NCBI GenBank assembly: GCA_023053545.1
Contig: JAKZAN010000005.1
Span: 12,462,001-12,526,000, forward strand
DNA: 64,000 bases
Source: Lepidurus packardi
Taxonomy: Eukaryota > Arthropoda > Branchiopoda > Notostraca > Triopsidae
Reading direction: 5' to 3'
Made by a program: the position numbers and the translations under genes
Part shown: positions 1-64,000 of the stretch, piece by piece
How the letters are laid out: each line of letters begins with the position of its first letter
Numbering within the stretch: the stretch's first letter is position 1
Notes under the pieces: generated by a model
The model's database searches: none
Told to the model about the DNA's origin: nothing
Seen by the model: the letters and a program-made list of their open reading frames with translations, nothing else

Positions 1-1422
1 CAACAGTTTCGCCTCGTGCTTCCTGTTCAGCATTGAAACGCAGCACACTATCGGTTACGGTTCGCGTCACACCACGGAAGAATGTCCGGAAGCCATTTTC
101 GTCATGTGCATTCAAAGTATTATCGGAGTCATGATCCAAGCCTTTATGGTGGGCGTGGTCTTTTCCAAAATGTCGCGCCCCAAGTTGCGGGCTCAGACGC
201 TCTTGTTCAGCCGCAATGCTGTGATATGTGAACGTGATGGGCAGCTGTGCTTGATGTTCCGCGTCGGAGATATGCGCAAGTCGCACATTATCGGGGCCTG
301 CGTCCGCGCGCAGATGATCCGCACGAAAATTTCGGAGGAAGGCGAGCAAATGCCGTACTACCAGCAAGAGCTGAAGGTTGGAGTGGACCACGACGAACGC
401 AACATCTTCTTCATCTGGCCCATGACCATCGTCCATAAGATCACTCCTGACTCACCGTTGTATTCCATGTCCGCGAGTGACCTGATTAAGGAAAAGTTTG
501 AGATTGTCGTCATCCTTGAAGGGACCATCGAATCCACGTCAATGACTACCCAAGCCAGATCCTCTTATCTCCCCAATGAGTTGCTATGGGGCCATCGCTT
601 TGAACCTTTGGTGTCTTTCAAGAAAGATACGGGACAATACGCAGTCGATTATAGTCTTTTCAATAACACGTACGAAGTCGATACTCCTTTGTGCAGCAGC
701 AGAGACTTGGAGGAATTCCGCCGGCTCAAAGAGGGCAACCACAACAGTAAGTACCCGATGTATTGACTCGACTTCCGCTAGTATCAATACACATTGCTTT
801 TCGCATTTCCTCACACTTTGCGGTTCGCTATTCGTCTAGGGACGCCATGTTTCTTAATCTTATTTATCTGTAACTTCACCCCAAGTTTCGAAAATGTATT
901 ACGAAAAGTATTAAGAAGGGACTATGGAAAAGCTCAAATGCTCGAGCCGTAAGGTTGGGAAGTTGGAAGGCTTAGCATTGTGACGTTTAGCTTGGGAAAT
1001 CTTGACTTTTTTACGAGGGATTTCATAGAGGCTTTACAGCTGTCCGATAGCTTGGAAGGGAAGATTTATGTCCGTGTTTTGATCAGTTCTAGAAAGACTT
1101 AGATGGGTTTGTTGATTCCGTTTGTTTGTTTGTTTTTTTGTGCCATTTTTTTTATACAGATACGATAGCACTTCAGGCTGCTCGACCGTCGGCGGACCTT
1201 TTGCAGCAATTGCGTTATCAACAGCAGCACACTCTGCAGTCGCGGAACAGCAACCGGAGTTTGATCTTCGATCCGACCGAGATGAGTCCCACTTTCCGTG
1301 CGATTTCCAGCATTGCTATGGCCCCAGCCATTACGCTGTCCTTATCCCAGCCGAACATACAAGGTGGCACTGTTGTCACTCAAGTGTCTTCATCCTCTTC
1401 AGCCAATAAGCTGAAAACATGA
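1..1422 (+). CDS. Inward-rectifier potassium channel (Kir), 3' part
   Basis: Pore, second membrane helix and cytoplasmic domain of an inward-rectifier K+ channel, which conducts K+ inward across the plasma membrane as a tetramer. The window opens inside the pore helix. Coding exons are 2-746 and 1160-1422, joined by a phase-1 GT-AG intron; the 336 visible codons stay open to TGA at 1420. The intact filter TIGYG lies near residues 17-21, followed by the TEECPEAI stretch, the second transmembrane helix and a full Kir immunoglobulin-like cytoplasmic domain (FRVGDMRKSHI, then ARSSYLPNELLWGHRF). The N-terminus and first membrane helix lie upstream of the window. The tail is Gln/Ser rich and has no recognisable partner motif. 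A paralogue follows in tandem and shares the position and phase of the last intron. Confidence 0.93.
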
Positions 1423-2637
1423 TAGGGTAAGCACTGCACTCCTTCCAAGCTTTTGACCTCGATCGTTTTAATCTTGCTTTATATTTATAATATTATTTAT
1501 ATTTATATTTATTTATATATATATTTATATTTATTATATTTATATTTCACGTCAGCTTAAACTGTTTACCTAGATCGTTTTAATCTTGCTTTATATTTAC
1601 AATATTATTTATATTTATGTATATATATATTTATATTTATATTTATGTATATATATATTTATATTTATTATATTTATATTTCACGTCAGCTTAAACTGTT
1701 TTCCTAGATCGTTTTAATCTTGCTCCACGTCAGCTTAAACTGTTTTTCATTTTCTTTTTAGGTTGGCGTTTTAGTATTATGTTGGAGCAACAAGTTTTCA
1801 GATAAAAAGCTTCGTCGACGCGTTATAAACGTATACTATTATGGAACTGTTCAACGTTGCAGTCCGTTCTACACATTTGGATTCTTTTTCCGCTTTCTCG
1901 GGGATCACAAATGACCAAACTTGGACTTGAGCATTCCCCCCTACAAAGATGACGTGTAATCTACCCCGGTTTTATTGAACATAGAGATTTCCCTGCAATA
2001 CTATGGAAACCCGTTGTAAAAGTGTTCACATCGTGTTTATGTTTACGTTCTAAAAGGAAATTAAGTAAATGCTAAACAAAAGGAGGTAAAGTTCCAAATC
2101 TTCAACGGATTTGGATGACTCGAGTAACATAGTGCCTTTTTTTGGTTTGAATTTTGAATTGTTCATTGTTGGCCTTGTTGGCTGAAAACAACAAACCGTG
2201 TCCCTGAATGCTACTTGGCGATTTATATTTCCATACTGAGAATAGATTCTTTTAATTATTGATGGCGTGTCTCAGAATCGTATGAACCTTAACCATCTTA
2301 TTAACCTTAACCTAGTTGCCTACCATCAAGATCACTTGGACCCGCTTGGATCAGGATTGTTAGGATTGTATTCTTCTATTTCGTCAGGATTGTTTTCCTC
2401 TATTTTTGTTTGGAAACAATAGGCGCGGTTCAAAGTTCAGTTACTTAACAGCAAACAGCTGGAGCTGTGTTCCCACAGGTATCCTATCTGCCTTAAAAAC
2501 AGAGGAATCTTCTTCTAACCTAATATTTACATACAATCGTTATCTGGGAACGTGATAAGGAACATGGCTCAAGGGTTTTAGCTTGCTATGGGCAAATCCA
2601 CAACCACAACAGTTTAGCCAGAATAGTTTCTTCCAAG
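1423..2637. other. Spacer between the two Kir genes
   Basis: No coding sequence recognised. It holds the 3' region of the first Kir gene and, at 1448-1745, an AT-rich tandem array. Three copies of a unit containing gatcgttttaatcttgct begin near 1460, 1573 and 1709, separated by TATTTATA runs. The reading frame of the second Kir gene is open for some distance upstream of its assigned ATG, so a 5' exon could lie here. Confidence 0.6.
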
Positions 2638-3969
2638 ATGGTCAAACGCGCGGTTTTCAAAGATGGAAGCTGTAACGTGCAACGTTTGAATATCCCAACA
2701 GTGAATCCTCGTTCTTGGTCTGAAGTGTATGTGTCGTTAGTGGAATTGCGGTTAAGTACTTTGTTGATAGCCTTTAGCGTTGGCTTCGTTGTTTGCTGGC
2801 TCTTTTTTGCCTTGTTATGGTACCTCGTGGCGTACTTTCGCGGTGACTTGGACCTCCTAAGCCTGGAGCCCCTTGCAAGTAATATGTAGTGCCTTTTTTG
2901 AATGTAGTGCCTCAAAAGCTTTATTGCTTTTAAATTACAATATTCCATGTTGATTTGAAGTGGAGGAGAAATCCTAATCTTCCTGCTAGAGAACACTTTC
3001 TAATTATGGTTCGTGCACGCTTGTTTATGGTAAAAAGGGCTGCAGGGAAGTAATGGAACAAAATGGCGGCCGTGCGTTGAGGATATTACCGGGTTTGCGT
3101 CTTGTTTTCTCTTCAGCTTGGAAACTTTGACTACCATAGGTGGCGGGAATTGGTACCCGAATGAAGATTGCCTGGAAGGCATGATCCTGCTAGGAATCCA
3201 AGTCTTGGTAGGGATGATCGTGGAAGGTTTCTTAGTGGGACTGATCTTTGCGAAGCTTATCGAGCCCCAACGCAAGAATTTTGCAGTGTTATTTAGTGAC
3301 AAAGCGGTGCTTATGGTTGACGAAGAGGAAGATCAGCTGGCGTTGGTCTTCCGGGTAGGAAACATACGGAAATCCAACATTTTGGCAGTGCAGATCCATG
3401 CACACGTCATTTGGCACCATCGCGATGCGCTGGAAGATGAAGGAATGCGATTGGAACCTTTGTCTGTCGCTGTGGACAGCACAGGAGACACTGGAATGCT
3501 CTTCTTGTGGCCGTTAACTGTAATTCATAGAATTGATGCTAATTCGCCGTTCTTTTCTTTCAAGCCCAATGATTTTTTGACGCATTCCTTTGAAATCGTG
3601 GCCGTATTGGAAGGCGTGGTAGAAACGACAGGCCAGAGCTTGGAAGCCAGAACTTCTTACTTACCCCATGAACTACGCTGGGGTTACCGTTTTGTGTCGA
3701 TGTTCAAAGCCCGAAACGCGAAGCAGCAGTTCTTGATCGACTTTCTGGACTTTGAGCAAATTGAGCCTTGCGAACCCTCTGGAATGCCGAACTGCAGTGC
3801 CCAGGATTGGGAATCGGAACTAAGAGTACCCTCTTGCAGTAAGTTCGAAATGTAAGGAAAATCTAGTATTCTTATGGCTATAATACTTCCAGGAGATGCT
3901 GAACCAGTTGACACGAAGCACTGTGCATGTTGTGCGCTAAAACACCATCGAACAGAAGTTAACGAATGA
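2638..3969 (+). CDS. Kir-family channel with altered selectivity filter (GGG)
   Basis: Second Kir-type gene in tandem. Exons are 2638-2874, 3046-3838 and 3893-3969 (368 codons). The N-terminus has the Kir signature FKDGSCNV, then a first membrane helix (about residues 40-62) ending in YFRGDL. The pore-helix exon reads KWRPCVEDITGFASCFLFS and runs directly into the filter. Where Kir channels have TIGYG, this gene reads TIGGG followed by NWYPNEDC. The cytoplasmic domain is complete. The first intron fits only as a GC-AG intron: donor gcaagt after 2874, acceptor ctgcag, phase 0 on both sides. The last intron has the same position and phase as in the upstream paralogue. The start at 2638 is the first in-frame ATG after the acceptor-like cttccaag; a further 5' exon cannot be excluded. 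It may be a modified, regulatory or non-conducting subunit. Confidence 0.88.
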
Positions 3970-5037
3970 TCGTCGCGGGTCGCGGTACAGTTCGTACCGG
4001 TGGTAAGTTGATACTTGTTAGTTGTTACTTGTACCATCCTTTGAAGTGTTTAAACAATGCACTACAGCCAAGTTCTTCCGTATTGAGTGCACTAAAGTGT
4101 ATAATATCAATGCAATACATCTAATTTTGTACAGTAATACTCTGAATTCGTTGTATAGGGGCTTTGGCATGAAAAGGAATTTAGAACTATATTGCAACGC
4201 TGGAATTACGTCGCCTCAGGGAAATACAGAACTATCTTGACAATTCAATCCCGGAAGAATATATGAATCCACAAAAAACAGTGTACGTAAATCTCCTCAA
4301 GATAAAAAGAGCAAAAATTCCAGAAAAAATGGAATGACGATAGACGTCCCTAAACACGTCATCTTTTGACTTCTAGGGCAAACAGACTGGGCAGTATGGA
4401 TCTGTAATATTGAACCACATTGTTGTATACACATAAATAAATTATAATACTGTATTTACATTTATGTATTCCCACGCTTCCTATCTGGAATAACATCCAA
4501 GAACGGGGCTGTTCAGGTAGAAAGTTTGGCAACGCAGCATGTGGTGAATTCTATTTTGTGCCATAACCACGTTTCTAACTCAAAGATAGCGCTGATCCCT
4601 GAAAGGAACTTTCTCGAAAACTTAATCCGCGTTATCTTTCGGACACACGCCACTTTTCCGGGAGCTCCCTTCTTCAAACACAGGTGGACTTCATAGATTA
4701 AGATGATGTAAGCAAAAGCTAGCCGACAATAAACTTTCTATTACTCAATTCTCATCCCGACACTCTAATATCCTTTCAAAGCTATTTTGATTCATTTGAC
4801 TTATTTCTTCTTCTTATTTCTTACTATTTCTTATTTCTATTTCTTACTATTTCTTATTATTTCTGTACATTTCAGTACATTTCTGCGTATTCGGGATATA
4901 AAAATAATGTACTGAAGAGGATGTGCCAAGCCTAATTTTCTAGGCTTTTTAGTAATGTATTGGACAGAAAAGTTTAAGAGTACAAAATTAGAGATTCTTG
5001 ATAAGTTAACCATAACCATTTCTGATGCGTGGAGTTT
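3970..5037. other. Spacer between Kir gene and GalNAc-transferase 3' end
   Basis: Convergent intergenic region. It has no credible coding frame. An AATAAA at 4436-4441 could serve the second Kir gene, though it is about 470 bp past its stop. A TTTCTTATTTCTTACTA microsatellite lies at about 4800-4865. Confidence 0.5.
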
Positions 5038-8000
5038 TCAAGACCGCCATGGAAACGCTTCCAAAATCCAAATGTGGGCCACTTCACACTCCCGCAATGT
5101 CAATCCTTCCGGTTCCGGTGGACTGGATTGGCTAAGGCATCTTCCCGTTTCCATATGGCGAATTTTCCCACTTTCCCAACTCCAGTGTTGACGCGCTGTC
5201 CCTGAACAAGCCATCGCTCGCACGTCATCGCTCCACGGATCCAAACACATGGCTTCATTAGTCATAATAGCTGCCGAAGCTTTTGAATTCTGCCAGGACC
5301 AAAGTTGAGTGGGTTCTTCACGACGACAAGCTTGCAAGTGAGCTTTGCCTGATGACTGGGTACCCGCAACCCCTGAGGGCTTTTCAATACATTCACTACT
5401 TAACCGGTGGATAATCTTGCGCGTTCCAACAATGAAATAAACCGTGCAAAGAAGAACAATAATGTAAATAAACAACTTAAACGGTAAAAATCAGTCAATA
5501 AACCGAATTGTATAGCCTTTAAGGTAGTACAAGGGTTTGTTTACCTTTCCGAAAAATCCGCTAGGAGGAGGCCAAAAGTGTTCCGGCCACACGTTCTCCA
5601 AGTACCATTGAAAGGATTTGCACTTCAAACGTTCTCTTAAGGCTAATCGACTGCGAATTTGCTGCATATCCTTTACATTGTTAGCTTCTGAATGAACAGA
5701 AAACAAATACAATACCCCGAAATTAGATTAATACAGCATAACGTGTAAACCTAAACCTAAACAGAAAACGTAAACAAACTTTCTCTCATTGAGATTTTGG
5801 GATAAAATACTTTTCTAATAAGCACATTTGAGGCGAATTTGCTGCACATCCTTTACATTGTTAGCTTCTGAATGAACCCAATACAAATACAATGCCCCGA
5901 AATTAGATTAATACAGCATAAAGTGTAAACCTAAGCCTAAACAGAAAACGTAAACAAACTTTCTCTCATTGAGATTTTAGTTATAAAATACTCTTCTAAG
6001 AAGCACATTTGAGGCGTAAACAGTCCAAAACACTCTAAAGGAGCAACATAATCTACAAAAGGAAACAAAAAGACAAGAAGACGACAAAAAAACCCTCAAA
6101 ATTGTAATACTCGACCTCATAGCGCTACCTGATCCAAAAAACGATTAGGAAAACACTGACTTCAAAGGTTCGAAAGTTAGAAATGCCCTAGCCTCAAAGA
6201 TTTATGGAACTTTACCGCAACATACTGATAATCTGGAAAGATAAACTGCAGAACACGGCTCGTGACACTAAATACTACGTTTTAAAAACACAACGTGCCT
6301 AAGCCTAACCTTGTGACGTCATTATGTAAAACACTAACCCTAAAAACCGGATTTTTGTTTTATTTTGGCCTTCAAAATGTCTTCTACTTAGACTTTGCGC
6401 TAAAACTTAACATTCTAGAAGGAAAGCTGATGCACTGGAGCAAGCCAATACGCCTCTACAAGTATATTCAGTGTTTATGAGGCTAAGAAGACCGCCACGG
6501 ACCCTTGTTAACCCTCGGTCTATGTCCTAAACTATGAAACCAGGCGGTCGTAAAAGAGAAAAAATGCAAAAAAGGATCTACATCCTGGTTGGGGAAAGCT
6601 AGCCTATCATTTAGTCCCGCAGAAGCCCCCACAGAAGGTTCCTTTACCTTCAAGGAAGAAGAAATGTAGACCAAAAGACTTGCAAAATGAAAAAGTCATT
6701 AAAAAACGGAATAAATTGTTACCAGGATTCAGCTTGAAGAAGAAGTTCTTCCAATCATCCATCCAAACGAGGGCAACACGGGCCAAATTAGCGCTCAAAG
6801 TATTGCCTACGCCTTTAGGGAAGGTATACGGCGAAGTTTTGCGGAAAACATGCCCCACGTGGGAACAAGGCGAAATCTCCACGCGGCCGCCACATTGCCA
6901 GATACGTAATGACATCTCAAGGTTCTCTCCACCCCAAATATCCATCGCTTCATCATAACTCCCGACATTGAAGAAGTATTGCCTGTGAATTGCAAACAAC
7001 CCGCCTGCCATAGCCGGTGTCCTACCAAAGAAACCGAATCCAAATCTTCAATATTCCTCAAAACCTGAAATACTTAATAATTAACAAAAAAACTTAATTT
7101 GGATTTTTTAACTATTTTTAAACCTTTCTTAAATTGAGATGTTTTAAAAAAGAAAATCGATTTAATACAGGTTACACTACAAACAGAAAAGGCTTCTCAG
7201 GTTCTTCAGTGGCTTTGGCAAAACAATAACAAACGTCAGTGCCATCTGTGACTGATTCGAATCAATAAGCTAAGGTGCACAGGAGCGTTAAATACTCTTA
7301 CAAACCTTTGAAACATCTGAATTGCTAAACAAATTAATTTAAAAATGTTATAAAGATAAGTTATATATGAATTAACGCAAAAGCTTTGGAAACAATTCGA
7401 TTTTTTGACAAAGAAAATCGAATTAATAGGGGTTTACATGTGTAAACAGAAGTGGGGAAAACACGCAACTGGATAAAACTAGATGGGAATGGAATCTAAG
7501 AAAAAAAATTACCTAAAAGGTTGGGTCATGTTGGATTTCCGTTCCGTGAGCAGGGTTTCCCCGGCCCCAAACCAACGAAAGTGGAGATTCCAGTTAAAAC
7601 CTCCACTATGGAGCTCAAAGGTCCGCAATAGAGCGAATGAGTCATCGCTGATGATATCAATGATGGGGCAGACTACCACTGAATGATCTTGAGCAATACG
7701 ATACAACAACGGTTCGAGCCATCCTGATGAAAAGTAGAAGGAGGGAAAATTAGGGATACAGGTGACAAGAATGAGCGGTTAAGATCACACCAAACCTTCA
7801 GTGGCTTCACAATGCGCATCCAAGAAGGTAAGTACATCGCCTGAGGCGCGGTCAGCACCCACAAGTCTAGCCTTGATAAGTCCCACACGCTCAGAAGACC
7901 TTAGGATAAGTACCGGAATGGGGAACTTGGCTACCTCTTCTTCCAATGGTTCCATCAAAAACTCTAGACACATAGCAAACACCAAGAAAATACATTTTCA

Positions 8001-9830
8001 GGACTTTTTGTTTCCTTTTTAATTGTTTAGAATTATTTTTGTGTGCTTTTTAAAGCTAGGTATACTGCAAGCGGTTGCTATTTTTGTCAACAGATGGCAC
8101 TATGTATATAGCATGAGAATAGCATACTCCTATAGCATGAGAATGCAGCAACTTTAAACAAAAACTTAACTATATAATTCCAAATAAAACAAAACAAATA
8201 AAACAAAATTGAACTACATGATTCAAAAACTATTCTTAAAAAATATCTTGGCAGGCTGCGTCAAAAGATTATATGATTTACTTCAAATTTTCTTAACTTC
8301 TTCAAGTTATGAAAATTTGAAAAAAACAATAAAAAAAATAATGAAGGGAGAATAATTAGCATACTTCGAGTACTGGCATCGTCGACGAGGATAATTTCTT
8401 TTAATAGCTGTCTGGGAGAACGGTTAATTACAGAATGCACCGTTCTGAGCAAAGTTGACCATGCTTCGTTATGGAAAACGATAATAATACTGGTTGTAAG
8501 TAGGTTGTTCACGTCGTAATGCAAATCCAGGCAACTACAAAGTTTACAAAGTGTACAAAGCGTACAAAGTTTACAAAGTGCTCAAAGTTTACAAAGTGCT
8601 CAAAGTACACAAAGTTGTAATTATCTAAAAAAAAACGTTTAGGAAGATTTATGAGCTTGTTTGTTTGGATTATTATTGTTAGTGGCACAGGATAAAAGAT
8701 GAAAAAAAACTTACCCGCTTTTACGAATATCAGGTAGTTTGCGATCTAACGGGATTTTATCGCTGGCTAGTAAATTAAAGCTATTGATTTTGTACAATTG
8801 TTTGGAGCGAGAAAGTTCGTGAGGCAAAATTTGAACAGGTTCGCCCATATCGCCTTGTCCGGTTTGAGGAGCATAGTAATTTGTGTTTAGTACCTCTATA
8901 ATTCCAAGAGAGAGCGTTGTTTCGGGGTTATTACGTTGAAAAAGATGTTTTTTAAATTTTGTTTTTTTACCTTCAGTTAGTGGATCATTATCAGAACCAG
9001 GCAATGCATTACCAACATATCTGCCCACAATTACCCGGATTCCATTCGAATCTATATACTCATGTTGTTTTGCACCAGGTCTGAAATAAATTGCTGAATG
9101 TTAATAGACCAATAATTAAATCAACCAATGGTTAATTTTAAGTTTTAATTTAATTCCTTTGAATTCATTCAGCTTATAGTTTGTCGTTTTAAAGTCAAAG
9201 GTTCCACCTCAAACTAAATATAACTAATTTAACTGCTACTTAATTTCAGACCGAATTTTTAAGTTTTTTTCGTAAGAAAATTCAAATTTCTGTGCAAGAT
9301 TAGTAAATTAGATTCAAGTTTCATACATGAAGAAAACCCTCATTCGATTAAGAAGCAATTTTTAAGATGCAATGAGTAATTTTAGATGGTTTGTTACGCC
9401 TGTGAATCTATTTTTAGAAGAAAAGTGTTTGTTTTTTAAAGTAATTGGTATTTGGCGTAAAGAGGCGGAGCTAACCTAAGCGGATGTACCCGTTTAAATT
9501 CCCCCGCGCTTTGTTCAACAAGTGTCGGGTTAGGCTACGCCTTACAACGGGTCAATTGTCCCGCCCTGCTGGGCTAGTGTACGCCGAGCTTGTTGAACGT
9601 TCAGCGGCTACTCCCAACTAGCCTTTCTCCAACTTTCAAGTAATCACATTTAATTGAAAAATAACTTTTTTATAATTATTTAAAAATATGGATTTAGCTT
9701 ACCGTTCGCCGTCCAGATCAGAACTTCTTTTACCTTCACTTATGAACGTACGAATGCAAACATAAAGTAGCAATCCAAGAAGCAAGGCGTAAAAAATCTT
9801 GCTAATCTTTCTCACTGTAAGTAGCGCCAT
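5038..9830 (-). CDS. Polypeptide N-acetylgalactosaminyltransferase (ppGalNAc-T)
   Basis: Golgi type II membrane enzyme that transfers GalNAc from UDP-GalNAc to Ser/Thr and so starts mucin-type O-glycans. Exons, 5' to 3' on the minus strand: 9830-9703, 9080-8715, 8534-8365, 7963-7796, 7723-7513, 7021-6723, 5687-5545, 5415-5038. They total 1863 nt (620 aa), within the family's usual length. A signal-anchor helix lies at about residues 8-28. Catalytic domain A contains [17 protein letters not shown] (about 177) and the metal-binding DxH as LDAHCE (about 271). Domain B contains MAGGLFAI and WGGENLE (about 377). The C-terminal ricin-type lectin domain has QLWSW and QHWSW repeats. Every junction keeps frame. 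The last acceptor has a weak pyrimidine tract. The start ATG lies about 190 bp from the divergent B3GNTL1-like gene. Confidence 0.95.
5653..6017. repeat. 180-bp tandem duplication including part of a GalNAc-T exon
   Basis: The segment beginning at 5653 is repeated almost perfectly from 5833 (offset 180). The first copy includes the start of the exon at 5545-5687 and its acceptor; the second copy lies in the upstream intron and carries the exon fragment and acceptor with a few substitutions. Confidence 0.85.
8532..8618. repeat. Short tandem array, unit about 10-11 bp (acaaagtttac)
   Basis: Seven to eight degenerate copies of acaaagt plus ttac, gtac or gctc, lying just upstream (in gene sense) of the GalNAc-T exon at 8365-8534, next to its acceptor. 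Confidence 0.8.
9513..9598. repeat. GC-rich inverted repeat in first GalNAc-T intron
   Basis: A 10-bp perfect inverted repeat, gttcaacaag (9513-9522) and cttgttgaac (9589-9598), flanks a GC-rich core. The surrounding patch, about 9470-9620, is much richer in GC than the rest of the intron. It could be a small MITE-like insertion; I saw no clear target-site duplication. Confidence 0.5.
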
Positions 9831-10023
9831 AACACAATATTCCAGGTAACAACACAATTAAATCAGATCTTTTAATTTTTATATCACAGTTATTTTAGGA
9901 GCAGCCACACCAATCCACTAGAAACATTTTCCCACGGTCAAAAGTCCTTAAAAAGAGAGTAAATAAGACTAGTTACGCCATCTATGGTTTCCGAAAAGAA
10001 CTAAAAATACGAAAGAATTCAAA
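9831..10023. promoter_or_regulatory. Putative shared promoter region of GalNAc-T and B3GNTL1-like genes
   Basis: Only 193 bp separate the two divergent start codons, so the basal promoters of both genes, or their 5' UTRs, must lie here or overlap the first introns. No TATA box or other named element stands out. This is inferred from spacing alone. Confidence 0.45.
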
Positions 10024-11638
10024 ATGAGCGCCAAAACTTGCGTGGTAAGACCTTTAGGGAATTCCAAAAGAAAGTAAATTATAATCTCTGGTCTTTTATT
10101 AGTCTATAATCTTGCCCGTGTATAATGCAGATAAATGGCTTAACGAGTGTTTGACGTCTTTTGCTGCGCAAACACAAAATGGTATTTTTAACCTGGAATT
10201 ATCAATTTACAATGACGGATCAACAGATTACTCCGAAAACATTATCAACGCGTGGCGAGATACTTTACTTAGCAATGAGATTAAGTTCACGTACTCTAAA
10301 CATAGTGGACTGCCAAAAGGAGGTACATACAGTCCTAATTTCGCTAAAGAAGATTCGGGTCAATACTCAATACAATACCCTCAATACGCATTACTTTTGA
10401 TTGCAGTTGGTTATGCCAAGAATCAAGCTGTGAGACAAAGCCAAGGAGCCTACTTATGTTTCTTAGACAGCGTAAATCTTACGAGAGAAAGTTATCTTTT
10501 TCCAAATATTTTTCCAAAATATTTTTCCAAACTTAGGATGACGTCATGCTGAAGGAACGGGTACTCCTACAACTGAACTTAGCTTTGGAAAACCCCAATT
10601 CGGTACGTCAAAACCTTAATACCTTAAATACCTTAATACCTTAAATACCTTAAGTTATTAAGTCGATTATCTAGTAAATGAAGTCAATATATTCTGTATT
10701 TGGCAGATAATTGGGTGTAGATTTATCCGAGATCCGGCAGATTCCACGCGCCGCTTCACAAATTGGGCCAATAATCTCCCGCATACTAAGCTGGATACCC
10801 AAATTTATACCTCCCACGGACCTACAGTAGTGATGCCAACTTGGTTTTGCTCCAGAGCAGTTTTCGACGCGTAAACATCTCTTATTTACCCCCAAAAAAA
10901 GACAATAACTGGTATTTCCCATAGCGTGGGTGGTTTCAGCGAAGCAGGCAAAGGTACTCCCGAGGATTTAATATTCTTCTACCAGCATCTGGATCAAGGC
11001 GGCAAAGTACATCGTGTAGATGAAACTTTACTAGTCTACCGCTACCATCCTTCTCAAGCAACATTCTCAATCCACGAGTACCCAAACACTTCAAAATTGA
11101 AACACTTCAAAATTCTTATAAAAATTCTTTATATTCTTGCTATCTTATAGGAAAACCATAATTGACCTGCGACTAGCACGTTTAGAGCGTCTCATCCTCC
11201 CCAGATGGCCTTCTTTTACGATATGGAACGCTGGTAAACAAGGTCGTCAATTCTACCGAGCTTTAACTCCCGAAAATCAGTTGAAAGTAGTCGCATTTTG
11301 CGACGTAGACCCTAAAAAGATCGCCCAAGGCGTCTACACCTACGAAAACAGCGCTAAAATCCCCAAACCCCGTGTTCCCATCGTCCATTTCACTCAAGCT
11401 AATCCTCCGTTTATAATTTGCGTGAAAATGGTACGTATAAATCAATTTAAACCAATTAAAATCAATTTAAACCCTACAAACCAAACCAAATTTCGAAAAA
11501 TTTATCAAAACACGTTTATTCTTGGATATTTCTTGGATATTTCTTTACATTTTATAGGATTTAACACAAGGTGGGTTCGAAGCCAACTTATCTTCCTTGA
11601 GGCTTACCGAGGGCGATGATTATATCATGTTTAGCTAA
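10024..11638 (+). CDS. B3GNTL1: B3GNTL1-like glycosyltransferase (GT2 fold)
   Basis: Orthologue-type match to UDP-GlcNAc:betaGal beta-1,3-N-acetylglucosaminyltransferase-like 1; substrate not well defined for the family. Exons: 10024-10044, 10103-10322, 10407-10471, 10537-10602, 10707-10870, 10925-11077, 11151-11430, 11558-11638. They total 1050 nt (349 aa, against roughly 360 in mammals). The N-terminal GT-A fold opens with [14 protein letters not shown]. The DxD-type metal site, LDSDDVM, is formed across the intron after 10471. Family-specific blocks are [46 protein letters not shown] and VVAFCDVD. The 84-nt intron at 10323-10406 is a multiple of three with no stop, so its retention would insert 28 residues. 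No signal peptide or membrane helix is visible. Confidence 0.95.
10612..10662. repeat. Short repeat of taccttaaa in B3GNTL1-like intron
   Basis: About five imperfect copies of taccttaa(a/t) in the intron after the exon ending at 10602. Confidence 0.7.
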
Positions 11639-11757
11639 CGATGTAAAACAGAAATACAAAAGTATAGAAAAGTGGAACAAAATTTCGAGTTCCAACTAAT
11701 AGCATGGGGTTAAAACGAACGAATAAAAGAGAACCTTCACTAGAATTAGAAACTGAT

Positions 11758-13754
11758 TCAAGGGTAAATTAAACGCGTTTCCTTCAAATCTTTCCAAACA
11801 TACTCTTTCAACTTGCTCTCTGTGCCGTCTTCCAGGTCGACCACGTATTCTTCGTCGTCCTCCAGCTCAAACTTTCCCGACCGTACGATCTTACTATCCC
11901 CTGCTACGATCTCCAACTTCACGTTCTTCGTTATTGGGCAGATCTCATGGACTTGGGCAATCTTGTAATCTGACATGACCGGTTCATAGGAGGCGCTGAG
12001 CTCCAACTCTTTAAACGCTAAGATCTCGTTAAGACGCGGTTCGCTGATGAGCGGATACTCGTGGTAATCTCTGATTTCCCAAGGATTCTCCCTGTCTGGC
12101 TCCTTCCCATTCACCGGATCAGTTCTCTGTGCGACGCTCCTCTGAACTGATGAAGACGAATGGGACGCCCTTGTGAACGAGGGTTTGGCTTCTCGAGCGA
12201 ATGGCGTTGAGGCAGAATGAACTCGGTTGAATACCACCGGACTTTGCGTGAGAGCAAACAAGTTGCCCAGTCCAGGATCAGCAGCAGGTTGGGATTTGGC
12301 GGCAGGAGTGACTGAAAGCGGGATTGTGAGGCACTGGAATTGGGATGCGAAAGCTTTCGTTGTTCCATCATCTGGTCGTGCTTCATCCCATTGAGGAGCT
12401 TTAGCTTGGAGCGCTTCATTTGGCTGGCAAATTTCATCTTCCTCTAGCTTTGCAACTACTTCATCGTCGTTGAAGCGAATCACGGTGTTGGTTTTGGCGT
12501 CTGACGCGTAAGAACGCTTAGATAAGGGCGGTTTGTAAAAGAAATGGCCTTTAAAGGTGCCCGTTTGAGGTACATTCACTTCTGGCTCGGGACAAGCATG
12601 GGACGCTTTAATGACTCGACGCCGCGTGCGCTTTTTTTTCGTAACAGCTACGTCCTGTTCCAACTCGTCGTGAAACACACATATGACGTCACTGCTTTCC
12701 AGAGTGGTATCTTGACTTTCTGGGAGTTGTTCAGCCACGTTTGCTTCATCAGTGAAGCGCTTTCGTTTCATATTACTTGAATCTGGTTCTAACTCAGCTG
12801 GAAACGAATTCGTGACGTCCATAGTGGTAGCGTGACTGTCTGGGAGTTGTGCTGCAATGTTTGCTTCATCAGTGATGTTATTTGCTTCTTGGCGAACGCT
12901 TTTGCGGCTCGTTTTCTTCTTAGGCTTTAGCGGAACTTGTTCCGCTTCTGGAACAGGCAAGTTTGTGGCTTCAGTGGCAGAATCGCTGGGTAAAGACTCG
13001 GTTCTTCTTCGGCCTTTACTGCGAGTAAGGTAGGGCTCATACTGGGAGATGGGTGGTGGGAGTTCCAGAACTGAAGAGTCGGCCTGGGTGTTTCGCTTCC
13101 TCGAACTTTTGACTTTGGACATGGGAGGATTTGGCACGTCTTCAGCAGGAATGCATGAATTGAGGGTTGAAATGTGTGGCTCGGCAGCTCTATGTGGAAT
13201 AGCTTCCAGTTCTTTGGTAGCTGCGTCTGGGTTAACTGTTTCGGCCGTGTCTTGTTCTGCTATGACTTTGTTCTGAGAATTTTTGGTGAATTGTTGGGTT
13301 CCAGAATGCGCATGATGGGTATGTTTTGAATGGATCTCTTGTTCAAGTTTGAGATGGATGAGGTTTTCATCCCAATGCATGTGAACGGCAGCGCCATTTA
13401 GAATCTTCACCCTAACAATGAAAGTTTGGCTGTTAGTGTTTGAAGTTGGTACAGAATAGTTAATTTAAATTGGAGGCAAAAGAGGAAAGGGAAAGAAAGT
13501 TACTTGAGCGTGTCATCTTCTTTGAGAACATTGACAGGAAGGTTTTTGAAGAGGTACCGGTCTTCTAGAAATAAGCCGTATGTAAAGCCATGAGGTTCAG
13601 GATCACGAACGTGTTCAACAAAGTGTTCGGCACAACGACGCCATAGATCTTCAATGCTTCCTGGATTGACATAGAACCATGAGTGCTTCCAGAAACTATT
13701 GGAAACTTCGGAGAAGTCTATTTTGATGCGAAAGTGATCGGAGTTGGAATGCAT
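11758..13754 (-). CDS. COIL: Coilin-like protein (Cajal body scaffold)
   Basis: Two exons, 13754-13504 and 13411-11758 (1905 nt, 634 aa). The N-terminal about 85 residues resemble the coilin self-association domain (FRIKIDF, WFYVNPGSIEDLW, YGLFLEDRYL, LKEDDTLKVKIL). The C-terminus, from about residue 530, matches the coilin Tudor-like domain (SDYKIAQVHEI, GKFELEDDEEYVVDLEDG, VWKDLKETRLIYP). The long middle is low complexity with basic, NLS-like clusters (KPKKKTSRKS; KKKRTRRR). It also holds an internal duplication of about 40 residues, built on TDEANxAxQLPxSxxTT. An in-frame ATG at 13823 would add a hydrophobic 23-residue leader, so I prefer 13754 for a nuclear protein. Coilins are fast-evolving, so orthology rests on both ends of the protein. 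Confidence 0.82.
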
Positions 13755-14815
13755 TGCTTGAGAAACACGAAGAAACGTGGGAGTGAAAAGCGTCCACGTG
13801 AGAAGCCGCAAAACACCAAACACACGCGGCCTGTGGAGGGATGGTGCACGGAACGGAGGGGAACTAGTTTAGCTTAGACTGGCAAGAAATTATGAAAGCT
13901 CTGCCCTCTAGTAGTCATTGTTACAATTGATTTTATACTTTGGTGGGGGTTTCGGTTTTTGATATTCTAAGCTTTTCTTAAAGGAATTTCATAACCTTTG
14001 CAAACAAAATGTACGTACATCGTACTTGAAATTAGTAACCAGAAATAAGAACCAAATTAACTCAACAACCCAAGTGATTTAATCTAAAAAATGTGAATGG
14101 CGTTCTCTTTAATACAAATAAATAAAGAGAAACGCGTTTTGTAAGCAAAACTCCATATTGTAATAAAGAAGCGATTCATGACAACGACTACAATTGTGGT
14201 CAGGACCACCTTGGAAAAGCCTCGTCATAATCGCCTTCGAGGTAGTAACATATCCATATAACTTATCGTTACAACGGGAATCCATCTTGCAACACTGTAA
14301 GGTACAGTACTTGATAATGAATATGGTACTTGAGAATTAATAACAAGAAACGAAGGCAAATTAACTCAATAACCCGAGCGATTTAAGCTAAGTAATTTGA
14401 GTTTGTATCTTTTAAGTACTACAAATAAATAAAGAGAAACGCGTTTCTTGTAAGCAAAACCCTATATTTTAATAACGAAGCAATTCATGACAACGACTAC
14501 AATTATGGTCAGGATCACCTTGGAAAAGCCTCGTCATAATCGCCGAGGTAGTAACATATCCATATAACTAATCGTTACAACGGAAATCCATCTTGCAACA
14601 CTGTAAGGTACAGTACTTGATAATGAATATGGTACTTGAGAATTAATAACAAGAAACGAAGGCAAATTAACTCAATAACCCGAGCCATTTAAGCTCAGTA
14701 ATCTGAGTTTGTATCTTTTAAGTACTACAAATAACTAAAGATGAACGTGTTTTTTTACAAAGAAAATCGGATATTGTAATAACGAAGCGATTCATGACAA
14801 CGAATGCAACTGCAG
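13755..14815. repeat. Spacer with about 306-bp tandem repeat (2.6 copies)
   Basis: From about 14020 to 14815 a unit of 306-307 bp repeats. The marker tacaaata begins at 14113, 14420 and 14726, and blocks such as tgacaacgactacaatt and ggtacagtacttgataatga recur. The last partial copy abuts the stop codon of the leucine-rich-repeat gene at 14816. No coding sequence seen. Confidence 0.88.
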
Positions 14816-17236
14816 TTAGTACCAATTACCATCAATATTATCATCATCAATATCACTGCCCTCATACTCGTCTTCGACGTTGTCAGTCAAATCATCTTCG
14901 TCGTCGTAGTAATCACGGAGGTAATCGCACTCATCCGAGCCATAGGACCCAAAATGATCCCCATTGCTCGAATCTCCATCTTCCAGCTGTAAATTCTGAC
15001 TTATCCTGAAAGCCACATTCTCTCTGTTCAACAGATAATCTTCATCCCCCACCGATCCTTCCCAAGGTTCTGAAATCTTCTGTCGGTAGCACTTGGCCCA
15101 TGGATCCAGTTTCCCAAACCGTAGTGATCCACCACGCTCGGCCAGATTGTGCTGAAGTGCTTTGAAGTCGTATCTTTCCTTCTTCAACGCCCGCAAAGAC
15201 GATGGTAGCAAAACATGCTTCAATTTGGGACAGATCTCCAGCAAGGCTTTGGTGGTTTCAGCATTGAGTCCTTCACACGAACGAACCTGCAAACTCTCCA
15301 ATCGTTTCCAATGCTTCTTGGCAAACTTGAGCCAATCTTGGGGCTCTTGAAAGCAGTGCAAACATTCCAGGTTCAAATGCGTCAATTCAGGTTGCTTATA
15401 GAGTTTCTCTTCTAATTCTTCTTTGGAAGTGTGGCAAACACTTACCGTTAGATGCGTAATCCCAGACAAACTTACATCTTTCGTTTGCGTTGCCTTGCCT
15501 TCTTGCTTTTCCAACTTGACCAGACAACCTAGTCGCAAATCCTTGACGTTGGTAGCATTCAGGGCTACCAACTGATAGAGCGCGACCGTTACAGTATAAT
15601 TCAAAAGCAAAACCTCCAAACTGGCTGGTAGTACACTAAGTACGTGTGGGTTCTTCTCCAAATCAATACCCCCTAAAGATAATCGCTTCAATCGTGTGAA
15701 GTTTTCAAAAAATTGGACTCGTACAGTTGGTTCCAGTTCCAGCATCTCGAAAATGGTGCCTTCACCATCCAATATATCCATGGATGTGACGCCACCTGGT
15801 GAGCACAGCGCAGTAACTGCTTGGACAGTCTCAATGTTTTTCGCGCTAAAATCCAAACAAGTGAGCTGTAACTGACCAGAAAAACGCATCCTGCAAATGC
15901 CAGGCAATCCTTCGACAGTTTGGAATTTAGCTAAAGGCACACGTTCCTCTTTCTCTAACGATTTCTTGCTCAGCTCCCAGTCATCAAGCATAACCTCTTC
16001 ACCTTCATCCGAGTCGTCGGAATCAACGCCCCAGGAAGTAAAATCTTCCTTAGGTACACATTTGGAGATAATAGGGACCAAACCCACATTCGGGCCTTCT
16101 TTTGTGTATTGGATATCTGAGCCCAGGTTGTGCGTTGCTGGGAGCCATAAAACCGTTGGCGCAAGCGTTGGATGCGTTAAAGGTTTCCATTGATACAACT
16201 GTTTGATGGCATCACCGAGCAGACATTTGGATCGTAAGATTTTCAAATTGGGACAATGGCGTAAAGCAAAGCTGAAGAAGCCTGGACTAGCAAAGGATTC
16301 GTTGACGGTATCTTGGTAGTCATAACAGCGGAATTCCTTTTGTTCCGATGAAACAAACGCCAGTTCTTCCAGCGTTTGACAAAACGGGTGCAAGTACTCT
16401 TGGCTGAAATAGAGCTGCGACACTATGTCACCCAGTGCGAAACGATCATGTAAAGGATTCGCTTGGGGATCTTTGAGCAAAAGCTGGCAAATGGCTTCTG
16501 GTTTGAACGCACACCTGTACAGGCGTAAGATTTTGAGCTGAGAGCATAAAGAGCCGAGCAAATTCAAACTTGGCAAAAACTCGTCCCCAATATCGTAGAA
16601 CGTAAGCGTGCTTAGTTTGGGAAGCTGTTGGAGAGGCTTGAGGAAAGTGATGAAATGCTCTGGTTTGAAACTCGCGCTGTAAAAACAACTCCCGAAATTG
16701 AGAGCTAATTCAGTCAAATCAGGACATTTCTCCGCTACCGTTGCAAGGGTCTCGGGGTCCAATTCCCCTGCAGGAAAGGGGAGTTTGATGTCCAGGGTAG
16801 TCATGGAACGTTCCAAGACAACCCAGAGGAATGATGACGTTCGGATCGTTTCTTTGGGCATCAAAGTTCCGAAAGAGTCGTGGAAAAACTTGCTGAGGAA
16901 GCGTGAGCGGACGGAATCGCCTAAAGTACCAACGAGCTGGTTTAAGCGGTGGTTGACAAGCTGCTTGATGGCGGTGGAGTTGTGGAAGCCAAACATGGAG
17001 AGAAAGGAGGAATAAGGATTCAAGCTCTTGGTTTCTGCGTTCAGGAAATCGGGAGAGAGGGACAAATCACCGCAGACGGACTTGAAACTCATCTGGAACG
17101 CCAGTTCTTCTAAGGATTTCACTTCCTGGATGGTAGTTGGGCTTGCTTTGCCATTTTTAGACGCTCTACCCTGGTCGGAAGCCATAATCATACACAACTC
17201 TTGCACCAAAAGTGTGTTTATAAAGCGCTGCAACAA
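14816..17236 (-). CDS. Intronless leucine-rich-repeat-like protein, acidic C-terminus
   Basis: A single 806-codon open frame without introns, unusual beside its multi-exon neighbours. Leucine-rich blocks are spread through residues about 150-700 (LTELALNFGSC, LKILRLYRC, LKRLSLGGIDL, LEVLLLNYTV, LTHLNLECL, LESLQVRSCEGL, LKHVLLPSSL), in the irregular style of F-box or RNI-type LRR proteins. I do not see a convincing F-box. A linker at about 400-425 is acidic (DSDDSDEGEE) and the last 55 residues are strongly acidic (DYYDDEDDLTDNVEDEYEG). ATGs at 17236, 17191 and 17185 are all possible starts; the latter two (MIMASDQGR) look at least as natural as the first. No specific family recognised. The intact frame argues against a dead retrocopy. 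Confidence 0.78.
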   Translation of the reverse strand: MLQRFINTLLVQELCMIMASDQGRASKNGKASPTTIQEVKSLEELAFQMSFKSVCGDLSLSPDFLNAETKSLNPYSSFLSMFGFHNSTAIKQLVNHRLNQLVGTLGDSVRSRFLSKFFHDSFGTLMPKETIRTSSFLWVVLERSMTTLDIKLPFPAGELDPETLATVAEKCPDLTELALNFGSCFYSASFKPEHFITFLKPLQQLPKLSTLTFYDIGDEFLPSLNLLGSLCSQLKILRLYRCAFKPEAICQLLLKDPQANPLHDRFALGDIVSQLYFSQEYLHPFCQTLEELAFVSSEQKEFRCYDYQDTVNESFASPGFFSFALRHCPNLKILRSKCLLGDAIKQLYQWKPLTHPTLAPTVLWLPATHNLGSDIQYTKEGPNVGLVPIISKCVPKEDFTSWGVDSDDSDEGEEVMLDDWELSKKSLEKEERVPLAKFQTVEGLPGICRMRFSGQLQLTCLDFSAKNIETVQAVTALCSPGGVTSMDILDGEGTIFEMLELEPTVRVQFFENFTRLKRLSLGGIDLEKNPHVLSVLPASLEVLLLNYTVTVALYQLVALNATNVKDLRLGCLVKLEKQEGKATQTKDVSLSGITHLTVSVCHTSKEELEEKLYKQPELTHLNLECLHCFQEPQDWLKFAKKHWKRLESLQVRSCEGLNAETTKALLEICPKLKHVLLPSSLRALKKERYDFKALQHNLAERGGSLRFGKLDPWAKCYRQKISEPWEGSVGDEDYLLNRENVAFRISQNLQLEDGDSSNGDHFGSYGSDECDYLRDYYDDEDDLTDNVEDEYEGSDIDDDNIDGNWY

Positions 17237-17859
17237 TGAAATGAAAAGTATATTAGTAACAAGTTACACAAAAAAGAGGAACGCTCTCAAAGACACTCTC
17301 AAAGAGGAACGAAAGGGCTTAATTACTTGACTGGAATGGTTCATACAAGTTTTGTAACGTGAAAACGTGCTTGCTCACTTGTTCTCAGCACTTCCTTGTT
17401 TACATTCTGAAGGAGAGAAAGTAACTCCAAATATTCCTTTTAACGAGTTTCAGCGCCTTAGCGGATTTTTGGGGTAAACAGACAGCAAATGAGTGTTATT
17501 TTATGGCTCCTAAAACTTTCAAGTGTCATCAACTAACACAAAATGGGATAGAAATGTATAGTTGTTATGAAATACTTGAGACAATGAAAGAATTATGGTC
17601 GATAACACAAAATTGGATATACATATATAGTTGTTATGAAATACTTGACTAGAGGAGACAATGAAAGAATTGACAATGAAAGAATTAGGGTCGTACATTC
17701 TTATATACGAGTTTATTTCGCTCGGAATTAAATTAGACAAGGGTTTTTGCAACTGATACGCATAACATAGTTAATTAAGCCAGTCTGAAAGCGTATATAT
17801 GTGCAGAAATAGCTGTGGGAATTGCAGAGGCATGTCTTAATGATGTTTCTTATGATGAT
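17237..17859. other. Spacer between LRR-like gene and DCTN1
   Basis: No gene recognised. At about 17531-17690 two degenerate copies of a roughly 67-bp unit containing tagttgttatgaaatacttga lie in tandem, followed by short repeats of caatgaaagaatt. Confidence 0.6.
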
Positions 17860-20800
17860 TTAACGCAAAGGAAGCAATTTCGCGTGCAGTTCTTCTAAAC
17901 CTTTCCTATCCAGCAAGATAGAAAGCGAAGACCTGGGCGTGGCTTCCTTGCTGGGCAATACAAGTTTCCCAAGATCCACAACTTTCGCATCTTTCAAGGC
18001 CTAAACCATAACATAACACAATTATAACATAACATAACAATAAGCCTAAGCGATACACTACAACTCGTGTATACCTTAATTAGCTGCGGTGTGGGAAATT
18101 CTGCCAAAGGAGTGCTAATCATACCGGGATACCTTTCAGCTGCAACCTTCACCAATGTCGCCTACAGATCGGATTTATCAAAAACAATGAGTAAAACAAC
18201 GACTCAAATTGAAAACAAATAAAAATACACTAAAAGATAAACTAAAACAAAACGTACTTGCAAACGTTCAGTTTGATCTTGCAGCGTTTTCTGCTTCTCC
18301 AACCCCTGAACTAGCTGCCATTTACCCCGTTTCTCAGTCAAATCGATGACGCGGTTGTTGCGCACAGTTGTGCTATACAACTCTTGAAACAAGGTCGACG
18401 TTTGACGCGACAAATTCACGAGCTCATCTTTGCCTAAATCGCGCTTTTCTTCACCATTGGATGAAATCTTCTTGGGAACCTAAAATGGATTTTTTTTTTA
18501 TTAGCTTTTGTTCCTTCCAGCCAAAGCACGAGTTCAAAAACGAAACCTTACTCGAAGTGGTTTCAGCGATGCAATTTGTTCCTTCATATGGTCGCCTTGC
18601 ATCTCAATGATTCGATCTTGGGCGAGTTGTAAAGCTGATCGCAGATCTTCGATTTGTCCCAACAGCATTGGCGAATCTTTGACAGATGAAATAACTGATA
18701 ACGAGTCCCAAAAGAAGACAGAGACGGCACATTAAGCCCCTAAACATTAAACGGACTCCAAATAAACGTGTTTACCCGTAGTTACGGCAGAGGCATGAAC
18801 AGGAGACGACGGAGAAGAACCTGGTACAAATCACGGCAAGCGAAACAATGATATACGACCAGAATAACACAAAACAGTTGAACACATAACCGAAAATGAG
18901 GGTAATTGAACCCAAAGAACATTAAGAATACACAGAAAAATTCTCAGAAAAGAAAACTGAAATACAATGGTAATTACTTGTTTTCAGAAGGCCGTCAAAG
19001 ACAGCTTTCTTGGATGTGGACAACAATCGTTCTTTCAACTGTGCTTTCTCGCTTTCTAAGGCGTTGATGTCATTCTGGAGGTGATCAACAGTTTCTTCAA
19101 ACTCTTTTTCCTTGCGCTTGAGTAAAGTCTGCAAATCTTCGCTCTTGCGAGTCAATTTCTCTTGGGTGACTTCCGCATCGCGGAGAACGTCTTTAACCCT
19201 CTTTTCCGCCATGTCTCGACGTACTTGCAGTTCGCTCATCTCTTCTTGTTTCAGCTTAAGTAACACGCGCAAGTCCTGCAAAAAACAACAATATTTTATT
19301 ACTAAAAAAACGCACAAAATAATGGTTTCTTAACCTTAATTTCGATTTCTTTCTGTTCCAATTTGAATCGACGACTTTCTAAATCTCGTAGCTCCGCCTT
19401 CAACGCTTGAGCACGGAAAAACACAGGAGCAGGGTTAACCTAGCAAGTAAAAAGAAAAGAAAAAATTCAACAATGTTAAGAAAACAAAGCTAGAAAGCAA
19501 GTTGAAGTAGTTCATTGTTTTACCTTCTGTTCTGGACTGCCATCAAAATCTAATTGGCCGTCGAGAAGCATTTGCGTAAGGCGTTGGTACACATCCATGG
19601 CTTGTACCAAACCGCTTGGTACAACACTGAAAATACCTTCATCGCCTCCATAAACTCGGTCTCCAGCTTCCTGACTTAATTCTCTTAATTTAAATACCGG
19701 GATACCTGAATCGGTTTCTATAAAAGAAACGAAAACACAAAGAAAATGTCCAGTGATACTTTCCTCATGGTTAAGATACCCCGAACGTTTAAGCCAATCA
19801 GCGAACGTTTTTACATTTGTTTTTCCTAACACTGACCGTAAAGTCTACCGTTAGCGGCCCTCCGAAAGGTAAACAAGCCAGGCTTACCGCTAACGGTAGA
19901 CTTTGTCTATAATGCAATATTCTTCGACTCGATAATATATGGAACATTTCGATATTCGATCATACATCTAATAAATATAAATATTCGATAATATTCGATC
20001 ATACAACGACACATATCGAATAAATATAAATATTCGATCATACATCGACACATATCGAATATCTACAAATATAAAATAATATATCGAGAATTTCGGAAAT
20101 ATTCTTCTAGTTCTGATTGGCTGACGACCAGGATATCTTGGCAACGTACAGTACGCGTTTACTTGCAGATTACTATAGCAATACTTTTGCTCAAAGGAAA
20201 CAAAATCGAACAATTACCTGTAAGAATCGCTGCTTGTTGTTGCGCTGCTTTGCCCACTGCAAAGAGACATAGACTCAACTTTTCAAGTACATTCTCCACT
20301 CCGAGTACTGATTCTTTCAACTGCGGGCTAAGTACCAAGAGACCTCCAGAGCCATCTGCTGGGATCCTCCTCAACAAGGTCCTGGCTAATCCTTGCAGTT
20401 CTTCTGCGCCTTTCTGCGTCTGCCGCAGCAATAACGCCACATCAGAGCCTTCATGACCTGGCGCTAAGAGACAAGATGTCTTTGCGCAATCTGAGATCAA
20501 GCCTTGAGCGGCCCAACTCAACAATCGCCCTTGATCGATTAAGAACAAGGAGGAATTGATGCGCTCGTCTTTGAGATACTTGGGGTACAGCGTTTGGAAG
20601 TAGTTCAACGCCTTTTCTAAGGGTTCTAAGCTAATATTCTCGTCAACCTGATCTTTCCTCAAGAGATCCAGGAAAAAGTCCATAACTTTCTCATAAGGTG
20701 TCATTTCTGGGGCCAAAGTCCCTACTTGGAGCCAAACAGGCGCCGAGCACGAGTTCAAAGCGTCGTTAAACTGATGCCAAATGCACTGCAAGGCAGTGAG

Positions 20801-23800
20801 AATGAAGGATATGCGGCAGGCGAAGGAATAACGCTCCGCAACGGGCGATTTTATAATGGAAGGCAAGTCGTACTTTTCCGGTGCGGGGAATTTGTCTTTA
20901 ACTTGGGACGCGAGAATATCTGCCTTCCAAATCAAACGGGGCAAAAGTAACAAGACTTGCACGCTTTCTTCATCCCCGCCTTGGGTCATGTACGTCTCGG
21001 GCATGTACGCCTTGAGGTACTGTACGTGGCGTAAAGCCTGCGCTACTTCTAGCTTCCTGAGCTCTAGATCGATCGATTTGGCCGCAGCTTTGGTCTCCAC
21101 CAACATCTTGCGGAAATCTAAAAGCTCCGAAGGTGCATGATGGGGTTTCTGAGTTTCCTTTTCTAAAGCTTCACGCAAATCGGCGTTTTGCTCCTGAAGT
21201 TTAGTGACTAAGTCGCGAAACTTGAGGATCGTACTGTCCCTGTCAGAAACCAGCTCTTGGACAGCTTCACGCTCTTTCTGGACCTATTTGGACAGACAAA
21301 TTAAGAAAAAAAAACAAAAAAAAATTGAGCAAAATGGCGCTGGTTCGGTTATACCATCTGCTAAATAGTAACCCACGAATCTACACTGTGCCTGCCATTC
21401 ATAGTCCAGAGACTTTCGTGGGTGACTCTTTAGAATGCACACTCTAAAGGGTACGGTTACGTTACGTTAGGTTAGGTTACGTTGTGTGCAAAAATACGGA
21501 AAAAATTGCAAAAAATTGAGGATAAACGCGAAAAATTAAGAAAATAATAAAATAGAGAGAAAAAATCGTGAAAAATGGGGGAAAATAAAAAAAAATCAGA
21601 AAAAATTGAGCAAAATGGCGCTTGTTCGGTTCATCCACCATCTGCTAAATAGTAACCCACGAATCTACAGTGTGCCTGCCATTCATAGTTCAGAGACTTT
21701 CGTGGGTGACTCTTTAGAATGCACACTCTACAGGGTAAGGTTAGGTTACGTTAGGTAAGGTTAGGTTACTTAGTGTGCAAAAATACGGAAAAAATTGCAA
21801 AAAATTGAGGATAAACGCGAAAAATTAAGACAATCATAAAATGTTGAGAAAAAATTGAAAAAAATCGTGAAAAAATGGGGGAAAATTAAAAAAAATAAGA
21901 AAAATTTGAGAAAAAATGGGGAAAAATTGTAAAAGTTGTTGACGTACCTGGCGAATCGCAGCCCGGGCTTGATCTAATTCTTGCCGGAGTTCCAGCTCGG
22001 TTTCCCTGGCGGTCTCTTGCAATTCGTCATTAGTTTGCTGCAAATCCTCGAGGTCCCTGACAGCTTCCTCTAATTCTTGCATTTTTTCCTCCAAGATCAA
22101 ATTCCTCTCTGTCAAGCGCTCGACCATCTCTTCGGCTCCCAAGGCGGCGTCCACTTGTTCCTGTAATTCGGCGATCGCCGCCTGTGCCGTTTGCAACTGC
22201 GTTTTCACGTTGTGTTGTCCGCGTACTAATTCGGCAATTTCGCTTTTCTTCTGTTCTAATTCCTTCTGGGCTTTTTGTAACTCGTGTTTCTCAGCTACGG
22301 ACAAGTCTCGCATCCTAAATAAGTTGAGATTAATAAATGAGATTAATTTTCCTTCAAAAACGAAAAACAAAAACAATTTCAAGTGAGTTTTTCTAAACAA
22401 ACTCCCAATTCAGTACATAATAAAAAAATACGTACTTGATAAGCGTTTCCTTGTACATTAGGTTCTGCTTTTCAAGCTGCTTAACTTGCAGGGCGTTAAC
22501 TCCATCACCTGACCCTCCTTTTTCAAGTTCAGCGTTCGCTAATTCCATATCGATGGTCAATTCTTCAATGCGTTGTTTACACTGTTCTAATTCGACTTGC
22601 AGTTGATCAGCCTGTAAAAAAAAAAAAAAAATATGGCTCAATAAGTTGGATATTAAGGTTCAAAAAGTTCTATTTGCCTTTTCTTCAGCCATTTCTTTAT
22701 CTAAAGTGGCCATTTCTAAGGCTTCGGTTGTATCAGCCGTTTCTTCGATATGTTGATCACGAGCTTCTTTAGCTTCTTGCGCTTCCTGACGAGCTTTGTG
22801 GAGTTCCTTTTGGAGCTGAGCTTGGGCGTCCAAAATGGCTCTTTTGAATTCCAAAAGTTGGTCGTTTTGCAATCGCATTTTCTCGGCTTCTTTGAGCTTA
22901 TCACGATCCTGATTGCGTTTTAATTTCAAAGTTTCCAACTTCTCCAAGGCGTCTTTCAACTCGGCTTTCACGTTGTCGTTTTCTTGCGAAAGTTGCAAGA
23001 CCGTCATGCGCTCTTCAATCGCTAAGGACAAGGAAGGAGACACCGGTTGTCCTGGAGTAAATTGAGCTTTCAGCGTTTCCACGAAACCAGTCTGCAAATA
23101 TGCAATAAAAAAGTCAAAGTTTATCTCATGGAACTCTTAAAAAACTATGGAAAAATGAATTATAATGAAGCATTAAAGTACATTATCCTAGATGTACGTG
23201 AAGGTTATGTGAATGTGCGTATATGAAACATGTACATAAAAGGATACCGAAAAAATGGAAGGATAATGAATCCGCGTATGTAACATCGCATGAAAGTACG
23301 TTCACGTACATGTACGTGAAGATTATGTACATCAACGTACATTGAAGTACATATAATACTTCGTGCGTAACATGTAACAATGGAATATAATACTATTCAG
23401 ATTTAAAGTATATTCACGTACATGTGTGATTATTATGTACAACCATGTACATGGAAATACACACAAATTTCGCGTATAACATGTAACAATGGAATATAAT
23501 ACTATTCACGTTCAAAGTACATACATGTGTGATGATGTACACCCATGTACATGGAAATACAACAAACTTCGCGTATAACGAATATGAGATAATATAAGCA
23601 TATACGCGTACATATATCATGTACTTACACTATGTACATATATTGGAAAGTACCCTGTACGAATATAACATGGATGTCATGTACTATTATATGTAAGAAT
23701 AATAGGTACATCGTAAATACATGTATGTTGGTAGTTCATATGTGTAGATTGGCTATGTGCACAGTACATATAGTGTAGCTTTACACGTACTTTAACGTAC

Positions 23801-25453
23801 CCTATATCTACACATGTACTTACGTCTACAAAAACAAACATGTATAATTGATACTTGACATACACATTTTAAAGTATGTATACGAAATCTAGGTACATGT
23901 ACGTACTTCTATGGAAGACATCATGTACCTAAACTATGTACATATATGGGAAAGTACCATGTACGAATACAACATGGATGTCATGTACTATTATCTGTAA
24001 GAATAATAGGTACATCGTACAACATGTACGTTGGTAGTTCATATGTGTAGACTGGCTACGTGCACAGTACATATAGTGTAGCTATACACGTACTCTAACG
24101 TACCGGATATTTCCACAGGTACTTACGTCTGCAAAAACCAACAATTGTATAGGAACGCAACAATTGATACTTTTACATACACATTTTCGAGTATGTATAC
24201 GAAAACTAAGTACATATCTATGTACTCTATGTACGTACTATGAAACCTATGTACGTACCTCTATGAAAGATGAACGTTTGGACATGGTTGCTTGCGGAGT
24301 AGGCGTCCTGTCTTCAAAATCAGGTTCTTCTTTGGTTTCTTTCTTAACGTTGACCGGTTCACCAGCTTTGGCCAGTATCGGCAACCTATAAAAACCACTA
24401 TTTTTTGAAAAAACCCCAACGACACATTGACTGAAACACGGAGAGGCAACAAATACGTGCAAATGAAGCCAAAAACCCGATAACGGAACTAAAGAGATGA
24501 CGTGGGGTGAAATAATAACTCAAATTGCTGGCAAATATTGCGAGTGCTGTGGACGTTAAGAGCCCCACCTGGGTGGCCTTTTAGCCATGGGAGAAACTAT
24601 GGGCAGCTTCCTTTTGCCACTACTGTAGTTTCCATGTTTCAAAAAATAAAGTAAGTGCCGTTAAAATAACTGTGTTTCTGCTTCAAATTCCTCCAAAAAA
24701 CCGTCTTAAACACAAAGTACTTGCCTGAAAAGTTTTCCTTTGGTAGCACTATTTGAAAATAGACCAACATTACTCAACTAATTCAGAAACTTCAAGTTTT
24801 CAACTAATTCAAAAACTTCAAGAAATTCAGCTTCTAATCCGAAAAAAAATCACACGATTTAAACCTTATTTTCTTCTTCATTTAGCACAAAATTAGTGAA
24901 TATCGTCACGTTTAGAAAGCACGCAAACGTTTTAAAACTATTTTTATAAATTCTTATCAAGCTTCCAAACTGGTTTAAAGTAAAGATTATTCAATACTTT
25001 TTTTATCTCGCGCTTATCTTGTTCTTCTTGCCTGTACCTGCTCTTTCCTTTCGACGTTTTATCGTCGAATTGAGGCGAATCTTGTGTACTTCCGGATTCC
25101 TCTTCAATAGGTTGCAACTGCGTGGGCCTGACGAACATACCATGGCTGTCTTTACACTAAAAGTGATCAAAATTCATAGGTAAGTTTTTCTTTTTTTTAA
25201 TATTTTTAATTTATTTTTTTATGGTTTAATTTTTGAAAATTAAGAGTCTCACCGAAAAGTAAGTTTTGCCCATGACAGTGCCATTATTCTTTCCTTTAGA
25301 CAGGTCCAGAATCACTCCCACCCATTTGCCAGGACTGAACAGGGTTGTACCCACGTACGCAACTTTTCCGTGCAATTGCTCATCTTTTCCCAAAATTAAA
25401 ACGCGTTGGCCAACTTTCAGTGGTTTGTCTCCTTTCCCTGGCGTTTCTGCCAT
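17860..25453 (-). CDS. DCTN1: Dynactin subunit 1 (p150-Glued)
   Basis: Largest dynactin subunit; binds microtubules and dynein for minus-end transport. Fifteen exons on the minus strand: 25453-25253, 25156-25038, 24385-24259, 23091-22678, 22611-22436, 22314-21948, 21283-20218, 19717-19524, 19439-19335, 19275-18978, 18820-18776, 18694-18552, 18479-18258, 18161-18075, 18000-17860. They total 3705 nt (1234 aa, near Drosophila Glued and human). The CAP-Gly domain is at about residues 13-80 ([22 protein letters not shown]). A Ser/Pro linker is followed by coiled coil 1 (about 150-460), the globular ICD ([19 protein letters not shown]-type blocks), coiled coil 2 and a conserved tail. The exon ending at 22678 uses a GC donor (aag|gcaaat), supported by the family motif [12 protein letters not shown]. 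Head to head with slimb. Confidence 0.96.
19840..19904. repeat. 18-bp perfect inverted repeat (hairpin) in DCTN1 intron
   Basis: aaagtctaccgttagcgg at 19840-19857 is the exact reverse complement of 19887-19904, with a 29-nt loop. It lies in the intron between DCTN1 exons 7 and 8, beside an ATTCGAT-type satellite. Confidence 0.9.
19925..20085. repeat. AT-rich satellite of atattcgatcatac units
   Basis: Degenerate tandem copies built on atattcgatcatac and acatatcgaataaatataa, unit about 50 bp, in a DCTN1 intron. Confidence 0.75.
21322..21930. repeat. 281-bp tandem duplication with TTAGG-like stretch
   Basis: Two copies of a 281-bp unit (gagcaaaatggcgct at 21327 and 21608) in the intron between DCTN1 exons 6 and 7. 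Each contains an internal inverted repeat (cccacgaa with ttcgtggg), gtgtgc/gcacac ends and a short run of GGTTA/GTTACG, close to the TTAGG telomere repeat. Confidence 0.85.
23110..24258. repeat. GTAC-palindrome-rich intron with 300-bp tandem duplication
   Basis: DCTN1 intron 3 (23092-24258) is saturated with gtac, tacatgta and acgtac palindromes. Within it, a block starting near 23632 is repeated near 23935 (about 300 bp offset, about 90 percent identical by eye). Confidence 0.8.
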
Positions 25454-26127
25454 GGCTACTGCTCACTAAATGAATTAATTTATTAATTTATTAAACAAAT
25501 TTCCCATTGATTGGATTGAAGTCAGATTCTATAATTAAAGACCTCTACCGTATCTTAATTCGCAACTTGTGCAATGCTGAATGATGATTAACTGTTATTG
25601 TTAAGTCGTAATTAATCGCGTACCATAATATAATTTATTTCCGAATTAAAATGTTATTTTCCGCTGATTTTAATGTAGATTACGAGAATCTTAGCGCCGT
25701 TTTATCTTTAAACTACAAGTAATGGAACCTGAATTATTAACACAAATTAATATTAGACAATTGATGTAACTTACCATGCAAAAATAATACAATTTAGGTC
25801 AAAATCTCCCGAAACTATTCACAACCACAACAAGGCTAAAGTCTGGACGATATATTAAGCTGTTGTCACAGCTAACAACACATGAACCGATGGGTGGGAC
25901 TTGGAAAAGTCGGGTCATAAACGGCGAATCGGTGCCATACCAGGTTCAGTTCTTAAGGCTAGTGCTGTTATGACGTCACGGGCCTTTTCCCGTTCGTTGT
26001 TCTGCGAAAGTCAGCCCCCTTGGACTGAACGTGACGTGACGTTGTATGCGCAACTGACATCACAGCCCTGCTTTCTCAGGGCCTAGGAGGTATAATTGCC
26101 CAGTTTTTAGTAATTGTGAAGACGCAA
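25454..26127. promoter_or_regulatory. Divergent intergenic region DCTN1 / slimb
   Basis: 674 bp between the two divergent start codons. It must contain both promoters or 5' UTR exons. An acceptor-like gagcag just before the DCTN1 ATG suggests a 5' UTR intron there. The part near slimb is GC-richer with several tgacgt motifs (CRE-like cores, about 25970-26040). Regulatory role inferred only. Confidence 0.45.
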
Positions 26128-29100
26128 ATGGAAACAGACAAGATCTTGGACGAGCGAATACCTAGTCCACAGGTAAAGTTAAAAAATCTCGCTTCATTTG
26201 CATAGCCAGTGCCCAAATTGACCGTTTTGGTGTGGGTTCCCTTGTTGGGCAGCCATCTTCTCCGTGCTCTGTAGCGTAAGCTTCCCGTTTTTCCAGGTCA
26301 CGTTAACCTACATACTCAGAAAACTGCCATTTCCCCCTCTTTCTGGCTCGGAATTCGTGGCTTTTACCACCTGTGAACCTGTGAACTAAATTCATTTCTT
26401 TTTTAATGTTGTGTTTCATTTTTTGGCAGGCATGTGGAACTACCAGCCTAACAGATGGGTCCTTATCGTCCCTCTCGTTGGCTCTCCCGAAAACATTAAG
26501 ACCCAACAGAGAGCCAACTTCTTCAAGGTATCTGGAAGAAAAGGAAAATTGCCTTCGCTGCTTTGATGGATGGCCCGAACAAGACCAAGTCGACTTTGTA
26601 GAACAACTACTCTCCCGTATGTGCCATTACCAACACGGCAACATCAACACGTATCTCCAGCCCATGTTACAGCGGGATTTCATATCCTTACTCCCAAGTA
26701 ATGTTCCCTACTTTACCAAACTTTGATTAAGCCCCAAAGGAATCAAAGTTTTCAAGAACAGGAAATGTCTTGGGAATGTCTTTAAATCCCATTTTTTTGT
26801 CTGCTTTGTATAGAAAAAGGCTTGGATCATGTGGCGGAAAACATTTTGTCTTTCTTGGACGATGCGTCTTTGCGAGCGGCCGAATTGGTGTGCAAAGAAT
26901 GGCACCGAGTAATCGCCGAAGGCATGTTATGGAAGAAACTAATTGAGCGCAAAGTGCGCACAGACGCTTTATGGAGGGGCCTTAGCGAGCGACGAGGCTG
27001 GGCGCAGTATTTATTCAAGCCTCGACCTGGCGAACCTATGCCTGACCACACTTTTTACCGCAAACTGTATCCTAAGATTATTAAAGACATAGAAGTAAGG
27101 AACCTTGAAGCTCAAGCTCAAACCTTGATCACAAGAGCTCGTATTCTGGAAAGTTTATTCTGAAATTTCTGTTTATTTTTGTTTATTTCTGTTTATTAAA
27201 AAAAAACAGAAATAAACAAAAATAAACAGAAATTTCAAAATAAACTTTTCTTTCTTTTTTTTTGTTTCTGTTTATTATATATTTATATTCTGTTTATTTG
27301 TTTTGTTTATTTCTGTTATTTTATTATTGTTATTATTTATTTTATTTTTTTTTATTTATTTTATTTATTTTATTATTGCTATTATTTGTTATTTTATTAT
27401 TAAAGACATAGAAGTAAGGAACCTTGAAGCTCAAGCTCAAACCTTGATCACAAGAGCTTGTATTCTGGAAAGTTTATTCTGAAAAAAAAAAAAAAAAAGT
27501 TTATTCTGAAATTTCTGTTTATTTTTGTTTATTTCTGTTTATTATATATTTATATTCTGTTTATTTGTTTTGTTTATTTCTGTTATTTTATTATTGTTAT
27601 TATTTATTTATTTTTTTATTGTTATTATTTGTTATTTTATTATTATTTTTTATTTTTTTTTAAATTTCTGTTTATTTTATATTTATATTCTGTTTATTTG
27701 TTTTCTTTATTTCTGTTATTTTATTATTGTTATTATTTATTTTTTTTTTTATTTTTTGTTTATTTGTTTTGTTTATTTCTGTTATTTTATTATTGTTATT
27801 ATTTATTTATTTTTTTATTGTTATTATTTGTTATTTTATTACTTTTTTTTTTATTTATTTTATTATTGTTATTATTGGTTATTTTTGTTTATTTCTGTTA
27901 TTTTATTATTATTGTTTATTTTTTGTTTATTTCGGTTTATTTTGAAAGTTTATTCTGGGAAGTGTATTCTGAAATGACTAATTGTGTTTTTTTTTTTTTT
28001 TTTTTTTTTTTTTCTTCCCCAGAGTATTGAAAACAATTGGCGTTGTGGGCGCCATTCTTTACAACGTATCAACTGTCGCTCAGAGAACTCGAAAGGCGTC
28101 TATTGCTTGCAGTATGACGACCAACGTATTGTTTCGGGTTTACGGGACAATACGATCAAAGTTTGGGATCGACACAGCCTGCAGTGCACCAAAGTCCTCA
28201 CAGGCCACACGGGTTCAGTGCTTTGTTTGCAGTACGATGACCGAGTCATTATTTCCGGTTCGTCGGATTCCACCGTCCGAGTATGGGACCTGGTGACTGG
28301 CGAGCTGGTCAATACCCTTATTCACCATTGCGAGGCTGTTCTGCATCTCAGGTTTGCCCATGGTCTCATGGTCACATGTTCCAAGGTAAATAAAAAAAAA
28401 ATAAAAAAAAAATTAGATTGCATCAAAACTTTCTCAAATTTTCCAACTGTTATGCCTGACATCACACATCTATTACCCTACTTTGCGTATGCTATAAATT
28501 CATTTCATGACTTTTTTTTTTTTTTTTTTTTTTTTTTTACCAATCTTGTCTATGCACCTTAAAAACCCTTATAAACTGACGAAGAAGTACTTGTACATTT
28601 TTTTTTAATTTTTTAAAATTTATTTAGGCGTAGGCTTATGCCTATTGCCTTTACCTGAACATTTACAAACTTGTAAATTTACGAAGAAGCTTAAAAGAGT
28701 CTCTAAAAGGGCTGAAAGTTACCCTAAAAGAGCGCAAAAGTGATCCTAAACAGTAAATTTTTTTTTTTTTTTATCTTTTTTTTTTTTTTATTTCAGTCAT
28801 TTTTGTGATCCTAAACAGTAATAACACTATGTAAAAGCATTGAAACATCACTTGAATGCTTTTTAATGCCAAAAAATGTAATTTTCAATAACTTTTGAAA
28901 GTTATTGAAAAGCTAGTCAAAAGTTAGTTAAAAACCATATCAAGTTAGAAGGTCTTGAGTCAGGTCAAGGTCTTGTGACGGATATTCAACGGGTATGAGA
29001 CAGTTAGAAGCTTAGGACTAGTCGTTTGGGACTAGTTCCAAGTTTAGTTAGGGTCTTTGCGAAGGATTTGTTCTAAAATGTTGTGTTTTTGGCCCTCTAG

Positions 29101-31777
29101 GATCGTTCCATTGCCGTCTGGGACATGGTTTCCCCTACGGAGATCAACCTACGTCGCGTTTTAGTCGGTCACCGCGCTGCGGTGAATGTGGTGGACTTTG
29201 ATGAGAAGTACATCGTCTCCGCCTCGGGCGACCGTACCATCAAAGTCTGGTCGACTTCCACTTGCGAGTTTGTGCGCACGCTCAACGGCCACAAACGCGG
29301 CATTGCGTGCCTACAGTACCGGGATCGGCTCGTGGTATCGGGCTCGTCTGATAATTCGATCCGATTATGGGATATTGAATGTGGCGCATGCATCCGCGTC
29401 CTTGAAGGACACGAGGAACTCGTGCGATGCATCCGCTTCGACAACAAAAGGATCGTCTCAGGCGCCTATGACGGCAAAATCAAAGTATGGGATTTAGCTG
29501 CCGCCCTTGACCCTCGTGCACCTGCTGGTACCCTCTGCCTAAGAACTTTAGTGGTAAGAATCCCTTTTCTATGACCTATTTTCGATTTTTTCCGAATTAT
29601 TTTTATTTTTTTATTATTTTTATTAGATTTTTTTTTATTTTTATTAGATTTTTTTTATTGTTTATGAAACCGTCGATATTTTTCTTTATTTTAGAATTTG
29701 ATTTAATTTCGCACTTCTCGATTTTTTTTAAAAAAAAAAATTGAATTTCTAAGTTTTTTAGGATTTTATTTAAATTCGTACTTCCAGATTATTAAGTATT
29801 TTTAGATTTTTTTTTTGTTCCTTGGATATTTTTCTTTGTTTTAGGATTTTCGTTAATTTTCTACTTTTATTTTTTTATTATTATTTTTTGGATTTTTTTT
29901 TAATTCTAAATATTTTAAAATGTTTTTCCTGAATTTTTAATTATTTATTATTTTTTTTAATGAAACTATTTCAGATTTTTATCTCTTATTTTCAGATATA
30001 TTTAGGACATTCATTTCTGAATTTTCTTGTATTATTTTATTTAAATTCGTACTTCTCGATTAAAAAAAAACGAATTTCTAAGTATTTTTACATTTTGTTT
30101 GTTCCTTTGATATTTTTCTTTGTTTTAGAATTTTCGTTAATTTTGTACTTCTATTTTTTTATTAATATTTTTTTTTTATTTTTTTGAATTCTAAATATTT
30201 TTAAATGTTTTTCCTGAATTTTTAATTTTTTTTTTTATGAAAGTATTTCAGATTTTTATCTCTTATTTTCAGATCTATTTAGGACATTCATTTCTGAATT
30301 TTCTTGTATTATTTTATTTAAATTCGTACTTCTCGATTTAAAAAAAAACAACGAATTTCTAAGTATTTTTAGATTTTTTTTTCCTTTGATATTTTTCTTT
30401 GGTTTAGGATTTGCGTTAATTTTGTACTTCTATTTTTTTATTATTATTTTTTCAGATTTTTTTTTAATTCTAAATATTTTTACATGTTTTCCTGAATTTT
30501 TTTTTTTTTTATGAAACTATTTCAGATTTTTATTTCTTATTTTCGGATCTATTTAGGACATTCATTTCTGAATTTTCTTGTATTATTTTATTTATATTCG
30601 TACTTCTCGATTTAAAAAAACGAATTTCTAAGTATTTTTAGATTTTGTTTGTTCCTTGTATATTTTTCTTTTTTTAATATTTTCGTTAATTTTGTACTTC
30701 TATTTTTTTTATTATTATTTTTTTAGATTTTTTTTAATTCTAAATATTTTTAAATGTTTTTCCTGAATTTTTAATTATTAATTATTTTTTTTTTTAATGA
30801 AACTATTTCAGATTTTTTTCTCTTATTTTCGGATCTATTTAGGACATTCATTTCTGAATTTTCTTGTATTATTTTCTTGTATTAAAAAAACGAATTTCTA
30901 AGTATTTTTTGTTTTCCTTTGATATTTTTCTTTGTTTTAGGATTTTAGTTAATTTTGTACTTTTATTTTTTTATTATTATTGTTTTGATTTTTTTTTATT
31001 CTAAATAAATTAAAAAAGAGTCTCGTGCTCTACCGACCGAGCTAGCCGGGCAATTCTAAATATTTTTTAATGTTTTTCCTGAATTTTTAATTTTTTTTTT
31101 TTTTTTTGGATGAAACTATTTCCGATTTTTATCTCTTATTTTCGGATCTATTTAGGACATTCATTTCTGAATTATCTTGTCAGTGCGTGGATGTATTATT
31201 TTATTTAAATTCGTACTTCTCGATTTAAAAAAATGAATTTTTAAGTATTTTTAGATTTTTTTTTGTTCCTTTGATATTTTTCTTTGTTTTAGAATTTTCC
31301 TGAATTTTGTACTGCTATTTTTTTATTATTATTTTTTAGATTTTTTTGATTTTTAAATATTTTTACATGTTTTTCCTAAATTTTTAATTATTTTTTTATT
31401 TTATTTTGATGAAACTATTTCAGATTTTTATCTCTTATTTTCGGATCTATTTAGCACATTCATTTCTGAATTTTCTTGTCGTGTCGTAATTAATTATTTT
31501 ATTCCATTATTTTATTTTATTAGTTTAAAAAAAAAATCGAAAATTTTTCGATTTTTGCGTATAAAGATCGGACAGTGCTAATGTTTTTTTTTTTTTTTTT
31601 CTTTTTTTTTTTTAGGAACACACGGGTCGCGTGTTCCGGCTACAGTTCGACGAGTTTCAAATAGTTAGTAGTTCTCATGACGATACAATCTTAATATGGG
31701 ATTTCTTAAATTGTGGACCGGCTCCGGATGGCTCCAAGCTTTCTCCTCAACGCACCTATACCTACGTCTCGAAGTAA
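26128..31777 (+). CDS. slmb: Beta-TrCP / Slimb F-box WD40 ubiquitin-ligase subunit
   Basis: Substrate receptor of the SCF ubiquitin ligase; recognises phosphodegrons such as those of beta-catenin and Ci/Gli. Exons: 26128-26172, 26430-26697, 26814-27094, 28023-28385, 29101-29553, 31616-31777 (1572 nt, 523 aa). Domains in order: a dimerisation (D) domain at about residues 50-90 ([15 protein letters not shown]), the F-box at about 105-145 ([26 protein letters not shown]), and seven WD40 repeats from about 200 ([48 protein letters not shown]). It ends RTYTYVSK. Sequence is very close to the vertebrate and fly family from the D-domain on; the N-terminal 45 residues are not conserved. Introns 3 and 5 carry large arrays and intron 5 is 2062 bp. 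Confidence 0.97.
27077..27484. repeat. 319-bp duplication carrying slimb exon 3 end and splice donor
   Basis: The segment from 27077, covering the last 18 coding bases of exon 3, its gaagtaagg donor and about 70 bp of intron, recurs from 27396 with one substitution. The second copy is an exon remnant with an intact decoy donor inside the intron. Confidence 0.92.
27165..28012. repeat. T-rich low-complexity tandem array in slimb intron 3
   Basis: Repeats of tttctgttattttattattgttatt and similar, ending in a long T tract before the exon at 28023. A perfect inverted repeat of the tttctgtttatttttgttta type lies near 27166-27235. Confidence 0.8.
29600..31560. repeat. About 280-bp tandem array in slimb intron 5
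   Basis: About six diverged copies of an AT-rich unit marked by atttaggacattcatttctg, with further blocks gaaactatttcagattttt and aaattcgtacttctcgatt. The markers begin near 30002, 30290, 30551, 30837, 31151 and 31449. Confidence 0.88.
31007..31052 (-). pseudogene. tRNA-Lys 5' half inserted in slimb intron 5
   Basis: Read on the minus strand from 31051, the sequence starts GCCCGGCTAGCTCGGTCGG and continues TAGAGCACGAGACTCTT. This matches the acceptor-stem 5' strand, D arm (A box tagctcggtcgg) and anticodon stem-loop start of a eukaryotic tRNA-Lys with anticodon CTT. It stops in the anticodon loop; the 3' half is absent. The 46-bp insert is flanked by attctaaat at 30998-31006 and 31053-31061, looking like a 9-bp target-site duplication, and none of the other array copies has it. 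Confidence 0.8.
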
Positions 31778-31783
31778 AAATTC

Positions 31784-31829
<46 letters not shown>

Positions 31830-33351
31830 GGACTCTAATTGATTTCTGGTTTCTTTCTTGTAGTAGTGATTGATGGATCCTTTATTGGAGGCGGGGGAGC
31901 AATATCTGAGCATTTGCATTCCATGATTTTTTGAATTTTTTAACATGAAGGCAAAGCTAAAAGAGTAATAGAGCTTGGGGGCGAGGAAAACTCTTCGAGG
32001 TTGTGACCGGACCAAGTAACAAAGGTGTGAAAATCAGTGCGTGGACGTGATGTATTAGCGAGACGTGTCGTGGTTGGATTAGTAAATTAATTTTTTATTA
32101 TTCTTATTCCGGGTGTGAGTTTTTTTTTTCCCCCCATTGCGTGTAATTACTTCATTCGGTGTGGAATTGATCCGGCTTGTTTGTGTGGAGTGTAAAAAGT
32201 TCCCAAATTCTGCCGAATTTTTTTGAGTTTTTTGATCGTGTAGGCAAAAAAAGAAAGAAATTTTGGCGAAGTAACTAGAGTTTTAAAAAAAAAATTTCCG
32301 CTCAGTGTCTCACGCTCAGCTTTAGTGTCTGAGATTATTTTTAGTTCTTTTTCATAGACAAGATTCTCCGTATGAATTTACTTCTCATTGGTTTTCTCCT
32401 CCTCGAATAATTGTGTATAATAGTTCATCACTCACTTTTGCATTGCGGTATTGGAGGGAGATTCACATTACATGGAGTAATTGTAACTGACACGTCTTTT
32501 TATTGTTAAAACGCGGAAAGGTATGTTATGCATGCGGTTTGCGGTTTGCAGTGTTATGTAGCATAAAGGGGCGTGTTCTGAGGTGGTTATTAAGGCTTTA
32601 CTATCTTACTATATAAAAAGACAAAAAGGATGCCAAGGAAATTACTATTTTATAATTATTTAGGGAACGTTTAATCATGTATAATGTGCTTTGATAAATT
32701 GGGAAATTAAATGGAGGCCGGGATACATTATTTAGGTTGACCCAACCCGCCAGACGAGTTTCAAATGGGACCAATCCGGGAAGAACAACAAAGCGGGTTC
32801 AGGATGCGAGTTCTAAAAGTGACTTGTATAATATACGATATACTGTGTCAATAAATTTTCCAGGTAGTTTCTCAGTGAATAGAGCTTATTTTTCTGCGGA
32901 GAAGGATCGTAAACTTAGTTTGGAGGACAGCTTCTTTTGACGTCGTAGATTAGCTTCTTTTGCCATGCAAATTAATTGAGTGTACGTTAGCTCAATGTAC
33001 ATTTAACTAGTTAACGAGTGTGCTGTTAATCAAGTTACGTGCAGTTTGAAAACATTGCTTTTTGTTAAAATAAATACGCCGTTGTTTAGCGTAGCTGTGT
33101 CTAGAATTGTTATTTGAATTGTTATCGGATTAATGTTGTAGCAATCTAGAATCCGCACAGGTTGGCGACTCGGTACTTTCCAAACCGACGAGCTTTAACC
33201 CGCTTCATTTTCCTTCGCCTTTTACCCATAGCCTAACGGTAGTATGTCAGCGCGCGAGTTTCAAATGTGTATTTATTATTTTATTGTATTTGTATTTGTC
33301 ATTAGGTCTCGGCATAATACAAACTTAGAATGCACTGTAATATCAAAGTAA
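31778..33351. other. Spacer between slimb and the FkbM-type gene
   Basis: Convergent intergenic region holding the slimb 3' UTR. Besides the LTR-like stretch listed separately, I see only poly-A/T tracts and short unsupported open frames (for example 32737-32940). Confidence 0.5.
32552..33159 (+). mobile_element. Possible solo LTR or LTR-retroelement remnant
   Basis: A 608-bp stretch beginning tgttatgta and ending ccgcaca has TG...CA ends, a tatataaaaag box near 32612 and aaaataaa near 33066. It is followed 3 bp later by tggcgactcggtac (33163), which resembles a Ty3-type primer-binding site. No gag-pol coding sequence and no second LTR are visible. Boundaries are guesses. Confidence 0.3.
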
Positions 33352-34471
33352 TTAGTTTTTCACAAAGATGTAGTCTTTCACTAGGTCTTGTGCATGAAGG
33401 AGTTGCGCTACACGGTAATGGTGATCTTTCATAAACGTTTCCATGGCTTCTGGTTGTTCTAGATCCGAATTCAACCCAAATTCCACTGACAAAGTCTAGA
33501 CAATTTGAATAATAATCCATGCACAGAAAGGATGAAAAGGACTACTTTGATGTTGACTCTTTCCCAAGGAATCGAGCGTAGGATGTCAAACTCGGCGCCT
33601 TCTACGTCCAAACTAAAGTAGTCGAATTGTGTATCTTGCATGTCCAAGGCACGCAATATGGAATAAAGTGGGAAACACTGGATTTCCATTTCAGGATAAT
33701 GGGATTTCGGGTCGCTTTCTTTAACGGCTTTACTAAAAACGTGCTGCGCTCTGAACCGTAACTACACATTCAAAATAGATGTTCATTTTATGATGATGTT
33801 TAGATGTTCATCAATACATTAAGCTTAGTCCACACATACCTTCTTAGGAAATTTTGAGCTGATACCAGCAGCTACAACCCAAGCGCGACGGTTTTTGGAA
33901 AGTATCTTTTGCCATTGCTTTGGAATGGGTTCAATTAGAACACCATGCCAATTTAGAAACCTTTCCAAGTACAAAGTATTGGAATATAACTCGCCATCGA
34001 ATGCGCCCGATTCGATATAGAACCCGTCTTTCTAGATAGAATCAAGCCACGATACACTCAAACTTGCTGAACCTTCCTATTGTAGATTACTTTATTATCC
34101 AAGATTTGTAATATTTGCTGAGTTTGTCCTCCTTGAGAGTTGAAAAGTGTGCGCGGACTGGTCAAATGCAGGTGTTTGGTACTGGGTGGGTACACGAATT
34201 TGGTACGGATGATCTCTATCAAGCATTCGTCATCCTGTCTCACTTCCACTGTATTTATGTACTCTACTCAAACATTAAATTCGGTTTAGTGTTTTTGATG
34301 AAGCGTTATATTAGAACACGAACCGAGCGTGCAATTAATTGGTTTCTTTGTTCCTAAAGCTCTCGATTCCTGGCTTGCATAGGATCTTGTAGATAACACA
34401 TTATAAAAGATAAAGACGCCAGCCATCGTAAACACAGAAATCACGAGATACTTATGTGGGAACTGGCGCAT
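33352..34471 (-). CDS. FkbM-family methyltransferase-like type II membrane protein
   Basis: Exons on the minus strand: 34471-34324, 34248-34091, 34031-33840, 33761-33546, 33495-33352 (858 nt, 285 aa). The first junction (donor ctcg|gttcgt) is the least certain; the others are standard. An N-terminal signal anchor (LVISVFTMAGVFIFYNVLS) precedes a FkbM-type SAM-dependent methyltransferase domain. Its visible motifs are FYIESGAFDGELYSNT with GVLIEP (SAM pocket) and FDYFSLDVEGAEFDILRSIPW. It ends LVKDYIFVKN. Arthropod genomes carry many such Star-like/FkbM paralogues; substrate unknown. Likely a luminal, secretory-pathway enzyme. Confidence 0.85.
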
Positions 34472-34787
34472 GTTAAAATCGTTAAAATACAATAAAGCCA
34501 GAAATTACTCCAGTAATTTGAAGATATATGTTAAAATACAACGTCTTGCTTCGACGTTAAAACCCGCACTATACTGCAATTTTGTCCGTTGTTAAATCTT
34601 TTCATCGAAGCTAAAACGTTGCATTAGAATAGCAGGACAGCAGCTGTTTTCAAAGTATAGAAAATGCATTCACGTAGTTAAGTGTATTTCATTCATGGAC
34701 ATCTATGCTTTGGAAACGCATTACTTTGTTATTAGTTTATTGCATGTGGTAAAAGAATAAACAGTATTAGAGCCTTCCATTCCAGAT

Positions 34788-35021
34788 GTCATTATACAGC
34801 AGTTTCTCGAATTGTATCGCGCTACGTATTCCACGTTGCACCCTGTTCTAAAACTTAAACCGGAAGGATCAACACTTCATCAAAAAATGCTGCTTTACTT
34901 CCAGGTTCATTTGCATCATTTTGCCAATTATTTTGATCGCAGCCCGCAACAATGCTGCAGCGAAACTGAAATTGGATGGTCCAAGTCATTTTCGAAATGG
35001 ACAATGGGATCTGTATTAACA
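34788..35021 (+). other. Orphan exon-like open frame
   Basis: A strong acceptor (ccttccattccag) is followed by 78 open codons (VIIQQFLELYRATYSTLHP through GWSKSFSKWTMGS) and then a good donor (acaa|gtacgt). No partner exons were found on either side and I do not recognise the protein. It may be a stray exon of a lost or transposed gene, or chance. The rest of 34472-35332 contains nothing else I can support; it must include the promoters of the divergent FkbM-type and MMS19 genes. Confidence 0.35.
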
Positions 35022-35332
35022 AGTACGTATCCGCTTCATTTGTACTATACGGTCCATTGAAAAATGGCATAGGAAAATCCCGACAGTCTAATTTCTTTAT
35101 TAATCTTTCCATTTTATGAATATTTCTTACTGTTCTATTTATTCACAATCGGGCAATCCATACTAATTAGAACTCTACTTGAGCTAACCCGTTTTATCCT
35201 AAGTTTAGAAAAGAAAAGAAAATGAATTTTTCCTATTGAATTGTGCGCCATGGTAACTAGCGCCAAACATTCGGCGTAACTCTACACTAAAACAGCTGGT
35301 GTTTGCGAACACCACGTGCCTTTGGAACGGTG

Positions 35333-38300
35333 ATGTCAAAAATGGATATAAATACGAATATTTTAAGCTGGGTGGAAATAGTTGATAAAGGAGATGAAAC
35401 CGAAATTAACACCCAATGTTCTTTATTAGCAGAAGGTAAGTAAATCCCTTTTCTTTTAGTTAAAATGTGGAATAATAATTTAAACCGACTGTTCTAATGA
35501 CCATCTGTGATTGAGACTGCAAAAGCCGAAAAAAATAATTAACCATCTTTGTACCTTGTACCTTATAAACGTTGTTAAATATAGAATATTTACTATCATT
35601 ATTATTATTATTTTTATTATTATTTTTCAGGTGTGAAAAACGGAACTGTTAACTTATTGGACACTGTTGTAGCAGCCGAACGACTTTTAACAGCGCCAGA
35701 TACTGGTACCAGATCTGCAGTGGTTTCTGCCTTTGCGAAATTAATACACTACAGTGGAGATACGCTTGACGCCCCCAAAATTGCCGTTTTCATCGATTTT
35801 TTCACGGCGAAGCTATTAGATCACTTCTCGTTAATTCCAGGAGCTTTACAAGGCCTATTAGCACTCGTAAAATACATTATTCGCTTTCGCCAAATGATCC
35901 TATTTATTCTATTTTGGGTATTAGAGCCAGACAAAACACATACCAGATGGCCAGGCGCGCCAGATTCTCACTGTGCTCTTTCGTGAAGTGAATTGCCAGT
36001 CCATGTTGCAGCCTGAACGCCGGAATTTCTATCTCATTATCCGCAACTTGCTCGAGCGTAAAACGCAAGGTAAACTCACGCTGAACTCCATTAAAACCAC
36101 ACTTTTCAATACTCTGATTGGATTTTTCCGTAGAATTACAAGCGATGGGTACCGATTTAGTACTTGGACTAGTACAAGCCATGGATAGCGAAAGAGACCC
36201 GCGTAATCTGCTGCTTTTATTCAGGTTCTTGCCGGCTTTCTTCCAGTTAGTTGATCCAGGACCTTTGGATGAAGAAATTTTCGAAGTAATTTCCGCCTAC
36301 TTCCCAATTGAGTTTAGCCCGGTAAGTAAATGCGCATAATTCTCAACACATTCTCCTAAAAACAAAGCTCTAATACTCAATAATAGTATAAACTAGAAAT
36401 CCATGTATTACCGTAATAGTACTACATAATAATAATAATAATACCCTAATAATACTATATAATAATAATAATAATAGTCTATTACTTAAAGCAAAGCTGT
36501 AATATAACATGAGTAAACTCCTAAGAAAACAAAACACTTGAATCGAATAAAGGTCATGTGTTTTGTTACCTTAATTCAACGCCATCTAGCGCCTGAATCT
36601 TTCCCCATTGCCATAGTGCAAGCATAACAACTTTGCTTTTATCGATAATGTGCCCGTTAGATGGCACAGTTTTGACTAAAAACAGTCCAACAACAACAAC
36701 TTTGCTTTTATCGATAAAGTGCCCGTTAGATGGCACAGTTTTGACTAAAAACAGTCCAACAACAACAACTTTGCTTTTATCGATAAAGTGCCCGTTAGAT
36801 GGCACAGTTTTGACTAAAAACAGTCCAACAACAACAACTTTGCTTTTATCGATAATGTGCCCGTTAGATGGCACAGTTTTGACTAAAAACAGTCCAACAA
36901 CAACAACTTTGCTTTTATCGATAAAGTGCCCGTTAGATGGCACGGTTTTGACTAAAAACAGTCCAACAACAACAACTTTGCTTTTATCGATAAAGTGCCC
37001 GTTAGATGGCACAGTTTTGACTAAAAACAGTCCAACAACAACAACTTTGCTTTTATCGATAATGTGCCCGTTAGATGGCACAGTTTTGACTAAAAACAGT
37101 CCAACAACAACAACTTTGCTTTTATCGATAAAGTGCCCGTTAGATGGCACAGTTTTGACTAAAAACAGTCCAACAACAACAACTTTGCTTTTATCGATAA
37201 TGTGCCCGTTAGATGGCACAGTTTTGACTAAAAACAGTCCAACAACAACAACTTTGCTTTTATCGATAAAGTGCCCGTTAGATGGCACAGTTTTGACTAA
37301 AAACAGTCCAACAACAACAACTTTGCTTTTATCGATAATGTGCCCGTTAGATGGCACAGTTTTGACTAAAAACAGTCCAACAACAACAACTTTGCTTTTA
37401 TCGATAAAGTGCCCGTTAGATGGCACGGTTTTGACTAAAAACAGTCCAACAACAACAACTTTGCTTTTATCGATAAAGTGCCCGTTAGATGGCACAGTTT
37501 TGACTAAAAACAGTCCAACAACAACAACTTTGCTTTTATCGATAATGTGCCCGTTAGATGGCACAGTTTTGACTAAAAACAGTCCAACAACAACAACTTT
37601 GCTTTTATCGATAAAGTGCCCGTTAGATGGCACAGTTTTGACTAAAAACAGTCCAACAACAACAACTTTGCTTTTATCGATAATGTGCCCGTTAGATGGC
37701 ACAGTTTTGACTAAAAACAGTCCAACAACAACAACTTTGCTTTTATCGATAAAGTGCCCGTTAGATGGCACAGTTTTGACTAAAAACAGTCCAACAACAA
37801 CAACTTTGCTTTTATCGATAATGTGCCCGTTAGATGGCACAGTTTTGACTAAAAACAGTCCAACAACAACAACTTTGCTTTTATCGATAATGTGCCCGTT
37901 AGATGGCACAGTTTTGACTAAAAACAGTCCAACAACAACAACTTTGCTTTTATCGATAAAGTGCCCGTTAGATGGCACAGTTTTGACTAAAAACAGTCCA
38001 ACAACAACAACTTTGCTTTTATCGATAAAGTGCCCGTTAGATGGCACAGTTTTGACTAAAAACAGTCCAACAACAACAACTTTGCTTTTATCGATAATGT
38101 GCCCGTTAGATGGCACAGTTTTGACTAAAAGCAGTCCAACAACAACAACTTTGCTTTTATCGATAAAGTGCCCGTTAGATGGCACAGTTTTGACTGAAAA
38201 ACAGTCCAACAACAACAACAACTTTGCTTTTAAATCATTATAAATTTGTGTTAATATTTATAGGCAATATATACCCTTTTTAGAAAATTTGTAGAATATG

Positions 38301-41300
38301 TAGACCCCCCCTTTCAACAAAAAATAATCGGATTTGTATTTTTTATTTTTTTTTTATTTTTTTTTAGCCCGCTAATGATCCCCAAGGCGTAACACGAGAA
38401 GCGTTATCCGAGAGTTTGCGGCTAACTATAGCTGCCAGTCCTCGTTTGGCTCAGCATTGCTTACCATTTCTGTTGGAAAAATTAGAAGCCACACAAGTAT
38501 CAGCTCGCACGGAATCGTTTCTAACACTAGTAAATCTTCAGTTTCTGTCTAGTTTGCATAAAAATCGTAATTACTGTCCTATTGTCACAGGAATGCTGCT
38601 GCGCTACTTATACTGCTGCGCAAATGAACCCATTTTTGGACGCCTTTTGGACAGCCATTCGCAAAGAGCTGTTTTTGGCGCTGAGCATGGGTCCAGATCG
38701 TGAAAAAGCTGAAAGAGCAGCCTTGGATTTCTTAGCGGCCGTAATGCGATTGGTGGCGGCCCAAGATCCACTCGAAGTCCCAGCCAAACGCATCCTGGAT
38801 CGAATAATTGAAGGTTCAAACGCCTAAAAACTGCTTTTCAACTCCCAAACTCGAACTGGCCGTTTTTAGATTGCAAATCCCATTTGAAACAGCCAGAACA
38901 CAGATTAGTGTTCCCTAGCACCCAGATTCTGTCTGCCTTAACAGCGTCTGCAGCAGCAGCGACGCTCGTATTCCAACAAGTAACGTTTTTTTAAAGAAAA
39001 TAAGCCAAATAATGCAAATATTGCTTGTTAGATTGTGCCTTTGCTGGCCGAATTGTGTATGACTCACACGCTAGCTTCCCAACGTGCCACTTTACTGGAA
39101 GTTTTGCAGCGATTACTTCGAGCTTGTCGAGAATGTGGCAACGAACAAGTTACGCGTCATTTGGTTCCCAAATTGCTAGATTTGCTAAGCCATTTCCCCA
39201 ACGAAGAAGACCCGAGCTTGAAATCACAGCTATGGCTCAACTACGCGGTTCTGGTGGGCGTGTTACCCGCGCCTGACTTGCAGAAACTGTGCCACAACTT
39301 GCAATTAGCTATTGTGGAAGAAAAGCGAGATGTTGTGAGGTAAAATTCGAATCCAAAACGTATTTTTCGCGACACTTTTTGAAAAAAATTCTTTTTGGCT
39401 CCTAGGGAAGCGTTGAAAGTTGCAGTGCGTAACCTTGACGCGTTGAATCCGAGTTTAGTCGCTACTCAAATTGCCAGTCCTTTGGCACAGAGTGGGCAGA
39501 GTGACTCGTTATGGATCTTGGCCACTTTAAGTGCCACTGAGGAGCTCATGGATAACGTGTGGGAGCCTTTGGTAGCCAAATTGACCCCTGAAAACAGCCC
39601 TGCAGTGTTGGAATGCCTAGCAACCTTATCCCGTAACTCGAGGCAGTACATGTCTGTGTTCCCAGAGCGAGATCATAGCACCCTAATCCAAAAAAGCGTG
39701 CAAAGATGTCTGGAATTGCACACTTGGATCCTCCGAAATGCGTCCAACCATCTAACAAGGGTTAAGAACGTTGGTGCAGTGTTGCGAAATTTGTCGGGAA
39801 TCTGGACGCCTCAGTAAGTGTGAAATTGCACTGTAAAAAAAAAAGGAAAAATTAGAATGTTTATAATTTTATAATTTTGTTTATAATTTTCTATGTTTTC
39901 CAGAATATGTCAAGAATATGGCGAGAAATTTGCTGCGTATTACATTCAAGGCAAGCAGTATGATGTATTTCCTCAAAGTACTGGCGCTCTTCTTGACCAA
40001 CGACCTGTTTTGGTACTTTTGAAAAGTTTGGAAATTTTGGAAATTTTGAAACCCTTTTTAAGGCTTCATTTCTTAATTAGTGAGTCATTTGGGACGGTTT
40101 TTTGGTAGGTTTTAGTACTGGAGTCCATTTTGGGATGGTTTGTTACTCTCGAGCTCGAACTAGAGCCTCTGGTGAAGAAATTAGTCGAGATTACTTCGAT
40201 GAGCGCGGAGGAAGACATCCAGGCCAGTTGTGGGCGTTTAATTGCTGCCCTGGTCAACAAAATCGCGACTGGTAATATCTCCAACTGTTTAAAAAACGTG
40301 CCAATCGCTTATTTTTGGATTTTTTTATTATTATTATTATGATTATTACTCATTTTTATTTTTAGTTAATTTTTGTTATTATTTATTTTTGTATTTTTTT
40401 TATTATTATTATTGTTATGATCATTACTCATTTTAATTTTTAATTAATTTTTAGTATTATTTATTTTTGTATTTTTTTGTTCTTATTATTATTATGATTA
40501 TTACTCATTGTAATTTTTAATTAATTTTTATTAGTATTTATTTTTGTATTATTATTATTGTTATTATTATTATTATGATTATTATGATTATTACTCATTT
40601 GAATTTTTAATTCATTTTTATTAGTATTAATTTTTCTATTTTTTTGTATTATTATGATTATGATCATGACTCACTTTAATTTGTAATGAATTTTTATTAT
40701 TATTTATTTTTGTATTTTTGTATTATTATTATTGTTATTATTATGATTATTACTCATTGTAATTTTTATTGAATTTTTATTTGTATTTATTTTTTTATTA
40801 TTATTATTTTTTTTAGAAGACGAGTTGGAGCGAGTTTTGAAGTGCATTGATGACTGTTTGAGGCCAACCGAGTTCCGTGCGCATGCGTACACATACATAT
40901 GGGTGACTAAAGCGTTAGCGATGCGCGGCTTTTTGGGTTTAAAGCAGTGTTTACAAAAGGTAGGTTTTTTTCGAACTATTTTTAACTATGTTAACTTAGT
41001 TATCAGAGATTTTCTGTGTGGTTTAGTTGTGCGATTCTTTGAATATTTGGACCAGCGATATTTCTGCCGACTGGGCGTTGCTGTTGAAAGAAGAAGAAGC
41101 GAGTTTATGTCCATCCAGCCATGCTTGCATCAAGTACAACGTTTTATGATTTTTTTATGATTTTTTTGTAAGATTTTCTAACAAAAATGTGGGGTTGTAT
41201 TACTAGGTTATTGTACCGGCAACGGCTGTTTAGTTTGATAGTGCCATTGCTGATTAGCGCCTTCCAAAACGCATCTGAAGATCAGAAATCAGTTTATTTA

Positions 41301-41896
41301 GCCGCATTAGCGTGTCAACTGCCCTACGTTTCTAAAGTCGTTCTCTTGCCCCATTTACCTAAGGTATAATTGATAATTTATACGGTACAGTTCTGGAAAG
41401 CTTTATGGCAGTAATTTTTTGCGCAGTTAGTGCCAGTTTTACTCGAATCCTTAGCCAGACCTCAGGAGTCTCCTGAATTGTTGACCTCGACCCTATCAGC
41501 CTTAAGCGACTTGTTAAAGGAGTCTCCAACGGTGCTAACTGACGCGGGATCCTCCTTAGTGACGCGATTGCTGAATCTGGCGCAGAAATCCCATTTCTGG
41601 GTACAAATATCGGGTAAAAAAGGAACTTCATTCATTTTTTTTATATCTAGCGCGTTCGCCGAGATGCATTGACGTGTATAAACTTGATGTCCAATCTGCC
41701 TTCGGTGGTATTACTGCCGTTACGGACCGAAGTAATTCTTCCTTTTCGTAGAAATAATAAGGCTAATAGTGCTATTTCTAAGGTGTTGAGAGGTATTGTG
41801 CCGTGCTTGGATGATAAGAAACGTTTGGTGCGCCAAGAAGCTGCGAAAACGCGCAATCGGTGGTTCTTGATTGGCCAGCCAGGGGGCGTATCTTAA
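35333..41896 (+). CDS. MMS19: MMS19, cytosolic Fe-S cluster targeting factor
   Basis: HEAT-repeat adaptor of the CIA targeting complex that delivers Fe-S clusters to DNA repair and replication enzymes. Sixteen exons: 35333-35435, 35631-35866, 35955-36069, 36134-36321, 38368-38529, 38591-38813, 38870-38979, 39032-39339, 39406-39813, 39904-40012, 40109-40271, 40817-40959, 41027-41133, 41207-41363, 41427-41600, 41651-41896. They total 2952 nt (983 aa, against about 1030 in human). Family landmarks: VLGLVQAMDSERDPRNLL, FPIEFSPPANDPQGV, VTKALAMR, RQRLFSLIVPLL and the hallmark C-terminus LDDKKRLVRQEA, then RNRWFLIG. Exons 10-11 are the least conserved, so those two boundaries are tentative. Intron 4 (2046 bp) holds the 69-bp minisatellite; intron 11 is an ATTATT array. 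Confidence 0.95.
36633..38230. repeat. 69-bp minisatellite, 23 copies, in MMS19 intron 4
   Basis: Twenty-three near-identical 69-bp units, each containing gtgcccgttagatggcac (a GTGCC/GGCAC dyad), gttttgactaaaaacagt, then ccaacaacaacaac. Units come in two types, ataatg (M) and ataaag (K), in the order MKKMKKMKMKMKKMKMKMMKKMK. Because 69 is divisible by three, both strands stay open throughout, giving long artificial frames. Copies 5 and 12 share a private a-to-g change (36944, 37427; 483 bp apart). The last unit has small insertions. Confidence 0.98.
40325..40800. repeat. ATTATT-rich tandem array in MMS19 intron 11
   Basis: About four diverged copies of an approximately 110-bp unit (attattatgattattactcatt, then taatttttaattaattttta, then tatttatttttgta) directly upstream of the exon at 40817. 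Confidence 0.8.
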
Positions 41897-42002
41897 TTAG
41901 GCCCAGTAATAACTACGCAATTTCTTGCAACGATTATAGGAATGTATAAATAACAGATTTTTGCCAAGGAGGTTGATAGAATACAAAATACATTTTTAAC
42001 AT

Positions 42003-45000
42003 TCAGTTACTCAAAAAGTCAATTGCTGCGTGCACGACGCTGTTGGTGTTAACTTCTAACGCAGAAACGCGTATTTCTGTGTCTCCGAACTCCATGGCAG
42101 TACGTATTTCCGGCCGAGCACCTTTCCAGTGCTCCAGCTGCAAACGCAGTAATGCGCATTCTTTCATGCCATTATCTGTGACAAACTGCGAAGAATTTTC
42201 TTTGCAATTTCTGGCAGTTATTACGTAATTTTTAGGAGTTTTTACCTCAGCATCTTCCAGTTCAGTGCAGTAAATGCGCAGTATGATGTGTTTCTGGTTC
42301 TTGCGCGCAGGCGCGTACCTGCGTATTACTACGTCACCGCGCGAAATGGCCTGGTCTGCAACAACGAATTTGTCAAACGCGTCAGTACACCATTCCCGGC
42401 CATCTTGGACCACTAACTTATCTAGAAGCAACGATTGCGCAAATAATAAATAAAATAAATTAAAACAGACTAAATAAATTACGATAAATTAAATTAAAAC
42501 ATACTAAATAAATTACAATAAATTAATTAAAACATACTAAATAAATTGCAATAAATTCAACTAAAACAGACTAAATAAATTACAATAAAATAAATTACAA
42601 TAAATTAAGTTAAAACATTAAATACATTACAATAAATTAAATTAAAACAGACTAAATAAATTACGATAAATTAAATTAAAACATACTAAATAAATTACAA
42701 TAAACTAAATTGAAACAGACTAAATAAATTACAATAAATTCAATTAAAACAGACTAAATAAATTACAATAGATTAATTAAAACATACTAAATAAATTGCA
42801 ATAAATTCAACTAAAACAGACTAAATAAATTACAATAAAATAAATTACAATAAATTAAGTTAAAACATTAAATGCATTACAATAAAATAAATTAAAACAC
42901 TAAATAAATAACAATAAATTAATTTAAAGCAGACTAAATAAATTACAATAAATTCAATTAAAACAGACTAAACAAATTACAATAAATTCAATTAAAACAG
43001 ACTAAATAAATTACAATAAATTAATTAAAACATACTAAATAAATTGCAATAAATTCAACTAAAACAGACTAAATAAATTACAATAAATTCAACTAAAACA
43101 GACTAAATAAATTACAATAAAATAAATTACAATAAATTAAGTTAAAACATTAAATACATTACAATAAATTAAATTAAAACAGACTAGATAAATTACAATA
43201 AACTAAATTGAAACAGACTAAATAAATTACAATAAATTAATTAAAACAGACTAAATAAATTACAATAAAATAAATTAAAACAGACTAAATAAATTACAAT
43301 AAATTAATTAAAACAGACTAAATAAATTACAATAAATTCAATTAAAACACTAAATAAATAACAATAAGTTAATTAAAACAGACTAAATAAATTACAATAA
43401 ATTAAATTAAAATAGACTAAATAAATTACAAGAAATTAAATAAATGATAAATAAAGTATACCAGTAGCATGTGCGCCCCTTATAAACGGCTGCAGAACTG
43501 ATACTCCGTAAGTTAACCGTGTTCTGCGAACTGCGACTGCGCTGGGATCCAATCCGTACAAAACTGCGCCTTTTAGAATGGCTAGGCTTACGCCCTGCGC
43601 ATAAAAGTTCTAAAGTTGATATTTCTGCGCGTAAAGTAATCTACAGTACCTGGGGAATTACTATGTGCAGTCGCCGGCTGAATACGTCTCGTATTTCGTA
43701 CTGCAGCAAGGGGGATTCGGCGAAGCCACCCACTAGGAACAAGTACTGGATTTCGTTGTCCCCAAATTTCTGCAAAACTTGCGTCACGTGCTCCGTGATG
43801 GTTTGGAGGGTTGGACGGAAGAGTTCTTTCATGATAGCTTGATCTAAGCGCAGCATTCCTTGCGAGGACCAGCGCACGTGCGTATGCGCGTACTTGCGTA
43901 TGGCCCATTCCACTTCGCGTCCTTTGTACTTGCGGTACGCGTCGATGAACGCAAAGGGCAGAGCTACGTTGAGAGGAGTACAGCGGAAAGGACTGGCGTT
44001 GCGCTTGCGCGCTTCGAACGCTACCAGCAAATCTACAAAAGCTGCTGGCCGGTGCAGTTTGAAGTGCGCAATGAAGTCGGAGCCGAAGATCCCACATAAT
44101 AACTTTTCAAACGCTAAATCCACCTCTAAAAAATAATAAATAAAATTTTTAACATAATAAAGTGTGGCTAGTTATCTTTCTACGTAAGATGATTAGGCAG
44201 TACCTATAGATCCACATGACCCGCCTGAGGCACGATGTAGTTCGCGTAAATTGCCTTGGGCGTCAGCAATTTCATGTACTGTCATGTCAACCGTCCCTCC
44301 CCCGCAGTCAACCACCAAGTACCGCGTACCAAGCCGGGATTCCATTGCTGGAAGGGTCTGTAAGTACTCTGAGCGCGGACGAGTATCTGATGACCAGGGT
44401 TTCAGTACTGGAGCAGTCGAATGGTCCCTTGGAGGTACAAGGTGCAGTTCGGGTGGCTTTTCGGGCTGCAGCTGTCCTACCCGGAGTGTTCTACAGTAAA
44501 GTGACGCTGCTTCAGGTTCTAGAGCAATCAACAAACGGTCCCTTTGTGCATCTGACGCGATTCCAGCCTGAGAATCGTTTGAGAATTTCGTGATGTTTTG
44601 TTTTAGTACAGCATTAGAAGTTAGAACGTACTTGGTAAGCTGCTTCACGCATAAATTGCTTCGCTTGGGGACGCCAGATGGCCGGTACTGTCACAACCCA
44701 TCGAATATCATCTTCCAAAATGGGCGTGGCCAAGTGATCAGAGATTTCTCGTAGGGCATGATCCCTGAAGAATCGCAAGGCGTGGCTAAAAACTGCCATT
44801 GCTGGCAAAGATGCGCCATTCTGCGCTTGTATCTGCGTCTCACGGTTCAAGTTCTAGAACAGTATCAGGGTAAGCATTTGTAATTTCCATTGTTGACACC
44901 AAATATCGTGGGGCGAGTTTGCGGAAGTAGAAAGTTATATTGCTTTTATATTCTTTATTAAATTCTTTTATTTTAAAAATGTAATCAGCGAATAATTCTC

Positions 45001-46010
45001 CATAGAAGCATAAGCTTAGAAATTTTAAAAATGAACTAAAAATTCAGATTTTCAAAATGGCGTCCGTTTGTTTGGCACGGCCGCCATTTTGAAAATTTGA
45101 AATGTTTATGGTTGTGCAAAGACTGTACAATCCGTCTTCTGTTGATGATATTTTGAGGAATTATGTATTATAGACGACTTTTCCTAGTAAGTTTACCTGC
45201 TCGTGATGAAGCATCATCTTGAATTGATTGAAATATAACCAACGTCGAGATTCGCGTGGGTCCAAATCATGGTAGAAATCTCGCGCTGTGAATCCAACAG
45301 AATGAAATTCCTCGGTAGGAGTGAGCAGTAATACCGTAGGAGTTTTCTGGTTATGAATTCCAGGATCCCCTCCTGCAAAAACACTTCTTTATTAACTGTA
45401 AACTTCGTTTCTGAAAGGTCTGGTTATTCGAAGATACAGATCCGGTCAAAACTCGCATTCTGCCATCAGTTAAGGTCAAAATCAGGGAAGGTTTACAGAA
45501 AATTAGGACTAAATTACCTTCCCATTTGCGCATAACATGAATGTTTTCCGGATCGCGGGCAAAGCTGAAAGCGTATCCACTGTAGGTGGTTCCAAAATCA
45601 ATCGCCACTACCACAAAACAAGATTGATGAAGAGCACCATCGCTTTGAAACGGTGTAGCCGAATTAGCACGATCGTCGTTGTCAAAGCCAAGATCTTGAC
45701 TCCCATAGCGAATCACAGGGGCATCGTTGGAAGCGTAGGATTCTACTTCCGACAGTGATTCTTCCGTTTGCGTGAACACGGCCATTGTATGTCGACGAGT
45801 GTCGCCTTTGAACGCAACTTGCTTTCTGCTGTGGGGACTTTTAGGTTTAGGACTGTTCAGTATCTGTTCTTGATGCGCTTTGGAGACGTACCGTACTAAC
45901 TTCACCCCGTCCACTTCATTACTCGGACTTAGCCGAACTCCTCCTATGTAGACTCCGTCTGTCAGCAAATCTTCTGGCGTTGAAAATCGCCTAGAAGCCT
46001 TTTTCGACAT
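42003..46010 (-). CDS. HSPA12-type Hsp70 family ATPase
   Basis: Exons on the minus strand: 46010-45518, 45372-45197, 44853-44632, 44567-44204, 44125-43650, 43594-43462, 42421-42003 (2283 nt, 760 aa). About 130 polar N-terminal residues precede the actin/Hsp70 nucleotide-binding fold. The phosphate-1 loop is [15 protein letters not shown] (about 136-150), phosphate-2 is [15 protein letters not shown] (about 385) and the adenosine motif is [12 protein letters not shown] (about 557). The C-terminus ends in the family block [14 protein letters not shown]; there is no classical Hsp70 peptide-binding domain, as in HSPA12A/B. It is longer than mammalian HSPA12 because of the N-terminal tail. Client and role unknown. 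The last intron (42422-43461) is one large AT-rich array. Confidence 0.92.
42440..43455. repeat. AT-rich tandem array in last intron of HSPA12-type gene
   Basis: About 30 copies of a unit of roughly 31-35 bp (actaaataaattacaataaa, then ttaattaaaacag), with longer-range periodicity visible as the recurring variants taaaacatac, taaaacagac and taaaacatta. It fills nearly the entire intron. Confidence 0.92.
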
Positions 46011-48130
46011 GTCGAGACTCGGAAGAACCCACAGGATGTTATGTTACAAACCCTAAAACGTAACTGAAAGGAATGTCGAGTGCTTCGACTCCGAAACTAT
46101 AGCATAGCTCTTATGAGGACACGGTATTGGACGCGTAGGTGTGTAAACGGGGTGTTTCTCAGGCGGTAACCTGACCTGGGCTTAGAGTAGGAGGTGCAGG
46201 CCCCAAGTTTTGGGGAGTTCGAAAACGTGTCCGAACCATGGATTCACTTGACACCTTGGAAAACCGTACCGGTTTTCAAGCCATGCTTCCTGGCTTCCAT
46301 TTCAGGATTAGGTTACCAGTCCCACACAGCAGTGAACTCAGACAACACAAACCCTTACCATTCCATTTACTGACGTCACCTTGCTAAAAGTTATGGCCTT
46401 TTAAAACTTAGCCGTATTGTATCAAGTTAAAAGGTTTTCCCCCCACTTCAAAACCTCAAGGGACCAATGACAATCAAGTCAGGCAAACTCAATAATGAAT
46501 CTATTGTGGTGCAACAACAAGATTCACTGTTGAATTCACTGTTGTTGGCATGCTTCCATTCCATCATTTCATCGGATCCTGTGTTACAAAAAGTCTGACA
46601 TCTTGTTCATGATAGGATACTTTCGGAAGCTATATGAAAATCAGAACAAAACCATGTAGATAATTGGTGAAAGCATTTGCAAAAGTTTTAGTATTTGTAC
46701 TGCGAGTTGGGAGCCTCTAGTGTTGATTCCGAGAGTTTGATTTAGTACAACCTTAGATCATAAATACTATAGACAATATAAATATTATGACAATGAAGTC
46801 AGGCAAACTCAATAATGAATCTATTGTGGTGCAACAAGATTCACTGTTGAATTCACTGTTGTTGGCATGCTTCCATTCCATCATTCCATCGGATCCTGTG
46901 TTACAAAAAGTCTGACATCTTGTTCATGATAGGATACTTTCGGAAGCTATATGAAAATCAGAACAAAACCATGTACATAAATGGTGAAAGCATCTCAAAA
47001 GTTTTAGTATTTGTACTGCGAGTTGGGAGCCTCTAGTGTTGATTCCGAGAGTTTCATTTAGTACTACCTTAGATCATAAATACTATAGACAATATAAATA
47101 TTATGACAATGAAGCCAGGCAAACTCAATAATGAATCTATAGTGGTGCAACAAGATTCACTGTTGTTGGCATGCTTCCATTCCATCATTTCATCGGATCC
47201 TGTGTTACAAAAAGTCTAACGTCTTGTTCATGATATGATACATTCGGAAGCTATATGAAAATCACAACAAAATCATGTAGATAATTGGTGAAAGCATTTG
47301 CAAAAGTTTTAGTATTTGTACTGCGAGTTGGGAGCCTCTAGTGTTGATTCCGAGAGTTTGATTTAGTACAACCTTAGATCATAAATACTATAGTGTATAA
47401 TATATGATCTAAGAGAGTACAATCTTAGATTAATCCTAGTACGATTCGGGAGAATTGAACCAGAACGACACTATAAGTTAAGAAACTGTCTAGTAGACTA
47501 CCTTAAAGATACTAAACTGATAGAAGTTGTGTAATTTTTATTGTTTTCCCCGTTTCTTTACCAATAATAAGATCTTATAGAAAGTTTGTTTCTGAATAAT
47601 AATAACCTTTTCCCCTAAAAAAAATCAAAAATAGTCGATAATGTGGCCAATAATAGTCGATAATAATCGATAATAGATAATAGTCGATAATGTGGCCGAT
47701 AATAGTCGATAATGTGGCCGATAATAGTCGATAATGTAGTCGATAATGTGGCCGTTAGATGGCACAGTTTTCACTAAAAATAGATCAACAGATCAATCAT
47801 AGTACAAGATAGATCATATACAATATATCTTATATCATATATCTTAGTTCAAGAATATGATCATATACATTAATTTATAATTTAGAAGTACAAATAGTAC
47901 AACACATTTAGTTTACTACAACAATAAAGAACATAAATATCTTACTAGAAAGCAACGCTCGATGCCAAATTCTTTTTTGAAAGACTATAACTAAGATATT
48001 GGTAAAGATGACATTAATAAAAGCCAGTTGTTTGATAACACTTGTATTTCCACACCCATCTCCCTCGCGATTACAACTGCAAAAAGTTGTCTTGCGGGGT
48101 TCATAAACAGCATAAGAAGTTTTATTTTTC
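46011..48130. repeat. Spacer with about 318-bp tandem triplication
   Basis: Upstream of the HSPA12-type gene and downstream of SRP68. Three copies of a unit of about 318 bp begin at 46469, 46789 and 47105, marked by aggcaaactcaataatgaat and gcgagttgggagcctctagt. Next, at about 47630-47790, short repeats of tagtcgataatgtggcc lead into one copy of the gttagatggcacagtttt core shared with the MMS19 minisatellite. No gene recognised. Confidence 0.88.
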
Positions 48131-51100
48131 TCACTGCTTCTTGCCTCCCCAACCCCATAAACCTTTAACCAAGCCTGTAAGTCCACCTCCAGCAGCTGTG
48201 GCTTTCTTGCTTTCTAACTTATGTTCCAATGACGGGAGTTTGATGTGGTTCAACGCCAAATCGAAGAACAAAGGTTTGCAAGGAATAGGGATCATATCCG
48301 GAGGCAGTTTGACAATATTAGGTTGGTTGGTAAGGTACGAAGGGTCTTCGTAATACACATCCAAACGGTCAAGCAAAGGCTATTTTCATAAAAAAAAAAC
48401 AAAAAAAAAAATCCAAAAAATTACTGCCATTCCAAAACTTTAACGTATAAAAAAAAGTTACCAATTTCGTAATATCGCTGCTCAGAGCTGGTGAATCATC
48501 GATACCAACCAAGCTTCGTGCCTGGGCTGTTATTTTCCCCGTACGCGACTTTTCGAGCAAATCATCCAACAATGCTTGTTTCTGGACTTGATAACGTTGG
48601 AAATCCTGGTCCAATTTAGTTGGCGACTTCTGAACAGCTGACGCATGGAATTCTACGCGATTGTATAACACGGAAGCTTCGGCCCAATGTTTGGCTTGTT
48701 GGAATGCTAACGCCATATAATAGCATCTACCCAAACCCAATATATCAAATACAATTTTCCTAACTTTTTCTATTTCTTTAAAGGGAATAACGCACCTCAC
48801 TCCCTTGAAAATTTGCAAAACAAGGTCCAAATTAGCCTTAAAACCTTGATCGGTCTCTAATCCGGGAATTCCGTTCAATTCTCCGACAAGCTGCAAAATT
48901 TGCTCCAGCAAGCGAATGATATCTTGCGGTTTTCCGCTTTTCTTGCTCTCGTTCTATAAAATATTTAGTTTTTTAATCATACATACCATTTGTAGGTAGA
49001 AAAACAGAGCGAAATTGTGTATTACCTGCTGTAGAGCCGAGCTAATGGCTTCAATCAGCAGCAAATTGCGATCCATAGTCAAAACAACGCGCAAATAAGT
49101 CAAATGGCTCAGTAGATATTGCAGCGAGCTCACTCCTTCTTCAGGCGCGCGATTTTTCAACGTCTTCATCATAATAAAAAGAAATAAGAATATGAAATCC
49201 TAGTAGAAGTGGTGTAATTTTTTTTAAGATAAATATATATTTTAAGATATATATATTTGTAAGATAAATATAGAAATATTTTTATATAAGATCGATAGAA
49301 AGATCAAGACCAATAATAAGTTCAATAGAAAGCTTGTTTCAGAAATAATCTATATCCCAAAAAAATAAAAATAAATCAGAAATATTAAATGGTCACAAGT
49401 AGTCAATAATGTGCCCGTTAGATGGCACAGTTTTGACTAAAAACCGCTAAAAACTTTTTTAGATAATAATAAGATCAATAGAAAGATCAAGACCAAGTTC
49501 AATAATAATAATAATAATAATAATAATAAGTTCAATAGAAAGCTTGTTTCAGAAATAATCTTTATCCCAAAAAAAAAAAAAAAAATCAGAAGTATTAAAT
49601 GGTCAGAAGTAGTCGATAATGTGCTCGTTAGATGGCACAATTTTGACTAAAAACCGCTAAAAACTTTTTAGATAATAATATGATCAATAGAAAGATCAAG
49701 ACCAATAATAAGTTCAATAGAAAGCTTGTTTCAGAAATAATCTTTATAAAAAAAAAAATAATAAATCAGAAATATGAAATGGTCAGAAGTAGTCGATAAT
49801 GTGCCCGTTAGATGGCACAGTTTTGACTAAAAACCGCTAAAAACTTTTTTAGATAATAATAAGATGAATAGAAAGATCAAGACCAATAACAAGTTCAATA
49901 GAAAGCTTGTTTCAGAAATAATCTTTATCCAAAAAAAAAAAAAAAAATCAGAAATATTAAATGGTCAGAAGTAGTCGATAATGTGCTCGTTAGATGGCAC
50001 AGTTTTGACTAAAAACCGCTAAAAAACTTTTTAGATAATAATAAGATCAATAGAAAGATCAAGACCAATAACAAGTTCAATAGAAAGCTTGTTTCAGAAA
50101 TAATCTTTATCAAAAAAAAAAAAAAAATCAGAAATATTAAATGGTCAGAAGTAGTCGATAATGTGCCCGTTAGATGGCACAGTTTTGACTAAAAACCGCT
50201 AAAAACAGTCCAACAACAACAACAGAATATGAAATCAAATAAATTCAATAAAATTATTCAATAAACTAAATTTCTAATGACTGATGATTGAAATACGAAA
50301 ACGCTGTACCGGATTAGCATTCAACTCGTCTTTCACGTGCTGGATACAATCCCTGCAGTCCAGAAGCAGAGATTCGTAGACAGAAACTTTCCCTTCAGAC
50401 CCTGCTTGGGCTCTAGCTAAGGATTTCTCCAAATCTCCCACGTTTAGCAAGAATAGACGCAGTTTTTCCGAACGAATCGGCACAGTGCGCCCGCGCCAAG
50501 TGACTTCCAACAAAGAAGCCGCTTCCTTCTCTCGAGTTTGGGCAATCAAGGCCTACAAACTCAAATCTTAGAGCCTCTTTGTCCATGTTTTCTAGCAAAG
50601 TGGAGCTTAAATATACGTCTAAAGTGTCAGCCAGCTCTCCTCCTTGACCTCGCATCTTCAACAAGTCATCTTGGGCCGAAACGTCGCCGATATTATAAGC
50701 GCAATAGCGTAAGGATGGTGCCAATTCATCCAACTTTTGCTTATAAGGTCCGCGATCATCTTCGTGTAGCGCATTGCTGAGCTTCTCGTAAATTGTTCTA
50801 AGTTTCAACACGTTAGGTTTTGACATTAAGTCGTGGTTATGTTTACTGAGCTTTGTGAAGCTCTTCGCTCGCTCCTGGCCAATCATGGAGCTCAAAGGCC
50901 AAATTGCCTCGCATCCAAGCGGCGTAAGCTTGGGCTTCTAACTTGGTGCGAGCGTCACACATGTCGCTCTGACATAAAGTTTCCAGCAAAGTCACGTGCT
51001 TCACCGCTTTTTTCAGGCGAGAATTTAAGTGGAATTTCTTCCTCGGTTCTGTGTTGGATTCTTGTTTGAGCTGCATGGCGTAACTCCATGAACGTTCGGC

Positions 51101-51526
51101 TTGGAACAGGGGAATATGAAAGTATCTAAACGCAAAATGAAAGAATTTAAGTTACAAGGACTGAACTGCAGATTCATAAGGGGAGTTATACCGTTCATCC
51201 TTAATCATTTCAACCGTAACTTCCTTCTTTTTATAAGATTTCTTGTCGCCTTGCAAGACATGTAATGCTTTGCGGAGACGATGCAACTTCTGAGAGCAAT
51301 AACTCCGGTAACGTTGGTAATCGCCATGACGTAGGCCGTGCTGGGCCTGAGCTTCTTTAATTAGCTTGAGAACTAATCAACATATGGACAGTTAATGAGA
51401 TTGAAAATCGAAAAGAATAAGAGTTTTACCGGGAATGGAAAAGGGTTGCTTTTCTTTGATAATTTCTTGGGGCGGCGTGGATATTAGTTCTTCATTGTTG
51501 GGATCTTCGTTTTCTTTACCTGCCAT
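48131..51526 (-). CDS. SRP68: Signal recognition particle subunit SRP68
   Basis: SRP68 pairs with SRP72 on the 7S RNA S domain for ER targeting. Exons on the minus strand: 51526-51430, 51372-51192, 51125-50847, 50797-50617, 50552-50310, 49163-49026, 48953-48796, 48726-48462, 48379-48131 (1791 nt, 596 aa; human about 627). Landmarks: QHGLRHGDYQRYRSYC (RNA-binding region), ERSWSYAMQLKQESNTEPRK, LEAQAYAAW, LRYCAYNIGD, EVTWRGRTVPI, SSLQYLLSHLTYLR, PIPCKPLFFDLALNHI, and a C-terminal Gly-rich GLWGWGGKK tail. The intron at 48727-48795 is 69 nt with no stop, so retention would be in frame. Intron 5 (49164-50309) carries five repeats sharing the MMS19 minisatellite core. Confidence 0.96.
49300..50225. 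repeat. 180-210-bp tandem array in SRP68 intron sharing the gttagatggcac core
   Basis: Five units with the core gtgc(c/t)cgttagatggcac at 49411, 49621, 49801, 49983 and 50163, each followed by agttttgactaaaaaccgct and preceded by aatggtcagaagtagtcgat. The last unit continues into cagtccaacaacaacaac, the exact tail of the 69-bp MMS19 unit. Confidence 0.93.
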
Positions 51527-52803
51527 GTCGTCTAAATAAAGAGATAAAGAGACAATATTCAGCTACCTACACGTCATAAGTTTGTATACGTTCTTCTTCC
51601 GCTCCTTTACAAGCCAAGTGACTGCAAAAACGCCAGCCACCAAAAGCTCGTGTTCGAATAGAAAATTGGAGGCGGAGCCCTTTGAAGCACTTTGATGGCG
51701 TACCTTTTTAGCTAAAATTTTTGAAAATAGTTCAAGATATCAATTCTGTTGATGAATGTAGTATCTTAAAGGGATTAGTGCTTTTAAGGTAATTAATTAT
51801 GTAACAATCCGTAATGACTAATTGTATTTATCTGTCATTTATGTATTTATTTATATCCTTCTAACATAAGTCCCGCCCCTTCCCTAGCCTTTTTAGCTAA
51901 AGTTTTGAAAATAACTCAAGATATCAACTCTGTTAATGAATGTAGTATCTTAGCGGGATCAATGCTTTTAAAGTAATATAATTATTTAACAGTTCCGTAA
52001 TAAACTAATTAAATAGATAGTATTTATCTCTCATTTATTTAGTTATATCCTTCTAACATAAGTCCCGCTCCTACTTCCCTTGCCTTTTTAGCTAAAGTTT
52101 TAAAAATAACTCAAGAAATCAACTCTGTTAATGAATGTAGTATCTTAGCGGGATCAATGCTTTTAAAGTAATATAATTATTTAACAGTTTCGTAATAACT
52201 AATTAAATAGATTGTATTTATCTCTCATTTATTTATTTATATCCTTCTAACATAAGTCCCGCCCATGCCCTTTTAGCTAAAGTTTTAAACATAATTCAAG
52301 GTCTTAGTGCTTCTAATAAATAAATTATCTTAAAGGGATTAATGTTTTAAAGTAAAATGATATTTTACTAAGCCTCTAATAGTTAATTAAGTAGATTTTA
52401 CTTATCTCTGTCATTTATCTACTTATTTATCTACTTCTACCATCAAGTCCCGCCCATGTGTGGATTGCGTTTCTTTTAGGCATCTTTGATGTACCAAACT
52501 ACGCTTTTGCGCTATCGCTTTCGGCTGTTTACGAATGCAGCTTTCCTTTGGCATCAAACTTCCATTATCTCGGTTTTCTGGGGCACGTATTTGAGGAACT
52601 GAAAGTAAAAATTCCCTCTCTTTCCCTTGATTTATAATATTGTGTAGCGTGATAAATTAACGTCCGTATCTTAAATCCTGGTTGTGAAAGCTAGGTTTTT
52701 GTTACTTAACTACATAAAGTCCACATTTAGCATATAAAAATGTTAAATAGTCGGTTGGAAAACAAAGTAATGTATTGTTTTGGTAATTCTCTTATAGTTG
52801 GTA
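51527..52803. repeat. Divergent spacer SRP68 / COX6B with 185-195-bp tandem repeat
   Basis: Four diverged copies of an AT-rich unit start (ttagctaaa) at 51708, 51893, 52088 and 52273, each ending in taacataagtcccgcc. After the array, about 52455-52610 looks like a COX6B 5' UTR exon, ending at the donor gaactgaaa|gtaaaa. An acceptor (cttatag at 52791-52797) lies just before the COX6B ATG. Confidence 0.8.
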
Positions 52804-53121
52804 ATGTCTGCGGCTGTTATGGCTCATCAAGGAGAACCCAAGCTGGAAACTGCTCCTTTTGATCCTCGTTTCCCCAACCAAAATCAAACCAAGTACAATT
52901 GCAATGCCCTTGGGAGATAGGATTTACTAATACTCTTATTTATTTTTTCAAGGTACTGCTGGCAAAGCTATGTGGATTATCATCGTTGCCGCAAAGTGAA
53001 GGGAGAAGAATACGCCCCTTGTGAATATTTCAAACGCGTGTTTACTTCTATATGCCCTAATAGCTGGATTGAGAAGTGGGACACCCAAATTGCTGAAGGT
53101 CGTTTCCCCGGTAAAATCTAA
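52804..53121 (+). CDS. COX6B: Cytochrome c oxidase subunit 6B
   Basis: Two exons, 52804-52892 and 52953-53121 (258 nt, 85 aa; family length about 86). Peripheral complex IV subunit of the mitochondrial intermembrane space that helps join the dimer. The CHCH fold is clear: CWQSYVDYHRC is a CX9C and CEYFKRVFTSIC a CX10C motif, with the family lead-in TAPFDPRFPNQNQTK and the ending WDTQIAEGRFPGKI. No N-terminal presequence, as expected for Mia40-imported twin-cysteine proteins. A second ATG six codons in (MAHQGE) is an alternative start. Confidence 0.96.
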
Positions 53122-53939
53122 AAAAAGTACGCCACATCATTCTAGCGCTTTGGTAGTCCCAATGTATGTTATTGAAATCTGGCAATAGTTGTAGCACTGA
53201 TCCAAAACATTCACTATACCTAAACAACCATCCCGATCAGTGCTCCAGGGAGTCACCAATACAACATCTGTCGTCGAATTTTCGATTCATTTGTTCGATA
53301 AAAAGAAGGAATTTATTTTAATAAGTCCTACAAATGTAACAGATTTTATCAATTTGTTCATAGAGCTCGACCTAGAACAAAATAAAAGTGAAATGAACGA
53401 GAAATAATAGTTTTAGCGAAAGAATAAACTATATTTATGTATTTTAATTAATTGTTTAGGTGTATTATTAAGGCAACTGTTTTTACTGAATTATATCGAA
53501 GGTATTCTGAAAATATTCGATATTACCGATCACGGGGATTGGTGATGGGGATTCCCAGGCGGATGACGTCAGAGTCACATGACCAGCTCGGCCAATGAGG
53601 ATATTTCGGAAGGGCTCGTATGTATTTATTATTCTTAATATATTATTATGTATTATGATTACGAGTGTTCGTTAATTTATTGGGAATTTTTAAAATTCAA
53701 GAGGCGTATATTCGTAAGTAGTTTTCTGTGCTGAAATATTGCTAGAATCTAATTTAAAAGACCATTTAAATAGTTTTGTTGCAGTTCGGCGTTTTTGGGT
53801 TGTTAACCGTGAACCGAATCACGCAGATTACGGTTCGTGTTGTTGACAAGGAGTCTGTCGGTTGTTTGTCGGCTCCTTGTTTTCGATGCGATTCATTGTT
53901 GTTTTCTGGCTTAATGAAATAATAAAATTCTGAACTGTC
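53122..53939. other. Spacer COX6B / VPS51
   Basis: COX6B 3' region and VPS51 5' region. No further gene seen. An AATAAA lies near 53424 and an AT-rich stretch at about 53620-53700. Confidence 0.5.
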
Positions 53940-56900
53940 ATGGAGAAAGAACAGGATCAGGACAAAAGAAAGCGTCATTCGCTTCTCTCTCAGTATTATG
54001 GAATCTCCGAAGAAAAAGAAATGGGAAATCCGTATGACATCAATGGGAAAAGTTTTAATCCGGATATGTATTTGCAAAAAGTTATCAAGGTCAGTTCTTA
54101 AACTTGCAGACTTAATATTACTATTACATCTGACTTCAACCTTTATTTTCCTCAACAGGAGGCGAGTTTAAAACAACTGATGGACAAAGAAAAGGAAATT
54201 GTACGCGAAATACAAACCTTAGATTCGGATATGCAAACTCTGGTTTATGAAAACTATAATAAATTCATTTTGGCCACCGACACCATCCGACAAGTACACT
54301 AATTCCTCCACTGATACGTTTATTTAGTATTATTTACTAATTTTATTTGACTTGCATTTTGTTTCGTTTTTATTCTGCATATTTTACACACTTCTTTTCC
54401 ATTATTTTTTATATTCTTGTTTTTTAGATGAAGGACGACTTCAAGGAAATGGAAAACGAGATGGATAAGCTCGTCAAGAACATGGATGACATAACCAAGT
54501 TTTCTTCGGCCATTTCCGAAACTTTGCACGATAAACGCCATACAATCTCCCAATTGTCTTCCGCGCATTCCATGCTAAAGAAACTCCAGTTTCTTTTCGA
54601 CCTCCCCACCCAAATGAAGCAACATATCCAAGAAGAAAACCCAGCCAAAGCTGTCCAAATGTACAGTCGCGCCCAGCATTTGCTCGAAGACAACAAAACC
54701 TTGCCCGCATTCCAAGGATTGTACAGCGATTGCCAGTCCATCGTCGAATCCCTTCGCCAACAATTGCTTTCCCAACTGAAAACAGGCGACGCTCCTCCTC
54801 CTGTTGCTGTAGCGACAGTTCGTCACCTGATTCTCTTGGGGTTTTCTCCCCAAGAACTGTCTTCCGAAATTCTGGAGCAAGCTACCACCAAACTAAACCA
54901 AGATTTGCAAGTTTTGGAGAAACTATCCACTCCACCAGATCCGGATACGCCTGCAACGACTCCAACTCCAATTCCAACACCTTCAACTATGGTAAAACAC
55001 AGAAATAATGAAGTTTGTATGCATTTGAAACCAATTCTGGTCCAATTTTCTTAGGATTTATTGGAATTTGTGGACCTCTGCGTCAATGGACTGCTTCAGC
55101 ACATATATTTGTACGCTTCCTCGTTCAAAGACTTCTTTCCCACAGCCAGTAGCACGACTGAAGCTTATCCATGGGCCAGTCTCTGTCAGTTTTGCGTCCA
55201 AAAGGGCTTGCAATGCTTCCTGAGAAAGATTTCTTGGAGTGGAGATGGTGGAAGAGACTGTACCTTGTTAGTTAGAGCTCTAGAACGCTGGCAGAAGAAA
55301 GTAGCCGAGTTAGACATCGTATTACCTGCTGTGTTAATCCAGAAGTATTGATTTCTTCGCTTCTTTGGACGAATCTTTCGAAAGTTTCTTTTTGAAGAAT
55401 TTTTCCGAATTTGTTTCGTATTTTTGACGAATTTTCCCAATTTCTTTTTTTCGAAATTTTGACATTTTTTCAGACTTTCTTTGGAAGATTTTTGTCAAAT
55501 TTGTCGTATTTTTTACAAATTTTTCCAAATTTTTCCAAACTTCCTTTTCGAAGAATTTTTCTATTTTTGAGGAATTATTGGAAATTTCGAAATTTTCCAA
55601 ACTTTCTATTTGAAGAACAAGTTTTTTCGTATTTTTGACGAATTTTTCGAGATTTTTTTCGAAACTTTCCGAAATTTTTTCAAATGTGAAAATTTTCCGA
55701 AATTTTTCCAAACTTCCTTTTTGACGAATTTTTCTTTTTTTGAGGAATTATTGGAAATTTCGAAATTTTCCAAACTTTCTATTTGAAGAACAAATTTTTT
55801 CGTATTTTTGACGAATTTTTCGAGATTTTTTTCGAAACTTTCCGAAATTTTTCCAAATGTGAAAATTTTCCGAAATTTTTTCAAACTTTCTATGGAAGAT
55901 TTTTTTCAAATTTTTCGTATTTTTACGCATTTTTCGAAATTTTTCCAAACTTCCTTTTTGACGAATTTTTGTTTTTTTGAGGAATTATTGGAAATTTCGA
56001 AATTTTCCAAACTTTCTATTTGAAGAACAAGTTTTTTCGTATTTTTGACGAATTCGAAACTTTCCGAAATTTTTCCAAATGTGAAAATTTTCCGAAATTT
56101 TTCCAAACTTCCTTTTTGACGAATTTTTCTTTTTTTGAGGAATTATTGGAAATTTCGAAATTTTCCAAACTTTCTATTTGAAGAACAAGTTTTTTCGCAT
56201 TTTTGACGAATTTTTCGAGATTTTTTTCGAAACTTTCCGACATTTTTCCAAATGTGAAAATTTTCCGAAATTTTTTCAAACTTTCTATGGAAGATTTTTT
56301 TCAAATTTTTCGTATTTTACGCATTTTTCGAAATTTTTCCAAACTTCCTTTTTGACGAATTTTTCTTTTTTTGAGGAATTATTTTAAATTTCGAAATTTT
56401 CCAAACTTTCTATTTGAAGAACAAGTTTTTTCGTATTTTTGACGAATTTTTCGAGATTTTTTTCGAAACTTTCCGACATTTTTCCAAATGTGAAAATTTT
56501 CCGAAATTTTTTCAAACTTTCTATGGAAGATTTTTTTCAAATTTTTCGTATTTTTACGCATTTTTCGAAATTTTTCCAAACTTCCTTTTTGACGAATTTT
56601 TCTTTTTTTGAGGAATTATTGGAAATTTCGAAATTTTCCAAACTTTCTATTTGAAGAACAAGTTTTTTCGTATTTTTGACGAATTTTTCGAGATTTTTTT
56701 CGAAACTTTCCGAAATTTTTCCAAATGAACTTTCCGAATTTTTCCTTTCCGAAATTTTTCCAATTTTCCGAAATTTTTCCAAACTTTCTTTTTGACGAAT
56801 TTTTCTATTTTTGACGAATTATTCGAAATTTTCCAAACTTTCTTTTCGAAGAACGAAGAGAAGTTTCTTTTCTTTTCGAAGAGAAGTTTTTCATATTTTT

Positions 56901-58869
56901 GACGAATTTTCCGAACATTTTGAAAATTTCGAAATTTTCCGACATTTCGACATGTTTCCAAATTTGAAAATGTTCGGACAATTTCCAAAATTTCTAAGAA
57001 TGTTGAAAAAGACGAAAAATGTGAAAACTTTGAAAAATTCTTCGAAAAAGAAAATCTGGAAAATTCGGAAAAATTTCGAAAAATGCCGAAAAATTCGGTA
57101 AAAAACAACAAACAATTTGGACAAATTTTGCAATTTAAAACATTTCTAATTTCGTAATTCGCCTTGTTCTTAATTTCATTCTAATTTCAGGTGGAATACC
57201 GAGTTGGTCAGTCATTCTGGAGCGTCTCATGCGAAACAGTTGCTGGATCATCTGACAGAGACTTGGAATAAGGCGATTTCGTCTATACGCCAAGTTTTGG
57301 CTACGAGCGAAGCTGTGCGACTCCCGCCACTAGTTTCTTCGCTTTTAGGAACGGTTGTCGAGAGTGTTAAAGGCACTTTAGCGTCGATTCAAGTAAAACT
57401 ACTTCGTTTTTTCTCACTTTAATTTAAAAAAAAAAAAATGATTCTTTTTTCCTTCAGATGTTTTTGGAAGGAGTAGAGATCTTCTCGAGCAATCATAAAC
57501 TGCGTTTGACATTCTCACGCCAAATAGTGCGCGAGGAATTGCTGGTCCAGTATGTCCAAATGATCGTCGATTCTTCAAAGCAGTTCGAAGCTCTTAACCG
57601 CACTAAAGACAGCAAACCGCCCTTGGCTTTGCTGCTTATCTTATCCAAAGTTGGCCTAGATTTAGCCAATGCGACGTGGCCATCTTTGGTAAGCTTAGAA
57701 ACGCAACGTCTATCCTAAATAAGCAATCCCTTAAAGGTCTTGGAGGTCAATTTGTTGTGTTTTTACCCTTAGTTGGCGCTAGCAGAAGAGCAGTTGAATA
57801 TTAGGGAAGATAAGCAATCCACAAGTTTGGCTCATATGCAGCACGAGTTGAGACAAGCATCACAAGGACTGATGGAACTTTTCGTGAAACAACAAGCAGC
57901 CGCCACTGCATTGGTATAGCGTTGTTATTCATCTCAAAAATTCAATAAATAAATCATAATCTAAGAATAATAAAATAGTAATCATTGTTTTTATATGCTT
58001 TTGGGTTAGATGCTCCGCAAATCGGTGGATTCCAAGGATTGGATGCAGCAGATAGAGACTCGTTCGGTACGTCCAGTGGTTAAACGTGTAATAGATGAAA
58101 TTACAGAGGTCGATGGACAAGTTGGGACGTTGTTTGAAGAAGGGCATAAGAAAGACCGAGGATCAGATTCGTCACGGAGAACGTATTTCACGTAATTTAA
58201 ACCTTGACTGGGTTTAAACCTTGATTAAAAAAGGATTTAAACCTTGATTAAAAAAAAATTGATTAATTATAAGATATTTATTTGGTGTAGCGTTCCGAGA
58301 CATCCACCGCGATCTAATTGGTCCTATACTCCCAGCCAAGATGCTTCACTCTTGAATAATTTGCATCGACTCTTTTCGGAAAAGTTGGATTTGACAAGTC
58401 CAATTGAATGTAATCGGCTCGCTATTGTATCGGCAGTCATCAAATTGAGTTTGAAGGTAAATTATGTTATTCAGCTTCGAATACTTTGAATGATTCATGA
58501 AATTACTAATAGTAAACAGAAAGTTAATAGAAAAATGGGCTAAAAAGTTTACTTTGTTTGTTTTTGTTTTGTTGGTAGACACTGTTGGAATGCGTGCGGT
58601 TGAAGACGTTTAGCAAACATGGCTTGCAACAGTTACAAGTGGACTGCCATTACCTGCAGTTGTTTCTATGGAAGTTTGTTAATGATGAACAGTAAGTTTC
58701 TTTACGTGAATTTGGAAGAATTGTAAGAATTTGCGTGTCTGTTTGGTTTAGTATGGTACAAGGGCTACTAGACGAAGTCATGTCCAGTGCTATGCATCGA
58801 TCGATTGATCCAACGCTCATGGAACCCAGTTTATTGGAGAATATTTGTGATGAGCGTGAACTGAATTGA
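53940..58869 (+). CDS. VPS51: VPS51 (GARP/EARP tethering complex subunit)
   Basis: Subunit shared by the GARP and EARP tethering complexes for endosome-to-Golgi and recycling traffic. Eleven exons: 53940-54089, 54159-54293, 54428-54991, 55055-55332, 57191-57392, 57458-57688, 57773-57913, 58010-58191, 58291-58456, 58579-58691, 58752-58869 (2280 nt, 759 aa; human 782). Landmarks: N-terminal LLSQYYG and [16 protein letters not shown], the coiled-coil Vps51/Exo84 region ([39 protein letters not shown]), and the C-terminal [22 protein letters not shown] and [12 protein letters not shown]. The donor of exon 4 (gctgt|gttaat) is weak but is the only choice I found that keeps frame. Intron 4 is an array of 1858 bp. 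Exon fragments recur downstream as pseudogenes. Confidence 0.95.
55370..57090. repeat. Tandem array of gaaatttttccaaac units in VPS51 intron 4
   Basis: Fifteen or more degenerate units of ccgaaatttttccaaac type are organised into larger blocks of about 155-235 bp, each with ttttttgaggaattattgg and ctatttgaagaaca. Translated frames are Phe/Lys/Asn-rich on either strand and are artefacts. Confidence 0.92.
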
Positions 58870-59304
58870 TCCAAAATTTATATTTGAGATTGAGGTGGGA
58901 AGTTTGGGAGTTTTGCATTTTTGGTGATATTGTTTGACTGATTAGAAAGCATTTGCTGCCACTATTTCTGTGGTTGACAGCTTTGTGAAGTTGCGATTAT
59001 TTATTTAAAAAAATATATTTTGCGTTGGTGATACATTAAACGAGACATGATCCAGAAACGTTGTTTCACATCCATGAAAACCTGGCTAAAACAATTTAAA
59101 ATGTTGTCAGCATTACTACTTGTTACTAAAAACCATGGGCGGATTCTCGAATGAGGACTGGTGAGAAAATAACATAACCCCAGATAAGCAATACAATCAT
59201 TATATAACTGTCTATTCAATGCCTTTTTTTCCTGAAAGTTTTCGATAGGAACAATAACATAACGAGTATCTAGCCCTGCTGTACATTTGCAATCGAGGTG
59301 AAAA
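58870..59304. other. Convergent spacer VPS51 / AGMO
   Basis: 3' UTRs of the two convergent genes; no coding sequence. A related sequence, partly deleted, recurs at about 62340-62515 in the downstream pseudogene block. Confidence 0.55.
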
Positions 59305-61240
59305 TCAAACTATTTTACCTTCCTGTAAGTACCGGTGGAATACTATGGTACCCCATAGGAATGCCGAGAGGCCGAGGGCAGTTTTGACCGCGAGCAATAC
59401 CATCATTGGAATGCTTTGACCGAGGAACATAATGTGAGCAATGGGTTCGAGTGCTTTTAGTAAAGGCAATCCGTAGTTGTCAATAACGGCAAACAACACT
59501 GAACAGCGAATACATTCGCAAAGGGGACCATAACGTTTACGTCCGAAAAGAAATGCAATGACGATGAGTGAGGCAGCTATACAAAAGCCATGTACCCATA
59601 CTAAAGCCAACGGCCAATCCTGTGCAGAAGCAAATATATCAATAGGGAGAGAATTGTCTTGGTTATTTATAGACAACGATTTCTTACTTTGTAAACTACC
59701 AGCAGCATCGTGAACGCCGAGTTTGTCAACATGAAATGCAGTGTTGTGTACATAAGCATTTCACGTGTAATGGGTACTTGGAATTTCGTCCGAGGCTTTA
59801 CCTGTTCTAGGCAGTTGTCAATGGAAATTATCCCTTAAACGAAAATAGATTTCAAATTTACCCCCGGTAGTTTGTCGGGCCATCCTAAACGAGGACTGCC
59901 GGGCTGCCAAGCTGGACCGTACATGAGCGCTTTCAATTTATTTTCCCAGCCTGCAACAGCGCAGAACTTTTGGTAAACTTTTCCGAAGTAGTGAACCTAA
60001 TACAAATGTCACACTAATTATTATTTGTATTTGAATGCCGTGAAGCAATACGTTTAAATAAACAGGGTTGACAGATTCCACGGGATCTACTAATCCGTAC
60101 ACAAGTGGCTCCTCCTTCCGTTCTGCAGCAAACGTCCCGAATAGGCGATCCCAAATAATGAGTACACCTCCGAAATTTTTGTCCAGGCAGTAATCATTGC
60201 ATCCTTTGAATAAAAAGAAAACGAAATATAAGTCACCCAGTATATGACAGCGAAATTAATTGATAAAGTCACCGTGATGAACACGGTGATGACTGGCTGT
60301 ATTAAAGATGTATTCCAGAGGTCCTAGGCTGCCTATAAGCTCCGTATGTACCCAGAATTGATATATGATGTTCATTTGCTTATGGAAGATGAATTGAGCC
60401 GGAGGTACAATAAAAGCCATGGGGATATAGACAATCTACTAGATGCACAGATAGAAGTGAGAAGAGTTAGGTAATTGAATAACTGTTATACCAAGTAACA
60501 CCAGACGTCAAAAGTCCCTATGCGAAGAGCTGAACTGAGGACGAAATATTCCGAGCTGTGGTGCGCTTGATGATGGCCCCAGATGATGTTTATTTCTGTC
60601 CAGTACATGTAGAAACTTATCAGCTTAGTTTAACTCAAAATGCATTATACCATGTACAGCGCGATGACCCCAGTAATAACAGAAGTCGAGAAAAATGGCT
60701 GCCACGTACCAAGTAATTGCTGAATTCCATGGCAATTCATAGATCCGGTAATGTTGGTACACGTAAACGTAAGCGCTGTACTCTAACCCCAGCGACAACA
60801 ATCTAGCTTCACAAAGTGTTTTGCAATCAAGCTACTTTATATCAGTTTAGCTCAAAAATTTTTGTTCTATACCGAACCAGTTCGTAAAAATAGCCGAGAC
60901 ATCCCGAAGCTACAATGTCTGTCCAAGGCGATACTGATTTGTGCTTGTACCATAATGCCAACCGTTCAAGAAGAATCATGATTATGTAAAAGGAACTCTA
61001 AGGTTAAAAGAGTTAAAGAGAAAAAATGGAAATGAAAGGAACTAATGTTTTGGGAAGCTAGCTTACGCCAAATTGCAAATTAGGAACATCTTCATGGTTT
61101 TCAAACATGGCTTCTGACGGTTTGATCAAGTAGAAATAAGAACGCACATGGAACGAAATCGCATTCAGTGCGGCAGTAATGTCGGTTTGCTCGTCGCGTG
61201 TTCCATAGTCAACTGCAGATGGCACTGTGCAATTACTCAT
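59305..61240 (-). CDS. AGMO: Alkylglycerol monooxygenase-like enzyme (fatty acid hydroxylase superfamily)
   Basis: Integral membrane di-iron, tetrahydrobiopterin-dependent enzyme cleaving ether lipids in the ER. Exons on the minus strand: 61240-61067, 60997-60873, 60802-60651, 60595-60492, 60435-60273, 60203-60052, 59996-59862, 59801-59688, 59619-59305 (1434 nt, 477 aa; human 445). The histidine clusters are present: HRAVH (about 146), HHQAHH (about 158) and SHHRVHHG (about 232). Family blocks: FYLIKPSEAMFE, RIYELPWNS, YQFWVHTELIGSLGPLEYIFNT, FGGVLIIWDRLFGTFAAE, PAWQPGSPRLG. Several hydrophobic helices are visible, the C-terminal ones in the last two exons. Two ~50-60-bp introns are very short. 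AGMO is absent from Drosophila as far as I know, a mild argument against a higher fly. Confidence 0.95.
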
Positions 61241-61849
61241 CGCTTTTATTTTGTGCCCTACTGATACCTAAAGTACACAGAAATGAAATCTTGGTCTACT
61301 TTTCGATGAATTATTAATGCTGTGTAAGGAAAATCTTGCACTGCCACGTCCTAACTGTATGTTAATTATTTCTGACAGATCTTTTTCAGTATCGTCTTAT
61401 TAAGAATGTCACCAAAGTTTTAAAATTTAATTTTGTACGGATAATAGAATTTGTTTAGATTTACGTTATAGATTTTGTTATAGATTATAGAATAGATTTT
61501 GTTATAGAAACTAATTTTCCATTCACGTATAATTTGAAATTTTCCTTACGTGATATTTATTTTTTTTAATAATTTTGGTAGCTTACCGTAATAATCGAAG
61601 CTGTATCAAATAGGCTGTTAAATAGCTGTATCAAATATTGTTTCACAAGTAGGTTAAAGTTAGGCAGCAATTTAAGTAACAGCTACCGTGACTGTTTTGA
61701 GGAGGAAGGTAAAGGGAGGTGTGGTGTGTTCGCTCTCTCAAACTGTCCGCAAGGAACTAACCAGAGAAAAATAATTTCACAGAAATTCTGTGTTTCTCAC
61801 TTATTTATCTCATACAGATTCGTGTTATGCATTCGAACTCTTTGAATGT
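61241..61849. other. AGMO upstream region
   Basis: Promoter-side sequence of AGMO. No gene recognised; AT-rich with several copies of tagattttgttatag near 61440-61510. Confidence 0.5.
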
Positions 61850-62245
61850 CAAAGGTCCAACAAACCGTCCTGCCCTTTGCTGCTTATCTTATCCGAAGTT
61901 GGCATAGCTTTAGCGAATACGAGTTGGCCATCTATGGTAAACTTACAAACTGGGGTCAATGGGCAAGTTGGGATGTTGTTTTAAGATTAGCAAAGACCGG
62001 CAATAGGGTTCATCGCGGAGACCGTATTTCACGTAATAAACACTTTAAAAAATGGTTCCATTATAAGATATTTGGTGTAGCGTTCCGAGACATCCACCGC
62101 GTTCTAATTGGTCCAATACTCCCAGCCAAGATGCTTCACTCTTGACTAATTTGCATCGACTCTTTTCGGAAAAGTTGGATTTGACGAGTCCAGTTGAATG
62201 TAATCGACTCGCTGTTTATCGGCTTCATCAAATTGAGTTTGAAGG
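61850..62245 (+). pseudogene. VPS51 fragment copy 1 (exons 6, 8, 9)
   Basis: About 61850-61945 matches the 3' end of VPS51 exon 6 (LLLILSEVGIALANTSWPSM), about 61950-62035 the end of exon 8, and about 62077-62245 exon 9, including the acceptor tttggtgtag. Exon 7 and most of exon 8 are missing. Small deletions break the frame near the end of the exon 9 copy. After it, the intron sequence also matches VPS51 intron 9 up to about 62345. Confidence 0.9.
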
Positions 62246-62515
62246 TAAGTTTTACCGATAAAGTATCAATACTTCAACTTCAAATACTGTTAAATGATTC
62301 ATCAAATCATTAATAGTAAACATAAAGTTAAATGAGAAAGGGACACAAATTGCCCAAAAAAAATAATATAGAAAAAAATGCCACACAATGTTCAGAAAAT
62401 CTTTCCAAAATTCCCATAAAAACCACAAAATATCAATAAAAACCTTGCTAACACAGTGTACAATTTGCCCTGCTGTACATGTACAATCGACGTAAAATAA
62501 AACTCTTTTACCTTC

Positions 62516-63221
62516 GTGTAGGTACTTGTGAACTACTATTGTACCCCATAGGATTGCCGAGAGGACGAAGGTAGTTTTGACTGCGAGCAATACTTATTGT
62601 TGGAATGCTTTGACCGAAGAACATACCGTGAGCAACAGGTTCGAGTGCTCCTAGTAAAGGCAATAATCCGTGGGTGTCAATAACAGCAAACATATTTTAA
62701 AATATTAAAAAAATTAGTCTCGAATTTTTTGTAACAATTTGTATTTTACAGTGATTCGTTTTATATCAGGGGTCGACCAATAGGGTTCGGAACAGCCTGC
62801 AAAAAGCTGGGATAATTTGATGTTTAGTGCAATACAGGGTTTCAAAAGGGATAAAAATATCGTTGGTTGCAGAGGGCAATTGTATCTCACCAAGTACTGA
62901 ATTGGTCGCAGGGTCTTGGGATTTGTTCTTGTTCCATAACAGGAAAAAGCGTTCAACAAAAACTATGGTCAAATAAAAGGAGAGCTAAGGTTAAATAAAG
63001 ACAAGGAATGGAAATTAAAGATACTAATGTTTCGGAAAGCTAGTTTACACCAGATTGGAAACTAGGAACGTCTTCCTGATTTTCAAACACGACTTCTGAT
63101 GGTTTGATCTAGTAGAGGTGGAACGACATCGCATTCATTGCGGCAGTAATGACGGTTAGCTCGTCGCTTGTCCCATAGTCAACTGCCGACGTCACTGTGT
63201 AATTACTCACTGCTTTTATTT
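62516..63221 (-). pseudogene. AGMO fragment copy (exons 9, 2, 1)
   Basis: 62516-62696 copies the 3' half of AGMO exon 9, about 62885-62985 resembles exon 2 and 63050-63221 copies exon 1. The middle, including all three histidine clusters, is absent. The exon 1 copy has a deletion (the region of RSYFYLIKPS is disrupted) and its donor context is changed. It cannot encode an active enzyme. Confidence 0.87.
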
Positions 63222-63464
63222 CTTACCCTGCTGATTCCTAAAGTATACAGATTATAAGAAAGTCTTGGTTCATTTTTGCGATGAATTGTTAATTTGTAAG
63301 GTATATTGTTACAGGCCAAGGTTGAGGTGACTAGTAATTAAGATTGACCAAGGTTGAGGTTATTGTAATTAAGAAGGGAATGTTAAGATGTGCTATGTTC
63401 TGATAACGTTGACTGGCTAAGGTTGTGGCTGTCAAGGAATGAAACCTGTTCAAATTCATCCATT

Positions 63465-63980
63465 ATAGTCTCTTCGCTCTTAGGAACGGTTGTAGAGAGT
63501 GTCAAAAGGCAATTTAGCTTCCATTCAAGTAATATTCATTTTTTTTTTAATTTTAATAATCTGGGTATTTCTTTTTTCGGGATAATATTTATTTGGATAT
63601 TTTGTTTTCTTTAGATGTTTTGGGAAAGAGTTTTGTGGAGATCTGTATGTACATTTTATTTGCTTGTGTTTTGTTGGCTGACGCTGTTGGAATGCGTGCG
63701 ATTGAAAATGTTTAGCAAACATGGCTTGCAACAGTTACAAGTTGACGCCATTACCTGCAGTTGTTTCTATGGAACTTTGCTAATGATGAAAAGTAAATTT
63801 TCTTTATATGAATTTGATAGAATTTTAAGAATTTGCGTGTCTCTGTTCTGTAGCATGGTACAAGGGCACTAGACGAAGTATTGACTAGTGCTACATGCAT
63901 CGACCGATTGATCCAACGCTTCTGGAACCCAATTTATTACAGAATATTTGCGATAGAGCGAATCTGAACTAGTGAACTGA
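63465..63980 (+). pseudogene. VPS51 fragment copy 2 (exons 5, 6 start, 10, 11)
   Basis: 63465-63532 matches the end of VPS51 exon 5 ([12 protein letters not shown], then a 1-bp insertion). 63614-63650 matches the start of exon 6, 63675-63792 exon 10 and 63853-63975 exon 11. The exon 10 copy has a small deletion where VPS51 reads VDCHYL, shifting the frame. Exons 7-9 are missing. It runs toward the right edge of the window. Confidence 0.9.
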
Positions 63981-64000
63981 ACGAATCCAAAATCTGGGCT

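Follow-up and report, generated by a model that had tools for sequence, protein, structure and literature searches.

A 69-bp minisatellite in an MMS19 intron of Lepidurus packardi whose unit combines a LINE 3' end with a presumed target-site duplication

An intron of the MMS19 gene of Lepidurus packardi carries a minisatellite of 23 copies of a 69-bp unit. By sequence comparison, about 53 bases of this unit are the 3' end of a LINE with a (CAA)n tail, and the remaining 16 bases, AACAACTTTGCTTTTA, are consistent with the target-site duplication (TSD) left by a single copy of that element that was heavily truncated at its 5' end. In our judgement, with a probability of about 0.88, the array originated from a single truncated LINE insertion, followed by exchange or slippage seeded by the TSD and by expansion.

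The window, that is, the whole stretch of 64,000 nucleotides analysed and the one to which positions refer below unless a contig or locus is named, was scanned with TRF, which revealed a repeat of period 69 with 23.1 copies and a 98% match at 36626-38219. Cutting at the unit produced 23 copies from position 36629, 22 of them of 69 bp and the last one of 73 bp, confirming the array described in an earlier note on this DNA. The whole array (36626..38232, + strand), in which 24 copies of the 16-mer alternate with 23 LINE fragments, has the size of a minisatellite (69 bp x 23, 1.6 kb, compared to units of roughly 10-100 bp and lengths of about 0.5 to several kb). A core motif of the unit was matched 29 times in the window, 23 of them within the array, versus 0 in 100 shuffles. 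The units are of two types, reading GATAATG (M) or GATAAAG (K), and follow one another exactly in the order that the earlier note gave, MKKMKKMKMKMKKMKMKMMKKMK. Also as claimed there, among the 23 split units CACGGT was confined to copy 5 (36905..36973, +) and to copy 12, seven units later (37388..37456, +), and homogeneity was nearly perfect, with 21 of the 23 units differing among themselves only at the M/K site or at the CACGGT base. Copy 22 carries a private A>G, and copy 23, the unit at the array edge (38147..38219, +), a private extra G plus an extra CAA.

The location of the array in MMS19, also proposed previously, was borne out by Pfam. Four of the five MMS19_N (PF14500) matches of the genome are found here, three upstream and one downstream of the array, the nearest ones at positions 12498109-12498324 and 12500335-12500535 of contig C4 (36109-36324 and 38335-38535 of the window). 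The exon translations, with MMS19_N matches on both sides, delimit a phase 0 intron of 2046 bp (36322..38367, +; GTAAGT...TTTTTTAG), whose flanking exons translate as ...YFPIEFSP and PANDPQGVTREAL..., in frame across the intron, and 79% of which is taken up by the 1607 bp of the array. The fifth MMS19_N match lies on the 54-kb contig C342 (locus L093), in an MMS19 homologue that is open only if TAA and TAG encode an amino acid, as they do in many ciliates; this contig looks like a ciliate sequence that entered the assembly as a contaminant or from an epibiont or parasite. Its possible identity as a second MMS19 allele was rejected, as the frame reads through TAA/TAG and no match was printed when the 1.6 kb fetched from it was compared by blastn and tblastx with positions 34501-40500. 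Taken as another organism, it is uninformative on the copy number of the array.

As a separate observation on the assembly, COX1-family frames without internal stops in the standard code were present in three small contigs (C52, C214 and C43), which are probably bacterial. Contigs C1, C2, C4, C5, C6, C21 and C38 carry numerous COX1 matches that contain TGA codons and are probably mitochondrial DNA copied into the nucleus; several of those on C4 lie at 0.78-1.54 Mb. Arthropod-type (TTAGG)n repeats stand at the end of contig C3, and one nuclear COX1 copy resembles crustacean COX1.

The phase of the array can be read from the 16-mer, which has 24 copies in the window. They lie on either side of every one of the 23 LINE fragments, spaced 69 bp apart 22 times and then 73 bp once, so that the array reads TSD-(LINE-TSD)x23 and is bounded on both sides by a direct repeat of which each unit holds one copy (24 TSD for 23 LINE fragments). 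The left outer presumed TSD (36626..36641, +) is followed by the first LINE 3'-end fragment (36642..36694, +), a 53-bp fragment of M type that is truncated at TCGATAATG, ends in the (CAA)n tail and was delimited from genome matches and the flanks of dispersed copies. The right outer presumed TSD (38217..38232, +) is followed by AATCATT, which is outside the unit, and beyond the outer TSDs the sequence differs on both sides. The true TSD measures 10-16 bp, with a secure part of only 10 bp, since AACAAC could equally belong to the (CAA)n tail. Part of the unit necessarily recurs at the ends of any tandem array. Here, however, that part is precisely the non-LINE part and has the size of a TSD, which is the informative point: a random phase would produce this boundary about once in 69. 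Among the fetched loci (see below), the 16-mer was not found except in L001-L008, where the fetched sequence overlaps the array. The truncation point is common to all 23 units, which start with TCGATAATG/TCGATAAAG.

The LINE part belongs to a dispersed family. Of the 68 matches that a whole-genome search with the unit gave among the best candidates scored, 23 are the array copies. The other 45 start almost without exception at about unit position 16-19, with identities of 92-98%; one starts at position 9, and one ends at 53. The core motif, allowing up to 3 mismatches, was found 170 times in the genome and 0 times with the reversed control. The homology of the unit to a dispersed transposable element (TE) is thus supported by at least 45 scored matches and by 147 core matches outside the array. 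From the genome, 79 regions picked for having the core were fetched, and the 93 core copies in them are a subset of those in the genome. The usual 3' end reads GACTAAAAACAGTCCAACAAC(AAC)n, with variants, and the 5' cut-off points vary among the dispersed copies. Long copies run upstream into a 3' UTR and, in L018, into a frame with RNase H (Pfam RNase_H PF00075, E 3.5e-14; RVT_3 PF13456, E 2.9e-5), upstream of which, in this one copy, a 330-aa ORF had no Pfam match. The element resembles I-superfamily-type LINEs, which have RNase H near the 3' end, a tri-nucleotide 3' tail and TSDs of about 13 bp, but this is a likeness only; its tail is CAA and, in the one copy with RNase H, the ORF upstream has no Pfam match.

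Many dispersed copies are short. By a rough word test, a GAAAG block further upstream was absent from 29 of the 93 fetched copies, 24 of which matched the upstream reference over less than 42 bp (L035 was misjudged by this test, owing to an indel). Ultra-short insertions ending just 5' of the 3' stem-loop or inside it were observed at L012, L028, L046, L061, L068, L070, L090 and others. It is as if reverse transcription of this LINE often aborted at the 3' stem-loop. On folding, the stem-loop of the LINE end reached -17.6 kcal/mol (z -3.76, 0 of 200 shuffles as good), and its shortened form in the array unit was weaker (-14.6, z -2.44, 4 of 200 shuffles as good); that this structure stalls copying is our conjecture.

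Dispersed copies were also scanned for TSDs. Exact direct repeats of at least 11 bp starting at the tail and recurring upstream were detected for 39 of the 93 copies, compared to 6 of 93 when the downstream probe was displaced by 120 bp; low-complexity words and words present in two or more other loci were dropped. Not all of the 39 are clean TSDs, as a few stem from tandem neighbours (L009, L027, L034, L047) or repeat-like words (L013). The commonest length of these TSD-like repeats was 13 bp, and in 52 of the 93 copies the scan found no exact repeat of at least 10 bp. An initial scan of 140 bp upstream had given 27 of 93 versus 6 of 93 at a threshold of at least 10 bp. Inserts about as small as that in the array, with exact flanking repeats, were seen at L012, L028 and L090, and by eye, with one mismatch, at L046. 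The family therefore combines 5' truncation, a simple-repeat 3' tail and TSDs of variable length, the anatomy of LINE insertion by target-primed reverse transcription. A Helitron-derived minisatellite was considered and rejected: Helitrons are defined by lacking a TSD and by a 3' hairpin followed by CTRR, whereas TSD-like repeats are present here and the tail is (CAA)n.

Fragments of U2 snRNA (Rfam RF00004) adjoin LINE copies at L072 (630-688, E 2.3e-5), L087 (1079-1157, E 6.4e-4) and L088 (1091-1235, E 3.1e-6), all below the gathering score; they look like U2 retropseudogenes or chimeras that the LINE machinery generated.

Comparison with the dispersed copies gave the M/K variation a direction. 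GATAATG was read in 79 of the 99 non-array copies of the fetched regions and the window, and GATAAAG or CACGGT in 0 of these 99. In the whole genome, the K-variant pattern GATAAAGTGCCCGTTAGATGGCAC had 13 matches, all 13 in the array. M is the ancestral form, and K is private to the array. Tight head-to-tail junctions, with 0-30 bp from tail to core, were likewise confined to the array (22 of 22 genome matches, and 9 of 9 with a narrower pattern), although diverged junctions would escape this search and that for K, as both used exact patterns.

The earlier note had further proposed a recent duplication of seven units, supported by two unlinked markers and expected to appear as a 483-bp off-diagonal extending over exactly seven units. 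When offsets of 1-15 units were compared, the offset of 483 bp gave the longest exact run, of 689 bp (36719-37407 vs. the same positions +483; full extent 36719..37890, +); the runner-up, found at offsets 138 and 345, was half as long (344 bp). The off-diagonal is therefore present, but it spans about 10 units and hence not exactly seven; as neighbours matching by chance would lengthen the run of a seven-unit tandem duplication in the same way, its breakpoints cannot be fixed. Neither are the markers unlinked, since the M/K and CACGGT sites lie 19 bp apart within one unit. The statistical tests were chosen after the pattern had been seen. A repeated block of nine units including a CACGGT unit arose in 40 of 20,000 shuffles and in 531 of 20,000 fitted first-order M/K chains with two randomly placed markers. 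With the M/K order alone, a block of this length or more was repeated in 1,558 of 20,000 shuffles and in 9,943 of 20,000 first-order Markov sequences. Since such blocks are so common in the Markov control, the M/K order by itself does not speak for a higher-order repeat, and its weight had been overstated, whereas the CACGGT units keep a duplication plausible. Mainly on account of these two marker bases, a seven-unit duplication within the array is likely.

A coding function of the array was rejected as a repeat artefact. Long open frames cross it at 36566-38221 (-) and 36633-38243 (+), with 551 and 536 codons open on the two strands, as is usual for a unit whose length, here 69, is divisible by 3 and in which a frame lacks a stop. 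The antisense frame scored against PhaG_MnhG (E 2.9e-17) and two DUF families in Pfam, but no stretch of it passed alone, and the sense frame had no Pfam match. No Rfam family reached its cut-off anywhere in the window, arguing against a structured or catalytic RNA. The array is most likely a by-product without function; the earlier note had predicted that its copy number would vary strongly between individuals and might affect MMS19 splicing.

The above results suggest how the array was most likely built. A LINE would have landed in the MMS19 intron by target-primed reverse transcription, with only its last ~53 bases kept and with a TSD that measured at most 16 bp; the presumed pre-insertion site is deduced from one assembly. 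The two TSD copies would then have acted as short flanking direct repeats, between which unequal exchange or replication slippage would duplicate the LINE fragment together with one TSD and yield a 69-bp tandem. Unequal exchange or conversion over this longer homology would have expanded the tandem to 23 copies, spreading the K variant born in the array, and a block of about seven units would have been duplicated later. The anatomy and phase of the array, the common truncation point, the tendency of the family to make TSDs and the M-to-K polarity are observed; that exchange or slippage made the first duplication, and in what order the events followed, is inferred.

If the LINE had inserted again and again at one target site and left a further copy and TSD each time, the TSD-element-TSD-element order would be identical, and this route is described for other TEs (PMC12628747, PMC9659126). 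The locus L072, arranged as 12-mer, U2 fragment, 12-mer, LINE, 12-mer, even looks like two events at one site. However, target-primed reverse transcription truncates at variable points, as seen in the dispersed copies, and all 23 units start alike, which argues against repeated insertion; in addition, K is private to the array genome-wide and CACGGT among 99 copies. By this indirect test of truncation point and private variants, the array does not behave as independent insertions of the TE double insertion type, and the uniform truncation point largely refutes such an origin, which we regard as highly improbable. The opposite relationship, in which the array was the source of the dispersed copies and the satellite was acquired by the LINE end, has in its favour only the 53 bp shared by both. 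It is next to incredible, as the 16-bp spacer is found in none of the fetched dispersed loci (79 regions), K is seen in 0 of 99 dispersed copies and the long dispersed copies extend into LINE sequence with RNase H.

The high homogeneity of the units (compare the 21 of 23 that differ only at the M/K or CACGGT base) would also be expected from one saltatory event, for instance by rolling-circle or break-induced template switching with a small LINE-plus-TSD circle as the template, but the interspersion of M and K and the seven-unit CACGGT offset would require at least two rounds, making a single event very improbable. As near-identical arrays are often misassembled, the number or order of units might finally be an artefact of the assembly, which would be compatible with the origin from one insertion preferred here. 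Even so, this is very improbable, given that the variants are ordered and not random, that the edges stand out, with private variants in copies 22 and 23, and that 1.6 kb is short for long reads.

Other tandems of the same LINE were found in the window and in the 79 fetched regions, within which TSD-phased arrays elsewhere were assessed. TRF arrays with a period of at least 15 overlap 17 of the 100 core copies examined, in six loci and with the MMS19 array counted once, fractions that are not genome rates as the regions were chosen for carrying the core. In the window, a LINE insertion beside an SRP68 exon (50413-50895, Pfam match) spans 49187..50236 (+) and has a 13-bp TSD, AGAATATGAAATC, at 49187 and 50224 only; by TRF, this insertion grew internally, as 3.8 copies of a 182-bp unit in which the TSD is not included. 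A third, more diverged LINE 3' end of the window (47740..47790, +) is preceded by a degenerate 22-bp tandem repeat of its GATAATGTGGC part (47626-47737). Elsewhere, L047 on contig C2 is a dimer that by eye reads CATAATAGTTACT-LINE-CATGATATTTACT-LINE-CGTAATACCTACT, its three 13-mers having diverged and its two LINE copies being truncated at one and the same base; on this inspection by eye we read it as an older, diverged instance of the process behind the MMS19 array. In a second array, L027, the unit consists of the LINE end and a 13-mer that is missing from the outer flanks and whose last 12 bases are also present at L072, so that a TSD origin is only suggested. At L069, two LINE copies lie by eye inside one pair of near-repeats, with no repeat between the copies. 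From L069 and the SRP68-adjacent array it follows that tandems of this LINE also arise by other routes. The window contains further large tandem arrays at 29793-31007 (274 bp), 42449-43445 (periods of 34, 67 and 250), 46467-47393 (317 bp) and 55464-56727 (173, 236 and 395 bp).

A more general proposal would be that the stable 3' stem-loop of this LINE makes it leave many ultra-short (about 45-75 bp), TSD-flanked insertions that nucleate minisatellites, with the TSD as the seed and the stem-loop as the stall site. We consider this doubtful; if true, there would be a class of introns with locus-specific arrays of LINE end plus TSD, in which truncation point and TSD record each birth.

Minisatellites derived from Alu were reportedly described by Jurka and Gentles. 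According to a review (PMC6947457), the Haber-Louis model has short direct repeats of 5-10 bp flanking the future unit. In a human survey (Ahmed and Liang 2012; PMC3389668), 300 of 7,276 TE-derived arrays have flanking direct repeats of 5-20 bp, 7 bp being the majority size, and established models cover only 6% of the TE-derived arrays. The MMS19 array shares with the Haber-Louis and Alu-type minisatellites a TE fragment with short flanking direct repeats that was tandemly amplified, and differs from them in that a LINE 3' end takes the place of Alu and that the repeats flanking it would be the TSD made by the insertion itself. That such a direct repeat would have preceded the amplification is suggested by the TSD-like repeats at other copies (39 of 93 versus 6 of 93). 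Among the routes given in a 2025 review (PMC12628747) are exchange between LTRs or internal repeats and double insertion at TSDs, the latter being the origin reportedly proposed for Drosophila TE dimers (McGurk and Barbash 2018, as cited in PMC12628747, PMC11899658 and probably PMC9659126). Such dimers reportedly resemble the MMS19 array in having inter-copy junctions with the size and sequence of a TSD, whereas the common 5' truncation point of the latter points to the duplication of one insertion. The common cetacean satellite and other satellites from LINE 3' ends, as presented in PMC9659126, are also tandems of a LINE end, in contrast to which the MMS19 case is one intronic array of 1.6 kb with a locus-specific TSD in its unit. 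The same paper mentions TSDs as microhomology, and further relatives are tandem LTR elements (PMC11899658) and a foldback-derived satellite (PMC4079207). In this partial, open-licence literature no description of a LINE's own TSD as the seed of a minisatellite was found. The kind of array is known, a TE-derived minisatellite seeded by flanking direct repeats, of which the MMS19 array is an unusually legible member. The first duplication of minisatellites is poorly documented. As the element, its truncation point and its TSD can all be recognised here, the array reveals its founding event and allows insertion followed by exchange to be told from repeated insertion, with the truncation point as a fingerprint usable on any LINE-derived array.
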